Positions 1 to 25,970 of a stretch of 25,970 bases of DNA are shown one piece after another (position 1 is the stretch's first letter; each line of letters opens with the position of its first letter). The stretch lies in the IMG/VR virus record IMGVR_UViG_3300010885_069090, positions 1-25,970 of that record; one strand, given 5' to 3'. The notes beneath the pieces were generated by a model, which was given only the letters and a program-made list of their open reading frames with translations, was not told the DNA's origin and made no database searches. A program made the translations under genes and the position numbers. The stretch comes from a virus.

Positions 1-666
1 ACCCATTTTGGCCACAAGAGGATACCGTTCTATACCAGGCGCAGGTTCTGCATGAGCCAGCAGGAGAACGAAACCATGGATGCCATCTACCAGAACAAAA
101 ACTTCAGTAGCACATGGTCGCCCAGCTGGGAGTCAATAGCCAAGATGGACGAGTTCCTTATCGACAAGATCAACTCCTTCGTGGGCAAGGACGACATCCT
201 CTGGCATCTCGGGGACTTCTGCTTCGGAAGAAAGAATGAAAGGGAGAATGTCGCCAGGCAATACAGGAATAGGATAGAGTGCAGGAACGTATTCCTCGTC
301 ATGGGAAACCACGACAGCCCGGAAATCCGTCCCGTATTCGACCAATCTTGCGACACCCGCGAAGTTAAGGTGAACTCCAAGTCCATCGTCCTCAGCCATT
401 ATGCCCACGCCTTCTGGAACAAGTCCCACAACAAGTCGTGGATGCTCTACGGCCACGCACACGGAACCGCCGAGGATTGGCTCGATGCCCACATGCCGGG
501 CCGCCTCAGTATGGATGTGGGCGTCGACAACGTTTTCAAGATTCTGGGAGAATACCGCCCAATTTCCTTCGATGAAATCGGCAATATTTTTTCTCAAAGA
601 AATGGTCATATTGTGGATCAAGGCAGGCCTTTGGTGACAAAGTCGCTTTACAACAACCAAAATTGA
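1..666 (+). CDS. Calcineurin-like metallophosphoesterase, 5' end outside window
   Basis: The reading frame is open from base 1, so the gene begins left of the window; an internal ATG at 52 is not the true start. The first visible residues, THFGH, fit metallophosphoesterase motif I (DxH) with its Asp just off the edge. Further motifs follow in order: LGDF (metal-bridging Asp), GNHD, LSHYA and YGHAHG. This is the compact phage/bacterial phosphoesterase layout that often begins with SDTHFGH. The protein probably hydrolyses phosphomonoesters or phosphodiesters with a two-metal centre in the cytoplasm; the substrate cannot be told. There is no signal peptide in the visible part. The next gene, a sigma factor, starts 17 nt downstream behind its own promoter, whose -35 box lies inside this gene's 3' end. 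Confidence 0.85.
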   Translation, partial: THFGHKRIPFYTRRRFCMSQQENETMDAIYQNKNFSSTWSPSWESIAKMDEFLIDKINSFVGKDDILWHLGDFCFGRKNERENVARQYRNRIECRNVFLVMGNHDSPEIRPVFDQSCDTREVKVNSKSIVLSHYAHAFWNKSHNKSWMLYGHAHGTAEDWLDAHMPGRLSMDVGVDNVFKILGEYRPISFDEIGNIFSQRNGHIVDQGRPLVTKSLYNNQN

Positions 667-674
667 GCTAAAAT
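647..674 (+). promoter_or_regulatory. Sigma-70-like promoter for the sigma-factor gene
   Basis: TTTACA at 647-652, a 16-nt spacer, and TAAAAT at 669-674 sit just before the ATG at 684. The same arrangement recurs before the genes at 1322, 4021 and 4528, which makes it more than a chance match. Confidence 0.6.
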
Positions 675-683
675 TGACCTTGG

Positions 684-1286
684 ATGCAAAAACAAAGAGG
701 TCAATACTTGTCTGCTGCTGTGAAACTTGATTCCGTTTCCTCCTTGAGGCTTGTCGTCAATCCCGTTTCCGACAACAGGCTCGTCGAGCAGAATCTCAAC
801 CTTGCCAAATCCATTGTCGCCAAGTTCAAGCCGGGCAACGTGGAGGACTCGGAACTGTACTCCATTGCCTGCATTGCCTTGATGAAGGCCGCCGCCACCT
901 TCGATCCCTCTGTGGCCAAATTCTCCACGTGGGCGACAAGGATCATACGTCAGCACATAATCACTGAAATCCGCAAGAACAGGCACGACACAGTCTCCCT
1001 TTCCTCCCTTGATCACGACGAGTCGGATAGGGCTCTTGCGGACAGCCGTGAGGATTTCCCAGTGCATTTGGCTGGTCTGCTTGTCGCCCCCGACCCCTCG
1101 GACTCTAAATCTGACAAAGAAAACAAGCGAATGCTTGCCATGCACCATCTTGAAGGTCAGTCTCTTTCGGACATAGGGCGGGAGGTTGGCCTTTCCAAGG
1201 AAAGAGTCCGCCAGAGGCTTGCGACTGCGATTCGGTCGATCAGGCTGAAGAAGAGGGAAGAAATCAAGGAACACATGTCAATTTGA
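684..1286 (+). CDS. Phage RNA polymerase sigma factor (sigma-70 family, regions 2 and 4)
   Basis: A 200-residue sigma-70-family protein. Region 2 is visible around residues 38-95, with the typical segment FSTWATRIIRQHIITEIRK that in the family binds core polymerase and the -10 element. Region 4 lies at about residues 152-190, with a helix-turn-helix of the form SLSDIGREVGLSKERVRQRL. Regions 1.1 and 3 are absent, so it is much shorter than a housekeeping sigma. T4-like phages use such short factors (gp55 type) to direct host polymerase to late promoters with a TATAAATA box. TATA[AT]A boxes occur upstream of several virion and packaged-protein genes here, so a late-sigma role is a reasonable inference. 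The gene itself has a host-type promoter, as expected for an earlier-expressed regulator. Confidence 0.85.
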   Translation: MQKQRGQYLSAAVKLDSVSSLRLVVNPVSDNRLVEQNLNLAKSIVAKFKPGNVEDSELYSIACIALMKAAATFDPSVAKFSTWATRIIRQHIITEIRKNRHDTVSLSSLDHDESDRALADSREDFPVHLAGLLVAPDPSDSKSDKENKRMLAMHHLEGQSLSDIGREVGLSKERVRQRLATAIRSIRLKKREEIKEHMSI

Positions 1287-1287
1287 C

Positions 1288-1315
1288 TTTACAGCCAATA
1301 AAATTGGGCTAGAAT
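1288..1315 (+). promoter_or_regulatory. Sigma-70-like promoter for the secreted NTF2-like gene
   Basis: TTTACA at 1288-1293, a 16-nt spacer ending in GGGC, and TAGAAT at 1310-1315, seven bases before the ATG at 1322. It matches the promoter family at 647, 3986 and 4454. The -10 box is so close to the ATG that the leader would be very short. Confidence 0.6.
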
Positions 1316-1321
1316 TCAATC

Positions 1322-2017
1322 ATGAGAACATTATTTTTCGCCTTGCCGATTTTTCTTTCCTGCTTTGTTTGCCTTGCGGCCGACGAGAGGTCTCCTGCAC
1401 CTTCTGCGTCGGCCAGGGTCAGTATGACTGGTCCCGACCCCCGAAAAGATGTTGCCAAAGGCCTAGTCAACGACCTCGCCAGCCACTGCAATTCAAGGGA
1501 CTTCGTCCAGTTTATGGACGGGTTCACCTCGCGGCATGGAAGTAAAATACGCGAGAAGGTCAAGGACACCTTTCTCGCAGACGATCTTAGGATGGACATC
1601 GAAGAGGTAGTGCTGTTCTCGGGCGATGAACAGACCATGGAGTTCGGATTGAAATATGAAATGTCGGTCGACGAATCCGTTCGATCCGTCACCTCGGTGA
1701 TTACGGCCAAGTTTGACGGATCTTCGTGGAAGATCGACTCGGAGAAGGTCAAGAAGTCCTCAGCCCGGGGAGCAGGAAGTTCGCTGGCAAGTGCCCCCAA
1801 GCCTCGCAGGCCGAACTTCCAACTTGGAGGGGTCGAGTTTGAGGCGGTCCAGCCCCGCCCCCGTCAGGAAGGAGCCGTGCGAAATCCTGTTCCTCCCGGT
1901 TGGGATCCCATGAATCCGGATCCCAACATGATCGACCCAAAACTCAAGGACATGATTGGCTTGGTTCCAATCCTTCCCGGCGTTGGATGCGTGAGCGGAA
2001 AGTGTGGTGTCCGATGA
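1322..2017 (+). CDS. Secreted protein with NTF2-like domain and proline-rich tail
   Basis: 231 residues. The N-terminus MRTLFFALPIFLSCFVCLAA is a clear signal peptide, with cleavage likely after CLA near residue 18-20. Residues about 40-145 alternate helices and strands (LVNDLASHC, FMDGFTS, VITAKFDGSSWKI), which looks like an NTF2/SnoaL-type alpha-beta cone. I base this on pattern only. The rest is Pro/Arg-rich with a C-terminus GCVSGKCGVR containing two cysteines. It would act in the periplasm or outside the cell. The downstream gene at 2029 is a second secreted NTF2-like protein, and an ATG at 2014 overlaps this stop as ATGA, so the two are probably cotranscribed. Function unknown. Secreted proteins of this kind are unusual cargo for a phage and may modify the infected cell envelope. 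Confidence 0.7.
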   Translation: MRTLFFALPIFLSCFVCLAADERSPAPSASARVSMTGPDPRKDVAKGLVNDLASHCNSRDFVQFMDGFTSRHGSKIREKVKDTFLADDLRMDIEEVVLFSGDEQTMEFGLKYEMSVDESVRSVTSVITAKFDGSSWKIDSEKVKKSSARGAGSSLASAPKPRRPNFQLGGVEFEAVQPRPRQEGAVRNPVPPGWDPMNPDPNMIDPKLKDMIGLVPILPGVGCVSGKCGVR

Positions 2018-2028
2018 GAATTTGCACT

Positions 2029-2496
2029 ATGAAAAAAATTGCCTTGGTTCTGATGTTGACGTTCCCAGTCGTCTGCCTTGCTGACGACGAACGGGATATT
2101 GAATCCGTGATGCAAGCCAACTTCGACGCTTCCAACCTGGAGGATGTTGACGCCCTCATGGGCACCTGCTCCGTGGACATGCCCAATCGCGAGGAGTTCA
2201 GGGCGGACTCTGCCAACCTTTGGAGGGAGAAGGACATCTACTACCGCCTGCTCCGCCTGAAGATTATCCAGATAGAAGGTGACTATGCGACCGCGAGCAT
2301 AGTCCAGTCAACCATGGTGAAAGACAGGGGCTCAAAGTCAGGACGCGACCGCTTTATTAGAAACGGAACGGGGCTACTCTCCGACAGCGAGTGCGTCGAA
2401 TACAAGGTCGCCTTCAAGAAAGACCGTGGCTCCTGGAAATGCTATATGACATTGACCCCCCCGGTTGAGTTCGATCCGGCCGACCTCGATCAGTAG
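2029..2496 (+). CDS. Secreted NTF2-like protein
   Basis: 155 residues from the ATG at 2029. An in-frame ATG at 2014 overlaps the previous stop (ATGA) and would add five residues; I prefer 2029 because it gives a normal signal peptide, MKKIALVLMLTFPVVCLA, with cleavage before DDER. The mature part opens with a helix (DIESVMQANFDASNLEDVDALM) followed by strands such as IIQIEGDYATASIVQST, the pattern of NTF2/SnoaL-like ketosteroid-isomerase-fold proteins. It resembles the preceding gene in signal peptide and fold pattern, suggesting paralogy or a shared envelope role. No catalytic residues can be assigned. Probably periplasmic and cotranscribed from the promoter at 1288. Confidence 0.7.
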   Translation: MKKIALVLMLTFPVVCLADDERDIESVMQANFDASNLEDVDALMGTCSVDMPNREEFRADSANLWREKDIYYRLLRLKIIQIEGDYATASIVQSTMVKDRGSKSGRDRFIRNGTGLLSDSECVEYKVAFKKDRGSWKCYMTLTPPVEFDPADLDQ

Positions 2497-2554
2497 AGCT
2501 TTTGTATATAGTGCATTCGCCCGCTGCGTTTGTAGTTTTTGCACCAATGTGCAG

Positions 2555-2564
2555 CATATATACA
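2555..2564 (+). promoter_or_regulatory. TATA-like box (putative late promoter)
   Basis: CATATATACA, six bases before the TTG start at 2570. The same 10-mer occurs at 19159-19168 before the gp13-like gene. It is related to, but not identical with, the T4 late -10 element TATAAATA. Confidence 0.4.
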
Positions 2565-2569
2565 GTGCC

Positions 2570-2878
2570 TTGAATACAAACCAAATAAAACCAAGTAGTT
2601 ACGTCTTTGCGGTCGCCATGTGCTTGATCGCCTCCATGACGGTCTATAGGTACGTGGAGATAAGCCGTTTCAGGGAGAAGAGCGTCGAGTACGACTTCGT
2701 GGTCTCCGCCGGCGATCCGGAGATGGCCGACATAAAGAACAGGCTCAGGGGCATGACGTTTCAGTCGGTTGACGACGAGATCATCGACGAGGGAATCCAC
2801 AGACTCACGATCCGTTGCCCTCCAGACAAGGTCGGGATCGTCAAGGAACTTCTTTCAAGGGCAATGCCCGAGGAGTAG
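2570..2878 (+). CDS. Small single-pass membrane protein
   Basis: 102 residues from a TTG start at 2570. I prefer this start because the frame's upstream part overlaps the previous gene and because it puts the hydrophobic helix (YVFAVAMCLIASMTVYRYV, about residues 11-29) near the N-terminus. The rest, about residues 38-102, is a small beta-alpha-beta domain (VEYDFVVSAGD, MADIKNRLRG, HRLTIRCPP, VKELLSRAMPEE). The architecture parallels the membrane protein at 18697-19110: one helix, then a ferredoxin-like domain of the same strand order, suggesting distant paralogy. No Shine-Dalgarno is seen; a TATA-like box lies six bases upstream. The following gene starts two bases after this stop, so the genes at 2570, 2880 and 3293 form one unit. 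Function unknown. Confidence 0.6.
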   Translation: MNTNQIKPSSYVFAVAMCLIASMTVYRYVEISRFREKSVEYDFVVSAGDPEMADIKNRLRGMTFQSVDDEIIDEGIHRLTIRCPPDKVGIVKELLSRAMPEE

Positions 2879-2879
2879 A

Positions 2880-3296
2880 ATGCCCAATTCGTACGGAACG
2901 GTTCAAATACAGGATGGCATATATATCAGGTCGGACGCCCCTTCCCCCGTCACTGGCGTGGCGAGGCTTGGACGCGAGGAGGAGAGGGCGCTCCCCCCCG
3001 TGTTCGTCCCCAAGGCTTCCGGGATAAAAACTTTTATCGTGGATTTGCACTACAAGGACTATAAATACATCTATGGGTCTGGAAAGGCTGTTCCGACAAA
3101 CTTTACGATCGATCACGACAAGCGCTATCATAGGATAGTGTCCAGCAACAACCCGGTCGCCAAGATCAAGTCTTTCGTCGGTCAGTACGCCGGAAAGGCC
3201 GAGGCTTCGAAGCTCAGGAAGAGGATGATCGCGATAGAAAGGATGCACGGTTCGATTTCCAACGAGGTGTTTAGATTCGGGATCGGTGACTCATGA
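2880..3296 (+). CDS. Hypothetical protein
   Basis: 138 residues. The ATG at 2880 has a good Shine-Dalgarno, GAGGAG, provided by the end of the preceding gene, with the previous stop two bases upstream. The protein is soluble and rich in Lys, Arg, Tyr and Gly, with a strand-rich start (VQIQDGIYIRSDAP), a central IKTFIVDLHYKDYKYIYGSG, and a basic helical C-terminus (KLRKRMIAIERMH). No family is recognised. Its stop overlaps the next start as ATGA, so translation is probably coupled with the CTS-bearing gene at 3293. Confidence 0.65.
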   Translation: MPNSYGTVQIQDGIYIRSDAPSPVTGVARLGREEERALPPVFVPKASGIKTFIVDLHYKDYKYIYGSGKAVPTNFTIDHDKRYHRIVSSNNPVAKIKSFVGQYAGKAEASKLRKRMIAIERMHGSISNEVFRFGIGDS

Positions 3297-3634
3297 CATT
3301 CAAGCAATATCTGGAACAGACCGGACCCAAGGCCTGGATAGCCAAGAAAAAGGACGTCCTCCGCTTGTGGAGTTCGCTGAGGGAGGATATGCCCCTGAAC
3401 CCTCAGCCCGTCTCGAGCAACCATGTTGGCAACAGGTTCGACCAGGACGGCGTCCGCATCACTGGAAGCTCCCAGTTCGTAAACTCTGTTCTCGCAAAGC
3501 TCAAGCCTTTGCTCTTCTATTCTGAACATCCATCTCTTGAACTTGACGTTAAGTACAGGCAGGTCGTAAGCGATGAGACCTCCAACAAGCCTTCATTTGC
3601 TTGCTACATAAATGTTGTTCAGAAGGGCGAATGA
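3293..3634 (+). CDS. Small protein with capsid-targeting-like N-terminus
   Basis: 113 residues, overlapping the previous gene by four bases (ATGA). It begins MTFKQYLEQTG, which matches the recurring peptide of this window (F-x-x-[WY]-L-E), a candidate capsid-targeting sequence that would be clipped after Glu8. The remainder is a small alpha-beta protein with a segment SLELDVKYRQVV and no recognised motif. If the leader reading is right, this is a minor internal head protein. It is the only clear member in the left, otherwise early-looking block, and may be driven with its two upstream partners by the TATA-like box at 2555. Confidence 0.6.
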   Translation: MTFKQYLEQTGPKAWIAKKKDVLRLWSSLREDMPLNPQPVSSNHVGNRFDQDGVRITGSSQFVNSVLAKLKPLLFYSEHPSLELDVKYRQVVSDETSNKPSFACYINVVQKGE

Positions 3635-3696
3635 GTTGATTGTATTTTGTATGAAAACAAATACAAATGGATAAACAAAGTGGTTTTCTTACCTTG

Positions 3697-3730
3697 GCGC
3701 ACGTACATACTTATGTGCAAGGATGTGCGC
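3697..3730 (+). promoter_or_regulatory. Imperfect inverted repeat in the leader of the small Ser/Cys-rich gene
   Basis: GCGCAC at 3697-3702 pairs with GTGCGC at 3725-3730. Inside, GTACAT (3703-3708) can pair with ATGTGC (3713-3718, one G-U) around the loop ACTT. The 133-base gap from 3635 to 3767 holds this and a second short inverted repeat (GTATTTTGTA near 3648-3657 with ACAAAT near 3663). It may be a leader-RNA structure or a terminator of the upstream unit. No poly-U follows. Confidence 0.3.
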
Positions 3731-3767
3731 TAAGGGCAAGGATGCCCGATTTTTTTTGGAGAAGAAA

Positions 3768-3980
3768 ATGGCTGCATCATCTGTCACTGGGGTAGGCCTC
3801 GGCGATTCAAACGGAAAGCAGAAGCCGCAACTTCATTCGGGATGTGGGTGCGGCCTTTCTAGTTCCTCGTCCTCCTCGGCTCCCCCCGTTAAAAGGGGTT
3901 GTTTTGTGAGGATGTTTTCTGGAAGCGGGGCAAAATACAAGTCCGGCACTCCGGGCATAAAAAACGAATCCTGTTTTTGA
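3768..3980 (+). CDS. Small Ser/Cys-rich protein
   Basis: 70 residues from the ATG at 3768, chosen because GGAG lies seven bases upstream; an in-frame ATG at 3723 has no such site. The protein is low complexity: HSGCGCGLSSSSSSSAPP in the middle, then a basic stretch with further Cys, ending ESCF. There are four to five cysteines (CGCG, GCF, SCF), which could bind metal or form disulfides. No family is recognised. Its good ribosome site supports expression despite its size. It stands alone between a structured leader and the promoter of the Vsr-like gene. Confidence 0.5.
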   Translation: MAASSVTGVGLGDSNGKQKPQLHSGCGCGLSSSSSSSAPPVKRGCFVRMFSGSGAKYKSGTPGIKNESCF

Positions 3981-3985
3981 GGTCC

Positions 3986-4014
3986 TTTACAATCTTCGTT
4001 TTTCATCATAGAAT
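3986..4014 (+). promoter_or_regulatory. Sigma-70-like promoter for the Vsr-like gene
   Basis: TTTACA at 3986-3991, a 17-nt spacer, TAGAAT at 4009-4014, ATG at 4021. One of four copies of this promoter type on the plus strand. Confidence 0.6.
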
Positions 4015-4020
4015 CAGATC

Positions 4021-4443
4021 ATGGATTCAATTTCATCCGAAAAAAGATCTAACTTGATGTCCAAAATCCGCTCCCGTGGCAACAAGACCACGGAGCTGGC
4101 TCTTGTCGCTCAACTTAGGAATTTGGGCGTTTCTGGCTGGCGTCGGCATGTTTCAATAAATGTCCCCGGTCTTTCCGTCAGACCAGACTTTATTTTCAAG
4201 CACAGACGTCTGGCGGTGTTTTTGGACGGGTGCTTCTGGCATAACTGCCCTCTGCATGGAACCCTTCCCAAGTCCAACGTTGAATTCTGGGGGCGTAAGT
4301 TGGAGGCAAACAGGGCGAGGGATGCAAGAGTCAATTCAATCCTTGAAATCAACGGGTGGAGGGTATTGCGTTTCTGGGAACACAACATAAAATCTGATTC
4401 CGAAGAGTGTGTTGCGGAAATATATGCCGCCCTAAATATTTGA
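4021..4443 (+). CDS. Vsr-like (very short patch repair) endonuclease
   Basis: 140 residues, the usual size for Vsr. It opens with the family's SEKRSNLMSKIRSRGNKTTE (Glu25 in TTEL), followed by RPDFIF (Asp56, metal-binding) and FLDGCFWHNCPLHG (His74 and His79 region, with cysteines that may hold structural zinc), then the WE(x)N-like end RFWEHNIK. E. coli Vsr nicks DNA at T-G mismatches made by deamination of 5-methylcytosine. In phages, similar EDxHD-type nucleases also serve as freestanding homing enzymes. No cytosine methyltransferase is next to it; a methylase-like gene lies far away at 22664. Its own sigma-70-like promoter and lack of overlap with neighbours fit either a repair role or a selfish nuclease. 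Confidence 0.88.
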   Translation: MDSISSEKRSNLMSKIRSRGNKTTELALVAQLRNLGVSGWRRHVSINVPGLSVRPDFIFKHRRLAVFLDGCFWHNCPLHGTLPKSNVEFWGRKLEANRARDARVNSILEINGWRVLRFWEHNIKSDSEECVAEIYAALNI

Positions 4444-4453
4444 TTCGATTAGC

Positions 4454-4481
4454 TTTACATGTCGATTTTCTAGGCTATAAT
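4454..4481 (+). promoter_or_regulatory. Sigma-70-like promoter for the CAP-domain gene
   Basis: TTTACA at 4454-4459, a 16-nt spacer ending AGGC, and a perfect TATAAT at 4476-4481. The start codon is 46 bases on at 4528, so this transcript has a real leader. Confidence 0.65.
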
Positions 4482-4527
4482 CTTTGTGCGTTCTAAAAAA
4501 AATACTAGCCCTTCCATTAGGTGATTT

Positions 4528-5085
4528 GTGAAGAATCTATTGCTCGCATTTTTGCTTTTGTTTCCAAATGTTTGCCTTGGCGCTGACATGTATGCCGATG
4601 TCCGCCAGCGGATCAATGGAGTCAGAAGAGCCCATGGCCTTTCTCCCCTTTCCTCCAACCAGCAGCTTGTATCCGCGGCTCAGTCCCAGTCGGACTGGAT
4701 GGCAAACGTCGGCAGGATGGAGCATCTCAGAGAGCCCGCAAGGTCTTTCGAGGAATACAAAGTTTGCAACTACCACCCTGCGAACAGGGTGGTGAACTCG
4801 GGCTACTTCAAGTTCGAGCAGCTCTTCAAGATGGACTTTAACCCGGACGGCTCGGGCGTGGAAGTTCACCCTCGGCCCGAGGCGAACAACAACGTCGGTG
4901 AGATCGTCGCCCGCGGCGCAGGCGGCGGCCCCGACGTCTACAGGCCAGACATTATTGTCAACGGATGGATGGACAGTCCCGGCCACAAGCAAGTCATTCT
5001 CACTCCTCAATTCAGGGATTTTGGCGTAGGAATCACGCCTGCGGGTCAGGATGTTTACTGGTGTGTCGTGTTTGGAACTCATTAA
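4528..5085 (+). CDS. Secreted CAP/SCP-domain protein
   Basis: 185 residues from a GTG start with an AGGTGA ribosome site upstream. The signal peptide MKNLLLAFLLLFPNVCLGA is clear, with cleavage likely before DMYADV. The mature protein is a CAP (cysteine-rich secretory, antigen 5, PR-1; bacterial YkwD) domain: an N-terminal helix INGVRRAHGLSPLSSNQQL, a SAAQSQSDWMANVGRMEH helix with the conserved His, GEIVARG, then the signature GWMDSPGHKQVILTPQFRDFGVGI and a final strand VYWCVVFG. CAP proteins are extracytoplasmic, with roles ranging from lipid binding to proteolysis or matrix interaction; none can be chosen here. A secreted CAP protein in a phage is uncommon and points to action on the host envelope or surroundings. 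Confidence 0.85.
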   Translation: MKNLLLAFLLLFPNVCLGADMYADVRQRINGVRRAHGLSPLSSNQQLVSAAQSQSDWMANVGRMEHLREPARSFEEYKVCNYHPANRVVNSGYFKFEQLFKMDFNPDGSGVEVHPRPEANNNVGEIVARGAGGGPDVYRPDIIVNGWMDSPGHKQVILTPQFRDFGVGITPAGQDVYWCVVFGTH

Positions 5086-5099
5086 CTGAAAGGGATTGA

Positions 5100-5393
5100 A
5101 TGTCTAGTTTCCACATCGATGGACGTATTGATGTAAAGATGGAGGTTGAATTCGCGGCTCGCCTGGGCGAGTTCATACTCGCACAGGGCATCGAGGACAA
5201 ACAGTTTCAAGCCTTCGCCCACCAACTTGTCAACATGGTGGATTCCACGGATGAAGATACTCCGTTTCAAGTTGGCAGTATCGCGAAGCCCAAAGAATCC
5301 AAAGAATCCGTTTGGAGCGAAAAGCCGAAGGCCATGCACGAAAAGGTTTTTGCCAACCGGGCCAAGAAGATTAGATGGGGCCACACCGATTGA
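5100..5393 (+). CDS. Hypothetical protein
   Basis: 97 residues from the ATG at 5100, with AAGGG seven bases upstream. Acidic-to-neutral, soluble, mostly helical in the first half (MEVEFAARLGEFILAQGIEDKQFQAF) and rich in Lys/Ser/Glu in the second, ending in a basic stretch (NRAKKIRWGHTD). No signal peptide or membrane segment. It follows the CAP gene by 14 bases and is probably cotranscribed with it. No family is recognised. Confidence 0.6.
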   Translation: MSSFHIDGRIDVKMEVEFAARLGEFILAQGIEDKQFQAFAHQLVNMVDSTDEDTPFQVGSIAKPKESKESVWSEKPKAMHEKVFANRAKKIRWGHTD

Positions 5394-5395
5394 TA

Positions 5396-5424
5396 TTGTT
5401 AGCTACTTCGCCTTGTGATATGAT
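5396..5424 (+). promoter_or_regulatory. Possible sigma-70-like promoter
   Basis: TTGTTA at 5396-5401, a 17-nt spacer and TATGAT at 5419-5424, just before the ATG at 5431. Weaker than the TTTACA family and of different -35 sequence. Confidence 0.4.
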
Positions 5425-5430
5425 GAAATT

Positions 5431-6198
5431 ATGATCAAGCATAGGTTCAATTATTGGAGCTGTGGCAAGTTCGCGGACTGGGTTAGGGGCACAAAAAAGC
5501 CCTTGGCTCTCACTGCTGAAGAGTGGGACTCGTGGAGGGATGAGACAAGGTCAAAGTCCCCTTGGAGGTTCTATATCGCGGAGGAGTTTCTCAATGGCCT
5601 TCAGAACTTTGTTTGTCTGCCCTCTGATGTCGCAAGAACCGTCAACGCCTACTTCGACAACAAGTTCGTGACCAAGACCCACGTTCTTAAGACCGGTCTC
5701 AAGGCGGGACAATACCACGAACTTGACGAGCGAATCCTTCATGGCCTCTTCAACGAACTCAAGGAGTTCGTCGAGGTCGATTTGGCTCTCAAGGCCTCAT
5801 GGACGGATGACAAAAAATACAAGTTCAAAAAGGGAAGGTGTCCCGAGGCGGGCGTCGACCATCTGGCTTGGGAGATGGGGCTTCGCCATGACGAGGATTC
5901 ATTTACTCCTAAGAGCGACCCGAACTACGGCAAGCCGACCCCGCAGGCCAAGTCTGCTAAGAAAGTCCTCGAACTCTACAGATGGTGGCTTGAAAGGGAC
6001 AACCGCCCAGACCCCATGGTGAAGAGCGGATACTCCGATCTGTGTGACGGCAGCATCCGAAGTATTTCCAGCATTTCCGGCGACAAGAAGCGCCTTGCGG
6101 CCTTGAAGAGGCTGGCCAAGATGGAGGAGGAATACGATGCGGAGGACGAAAGAATGTTGTGCAGGCTCATCAAGATAAGAAAGGATCTTTGGACATGA
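5431..6198 (+). CDS. Conserved large-phage hypothetical protein
   Basis: 255 residues. The opening MIKHRFNYWSCGKFADWVRG is a pattern I recognise from a conserved protein family of large phages with no known function. Other typical pieces are LTAEEWDSW, TGLKAGQYHELDERILHGLF, ELYRWWLERDNRPDP, and the C-terminal DERMLCRLIKIRKDLWT. It is rich in Trp, Lys and Arg, cytoplasmic, and mostly helical. The FADW stretch at residues 14-17 resembles the packaging peptide by chance only; it is not N-terminal in the same way. The stop overlaps the next start (ATGA at 6195), so the genes at 5431, 6195, RNA ligase, zinc ribbon and deaminase look like one operon. Confidence 0.75.
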   Translation: MIKHRFNYWSCGKFADWVRGTKKPLALTAEEWDSWRDETRSKSPWRFYIAEEFLNGLQNFVCLPSDVARTVNAYFDNKFVTKTHVLKTGLKAGQYHELDERILHGLFNELKEFVEVDLALKASWTDDKKYKFKKGRCPEAGVDHLAWEMGLRHDEDSFTPKSDPNYGKPTPQAKSAKKVLELYRWWLERDNRPDPMVKSGYSDLCDGSIRSISSISGDKKRLAALKRLAKMEEEYDAEDERMLCRLIKIRKDLWT

Positions 6199-6419
6199 AC
6201 GGCTATGAAAGACTGTGCTCCATCCAAGATCAGATGTTGAAACTTTTGGAGGAGGCGGGCAAGATAATTCATGAGGAATTTCCCAAGCATTGGGATGTGG
6301 CGCATTCCTTCTGGATGCCGCAGATTGACACGGCTCTGAGGAACGACACCCGCTGGCTCCAGCGTGGCGACTATAACATGGAGAAGACCCTTGCCGACAT
6401 CCGGCTCGAGCGAAATTGA
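6195..6419 (+). CDS. Hypothetical protein
   Basis: 74 residues from the ATG at 6195, which overlaps the upstream stop as ATGA. Largely helical (ERLCSIQDQMLKLLEEAGKIIHEEF), followed by a Trp-rich part (HWDVAHSFWMPQID, TRWLQRGDYNMEKT). No family is recognised. Its 3' end overlaps the beginning of the RNA ligase frame, showing tight translational coupling in this operon. Confidence 0.6.
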   Translation: MNGYERLCSIQDQMLKLLEEAGKIIHEEFPKHWDVAHSFWMPQIDTALRNDTRWLQRGDYNMEKTLADIRLERN

Positions 6420-7416
6420 CCGGCTGGTGGCCGAAGGGTATATATCAAGGAAGAAGCACCCCGACCTCGACCTCTTCATCCTGAACTATACACCAAGGGC
6501 GCAGTACGAGAAGCTGTGGAACGAACATACGCGTCGTTGCCGCGGCTTGATAGTCGACGGCGACCATGAAATAAAAGCAAGGTGCTTCGAGAAGTTCTTC
6601 AATTTCGAGGAGGTTCGGCACGAGGTCTCGGCCCGTCAAGGACAGCCGTTCGAGGTCTCCGAAAAGATGGATGGAAGCCTCGGTATCGTCTACTGGTCCG
6701 GAGAAACCCCCTTCGTCGCCACAAGGGGCAGTTTCGAGAGCAAGCAAGCCTTGCGGGCGACCGATATTCTCCGCCGGAAGTACGGCGAATTTAAACTTGA
6801 TCCGAGCCTCACGTATCTTCTTGAGATCATATACCCCGAGAACAGGATATGCGTGAACTATGGCGGAATGGAGGATCTTGTTTTCCTCGCCGCCGTGGAG
6901 ACGGAGTCTGGGCTTGAGGTCAGCCCTTCGGTTCCGTTTCCAGTCGCGGAGAGGTTTCCCGTCGCGGACTTTTCCGAGATGAAGGCTCTCGACCTCAAGA
7001 ACAAGGAGGGCTATGTCGTAAGGTTCTCCGACGGCTTCAGGTTCAAGATAAAATTTGAAGAATACATTCGCCTTCACGGAATCATATTCTCCACCTCCTC
7101 CAAGACCGTCTGGGGCGCCTTAAGGGAGGGGAGCGAGGCCTTCCTCCACGAAGTGCCCGACGAACTCCACGGCTGGGTAAAGGCTTGCAGGGACGGTCTG
7201 ACGGCCCGGTATTCGGCGATAGAGGCCGAGGCCTCGTCGATATTCTCTTCGATAAGGGGGCTTCCGAGGAAGGATTTTGCCGCGCGGGCACTAGAATACA
7301 GTTGCTCCCCGATTCTGTTCGGCATGCTCGATGGCAAGCCCTACGGGGACATGATATGGAAGATGGTGGAACCCGAATACAAGACGCCCCGAGATGAAGA
7401 AGTACAAAAAGGTTGA
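6391..7416 (+). CDS. T4 Rnl1-type RNA ligase
   Basis: 341 residues from a TTG at 6391 with GGAG seven bases upstream; GTG at 6364 and 6427 and an ATT at 6415 are alternatives, so the start is uncertain. Nucleotidyl-transferase motifs are complete: motif I SEKMDGSLG with the AMP-accepting Lys at about 92, motif III LLEIIYPENRI (about 144), motif IV KEGYVVRF (about 205), and motif V FKIKFEEYIRLH (about 219). The N-terminal segment LVAEGYISRKKHPDLDLFIL matches the start of phage T4-like RNA ligases. The enzyme seals 5'-phosphate and 3'-hydroxyl RNA ends using ATP; in T4 it repairs host-cleaved tRNA, a counter to anticodon-nuclease defence. It overlaps the zinc-ribbon gene by 23 bases. Confidence 0.88.
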   Translation: MPTSGSSEIDRLVAEGYISRKKHPDLDLFILNYTPRAQYEKLWNEHTRRCRGLIVDGDHEIKARCFEKFFNFEEVRHEVSARQGQPFEVSEKMDGSLGIVYWSGETPFVATRGSFESKQALRATDILRRKYGEFKLDPSLTYLLEIIYPENRICVNYGGMEDLVFLAAVETESGLEVSPSVPFPVAERFPVADFSEMKALDLKNKEGYVVRFSDGFRFKIKFEEYIRLHGIIFSTSSKTVWGALREGSEAFLHEVPDELHGWVKACRDGLTARYSAIEAEASSIFSSIRGLPRKDFAARALEYSCSPILFGMLDGKPYGDMIWKMVEPEYKTPRDEEVQKG

Positions 7417-7633
7417 GAAGGATCAGTTGTTCGATATCGTCTGCGACGTTTGCGGAAAGCGATGCAGAAATGAGTGCAGCGACGCCGTTGACGACGCGGG
7501 GCTGGTCGAATATGCGACTCTTGAGGCCTTTTGGGGCTACTGCAGCAATAATAAAGATGGCGAAAGGTACACATGCGAGATGTGCGAGGTTTGCTTCGAA
7601 AGGGTGAGGGCCTACATAGACTCGCTGAAGTAG
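7394..7633 (+). CDS. Small zinc-ribbon-like protein
   Basis: 79 residues. The ATG at 7394 lies inside the end of the RNA ligase gene. It contains CDVCGKRCRNEC at residues 17-28 and CEMCEVC near residues 62-68, that is, two CxxC knuckles about 40 residues apart, a typical zinc-ribbon arrangement, with charged helices at each end. Nucleic-acid binding or protein contact is likely; no specific family is recognised. The downstream deaminase gene starts inside this gene. Confidence 0.65.
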   Translation: MKKYKKVEKDQLFDIVCDVCGKRCRNECSDAVDDAGLVEYATLEAFWGYCSNNKDGERYTCEMCEVCFERVRAYIDSLK

Positions 7634-8052
7634 CTCCTCCCTCCAAGATCCTCGAAAAGGCCGTGGAGATAAGCTATGCGTTCGCGGGCAAGAGGTCTCT
7701 CACCCATAGGTGCCGCCATTTCAGCCTTATCTTCGAAAGGAGCCGGCTGGTTTCGGTCGGGTTCAACAGCATGAAGACTCATCCCATCAACCTTAAGTTT
7801 AATTATGTGAACAAGCAGATGGAGCAGATAGGCTCCATAGTAGGGACGCACAGCGAGATGAGTGCCGTTCTGAAGGTCGGCCCTGACGCCTGCCGTGGCC
7901 TCACCATGGTCAATACAAGAATCAACAGGAACGACGACCTAGACTACAGTTTCCCGTGCAATGGATGCCTGGATATGCTCGAGAAGATAGGATTTAAGGA
8001 TGTTTTTTACACCACTAGGCACGGCGATTTTGAGCGCACAGAATTCTTCTGA
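7573..8052 (+). CDS. Cytidine-deaminase-fold protein
   Basis: 159 residues. The ATG at 7573 has AAAGG five bases upstream, which supports this start despite a 61-base overlap with the zinc-ribbon gene. The zinc-dependent deaminase signature is visible: HSEM (His93, catalytic Glu95) and PCNGCLDML (Cys129, Cys132), with a typical FKDVFYTT strand after it. The N-terminal part RCRHFSLIFERSRLVSVGFN is the first beta-hairpin of the fold. Substrate is unclear: free (deoxy)cytidine or dCMP in nucleotide supply, or a base in RNA or DNA. The adjacent RNA ligase makes an RNA-directed role imaginable, but that is speculation. No nucleotide-specificity motif is seen. Confidence 0.8.
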   Translation: MRDVRGLLRKGEGLHRLAEVAPPSKILEKAVEISYAFAGKRSLTHRCRHFSLIFERSRLVSVGFNSMKTHPINLKFNYVNKQMEQIGSIVGTHSEMSAVLKVGPDACRGLTMVNTRINRNDDLDYSFPCNGCLDMLEKIGFKDVFYTTRHGDFERTEFF

Positions 8053-8070
8053 ATTTTACTACTATAGGGC

Positions 8071-8448
8071 ATGATTACACTAGAGAATAAAAGATGGCTA
8101 CTCCCAGTTTTTTCTCCGATATATGCGTGCCCGACGCCGATGCAACCACCCACGCCCCAGCCTCCCCCTCAGACACTTGATGACTTCCCAAATGGCCCAG
8201 GCACGATGCTCTCCAAGATGCTCAGCAAGATAGGCATCGAATCGACTCCCAACTGCTCTTGCCGAAGAAGGGCGATGGAGATGAACACCCGCGGCCCTGA
8301 CTGGTGTGCGGAAAACATGACCACCATCGTCGGCTGGCTCAGGGAGGAGAGCGAGAAGAGAAAGCTCCCCTTCGTCGACTTCGCTGGAAAGCTCCTCATC
8401 CAGAGGGCGATCAAGTTGTCTAGAAAAGCACTAAGATCTGTTGTTTAG
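8071..8448 (+). CDS. Conserved phage hypothetical protein with CxC motif
   Basis: 125 residues. The N-terminus is proline-rich (PTPMQPPTPQPPPQ). The conserved part starts at GPGTMLSKMLSKIGIESTPNCSCRRRA and continues with NTRGPDWCAENMTTIVGWL and LPFVDFAGKLLIQRAI. I recognise this as a small family seen in phages and some bacterial genomes, with conserved Cys residues (CSC, DWC) that may bind metal; its function is not known. It is the last rightward gene of the left block. Its 3' end overlaps the convergent gp14-like gene by 18 bases. Confidence 0.65.
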   Translation: MITLENKRWLLPVFSPIYACPTPMQPPTPQPPPQTLDDFPNGPGTMLSKMLSKIGIESTPNCSCRRRAMEMNTRGPDWCAENMTTIVGWLREESEKRKLPFVDFAGKLLIQRAIKLSRKALRSVV

Positions 8449-8982
8449 GTCGTTGAGGTCGAACTCCTGTTTGGGCTGAGTCACCTTCCCCTCGCCGGTG
8501 GTTACGCTCTCTTGGAACCGCTGGCAAAGGATCTGCATCCTCATCTGGCTCCAGAGCATCATCTCCCCAGCGTTCCTCTGGATGATCACCCAGTTCTCTT
8601 TCCTGTGCGGGCTGTATATCCTCGATCCCACCTTGGGAGGATGACCTATCTTCTGCATGACGTCCTTGTAGTTCAAGTCGAATATCACCTCGTCGGGCGA
8701 GTCTATGCCGAAGGTGCTCTGGTAGTTCTGCCCGACCACCGGCTCGTAGCTCGCGTAGAGCAATATGGGGTTGTTTGACCAAAGCTTGCCCCTGTCCTCG
8801 CGGTACAAGCGGTCGAGAGAGCCCGTCTGTATGAAAACCTCGTAGTAGAACACCGGCGAGCCGTAGATTCGTATCATCTCGGCGTCCCACTGGTTCCAAA
8901 GGCACCTTTCGGGATTGTCGGGGTCAAACTGCTCTAGGCTGCCTACCGGCTTGTACGGCGTTCCATCAGGGTTTTTAAGCAA
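8431..8982 (-). CDS. T4 gp14-like neck protein
   Basis: 183 residues read leftward. The start is a TTG with a very good AAGGAGG eight to nine bases upstream; there is no usable ATG. T4 gp14-like features include early METxRIYGxxxxYY-type text (DAEMIRIYGSPVFYYEVFI), a central FGIDSPDEVIFDLNYKDVM, and VGSRIYSPHRKENWVIIQ, which parallels gp14's segment reading 'EGDLIYFPMDNSLFEI'. Neck proteins gp13 and gp14 close the filled head and join head to tail. In T4 gp13 and gp14 genes are adjacent, whereas here the gp13-like gene is more than 10 kb away on the other strand. This is the last gene of a leftward operon starting at 11775. A TATA-like box lies between it and the previous gene. Confidence 0.7.
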   Translation of the reverse strand: MLKNPDGTPYKPVGSLEQFDPDNPERCLWNQWDAEMIRIYGSPVFYYEVFIQTGSLDRLYREDRGKLWSNNPILLYASYEPVVGQNYQSTFGIDSPDEVIFDLNYKDVMQKIGHPPKVGSRIYSPHRKENWVIIQRNAGEMMLWSQMRMQILCQRFQESVTTGEGKVTQPKQEFDLNDLNNRS

Positions 8983-8997
8983 TGCGGGATCCTCCTT

Positions 8998-9005
8998 GAT
9001 TTATA
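8998..9005 (-). promoter_or_regulatory. TATA-like box (putative late promoter) for the neck gene
   Basis: On the minus strand the sequence reads GGATATATAAATC, containing TATAAAT, just upstream of the AAGGAGG ribosome site of the gp14-like gene. It is the closest match in a gap to the T4 late element TATAAATA. Confidence 0.45.
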
Positions 9006-9465
9006 TATCCTTCGCGCCGCTCCTTCTTCTTGGCTTGTAGCTCAGTATGCACTTCAGCGTTTCGGTTCCATTGTAGCCCCACTCCGCTAGGCTGTTTCCG
9101 TCCGTGTGTATCTGGCTTGCGGGAACCCTCGCCGCTATCACGTCCATGTCTTGCCCTGGGTCTGAGGGGTGCTTTGAGTGCTGAATGGCGTATCCTCTGT
9201 TTATCGTCACCCAGTCCCCGGAGTTGATGGTTCTGACGCCCTTTGGCACGGCCCTAAATATCCAGGCTTCCCTTTCCGGCCTTCCTCTGTACCTTTTTGC
9301 CAAGTGGCCTGATTCTCTCTCCATGTCGTCCACCGCGTACTGATGAACCGTGTCGTAGATGTCGTGTGGATAAATTTTTGTGAGGTCGTGTAGAGGCGCT
9401 CCAAAATCCCCGTCGGGAGGTCTGTGGTTCATCTGGTAGTCCTCGAGCCAGTCTTTGAATCTCAT
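9001..9465 (-). CDS. ART-like protein with capsid-targeting-like N-terminus
   Basis: 154 residues; ATGA overlap with the upstream gene. It begins MRFKDWLEDY, the strongest form of the recurring N-terminal peptide. The rest matches a domain I know from phage polyvalent proteins: DLTKIYPHDIYD, IFRAVPKGVRTINSGDWVTINRGYA, VPASQIHTDGNSLAEWGY. Arg71, the GDWVT segment (84-87) and Glu128 sit where the R-S-E triad of ADP-ribosyltransferases would be, so an ADP-ribosyltransferase-like role is possible but unproven. T4 packages the ADP-ribosyltransferase Alt with a similar N-terminal targeting peptide and injects it to modify host RNA polymerase, which makes the combination attractive. The gene is in a late operon between another CTS-bearing gene and the neck gene. 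Confidence 0.6.
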   Translation of the reverse strand: MRFKDWLEDYQMNHRPPDGDFGAPLHDLTKIYPHDIYDTVHQYAVDDMERESGHLAKRYRGRPEREAWIFRAVPKGVRTINSGDWVTINRGYAIQHSKHPSDPGQDMDVIAARVPASQIHTDGNSLAEWGYNGTETLKCILSYKPRRRSGAKDI

Positions 9466-10772
9466 GACGCTTCCAGGTCAAGAAGTCTTGATAGTTTGAG
9501 GATATCCTCCTTCTCGTCCCTGCGGAGGTACTTTCCGTCGTGCTTCCTGAGTGCTCCCACAATTTTGTCTCGATATTCGGACTTGAACTCGTGGTATTCG
9601 TTCCTTGCGACCCTTTCGAAGAAGCCTTCGTTCTCAAGGCATTCCACCACGCTGTGCATGTTCATGATCGGATTTTCCAAATAGCTGGCCCAACCGTCAT
9701 CGATGAGGTCGTTGTAGTAGTGTATTAGGGCGTCCGCAGGATGGGCCAGACTGCTCGACCATCCGTCCTTGAGGCTTTCCGCAAGGTCTTGGAGAACCTT
9801 GTATTTGTTCTTGTCGTTGTATTTTACCGCCTCCACAAAAAACACGACGACCGAACTGTCTATTTCTTTCGCGAACTTGAGCAGTTCGTCCATGTCCGTC
9901 TTCTTGCTTGACTCCCTTATTTCGGACGGCTTCCACCCCAAGCCGGCGAGCTTCTGGTCGAGCATTCCCATGACCATTTCTCTGGCCTTGTCCGAAAGCA
10001 TAGCCCTTGCAATGAACTTTATGTAGCCGGCTGAACTCTTCACCTTGTTCTCGACGTTCGCCTCTTCCTCGCTTCCCGCCTTGGAAGAAACCGACTCCAA
10101 CTCGGCTCCGCGTCCCGTCAGTATTCTGTACCTGTGAACAAGACCGTTGTCCATCAAGGGCCTTAAGGATTCTTTCATGATGCCAATTACCGCATCCACG
10201 CTTTGGTTGGCTCCTTTGTTTCCGATGCTGAAGAAGAAGCTCCATGATGGAGACCCAACGGAAACCGCCTTGCTTATTCTGACTGAGTTTTGAGAGCCCG
10301 TTTTGAAGTCGGGAATGTCCGTTCCGTTCCTGAACTCTTTGTCCTTAGAGTCATCGAGCCGCTTCTGAAACCTCTCCCGCTCCGCAGGGACCATCTTCTC
10401 CGCGGCGGACTTCAGAAGCCCTCCGAACATGCCAAGCCCGACGTTTTTATATGGAACCCCGCCAAGAGATGTAAGTTTGGAACTGAGAGATTTTATGAAG
10501 GCTACGTCTGTTCCCTTGCCGGGATGCACCTTAGAAAACAGCAGCACGCCGACAAAGTCTGCTTTGCCCCCAGGGATGTGGGCATATCCACTCCTCTGCG
10601 ACCTCATGGGGATCACCCTGAATGTCGTCTCGTATCCGTCGTCCTTCGAGTATGAAAAATCCCTCGCAAGGTCAACCTCGGCCGGGTGTAGGGCAAGTTC
10701 CTCCCCGTTGTGCGACACCAAAATATCATGGTCGTCATAACCTGTGCTTTCAAGCCAGTCTTTGAATCTCAT
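9462..10772 (-). CDS. Large unknown protein with capsid-targeting-like N-terminus
   Basis: 436 residues, start overlapping the upstream stop by one base and stop overlapping the next start by four. It begins MRFKDWLESTGYDDHD; the first 20 bases of this gene are identical to those of the gene starting at 9465. After a predicted cut at Glu8 the protein has an alpha-beta N-terminal part with TTFRVIPMRSQRSGYAHIPGG, a Gly-rich GMFGGLL, and long helical stretches toward the C-terminus (MDELLKFAKEIDSSVVVFFVEA, DALIHYYNDLIDDGWASYL). No enzyme motif is recognised. Position in a virion operon and the leader suggest an internal head protein delivered with DNA. Confidence 0.65.
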   Translation of the reverse strand: MRFKDWLESTGYDDHDILVSHNGEELALHPAEVDLARDFSYSKDDGYETTFRVIPMRSQRSGYAHIPGGKADFVGVLLFSKVHPGKGTDVAFIKSLSSKLTSLGGVPYKNVGLGMFGGLLKSAAEKMVPAERERFQKRLDDSKDKEFRNGTDIPDFKTGSQNSVRISKAVSVGSPSWSFFFSIGNKGANQSVDAVIGIMKESLRPLMDNGLVHRYRILTGRGAELESVSSKAGSEEEANVENKVKSSAGYIKFIARAMLSDKAREMVMGMLDQKLAGLGWKPSEIRESSKKTDMDELLKFAKEIDSSVVVFFVEAVKYNDKNKYKVLQDLAESLKDGWSSSLAHPADALIHYYNDLIDDGWASYLENPIMNMHSVVECLENEGFFERVARNEYHEFKSEYRDKIVGALRKHDGKYLRRDEKEDILKLSRLLDLEAS

Positions 10773-11374
10773 TAGACCCCCACAAGTCTGCCACCCTTAG
10801 GTTCGGGAATTGGACTCTCCGGATCGTCGTCACCACCGTCGTCATCCCCTCCGATTTCGGTGTTATCTATCGCCTTGTTGATCCATTCCGCAAGTTGAAG
10901 GGGCGTTTTCAGTGCGGGACCGTCGAACTCCGCTAGCGCCCCAGGAAAGTTCACGCGGTCATCTCTTTCGCTGAGCTTGATGTGCCCATCCCTGTCGAGA
11001 AGGCCCCTCATGCTCCTCGCCTCCCCGTTAGCATTCCGCCCCGGAAGGCCGGTCTTTCCGTTGAACAGGAAAAGCGTCGCGGTTATTTTCATCTCGTCGC
11101 TCCCCTTCACCGAGTCATATTCTGTGTCGGGTTTTTCAAGGATTGCGTGAGCCCTGAGGAAGAAGAACGCTGGCTTCGGAACCTTGGGGTTGTAGAATGC
11201 CGCGCTCAGATCGAAAGAGTCCTTCGTGCCCTTGTCGGTCATCCAGCCCCGAGGCTCGACGCTCCACTTGATCCATTCGGCATTGACCTTGAAGTCGAGG
11301 GTCTTCTTCATGGCGTCGCCGGCGGCCGACCCCTTGACCGTCGCCTCCGATAGCCACTCGTAGAAGCCCTTCAT
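10772..11374 (-). CDS. Unknown protein with capsid-targeting-like N-terminus and acidic tail
   Basis: 200 residues, start overlapping the upstream stop by one base (TGATG). It begins MKGFYEWLSEATVKGS; the LSE followed by Ala is very close to the T4 prohead-protease rule (Leu/Ile-x-Glu, cut before a small residue). The body is alpha-beta with KPAFFFLRAHAIL and MKITATLFLFNGKTG strands. The C-terminal 30 residues are Asp/Gly-rich then Pro-rich (IGGDDDGGDDDPESP), probably disordered. No family is recognised. Middle gene of the leftward late operon. Confidence 0.65.
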   Translation of the reverse strand: MKGFYEWLSEATVKGSAAGDAMKKTLDFKVNAEWIKWSVEPRGWMTDKGTKDSFDLSAAFYNPKVPKPAFFFLRAHAILEKPDTEYDSVKGSDEMKITATLFLFNGKTGLPGRNANGEARSMRGLLDRDGHIKLSERDDRVNFPGALAEFDGPALKTPLQLAEWINKAIDNTEIGGDDDGGDDDPESPIPEPKGGRLVGV

Positions 11375-11775
11375 CAGTTGAGCTGCACTTGTGGTCGGAT
11401 CACGATTTCGCCTCCGCCCGAAGGAAGGCTGAAGGGCGCTCCCGGAAACTCCTCGGCCCAGAGAATGCTGTTCGAGGTGTTCGTCAAGTAGTAGCCTTGG
11501 ATGTCTTGTCCCACCGAGAAGCTGAAGGTTATCCCGGCGCTGTACACGGCCGCGGAAACGCCCGCAGTAGTGGTGGCGGTCCAGTTCGATCCGACGAGCG
11601 TAACGGGGCCATATCCGGCCGCGGTCGCTTGCGTAAAGCTCCCGGTGCTGAAGGTCTCCGCCGAAAGGTCGACGCTGTTCGCATAAAGGTGCAAGACGAG
11701 GTTCGTGGGGGCAGTCTTGTTGACTATGTATTCAAGAAGCCTGCGCTCGCCCTCGTCCGGTACTACTAGTGACAT
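11374..11775 (-). CDS. Virion structural protein (conserved phage tail/appendage type)
   Basis: 133 residues beginning MSLVVPDEGERRLLEYIVN, a start I recognise from a conserved family of small phage virion proteins. Typical later pieces are NLVLHLYANSVDLSAETFSTGSF, VTLVGSNWTATT, and the end GYYLTNTSNSILWAEEFPG, followed by IVIRPQVQLN. It is a beta-rich, Thr/Ser/Gly-rich particle protein; its exact place in the virion is unknown. A GAGG ribosome site and a symmetric TATA-like element (11797-11806) lie upstream. First gene of the leftward operon that carries three CTS-like proteins and the gp14-like neck protein, which links those proteins to late, virion-time expression. Confidence 0.75.
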   Translation of the reverse strand: MSLVVPDEGERRLLEYIVNKTAPTNLVLHLYANSVDLSAETFSTGSFTQATAAGYGPVTLVGSNWTATTTAGVSAAVYSAGITFSFSVGQDIQGYYLTNTSNSILWAEEFPGAPFSLPSGGGEIVIRPQVQLN

Positions 11776-11796
11776 TTTTTACCTCGTTTGTTCTCT

Positions 11797-11806
11797 TCTA
11801 TATAGA
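11797..11806. promoter_or_regulatory. Symmetric TATA-like element between divergent genes
   Basis: TCTATATAGA is a perfect palindrome in the 46-base gap between the divergent starts at 11775 (minus) and 11822 (plus). It could act as a -10-type box in both directions. Confidence 0.4.
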
Positions 11807-11821
11807 CAAATTAGTTAAAAA

Positions 11822-12538
11822 ATGACCATTATCGACAAAGAAGGAAAAATATATACGCTTGCTGGCCCAAACCCACTCGTCGAAAAACAGACGACATGGG
11901 ATACGTCTAAACTTGTGTTCCACAATTTCGAATGGGACGAAATAAAGACCTCGGGAGAGCCTAGGCGTAGAGCTCCGCCAAAAGAGCCAAAAATCAATCC
12001 TTTTGATGAGCTAGGGACTGCCGAGGAGAAGCTGGTCGACGCCCCTCAGAAAACAGCCCCCGAGGAGAAGATTGTCGAATCTCCTCATGAGGCGCCCCCT
12101 GAGGACAAGCGTGTCGAGGTTCTGGAGGAAAAGCCCCCCGAGCCCCAGAACGACGGAAGAGAGTTCGACCTTCCGTACATAAAGTACAAAGTTCTATCCT
12201 ACTGCCTTCCAGCCAACGTCCAGAAAAAATCCGACAGCCTATATGGTGATTCTTGGAGCACTTTGAAATACGGGAAGAAGTTCGTTTTCCCGTCCGTCGT
12301 GATATCATCCACCGACCTGTCCATAGAATTCTGGACGAGCGACCCCAAGAATCAAATAACGGAGAAGTCGATCATATATCCGTTCTCATACGAGGTGCAC
12401 AACAAGAGCACGGACAATTACGATAGGGTGCCATACGACGAGTACAGATGGTGGAAAGTTTCAAGCAAGGAAAATAAGGAAGAGGGGTGGCTGTTCAGAG
12501 CCTTTCCCTCGGATATTCAGCCCGACTTCTCGGAATGA
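11822..12538 (+). CDS. Hypothetical phage protein with Pro/Glu-rich middle
   Basis: 238 residues. The N-terminal 45 residues (MTIIDKEGKIYTLAGPNPL, then WDTSKLVFHNFEWDEI) look like a small folded cap that I have a faint memory of from other phage proteins. Residues about 47-115 are a disordered, repetitive Pro/Glu/Lys segment with units such as APEEKIVESPHEAPPEDKR. The C-terminal 120 residues form a beta-rich domain with many aromatics (YDEYRWWKVSS, EGWLFRAFPSDI). No Shine-Dalgarno; a symmetric TATA-like box lies 15 bases upstream. The 3' end overlaps the convergent gene at 12517 inside an inverted repeat. Probably a virion or assembly protein by context only. Confidence 0.6.
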   Translation: MTIIDKEGKIYTLAGPNPLVEKQTTWDTSKLVFHNFEWDEIKTSGEPRRRAPPKEPKINPFDELGTAEEKLVDAPQKTAPEEKIVESPHEAPPEDKRVEVLEEKPPEPQNDGREFDLPYIKYKVLSYCLPANVQKKSDSLYGDSWSTLKYGKKFVFPSVVISSTDLSIEFWTSDPKNQITEKSIIYPFSYEVHNKSTDNYDRVPYDEYRWWKVSSKENKEEGWLFRAFPSDIQPDFSE

Positions 12539-12548
12539 CCGAATATCC
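12511..12548. terminator. Inverted repeat spanning two convergent stop codons
   Basis: GGATATTC (12511-12518) and GAATATCC (12541-12548) are perfect 8-bp arms. Inside is a second stem, CCGA-CTTC-TCGG (12522-12533). The structure contains the stop codons of both convergent genes (12536-12538 plus, 12517-12519 minus), so it could stop transcripts from both sides. No poly-U tract follows, so a factor-independent terminator is not certain. Confidence 0.4.
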
Positions 12549-12822
12549 TGTGGTTGGGATCCTTCGGCTTCTCCTCCGCCACTATGTTTACCTTCATGCC
12601 GGACTTCTCGAACTGCTCCTTGTACTGGTCGACCGCCCTCATGAACCCAGACTCATACAGATCTGCAACCATCTTTCCGAAATTGTCGAAGTCTTCCTTT
12701 GTGGCTATGATGACGGATAGTCTTTCTATGAACTTATCGTTCCTGCCGTACCTCTCCTTGAGAACCTCGAACAGGTACTTCTTGATCGCTATGGACTGAA
12801 GGTTTGGCATGAATGGCATCAT
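12517..12822 (-). CDS. Hypothetical small helical protein
   Basis: 101 residues from the ATG at 12822 or 97 from the one at 12810 (MPNLQSIAIKKYLFEVLKER). Mostly helical and charged (DFDNFGKMVADLYESGFMRAVDQYKEQFEK), ending with a short basic tail. No family is named with confidence, though the MPNLQ start and IIATKEDFD segment have the look of small conserved phage proteins. Both candidate start codons lie in the arms of an inverted repeat (12806-12825) and neither has a clear ribosome site, so initiation may be controlled or coupled to the upstream gene, whose stop is 23 bases away. Confidence 0.55.
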   Translation of the reverse strand: MMPFMPNLQSIAIKKYLFEVLKERYGRNDKFIERLSVIIATKEDFDNFGKMVADLYESGFMRAVDQYKEQFEKSGMKVNIVAEEKPKDPNHRIFGHSEKSG

Positions 12823-12825
12823 GCC
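12806..12825 (-). promoter_or_regulatory. Inverted repeat over the start codons of the small helical protein
   Basis: GGCATGA (12806-12812) and TCATGCC (12819-12825) form a 7-bp stem with a 6-base loop. The arms include both in-frame ATG codons at 12822 and 12810, so the mRNA hairpin could hide initiation. Confidence 0.3.
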
Positions 12826-12845
12826 ATATGAGAGCTACGGCTGGA

Positions 12846-13193
12846 TCAACTTAGGTAGCAGGTTACTTCGCACTGGCTTCCGCTCGGCATCCAGTGCCAA
12901 GAAAATACGAGCATCGACCCCGTGTCCTCGGTGCCAGAACTCGGATCGCTGGGGTCGACCATCCTTTCCACGTCGAATTTCTGGGTGTAATCGGGGGTTC
13001 TGTCATGAACGGCGAACGAAGCGTAGGGTATGATGTACCCGTGGTCGTGGAGTGTCTGCTGGGCCGCAGTCAAGGCCGCTCCGGGCTTGGGCCAGTAAGA
13101 TTCCAAGCCGGCCAAGGCTTCCCGAACTTTGTCCCTCTTGTCTATGCTTCTGCCCTCGGCCAGTATCTGAATCATCTCGTAGAAGTTCTTCAT
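12846..13193 (-). CDS. Unknown protein with capsid-targeting-like N-terminus
   Basis: 115 residues starting MKNFYEMIQILAEGRSIDKRD. The first 13 residues match the recurring leader in a longer form, with LAE followed by Gly as a good prohead-protease site by the T4 rule. The rest is a small protein with HDHGYIIPYASFAVHD, an Asp/Ser-rich loop (DPSDPSSGTEDTG) and a hydrophobic strand SMLVFSWHWMP before two cysteines near the end. No family is recognised. It is divergent from the helicase gene, whose start lies 55 bases away, so the gap holds both promoters. Confidence 0.6.
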   Translation of the reverse strand: MKNFYEMIQILAEGRSIDKRDKVREALAGLESYWPKPGAALTAAQQTLHDHGYIIPYASFAVHDRTPDYTQKFDVERMVDPSDPSSGTEDTGSMLVFSWHWMPSGSQCEVTCYLS

Positions 13194-13234
13194 GACGATA
13201 TGTATTAGGCGAAATTTAAATTCTCACCGAAGCA

Positions 13235-13242
13235 CATAAATA
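13235..13242 (+). promoter_or_regulatory. TATA-like box before the helicase gene
   Basis: CATAAATA, six bases before the ATG at 13249. Only the first base differs from the T4 late -10 element TATAAATA. There is no Shine-Dalgarno between it and the start, so a transcript from here would be nearly leaderless. Confidence 0.45.
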
Positions 13243-13248
13243 AATTCC

Positions 13249-16158
13249 ATGAAGTTTTCAGATTGGATTTTGATCAAGGAGTCCTCCGACGTCCCCGTCT
13301 CGGGACCCGGAATAAAAGCACTACAGGACGCGATGAGGGACATGGCATCCCGCGGCGCCCCCACCGAATACAACGACTTCGGTTTCAACAAGCAGGACTG
13401 GTCGACCTACCAGTCCATGATGGCCTCTGGCTACATCGACTCGCACTCCGTTCCCGCAAGGGCGGCCGCCACGATGCTCAGGGTTCTGTCGCACTACCAG
13501 AACACCCAGTTCACCGGCTACAGGCAGATCAGCTCGATGGTGCAGCGCGACATGGCTTCGGTGCAGGCCGTGGCGACGTCGGGCGACAAGGTTGTGGTTT
13601 TCGACCGCCAGCCCCTCGAGTACGGAAAGTTCAAGGTCTACATCCCGCACGGCCTCGACCGGGGATCGACCATCCTTATAAATAGAATACTCGACTCCCG
13701 GCTCGAGGCGGACGGCGAGATGAAGTCGGAGGACAAGTATGGGAAGGATGTCTACCCAAGATTCAAAAAAATGTCCACCGATAGGTCATCGATGCACACG
13801 TACAGGATACACAGGAGCGTTCTCGACCCCGTTCTCGCGGTGCTGAAGTCCAAGGGTATGTTGATAGAATATGAATCGGGAGCCCGTCCGAACATCGGCT
13901 CGGCACCGCAGAGCCCAAGCACTCCTTCATCGATTGCCTTAGAGCCGGATGTGGAGATAATCGGCAAGGAGAAGACCGACTACGGAAACAAGGTCGCGGT
14001 AAAGTTCAACTACGAGAAGAGCAAGGGTATTCTCAACAAGATGAGGGGCGAAGGCCTCGTGCCAAAGGGAATATCATACGCAGGAAACAGCAAGTTCCTC
14101 ATAAACATAGACGACAGAAGTATTTTCGATAAAGTGCTCGCCAAGATTTCAGAGTTCGGCCTCGACATATCACCCCTCCAGGAGTTCTCCAAGTCTCTGG
14201 CCGCCGTCGCGGAAAAGCCCGCGTCAACGGAAAGGCCTGCGGACTCGGCTAGCAAGGAAGGCGTCATGAAATTCACCGACGCCGCCGACGACTCCATGAA
14301 AGTCAAGACCGACGTCAGGGGTCTTTCGCAGGACAGAAGGGACTTTGTGCGCGAATCCGTACAATACACGTTCCCTGACTACAAGTACGACATGGGCGGC
14401 CGCTTCTACACGGTGAGCGGAAACTACAAGCAGTACGTCACGTTCGGAAGGCTCCTAGGCAAGTTCGGGTATCCCGTCGATGAACTCAGGGCCATAGTCA
14501 AAGCCAAGCTCGACAGCGGAAGGCTGTCCAAGACAGAATGGGAGGGCAGATTCGACGACGACCAGAAATTCATGGACTCGATAGAGGACAAACTGCCCGA
14601 CAGCCTCATAGACCTTTACGACGAGCAGAAATTCGGGGTCGCCTTTCTCTACGGAAGAGACCACGCGATACTGGGCGACGAGACGGGATTCGGGAAGAGC
14701 GTTCAACTAATATCCGCCGCCGCCCTCAGGATGCAGTCCAACAGCAAGCCAACCCTGATCATAACCCTCAAGGATACACAGAAGCAGTTCGCGGACGAGA
14801 TAGTCAGGGTCATGGGCGAGAAAGAACGCGAACAGATCTCCCTCGACCCCGACCACCCCAAGAAATGGACGGTCACAAGATATAGCAACTTCTCGGGAGG
14901 AAAGGACGCGAGGAACGAGAAGGTCAAGGGCCATGTGGAGGCCCTTAAGAAAGCGGGCTTCGGCATTGTGATCATGGACGAGCTCCACAAGGTCAAACAC
15001 GGAACTAGCGACAGGAGCAAGAATATAGCCTCCGTTGTGGAGAACATACCAACCAAGTGGGGCGCTTCCGCAACCGTTTCGAGCAACAAGCCTATGGACG
15101 TCAAGAACCAGCTGCTCATCACCGGCCATCAACTCGGCAAGGTGAGCGAGCCCAAGTTCAAGAAGGACTTCGCGGGCATGAAGCCCACCGGATGGGGCGG
15201 GGCGTTGGAGAAGAGCGACGACGACGAGGACGAAATAAGGGCCGCAGAAAGGCTGAACAAATGGCTGAACCTTTCCGGCGTATACGTTCGCAGGGAGAAG
15301 GGGCAGATCAGGAAGATGCCCGAACTATCCGTCAAGAGCGACACCGTAGACCTCGACCGAGACAAGTTCCAGAGGCTCTACGGAGCGAGGGTTTCAACAT
15401 ACAAGAACCAAAAGCTGGCGGTGAGCAAGCTGATAGCCGCCCGCGAGACGGTGGCCCAGCTCAAGACGGACGAGACCACAAGGAGGGTTCTCGACATAGT
15501 CAAGGCCGGTCAAGGCAAGCCACCCGCCGCGAGCAAGGTCGTAATATTCACCAACTTCATAGAGTCCGGCCGACAGCTCGCGGAAAAGATATCCGAAGGG
15601 CTCAGATCCATAGACCCTAGCTTCACGGCGATCACCTACCTCTCCGACACGGTCAGGAAGGAAAGGGAGCAGGTCAAGAAAAAGTTCACCGACGACCCGA
15701 ACATCAAGGCGCTCGTCATGAGCATGAAGATGGGCGGAACCGGCATAGACTTCCCGAACGCCTCCCAGCACATGATCATAAACGACTTCGACTGGACCCC
15801 GGAGAGCGCGGAGCAGAGCGAGGGAAGGATATACAGAATCAACACCGACCACCCCGTGAACATACAGTATGTTGTGGGCGCCGGGCTCGACAAGGAACTG
15901 TTCGAGAAGGTGCAGAGAAAGAGGGAGATAGCTGCCATCATCCAGAAGTACAGGAGGGACTACCACGCTTCCGAGGCCGCCCCCGAGGCCCTCGCCAAGA
16001 TCGTGGCCGCACAGAAGGAGATGAGAAAGCTGGACGACGACATGGCGAAAATAGTCGCAAAGGAACTGCCGGGTACAGAGAAGGGGATCGAGGAGTCGTT
16101 CTCCTCGTTCATAGAAAGAGTCATGGAGTTTAAGGAGGCTCTTTTCCCTTCGGAGTGA
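13249..16158 (+). CDS. SNF2-type superfamily 2 helicase/ATPase with capsid-targeting-like N-terminus
   Basis: 969 residues. It begins MKFSDWILIKESSD, a member of the recurring leader (IKE, then Ser). Residues about 20-330 are an unusual N-terminal region with a PST linker near 220 and no recognised domain. About 340-450 is an alpha-beta module, RRDFVRESVQYTFPDYKYD. The SF2 core follows: Walker A GDETGFGKS (about 476), Walker B IMDELHKVK (about 577, DELH replacing DEAH), motif III SAT (about 607), motif IV VVIFTNF, and motifs V-VI MGGTGIDFPN and QSEGRIYRI (about 857). This is the SNF2/SWI2 layout, a DNA translocase rather than a strand separator. A translocase in the head would recall phage P1 DarB, a packaged helicase/methylase-type anti-restriction protein. 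No nuclease domain is seen. Confidence 0.88.
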   Translation: MKFSDWILIKESSDVPVSGPGIKALQDAMRDMASRGAPTEYNDFGFNKQDWSTYQSMMASGYIDSHSVPARAAATMLRVLSHYQNTQFTGYRQISSMVQRDMASVQAVATSGDKVVVFDRQPLEYGKFKVYIPHGLDRGSTILINRILDSRLEADGEMKSEDKYGKDVYPRFKKMSTDRSSMHTYRIHRSVLDPVLAVLKSKGMLIEYESGARPNIGSAPQSPSTPSSIALEPDVEIIGKEKTDYGNKVAVKFNYEKSKGILNKMRGEGLVPKGISYAGNSKFLINIDDRSIFDKVLAKISEFGLDISPLQEFSKSLAAVAEKPASTERPADSASKEGVMKFTDAADDSMKVKTDVRGLSQDRRDFVRESVQYTFPDYKYDMGGRFYTVSGNYKQYVTFGRLLGKFGYPVDELRAIVKAKLDSGRLSKTEWEGRFDDDQKFMDSIEDKLPDSLIDLYDEQKFGVAFLYGRDHAILGDETGFGKSVQLISAAALRMQSNSKPTLIITLKDTQKQFADEIVRVMGEKEREQISLDPDHPKKWTVTRYSNFSGGKDARNEKVKGHVEALKKAGFGIVIMDELHKVKHGTSDRSKNIASVVENIPTKWGASATVSSNKPMDVKNQLLITGHQLGKVSEPKFKKDFAGMKPTGWGGALEKSDDDEDEIRAAERLNKWLNLSGVYVRREKGQIRKMPELSVKSDTVDLDRDKFQRLYGARVSTYKNQKLAVSKLIAARETVAQLKTDETTRRVLDIVKAGQGKPPAASKVVIFTNFIESGRQLAEKISEGLRSIDPSFTAITYLSDTVRKEREQVKKKFTDDPNIKALVMSMKMGGTGIDFPNASQHMIINDFDWTPESAEQSEGRIYRINTDHPVNIQYVVGAGLDKELFEKVQRKREIAAIIQKYRRDYHASEAAPEALAKIVAAQKEMRKLDDDMAKIVAKELPGTEKGIEESFSSFIERVMEFKEALFPSE

Positions 16159-16195
16159 AGCCAGCCTACAAACTCAATTGCGTGCGATGTGCTGA

Positions 16196-16213
16196 CCAGA
16201 TTTATAAATCTGG
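16196..16213. promoter_or_regulatory. Perfect 18-bp palindrome before the sulfotransferase gene
   Basis: CCAGATTTATAAATCTGG is a perfect palindrome at the left edge of the AT-rich island, 13 bases before the ATG at 16226. Its centre contains TATAAAT. A dimeric repressor site, a symmetric promoter element, or (as a 7-bp stem with a TATA loop) a weak hairpin are possible. It is not followed by a T run. Confidence 0.5.
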
Positions 16214-16225
16214 TGAAACAAAAAA

Positions 16226-16804
16226 ATGATATCAGACAAGCACAAATTAATTTTTATTCATATTCCAAAGTGCGCAGGATGTAGCATAGAAAAAATATTT
16301 AATAGCAGTATGATGGATCATCAAACCGCTTTGCAAATAAAAAACAAATACCCAGAAAAATGGAATTCTTATTTTAAATTCACAATAGTAAAAAATACAT
16401 GGGAAAGAATAGTCTCTATTTATCATTTTAGAAAGGAAAAAAAAAGACTGTCAGAGCATTTGGAAAACAAAAATAATATTGATTTAAATTTTGAAGAATG
16501 GATTTATTCAATAGTTGAAAATAACCTTATGTTGAATGCTGGCATCAGCAGTCAGCTTGATTATTTTTTAATAAACGAAGAAAACTCAATGGATAAAGTT
16601 ATTGAATTTAAAGAAATTTATTTAGTTCAAAATATTCTAGACAGTTTTAATTTAAAAATGATTCACATTAATAAATCTAAGCATAATTGTTATTCATATT
16701 ACTATACAAAAAAACTTGTAAATTTAGTGTACGATATTTTTGAAAAAGAAATAAAATATTTTGATTTTAAATTTGAATCAAAATCTAAATTTAAAATATT
16801 TTAA
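16226..16804 (+). CDS. Sulfotransferase (Sulfotransfer_2-like)
   Basis: 192 residues. The N-terminal IFIHIPKCAGCSIEKIF (residues 9-25) is the PAPS 5'-phosphosulfate loop, normally PKTAGTS, here with Cys in place of both Thr. KFTIVKNTWERIVSIYHF (51-68) is the 3'-phosphate-binding segment, normally VRNPxxRxxSxY, again a variant with Lys-Asn-Thr. The C-terminal part (LVNLVYDIFEKEIKYFDFKF) is typical of the family's end. The enzyme would move sulfate from PAPS to a hydroxyl or amino group, probably on a sugar; lack of a signal peptide suggests cytoplasmic action. A GGTGA ribosome site lies about nine bases before the ATG. Codon use is extremely AT-rich. The 3' end overlaps a convergent sulfatase gene by exactly 14 bases. 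Confidence 0.8.
   Translation: MISDKHKLIFIHIPKCAGCSIEKIFNSSMMDHQTALQIKNKYPEKWNSYFKFTIVKNTWERIVSIYHFRKEKKRLSEHLENKNNIDLNFEEWIYSIVENNLMLNAGISSQLDYFLINEENSMDKVIEFKEIYLVQNILDSFNLKMIHINKSKHNCYSYYYTKKLVNLVYDIFEKEIKYFDFKFESKSKFKIF
16791..16804. repeat. Palindrome that contains both convergent stop codons
   Basis: TTAAAATATTTTAA is a perfect 14-bp palindrome and is exactly the overlap between the sulfotransferase and sulfatase genes. Read on either strand it ends in TAA, so both proteins finish with Lys-Ile-Phe. Confidence 0.8.
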
Positions 16805-18014
16805 AAACAATTTTGTCTTTATAGTTACATAGAATATTAAACAACTCTATTCTTAATTCTTTTTTTAGAGAAACATTGTAAGATAAATCATTTAGGCAAT
16901 AAGGGTCTAATTTGTAATTATATATTTCTTCTTTATTTCTGTTCCTAATTTTATTTTTTTTGCATAACTCTAAATTGTCAAAAGATGGATAGCCGGGTCT
17001 AGATCCTTCGCAATTAAAGTTATTTACATTGAAATTGAACAAATAATTATAAGTGTCTGTAATTAAAGATCTAATTTGAAGACGATCTCCATTGACATTC
17101 TCATGCAAACAAGATATTATTTTTTTTTGCTTTATTTTTCTTTTTTTTATTTCATTGTAGTAAGATGATCCATCTAATTTTAAATCATGATCAATTCCTA
17201 GCATTTCTAGGACTGTCGGCATAAAATCAATGGAAGAAATGTTTTCATTAAAATTTTTAGGAGTAAGATTTTTACCATGAAATATTAATGGAACTTTTGT
17301 GCTATGATAATAACAATTTGCTTTTACAAAAGGAAAGGAAAATCCATGATCACTTGTAAAAACTAAAAGTGTTTCATCAATAACGCTATTGGATTTAAGT
17401 AATTCTAAAATCATACCAACACCTAAATCTAGAGAATTAACAGAAGAATAATAATTAGATAAATCAATTCTAGTTTGTATGTTATCAGTTAGGAATTGAG
17501 GGACGGAAACATCTTCAGGCTTGTAAATCGATTCACAAAAAGGCCTATGTGGATAATTGAAGTTGCAAGATATGAAAAAAGGTTGTTTTTTATTTTTTAG
17601 TATTTTGCTTATGAAATCAAAATAAATTGAATTATTTTTTTCTATTGCAAATTTAGAGTGTTGATAGTCCCAAGGAAATTTGCTTTCGGGTTGATAGTGG
17701 CTTTCTTTGCCTATGATTGAACAACAATAGCCATTATTTCTTAAAATTTCTACAATTGTTGTGACTTTTTCAAAAACAGGACCGAAACCAGTTGCTCCAT
17801 TGTTCCAAGGATAAAGACCAGTGCTCAAAACGGATCTAGAGGGTTGGCATAGAGACACAACAGTATGTGCATTTTCAAAGTTTATGGAATTTTTGCAAAG
17901 TGCATCCAAATTAGGAGTTATATTTTTAATTGAACAACCTTGATAACCCAAAGAACCATAACTTAAATCATCTGCCGTTATGATTATCAAATTTTTCCAC
18001 TCTTTAAAATTCAA
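16791..18014 (-). CDS. Type I sulfatase, sulfamidase-like, with degenerate targeting-like N-terminus
   Basis: 407 residues from a TTG that overlaps the metalloprotease stop as TTGA. Active-site residues of formylglycine sulfatases are present: Asp15-Asp16 (TADDLSYG), LCQPSRSVLSTG with Cys56 to be oxidised to formylglycine and Arg60, GKESH (Lys103, His106), NYPHRPF (His156), TSDHG (Asp222-His223) and STKVPLIF (Lys240). The order and spacing, with FPWDY, DLGVG and LLVFTSDHGFSFP, resemble heparan N-sulfatase (SGSH). It hydrolyses sulfate esters or N-sulfate groups. It has no signal peptide, and needs a formylglycine-generating enzyme, probably from the host. It starts MNFKEWKN immediately before the first strand, resembling the packaging leader but without the Glu cut site. 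AT-rich like its convergent sulfotransferase neighbour. Confidence 0.85.
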   Translation of the reverse strand: MNFKEWKNLIIITADDLSYGSLGYQGCSIKNITPNLDALCKNSINFENAHTVVSLCQPSRSVLSTGLYPWNNGATGFGPVFEKVTTIVEILRNNGYCCSIIGKESHYQPESKFPWDYQHSKFAIEKNNSIYFDFISKILKNKKQPFFISCNFNYPHRPFCESIYKPEDVSVPQFLTDNIQTRIDLSNYYSSVNSLDLGVGMILELLKSNSVIDETLLVFTSDHGFSFPFVKANCYYHSTKVPLIFHGKNLTPKNFNENISSIDFMPTVLEMLGIDHDLKLDGSSYYNEIKKRKIKQKKIISCLHENVNGDRLQIRSLITDTYNYLFNFNVNNFNCEGSRPGYPSFDNLELCKKNKIRNRNKEEIYNYKLDPYCLNDLSYNVSLKKELRIELFNILCNYKDKIVFKIF

Positions 18015-18700
18015 GACTCGCCTCCCAGTTCGTGTTTTGGCATCGACTTCCCCGCGATCATCCGCACAAGCTTCATTTCTTCATCGCTCAACACAGAAGG
18101 ATTCACCACGGCTTCCGCCACGAGCTCACAGAACTTCTCCTCTGGCTTGGTGAACGAGTACGAGGAAAGGTTGCTCGCCCTTCCGAAAGAACCCGCCCAG
18201 TACATGGAGAAAGACCCCTTGTCCCGCTTCGGCAATGACTTCCAAAGCGCGTGGGCCCACTCGTGGGCGACAACATGCATCATCCTCTTGTCGTCAAGGT
18301 TTTTCTGCACCCTGATTACATGAAGTTGAGGCTCGTGGGTTCCTTCCGCGTCTGCCATGCTTATGTTGTCCTGGAATATCACATTGACCCGGATGCGTGA
18401 AAAGCCTAGGCCTTGGAGTCTTCTGGATACCTCCACAAGAAAATCTCCTTTGAATGCCTCGGCGAAATTGTCCTTGGAATAAATACTCATCCCCCACTCC
18501 GGATCAACTCCGTCCGTCTTGGTCTTGGCGGAGTAGGCTCTGAACCAGCCGTAGTTGCCAAGGTCTTTGAAGGGCATGGCCGAGGATTTCGGGTAGCCGT
18601 CCGATACTTGTGCGGCCACTTGAAATCTTTTAACCCCTCCGACAGTCTCTAGCCAATTTTTGAATGTAATATCCTCATAATGGATTTTGAATGTCTTCAT
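18011..18700 (-). CDS. Zinc metallopeptidase-like protein with capsid-targeting-like N-terminus
   Basis: 229 residues from the ATG at 18700, which overlaps the previous stop as ATGA. I use this start rather than a longer frame because the ATGA coupling and the leader both fit. The N-terminus MKTFKIHYEDITFKNWLE contains the recurring motif (FKNWLE at 13-18), set nine residues further in than in the other members. The catalytic HExxH is clear: HVVAHEWAHALW (His147, Glu148, His151), with acidic residues in KPEEKFCELVAEAV (188-199) as possible third ligand. The fold would be a small gluzincin/minigluzincin-like protease. Target unknown. A packaged protease could act on host proteins at injection or on phage proteins in the head. 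The next gene is the sulfatase, overlapping by four bases. Confidence 0.7.
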   Translation of the reverse strand: MKTFKIHYEDITFKNWLETVGGVKRFQVAAQVSDGYPKSSAMPFKDLGNYGWFRAYSAKTKTDGVDPEWGMSIYSKDNFAEAFKGDFLVEVSRRLQGLGFSRIRVNVIFQDNISMADAEGTHEPQLHVIRVQKNLDDKRMMHVVAHEWAHALWKSLPKRDKGSFSMYWAGSFGRASNLSSYSFTKPEEKFCELVAEAVVNPSVLSDEEMKLVRMIAGKSMPKHELGGES

Positions 18701-19110
18701 TTTTTCAGCTCGATCCTTTCGATTTCTTTGTTCCTCCGCAGTCCATCCATGAATGAGGCGATGTTCCCAAGAGTCAAAACTCTGACCTTGTAGACGTTGT
18801 TCTCTTGCTTGACGGAAAAAACCCTTCCGCCCCCCTCCTCCACCAGGCTTGCGACCGCCTTGGGGCTCATGTCGTCCGTCCCCATTACTATCTCGATGTC
18901 CTTGGTCGAAGTCGCGGCGTAAACCCCGCCCAACGCCAACAACAAGCATATTGCGGACGCGTAGGATGCCCGCCTGAACCATCCGGAAGGCTCGGGCGTG
19001 ATAATTCGACCCATGTCCACGACGGGAACGTAGGTCTGCCCATTCTCCCTGGTCGATTTGATGAACTCGGGCAGATCCTTGAGGGGCATGGGTTCGTCTT
19101 GAAATGTCAT
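18697..19110 (-). CDS. Small single-pass membrane protein
   Basis: 137 residues. The N-terminal cytosolic part MTFQDEPMPLKDLPEFIKS is followed by RRASYASAICLLLALGGVYA (about 46-66), one membrane helix, then a beta-alpha-beta domain (IEIVMGTDDMSPKAVASL, GGGRVFSVKQENNVYKVRVL, NIASFMDGL, RIELKK). The layout matches the protein at 2570-2878. Start MTFQDEP has AAGGA nine bases upstream. The MTFQ start faintly recalls the targeting peptide but lacks its Trp/Glu and I do not count it. It overlaps the metalloprotease by four bases (ATGA), so the two are coexpressed. Function unknown; inner-membrane location likely. Confidence 0.65.
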   Translation of the reverse strand: MTFQDEPMPLKDLPEFIKSTRENGQTYVPVVDMGRIITPEPSGWFRRASYASAICLLLALGGVYAATSTKDIEIVMGTDDMSPKAVASLVEEGGGRVFSVKQENNVYKVRVLTLGNIASFMDGLRRNKEIERIELKK

Positions 19111-19158
19111 TTTTTATCCTTTTGGTTGAGAAAGGTCGGACGAGACTCCTTCCACAAC

Positions 19159-19168
19159 CATATATACA
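19159..19168 (+). promoter_or_regulatory. TATA-like box before the gp13-like neck gene
   Basis: CATATATACA, identical to the 10-mer at 2555-2564, lies 14 bases before the ATG at 19183, with a GGAGG ribosome site between. Position and sequence fit a late promoter. Confidence 0.45.
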
Positions 19169-19182
19169 CTGGAGGAACACTT

Positions 19183-20076
19183 ATGAGCTGCGGCGGAAAC
19201 AATACACTGGCCATAAACAGGCCTAGCATGACCAACATGGCAAGCACCCAGTGCAACAGCACCTGCGGAGACCTTGGCCCCGTCGACCCCCTGAACAAGA
19301 ACAAGCTCGGCCCGAGAAGGCAGAGGGAGAAGGTCAGGGAGCAGATCAAGGACTATTGCCTCCACATGCTCGGAGCCCCCGTCGTCAAGCTCGAACTGGA
19401 CGCACAGAACCTCGACTTCGCAGTGGACCAGGCCATGAAGGTCTTCGAGGACTACGCCGGCAGGGAGCACTTCCAGTACTACGTCTTCAACTCCGTCCCC
19501 GGCCAGAGCGTTTATACAATGCCCCCTGAGGTTGGGGTAATAAGGAATGTATTCTACGCAAAGGCCGGAAACTATGCCTTTCAGGCAAGTGACCTCGGGG
19601 GTGCGATCCCGATTGAATATTTTTATCCGGGTGGTTCCTATAATTCCATACAAGGCGGCCTAATCGACCCTATTCAGCCCATTTGGGGAAGGATGGGAGA
19701 GTGGGTGCTTTATAAACAGTATGAGCAGATGTATAGCAGAACAAGCTCTGCCCTGGGGGGTTGGGAATTCCTCGGAGGCCTCGGTTCTATAAAACTCTAC
19801 CCGATCCCCTACAGGATACAGCCGGTTATGGTTCATTACCTCCAGAAGAACAAGGACTGGGGCGAGGTCTCCCAGGCAATACAGGAGGGAGCCCTCACGT
19901 ACGCCAAGGAAATCCTTGGGAGGATCCGCAGCAAGTACCAGAACGTTCCGGGGGCGGGCGGGAGCGTCGCAATGGACGGGCAGTCGCTCATCCAGGAGGC
20001 CAGGGAGGACAGGCAGAAGTGGTTCGAGGATTTGATCTACAAGTTCGGCGACCTCCCATACATCAGCCTAGACTGA
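19183..20076 (+). CDS. T4 gp13-like neck protein
   Basis: 297 residues from the ATG at 19183 with GGAGGAACACTT before it. A Cys-rich start (MSCGGNN, TQCNSTCGD) precedes the recognisable gp13-type opening REQIKDYCLHMLGAPVVKLE and DFAVDQAMKVFEDYAGREHF. T4-like gp13 homologues share the pattern 'LxxYCLRxLGAPVIxVxVxxxQxxDxIDxAL'. A long middle with many Tyr and Gly (IPIEYFYPGGSYNSIQGG) and a C-terminal DRQKWFEDLIYKFGD follow. Neck proteins close the filled head and form the connector to the tail. The N-terminal Cys cluster is unusual and could bind metal. It stands on the opposite strand from the gp14-like gene and is followed directly by a homing endonuclease. Confidence 0.78.
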   Translation: MSCGGNNTLAINRPSMTNMASTQCNSTCGDLGPVDPLNKNKLGPRRQREKVREQIKDYCLHMLGAPVVKLELDAQNLDFAVDQAMKVFEDYAGREHFQYYVFNSVPGQSVYTMPPEVGVIRNVFYAKAGNYAFQASDLGGAIPIEYFYPGGSYNSIQGGLIDPIQPIWGRMGEWVLYKQYEQMYSRTSSALGGWEFLGGLGSIKLYPIPYRIQPVMVHYLQKNKDWGEVSQAIQEGALTYAKEILGRIRSKYQNVPGAGGSVAMDGQSLIQEAREDRQKWFEDLIYKFGDLPYISLD

Positions 20077-20103
20077 TTTTTGACGCAAAGGTACAATGCT
20101 TTA

Positions 20104-21687
20104 ATGATTCTGCACGACGAACTTCTTGTTCCTTATGAAAAGATAAAGTGGAGGGAACTTGTCCCCGTCATCTGCGACTACTGCGGGGATAGAACGGAGA
20201 AGAAGAAGAACAAGATTCAGAAGGGCAGGAAGTCCATAGAAAAGGATTCGTGCACAAAGGATCCATGCACCAAGAAGAAGCTCGCGGAGATAAACCTACT
20301 CAAACACGGCGTCGCCAACCCCTTCCAGCGAAAGGACGTCAAGGACAAGATAAAAAAGACAAACCTTGAGCGGCACGGGGTCGAGCACGCCCAGCAGAGC
20401 TCCTCCATAAGGGCAAAAAGCAGGGCGACATGTTTGAAGAACCATGGGGTCGAGCACGCACTCCAGAACAAGGAAATCCTTCAAAAGGCTCAAGATAAAA
20501 GTCTGGAGTTGTACGGAACCAAATTCCCCATCCAACTGGATGAATTCAAAAGCAAGGTCAGGGATACAAACCTAGAGAGATATGGCGAAAAGGACTTCCT
20601 TAAATCTCCCGAAGTGAGAGAAAGAATAAGGCAGACGAACATAATCAAGTATGGAGTTGAATCGCCAGCCGCCTCTAAAGAGGTCAAGGAGAAGATAAAA
20701 AAGACTAACTTTGAAAGATATGGAGCGGAAAACACTTTCGCATCCAAGGAAATTCAAGAAAAAATACGGCAAATCAACACGGAAAAATACGGCACTCCAT
20801 TTCCTATAAAAAAGTTCGGCAAAACCCAAGAATCCATCCGGTCCTGGCTCAACTCCCACGACTTCAATTTCGTATCGGACTACAAGATACTCGAAGGAAA
20901 GGAACTGGATTGCTATGACGCCGACAAGAATTTCGCGCTCGAATACTGCGGCCTCTACTGGCACAATGAGAACTCGCCGGAACCAAGGACGCGTTCCTAC
21001 CACTACGACAAGTGGAGGCGGTGCAGGGACAAGGGCATCCAACTTCTGACCATATTTGATGATGAATGGAAATCGAAGAACGAGATCATCAAGAGCGTGA
21101 TCCTTTCCAAGCTGGGCGTGTTCGAGCGGAGAATCCACGCCAGAAAGTGCCGTGTGGATGCAATTTCAAAAGACCGCATGAAATCCTTCTGCGACATCTA
21201 CCACATCCAGGGCGGAAACAGGCTCAGCAAGGTGTGCTTTGGGCTTTTCCATGAAGAGGAGCTTGTCGGGGTGGTCGACCTTGGCCGCCACCACAGGAAG
21301 AAGGACAAGGATTCTGTGGTGCTGACGAGGCTCTGCTTCAAGGCCGGCGTCCAGGTCGTCGGCGGTGCGGGCAAGATGTTCAAGGCCTGCACGGCGTGGT
21401 GCTCCGACAATGGGATGAAGAGCATCGTTTCTTGGAGCGACAACAGGTACAGCGACGGCACCATCTACAACAAACTCGGATTTAAACTTATGGAGGAGCT
21501 TCCCCCCGACTACTACTATGTGAACATAAAAAATCCAAAGAGGAGGCTGAGCAAGCAGAGCCAGAGCAAGAGGAACTCCCAGTGCCCCAAGGAGATGACC
21601 GAGCTGGAATGGGCCAACGCACGCGGCCTTTCAAGGATATGGGACTGCGGAAAGGCGAGGTGGGAATTTAACTTATCCGTTGGATAA
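20104..21687 (+). CDS. Hef-type freestanding homing endonuclease (Vsr-like nuclease with GNAT-like tail)
   Basis: 527 residues from the ATG at 20104; a TTG at 20080 is possible but has no ribosome site. Four parts are visible. First, an N-terminal Cys segment (ICDYCGD, CTKDPCTKK). Second, eight repeats with an exact 23-residue period beginning at units like LERYG and ending KIKKTN, which in related phage enzymes are thought to bind DNA. Third, an EDxHD/Vsr-like nuclease (KELDCYDADKNFALEYCGLYWHNE, LLTIFDDEW). Fourth, a C-terminal acetyltransferase-like domain (LVGVVDLGRHH, VQVVGGAGKMFKA, SWSDNRYSDGTIYNKLGF). This is the layout of Hef homing enzymes of T4-like phages. It lies 27 bases after the gp13-like gene and probably spreads by copying itself into homologous loci. 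Confidence 0.82.
   Translation: MILHDELLVPYEKIKWRELVPVICDYCGDRTEKKKNKIQKGRKSIEKDSCTKDPCTKKKLAEINLLKHGVANPFQRKDVKDKIKKTNLERHGVEHAQQSSSIRAKSRATCLKNHGVEHALQNKEILQKAQDKSLELYGTKFPIQLDEFKSKVRDTNLERYGEKDFLKSPEVRERIRQTNIIKYGVESPAASKEVKEKIKKTNFERYGAENTFASKEIQEKIRQINTEKYGTPFPIKKFGKTQESIRSWLNSHDFNFVSDYKILEGKELDCYDADKNFALEYCGLYWHNENSPEPRTRSYHYDKWRRCRDKGIQLLTIFDDEWKSKNEIIKSVILSKLGVFERRIHARKCRVDAISKDRMKSFCDIYHIQGGNRLSKVCFGLFHEEELVGVVDLGRHHRKKDKDSVVLTRLCFKAGVQVVGGAGKMFKACTAWCSDNGMKSIVSWSDNRYSDGTIYNKLGFKLMEELPPDYYYVNIKNPKRRLSKQSQSKRNSQCPKEMTELEWANARGLSRIWDCGKARWEFNLSVG
20296..20808 (+). repeat. Coding tandem repeat, 8 units of 69 bp (23 residues), in the homing endonuclease
   Basis: Units begin at 23-residue steps with LLKHG, LERHG, LKNHG, LELYG, LERYG, IIKYG, FERYG and TEKYG. 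The protein period is exact while the DNA has diverged, so the repeat is old and under selection. It is not a CRISPR array. Confidence 0.75.
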
Positions 21688-21690
21688 ATA
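21683..21690 (+). promoter_or_regulatory. TATA-like box before the ART-like gene
   Basis: GATAAATA, five bases before the ATG at 21696 and very similar in surroundings to 13235-13242 upstream of the helicase. No Shine-Dalgarno lies between box and start. Confidence 0.45.
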
Positions 21691-21695
21691 AGTCC

Positions 21696-22538
21696 ATGGA
21701 ATTTAAAGATTGGTTGATTTTAGAGTCTTCGGATCAGGTCGTGCTTATGAAAACAGTTAACGACGAAGGTTCGGACTCCATCAAGAAGGTTGGTTTTCAA
21801 CTCCAGGACACGCACCGCTCTACGGCCAATTACTACAAGAAATATGGCGACACGAGTACGGGCCAGATGTACGGCCCGGGTTTATATTTCACCATAGTCC
21901 CCGCCGGGCAAGACCCAACTGAATATGCGAAGAAAAACTGCAAGATGTACTCGCAGTGGGGCAACCACATCGCATTTGCGACGATCAAGCCCGGCAGCCG
22001 TGGACTGGTGACCGGGTTCCCGCCAAATCATCCCATGTGGAAGTATATCGCATCCAAAAACACCTATATCTATGACCAACTTCAAGCCCTTGGCGTGGAT
22101 AAGATCGTCGGATACACGAAGGACAATGTCCATGTCGACAAGGAGTGGGGGTACAAGCTGCACGACAAGATGGATTTTTGGGCTCATTCTCACTGGGCGG
22201 AGGGCGGTGAGGCGAGGCTCAATGTAGTTGTATACAACCCGTCCGTTCTCCAGGCGTCCGGAGAATTTGAGTGCGAAACGGGAAAGAAAAAAGTGGACCC
22301 CGGGACGACAGGTGGCACCATGCAATCTGCTCCCAACCAGGCAAACGCCTCCCAGACGCCCAGAACGCAAGGCTCTAAATGGGCTCCAATTGAACATCCG
22401 CCCCTCAGAACGCCAGAAGAACAGGCAAAAGTGGACGCCCGGCTGGCCAAATTGGACGCCTGGCGTCGCTCGCCCCAAGTGAAGCCCGCCCCTCAAAAAA
22501 AGGACGACCATGACTTTCTTAGTCTAGAGGAAACTTGA
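21696..22538 (+). CDS. ART/PARP-like protein with capsid-targeting-like N-terminus (tentative)
   Basis: 280 residues beginning MEFKDWLILESSDQ; ILE then Ser-Ser-Asp matches the helicase start (IKE then Ser-Ser-Asp) in sequence and place. Residues about 30-165 contain VGFQLQ, MYGPGLYFTIVP (60-66) and DPTEYAKKNCKMY, a layout like the GxGxYF and YA-x(n)-Y segments of ADP-ribosyltransferases of the PARP/polyvalent-protein kind. The catalytic set cannot be fixed, so this is a weak call. The C-terminal third is Pro/Ala/Gln-rich and probably disordered (QTPRTQGSKWAPIEHPPL). Together with the leader it is a candidate injected toxin-like enzyme, as T4 Alt is. The start has no Shine-Dalgarno but a TATA-like box five bases upstream. 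It stands alone, nine bases after the homing endonuclease. Confidence 0.5.
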   Translation: MEFKDWLILESSDQVVLMKTVNDEGSDSIKKVGFQLQDTHRSTANYYKKYGDTSTGQMYGPGLYFTIVPAGQDPTEYAKKNCKMYSQWGNHIAFATIKPGSRGLVTGFPPNHPMWKYIASKNTYIYDQLQALGVDKIVGYTKDNVHVDKEWGYKLHDKMDFWAHSHWAEGGEARLNVVVYNPSVLQASGEFECETGKKKVDPGTTGGTMQSAPNQANASQTPRTQGSKWAPIEHPPLRTPEEQAKVDARLAKLDAWRRSPQVKPAPQKKDDHDFLSLEET

Positions 22539-22550
22539 AGGGAGGGTCGG

Positions 22551-22661
22551 ATGAGTCAGAACGGAAAGGGAGACAGCCCCAGGAAGAAGACTGTGACCGA
22601 AGGCCAATGGTCTAAGAGTTGGGAGAGGATTTTTGGGAAGAAATCCAAGAGTAAAAAATAA
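22551..22661 (+). CDS. Small conserved phage protein (GKGDSPR type)
   Basis: Only 36 residues, beginning MSQNGKGDSPRKKTVTEGQ and ending with WERIFGKKSKSKK. The pattern GKGDxPRP, then W/Y-x-x-x-W/Y-D/E-R-I-F-G-K-K, is a widespread small protein of phages whose function is unknown. A strong GGGAGGG ribosome site eight bases upstream supports expression. It is very basic. It ends in TAAGCTTA (22659-22666), a palindrome that holds its stop and that of the convergent methylase-like gene. Confidence 0.7.
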   Translation: MSQNGKGDSPRKKTVTEGQWSKSWERIFGKKSKSKK

Positions 22662-22663
22662 GC

Positions 22664-23287
22664 TTACTTCGCCAACTCTGCGGACACAAATGCTCCCCAT
22701 TGGGCCGCCATGGCGTCGGCGATGCCCTGGAAGGTCTTGCTCCTGATCTTCCACCTCTGATCGCCCTTGCTCCAAGCCTCCTTGTACCACATCCCTTGCC
22801 TCTTCTTCTTGCCTGTCTTCTTGTCGATCCACTCGAAGAACTCGCCTTTGTCGACGATCTTAGTGGGCGCAAGGCTCGGCAGGTTCTTGAGCCACAGGCA
22901 CGTCGTCTTTGTGAACGGGTCTCCGAACTGCCATGGCTGTATGATCTGTTCGGGCCTCCTTATCCTGCTGCTTATTATGCTCACCGGGTTCTCTATGGCG
23001 ATGTGCTTTATTGGGGCGTCCATGATCCTCTGGACGAACGCCAAGGCGTCCTTCTGCTCCGTCTGCTTGTGCTTGAACCACCTCGCCCCGCTGACCGCCA
23101 GGTGGGTGCAGGGCGGGTGTGCGACCATGAGGTCCCATCCGTCGTTTATTATCTCGAACATGTCTCCTTGATGGTGCTTCCCGGGGGCGTCCGTGGGGAG
23201 GAGGTCGCAGGATGTGGCGTCATGCCCGAGGGCTTTGAAGGCGTCCCTTACGGAACCCGAATATTCGCATGCAACTAGTACTTTCAT
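22664..23287 (-). CDS. DNA cytosine-methyltransferase-like protein
   Basis: 207 residues. It begins MKVLVACEYSGSVRDAF, the AdoMet-binding motif I of C5-methylase type (FxGxG replaced by EYSG), followed by VAHPPCTHLAVSG (Pro-Pro-Cys at 58-60, the catalytic-cysteine motif IV) and HIAIENPVSII (Glu-Asn-Pro at 99-101, motif VI). The C-terminal half, with QPWQFGDPFTKTTCLWLKNLP, is typical of short phage relatives commonly annotated as DNA methylase. Half the length of a normal C5 methylase, it has no clear target-recognition domain, so it may methylate an unusual substrate (nucleotide or RNA) or be a modification-linked relative. It is divergent from the gene at 23332 and convergent with the 36-residue gene, two bases away. 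Confidence 0.75.
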   Translation of the reverse strand: MKVLVACEYSGSVRDAFKALGHDATSCDLLPTDAPGKHHQGDMFEIINDGWDLMVAHPPCTHLAVSGARWFKHKQTEQKDALAFVQRIMDAPIKHIAIENPVSIISSRIRRPEQIIQPWQFGDPFTKTTCLWLKNLPSLAPTKIVDKGEFFEWIDKKTGKKKRQGMWYKEAWSKGDQRWKIRSKTFQGIADAMAAQWGAFVSAELAK

Positions 23288-23320
23288 CCCATTAGTATAG
23301 TAAATGCATCTAGCGGAATC

Positions 23321-23328
23321 TATATAAC
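23321..23328 (+). promoter_or_regulatory. TATA-like box before the gene at 23332
   Basis: TATATAAC lies three bases before the ATG at 23332 in a 44-base divergent gap. No Shine-Dalgarno, so again a nearly leaderless transcript is suggested. Confidence 0.4.
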
Positions 23329-23331
23329 TTT

Positions 23332-23802
23332 ATGAGATTTCATGAGTGGGCCGAACAGAGGCAGATCGACGAGTCGTCATCCCGATACAGCGTGGAGGTC
23401 AACTACAGGACCAAGACGAGGGAGGTCCTTGAGGGCTTCGCCAAGATAGCCCTCGGCTACGTGAGCGCCGCCATGAAGAAGAAGGGCTACCACGTCAAGC
23501 AGGTGTTCGAAGAGAGCCCCATGCGGATAATCGTCAGCTCGAGGAACTGGGACGACGGCGAGTGGGTCGGCATGGTGAGCTACAGCTCAAAGGACGACTC
23601 GGGATGCTTCATCGTCTCGAACGGCTTCTACAACCGCGACAGGAAGACCGTGTCCGTCCAGAGGTCGGAGAGGTGCAAGAACGACACCCCCGCAGAGATG
23701 ACGAAGGAACTCGTGAACATGATGCACTCCCTCAAGGGCAAGAAGGACAGACACCAGGAGAAGCTAAACCCCGCGCTTCTGAAGAGGGGCCCGAAGAAAT
23801 AG
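23332..23802 (+). CDS. Unknown protein with capsid-targeting-like N-terminus
   Basis: 156 residues starting MRFHEWAEQRQIDESSSRY. The leader fits the family (F-x-E-W-x-E), with Glu8 and a second Glu14 as possible cut sites. The remainder is a small, basic alpha-beta protein: TREVLEGFAKIALGYVSAAMKKKGYHVKQVF, MRIIVSSRNWDDGEWVGMVSYSS, and a Lys-rich end KKDRHQEKLNPALLKRGPKK. No family is recognised. Basic proteins of this size are common among T4 internal head proteins. Its stop is part of the 13-bp inverted repeat at 23797-23809 shared with the convergent neighbour. Confidence 0.6.
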   Translation: MRFHEWAEQRQIDESSSRYSVEVNYRTKTREVLEGFAKIALGYVSAAMKKKGYHVKQVFEESPMRIIVSSRNWDDGEWVGMVSYSSKDDSGCFIVSNGFYNRDRKTVSVQRSERCKNDTPAEMTKELVNMMHSLKGKKDRHQEKLNPALLKRGPKK

Positions 23803-23809
23803 GCTATTT
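23797..23809. repeat. Inverted repeat containing two convergent stop codons
   Basis: AAATAG at 23797-23802, one base, CTATTT at 23804-23809: a perfect inverted repeat. TAG of the plus gene ends at 23802 and TAG of the minus gene begins at 23806-23804. Confidence 0.6.
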
Positions 23810-23998
23810 GAAGTCGTCGAGTGCTATCTTCCTGAACTCGCCCGCGACATGGAGCCTGCATCCTACTATGGAGCCTTGGTTGTCCGTCATGAGGTCGATC
23901 TTCTCGGATATTTTTTCAAATTGAAAGTCCCCGTCCTTGAAGTGGACGGATATTGTCTTTTTGAATTCGTCGTATTCGGTGTGTGGGGTGAATTTCAA
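23804..23998 (-). CDS. Small hypothetical protein, faintly DUF2283-like
   Basis: 64 residues from a TTG at 23998 that overlaps the amidoligase stop as TTGA, with GGAG eight bases upstream; a GTG at 24007 is an alternative adding three residues. The same TTGA coupling is used by the sulfatase. The protein is beta-rich (KFTPHTEYDEFKKTISVHFK, GSIVGCRLHVAGEF). The D-x-x-G-x-I-V-G end recalls DUF2283, but the match is weak. It is probably cotranslated with the amidoligase and could be a partner; function unknown. Confidence 0.55.
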   Translation of the reverse strand: MKFTPHTEYDEFKKTISVHFKDGDFQFEKISEKIDLMTDNQGSIVGCRLHVAGEFRKIALDDFK

Positions 23999-24948
23999 AG
24001 TGCCCACTCCGCATACATGTCGAATTTCTTGTCGGAAAGTTCTTTTATTCTTTTTGCCATATGGTTTGGAAGGTGTCCGAACGCTATTTCAAGTATCGAT
24101 CGGCCATTGCTTTGAATTTCTTCCTTGCCCGATTCGAACAGGCCGATCAGAGTCTCGACGCTGTATCCGTGGCATTTGTGGCACGATGCAGGGTTGCCGC
24201 CTGAATTCCAAAATTCGTCTGAGTCGAGCCTTTCACGGTCGACGCTCCAGAACTTCTCGTGCAGGCCTTCCCGCGTCATCCGTACGACCTCGGCACAAAT
24301 TTCGAAAACAAGAGTCACGAGCTTTGGACTTGCCAGCCAAAAGTTTCCGATGGTTCTATATTCGACACCGTACGATGGTTGCCTGTACCGGCCCGGCTTT
24401 CCATAGATGTTTCTCCTTACGATGCTTTTTTCGCATCCATCCAGGAGAAGGCCCGACACGCCCAGGAACAGATCTAGCATTCTGACGAGCATCACGCACA
24501 TTTCGTGGTTGGCTCCGAGCTCGGTTCCGATGTGGATGTGCCCGCCCGCAGTCCTTATGTTGCTTTCCTTGAAAAGCCGTCTTATTTTTCCCGGGGATAC
24601 CGCCCTCATCTTGTAGGCGCAAAATTCCGTCTCGCATCCGGACTTCCTTGCGTCCTTGTGCCTCATTTCTTCGTCCGCGAACTCCCCTGCCGCGAGGGTT
24701 GTGAGTTTGTTGGGAGCCACTATTTCGCTGTACTCTTTCAGCGACCTTCTTATGCTTTCCACCGCCTCCTCCGCAGTCTCGGCGGGGTCTACGGTGCATT
24801 CCGCAAGGACGTTGTCGTAGAAAAAGCTCATGCTTCCGCGACGAACCTTCCTCTCCTTGCTCCCATTCACCACGCCGATGGCGCTCCGGAGCTTGTTTTC
24901 GCGATCCACGAGTATGAATTCCGGGTCGCTTCCGAAGGTAAATTTCAT
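23995..24948 (-). CDS. phiEco32-like amidoligase (COOH-NH2 ligase type 2)
   Basis: 317 residues. It begins MKFTFGSDPEFILVD, the typical metal-binding start GxDPEF of this family. AGGHIHIGTE (about 134-143) and GVEYRTIGNFWLASP (about 194-208) are further signature segments; they supply acidic, His and Arg residues for ATP and metal in the glutamine-synthetase-like fold. Described members in phiEco32-like phages are predicted to join a carboxyl to an amine with ATP, perhaps modifying peptidoglycan, a capsid protein or a small molecule. Which applies here is open. MKFTF does not carry the leader's Trp and Glu and is not counted as a packaged protein. GAGGAG lies before the ATG but within a hairpin (24952-24971). 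Confidence 0.8.
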   Translation of the reverse strand: MKFTFGSDPEFILVDRENKLRSAIGVVNGSKERKVRRGSMSFFYDNVLAECTVDPAETAEEAVESIRRSLKEYSEIVAPNKLTTLAAGEFADEEMRHKDARKSGCETEFCAYKMRAVSPGKIRRLFKESNIRTAGGHIHIGTELGANHEMCVMLVRMLDLFLGVSGLLLDGCEKSIVRRNIYGKPGRYRQPSYGVEYRTIGNFWLASPKLVTLVFEICAEVVRMTREGLHEKFWSVDRERLDSDEFWNSGGNPASCHKCHGYSVETLIGLFESGKEEIQSNGRSILEIAFGHLPNHMAKRIKELSDKKFDMYAEWAL

Positions 24949-24951
24949 AAA

Positions 24952-24971
24952 AAACTCCTCATGGGGAGTTT
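24952..24971 (-). promoter_or_regulatory. Hairpin covering the amidoligase ribosome site
   Basis: AAACTCC (24952-24958) and GGAGTTT (24965-24971) are 7-bp arms with a 6-base loop. On the minus-strand mRNA the second arm is the Shine-Dalgarno GGAG, followed directly by T residues and the ATG at 24948. The hairpin would hide the ribosome site or, being followed by T, end transcription. Confidence 0.45.
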
Positions 24972-25036
24972 AATTTGCCGTCCTCAAAACGTCAATATCA
25001 GACTAGATACTGGGTAAACATCAACACGGGATGGCA

Positions 25037-25970
25037 ATGGCGATCATATCCGCAAGCGAAATCGGATTTTTTTATTCTGGGGGTTCGAACAACTCCAGTA
25101 CCGCTTTGTCGATAGGTGGGAATCCGTCTAGCTTTCCGATATTGGGGAGCATGAACAACCTCTTCCCGAACGTCACCGCAGAGAACGCCGTGCTCGGGAG
25201 GACGGATTACAGGTGTTTCTACGTATTCAACAACAGTTCTACTGCGGCCCTCTTGGGCGCATCGATATATGTCCTTTCCCAGAAGGCCGGGGGCTCGACT
25301 GTGGAGGTCGGTGTCGCGAAGGTGACAGAGGTTCAGAACATCCTCATAGTTGGCAACGTCAAATCCGGGGACATGGTTCTTAAGTATGACCATTCGCAGT
25401 TCACCGTGCAGTGGGACTCCTCCCTGACCAACCTTGCGTCGAACATGACTGCCGGATTGGCTTCTGCGGGGGCGGATGGCGCGGTGGTCTTGATAGCCCT
25501 CGCCGCGGACAGTCCCCAGGTATTAATTTCGATTTCCTTCGAGGGAGCTTCCTCCGGCAGAAGCCATCCTCTGCTGGAACTCTACGAAAACAACCTCGAT
25601 ACCTCCTTGGGCTTTTTTGAGCCTCCGACGATAACGATAAGCAGAGGGGCTTCGGGGTCTCCCATAAATTCCATAGCGACAGAGCTCGCCGTGGACACCG
25701 CCACGCCCGCAAAAGTCGAATTTATCTTGACTAATGCCGACCAGAAAATCTTCATAGGGTCGTTGATGCCCGGCGACAGCTTTCCCGTCTGGGTGAAGCG
25801 GGTCACGCCCGCAGACACCGATTTTTTGGAGACGGATTATTTTACATTCAGGGTTTCTGGAACTCCCGCCACCATTGCTTCGTCTTCTAGTTCGACCGCC
25901 GCATCAAGTTCGACCGCCGCATCAAGTTCGACCGCCGCATCAAGTTCGACCGCCGCATCAAGTTCGACCG
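25037..25970 (+). CDS. Virion structural protein with Ser/Thr/Ala repeat, 3' end outside window
   Basis: The frame is open to the last base, so at least 311 residues are visible. I choose the ATG at 25037 (MAIISASEIGFFYSGGSNN); an ATG at 25031 is equally in frame. The start, then LFPNVTAENAVLGRTDYRCFYVFN, and later SLMPGDSFPVWVKRVTPAD with a DYFTFRVSG end, match a conserved phage virion family typified by 'SGGAANTDP...DTEYRCIYVRN' and 'AGxSxxIWIRRxVPAG'. It is beta-rich, probably a tail or appendage component. From 25889 the coding sequence becomes an 18-bp tandem repeat encoding Ser-Ser-Ser-Thr-Ala-Ala, a probable flexible linker to a domain beyond the window. Confidence 0.72.
   Translation, partial: MAIISASEIGFFYSGGSNNSSTALSIGGNPSSFPILGSMNNLFPNVTAENAVLGRTDYRCFYVFNNSSTAALLGASIYVLSQKAGGSTVEVGVAKVTEVQNILIVGNVKSGDMVLKYDHSQFTVQWDSSLTNLASNMTAGLASAGADGAVVLIALAADSPQVLISISFEGASSGRSHPLLELYENNLDTSLGFFEPPTITISRGASGSPINSIATELAVDTATPAKVEFILTNADQKIFIGSLMPGDSFPVWVKRVTPADTDFLETDYFTFRVSGTPATIASSSSSTAASSSTAASSSTAASSSTAASSST
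25889..25970 (+). repeat. 18-bp tandem repeat, at least 4.5 perfect copies, at window end
   Basis: The unit AGTTCGACCGCCGCATCA repeats perfectly from 25889 (25889-25906, 25907-25924, 25925-25942, 25943-25960) and continues to the last base. It stays in frame and encodes the linker Ser-Ser-Thr-Ala-Ala-Ser. Perfect identity at third positions indicates recent expansion. Confidence 0.9.

Follow-up and report, generated by a model that had tools for sequence, protein, structure and literature searches.

Sulfotransferases have been reported in phages, with a role that has been called unclear (PMC10580990). In the open-access literature, no report of a phage-encoded sulfatase of the kind described below was found, nor was any paper joining sulfatase, sulfotransferase and phage. 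The closest phage sulfotransferases are those of the huge phages LR756500 and LR756508, which belong to the same family (Sulfotransfer_2/PHROG 3347) as the enzyme considered here, share its PAPS motifs and show 36–38% and 27% identity to it. For the sulfatase, the closest solved enzyme is human sulfamidase, SGSH (PDB 4mhx/4miv), of sulfatase class S1. Another relevant system is the capsid-targeting sequence of T4. Targeting requires the N-terminal residues of this sequence and still takes place after an alteration that prevents cleavage, with L/I-x-E as the prohead protease motif within such sequences (PMC9026906).

The locus lies in an IMG/VR record of 25,970 bases, analysed over its entire length and referred to as the window, which represents a fragment of a tailed phage. 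Its genes include a T4-type neck protein, a head-closure protein, a late-type sigma factor, and an RNA ligase/tail-fibre attachment protein. For the neck protein, identity is 58% to the counterpart in the 595-kb phage LR756511 and 88% to that in the IMG/VR contig L014; together with the T4-type genes, these matches point to a T4-like, probably huge, phage as the source. A DNA-level search of phage records with the window gave no match. The analysis is based on this one short metagenomic record, with small trees, and related phages were collected via an SNF2-type helicase encoded to the left of the genes of interest. Further genes of the window include one with DUF7487 repeats and a Mom-like domain (a DNA modification family) at 20080–21687, conserved in L014 and L021, a Vsr-like mismatch endonuclease identified by Pfam at 4021–4443, and a protein beside the latter (4528–5085) that by eye appears CAP-like.

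Within this fragment, two convergent genes for a predicted sulfotransferase and a predicted sulfatase make up an AT-rich island (Table 1). The reading that we lean towards is of a horizontally acquired cassette for editing the sulfate of glycans in a large T4-like phage, probably obtained from a more AT-rich phage.

The AT-rich island and its surroundings

A two-change-point maximum-likelihood fit delimits a segment with a GC content of 0.263, compared to 0.529 for the rest of the window. Outside the island every 1800-bp stretch has a GC content of at least 0.481 (mean 0.528, sd 0.017). Third-position GC follows the same pattern, with values of 0.21 and 0.20 for the sulfotransferase and sulfatase genes and 0.53–0.89 for neighbouring genes. 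The initial annotation had let its claim of an AT-rich island depend on a composition scan, and the scan shows the region to be an outlier. Both borders are sharp. On the right, the composition step stops exactly where the sulfatase start codon begins, and on the left the border falls at a palindrome just 5′ of the sulfotransferase gene. The island is also absent from the close relative L014, the closest relative record (150 kb), in which neither PF00884 nor PF03567 has a match. A composition unlike that of the genome, sharp borders and absence from a close relative together mark the segment as a horizontally acquired island.

Table 1. Features of the island and of the genes that flank it (window coordinates).
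Feature	Position	Strand	Basis
SNF2-type helicase, tagged; left neighbour of island	13249–16158	+	
Palindrome CCAGATTTATAAATCTGG; left border, 12 nt before sulfotransferase start	16196–16213		
AT-rich imported segment	16201–18014		two-change-point fit, composition profile
Sulfotransferase (Sulfotransfer_2), 192 aa	16226–16804	+	Pfam, PHROG, alignments, tree
16-bp palindrome TTTAAAATATTTTAAA, common to the overlapping 3′ ends of both genes	16790–16805		
Type I sulfatase, sulfamidase-like, 407 aa, TTG start	16791–18014	−	Pfam, PDB/fold matches, alignment, tree
First six sulfatase codons, MNFKEW; fits N-terminal tag of the phage group	17997–18014	−	
M78-like peptidase gene upstream of sulfatase (weak match, below Pfam cut-off)	18011–18700	−	
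g16, opening the run that continues with the M78-like and sulfatase genes; conserved in L014	18697–19110	−	

The palindrome at the left border reads TATAAAT on both strands and is a possible TATA-like late promoter element. The pattern TATAAATA was also considered as a T4-like late promoter and rejected. It occurs at two sites in the window against 0.2 expected and shows no excess in relatives, with 4 occurrences against 5.9 expected in G007 and 12 against 14.2 in G006.

The convergent layout of the two genes, as first described, was upheld: frames on the + and − strands meet with overlapping 3′ ends, and both proteins end in FKIF. It is also correct that both genes end in one palindrome, as TTTAAAATATTTTAAA spans the two 3′ ends. 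This sequence consists of A and T only, and its occurrence is near chance for such AT-rich DNA (~0.15 expected, by hand estimate). A role as a shared intrinsic terminator was not accepted because it contains no G or C.

The position of the island directly after the helicase gene can be compared with that in related phages. In L006, the same helicase is directly followed (10930–12176) by two genes of 22–24% GC in a locus of 31.5% GC, one of which is PseF-like and resembles a CMP-sugar cytidylyltransferase. In L015, a distant Sulfotransfer_2-like gene occupies the same place (11062–11694). Other helicase neighbours are structural genes, AAA ATPase or unknowns, and in L014 the gene order at this locus differs. 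These data suggest that the site after the helicase is a variable spot for glycan-related cassettes. Such a hotspot is suggested and not proved, glycan or sulfate genes being present in only three of about nine loci next to the helicase.

The two enzymes and their relatives

The sulfotransferase matches Pfam Sulfotransfer_2 (PF03567) with a modest 31.1 bits against a cut-off of 22, over model positions 4–140 of 252, and PHROG 3347, ‘Galactose-3-O-sulfotransferase’, with an E value of 6e-11. Its structure model has a pLDDT of 82, and the best PDB matches are sulfotransferases, although weak (best E 0.024). The 5′-PAPS loop reads PKCAGCS and the 3′-phosphate motif VKNTWERIVS. In the alignment Lys15 and Ser64 are kept, with Lys56 (VKNTWER) replacing the usual Arg of RNP. 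The loop had been singled out as unusual, which is only partly the case: PKCAG in itself is nothing out of the ordinary, with PKCAGTS present in L025, and the odd features are Cys19 and the Lys in place of the RNP Arg. In the tree, the protein groups with the LR756500 and LR756508 homologues with moderate support (89/92). The window enzyme differs from these in the Lys of its 3′-phosphate motif. The two huge-phage genes also both lie within glycosyltransferase clusters, the LR756500 stretch having 22% GC, whereas that of the window stands alone with a sulfatase.

The sulfatase matches Pfam Sulfatase (PF00884) with 132 bits against a cut-off of 25, over all 301 model positions (1–301 of 301). 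The maturation motif C-x-P-S-R-x4-TG is present as CQPSRSVLSTG, with Cys56 as the residue that would be converted to formylglycine, as in type I (formylglycine-type) sulfatases. The initial annotation attributed a full set of active-site residues to this protein, and the alignment shows every metal-binding and catalytic residue examined to be in place (D15, D16, C56-Q-P-S-R60, K103, H106, H156, D222, H223 and K231). These comprise the metal ligands DD (D15 D16) and D[HN]G (D222 H223) as well as the catalytic Lys and His. Loss of these residues in close relatives, which the same source had named as a refutation, was not seen: the alignment with phage homologues shows them retained. For both products the core motifs look intact, and the predicted activities are opposed, as originally proposed.

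The sulfamidase-like layout of the sulfatase likewise finds support, with human sulfamidase being both the best PDB sequence match and the best match of the predicted fold, although the mean pLDDT of the model is only 64. The metal-binding, Cys, and catalytic residues of SGSH align with those of the window enzyme. The latter differs from SGSH in being shorter, in lacking a signal peptide, in having KESH instead of KKH and in its weakly matched C-terminal part. As the SGSH C-terminal domain PF16347 reaches only 22.7 bits, under its cut-off of 29.3, the label stops at sulfamidase-like and the enzyme is not classed as a sulfamidase.

A search for proteins with the domain of the formylglycine-generating enzyme (FGE) came up empty for the window and for 17 of 18 related phage records. 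The exception is the L016 record (G009), with an FGE-sulfatase domain match at 64155–65075. This match is broken into pieces within a product of 1012 aa, perhaps a receptor-binding protein, and probably does not represent a maturation enzyme.

By eye, signal peptides are absent from the window sulfatase and from the phage homologues examined. The phage sulfatases (window, L021, L025 and L026) start at or near the catalytic core, and most bacterial relatives viewed (L050, L051, L080 and L081) have signal-like hydrophobic N-terminal stretches, again by eye. The lack of signal peptides suggests that the phage sulfatases are likely to be intracellular until lysis. The window sulfatase also has no tail or fibre domain.

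Single-sequence searches of viral contigs with either protein found no close relatives and alignments were required. Alignment-based sulfatase scans with short patterns, in which the finds represent a lower bound, identified viral sulfatases in a few contigs, namely L021–L024, L025 and L026/L027/L093. The closest are those of L021–L024, which are ~42% identical to that of the window over residues 8–401. These come from T4-like phage and share with the window enzyme the active site, a KxxH insertion and the lack of a signal peptide. They differ in having a GC content native to their genome (0.31 for the L021 gene in a genome of 0.32) and no MNFKEW, and no sulfotransferase was found in those records. 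By inspection, the L021 contig carries major capsid, prohead protease, portal and terminase genes, as well as homologues of window genes.

In a 16-member sulfatase tree, the protein of the window and L021/L023 form a clade with support of 100/99. Next to it (98/97) is a Bacteroidota sulfatase, 38% identical and the nearest cellular sequence found. In this group an insertion places one more residue between catalytic Lys and His (KESH, KAEH, KEIH) than in the K-x-H of the others. The insertion is not unique to the group, however, as L050 and L051 read KLLH.

Both predicted activities also occur together in L025 (G015), a 150-kb virus contig with one sulfatase, seven sulfotransferase matches and many glycan genes. 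Its sulfatase is distant from that of the window (26–28%) and is located in a long glycan gene cluster rather than an AT-rich island. In L026, a T4-like contig, the sulfatase gene (2872–4281) lies between apparent portal and prohead protease genes. Apparent phage sulfatases on human faecal scaffolds were set aside as doubtful, the records being unverified and unannotated; of three that were read, two encode sulfatases with signal-peptide-like starts, such as bacteria have. The island is most simply explained as having come from an AT-rich phage. The cellular side of the comparison covered a single phylum, with one pattern-limited scan and 247 genomes, and so there may be a cellular donor closer than the phages.

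The sulfatase start and the N-terminal tag

Three genes, g16, the M78-like gene and the sulfatase gene, form a run in this order, with overlaps of 4 nt. The stop codon of the M78-like gene overlaps the sulfatase start (TTGA), and translation of the sulfatase appears to be coupled to that of the genes before it. The presence of MNFKEW at the sulfatase start, an earlier observation, is real, and the TTG, a start codon rare among window genes, is preceded by GGGAGG with a 6-nt spacer.

This hexamer fits a strict tag, M.F.[DE]W, which is seen once among 5573 interior Met positions and never among 625 background ORF starts, but recurs at several other starts in the window. In the window and related records, about 29 proteins of the phage group have a tag of the form M.{1,2}[FY].xW at or near their start. 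Tagged loci in the window are the helicase gene, 9001–11374, 21696–22538 and 23332–23802, with others in L064–L079 and L007; a typical tag is MRFKDWLE at window position 9465, and the M78-like gene carries an embedded one, ITFKNWLET. A hydrophobic-x-E site occurs soon after the tag in 25 of 29 tagged proteins compared to 28% of control stretches. The tag is thus likely to be a capsid-targeting sequence on many different enzymes, including the SNF2 helicase. It resembles that of T4 in being a short N-terminal tag found on many proteins and mostly followed by hydrophobic-x-E. It differs in its letters (M.F..W).

The window sulfatase departs further from T4 in lacking the protease site, with no hydrophobic-x-E in the 16 residues after MNFKEW. 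Packaging of the sulfatase is still plausible since T4 targeting can outlast the loss of cleavage (PMC9026906). Sulfatase homologues lack the hexamer, that of L021 starting with MNIVFISADD. The codon make-up of the hexamer was rejected as a means of telling a resident from an imported tag, because resident tags are likewise AT-rich at those codons.

Possible roles of the pair

In the favoured reading of a sulfate-editing cassette, the sulfotransferase would draw on host PAPS to sulfate a glycan that is made or altered in the course of infection. Provided that a host enzyme matures its Cys56, the sulfatase would remove sulfate from a glycan or amino-sugar substrate. Given the lack of signal peptides, both enzymes would be made in the infected cell and would work either there or once it has lysed, with no export to the surface during infection. 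The sulfatase would come from the final gene of the closely overlapping run, and its tag may lead to packaging.

A more specific role, which complements the cassette and does not exclude it, is that of injected cargo. The sulfatase, fused to a capsid-targeting tag, would be packed in the head, ejected and active in the first minutes of infection. We regard this as tentative. The fit of MNFKEW to a strict tag that is rare at background positions (1/5573 and 0/625), its absence from homologues such as L021, the good ribosome site GGGAGG and the TTGA overlap with a gene that is itself tagged are all consistent with such a role, as are the hydrophobic-x-E sites of 25 of 29 group proteins and the T4 targeting that persists when cleavage is blocked (PMC9026906). 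Conversely, the sulfatase core begins at once after the hexamer with no hydrophobic-x-E, the TTG start is rare in the window, the packaging role of the tag in this phage group is putative, and the tag match was spotted before being tested. A further step would be that a foreign sulfatase, set behind the phage's own tag as the closing member of a series of tagged genes, is delivered with the DNA and that the co-imported sulfotransferase reverses its effect later in infection, so that enzymatic cargo would be exchangeable as a cassette behind a standard tag; this is rather doubtful.

The tag also bears on the earlier model, in which sulfation of the host surface would act against superinfection and a particle-bound sulfatase would remove sulfate at entry or release. 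The location of huge-phage sulfotransferases in glycosyltransferase clusters would suit this model, and sulfated extracellular polysaccharide could be a target for enzyme freed at lysis. However, action on host surface sugars at entry is weakened by the lack of a signal peptide in the window sulfatase, as in the phage homologues examined, and of any tail or fibre domain. In addition, a T4-type tag would place the enzyme inside the head, to be ejected into the cell, and not at the surface. A substrate common to the two enzymes is hypothetical, and the model is now unlikely. It is improbable, too, that the sulfatase or the pair serves as a metabolic gene, supplying the infected cell with sulfate cleaved from small sulfated metabolites or sulfated amino sugars. 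Sulfamidase, the closest match among solved structures, acts on N-sulfated glucosamine, and the phage enzyme would be cytoplasmic, but its partner is a sulfotransferase rather than a transport or sulfur-assimilation gene, and family resemblance leaves the substrate unfixed. Recent passenger DNA with no function for the phage appears the least probable explanation. The composition has not adapted to the genome and the closest relative record lacks both genes; yet both frames are open with intact core motifs, the sulfatase start is neatly linked to the gene before it, and homologues persist in several phages.

A pair of opposing chemistries in one imported island provides a concrete, testable case of phages editing the sulfate of glycans. 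If the tag works, it would represent a modular route by which large phages load new enzymes into their heads.
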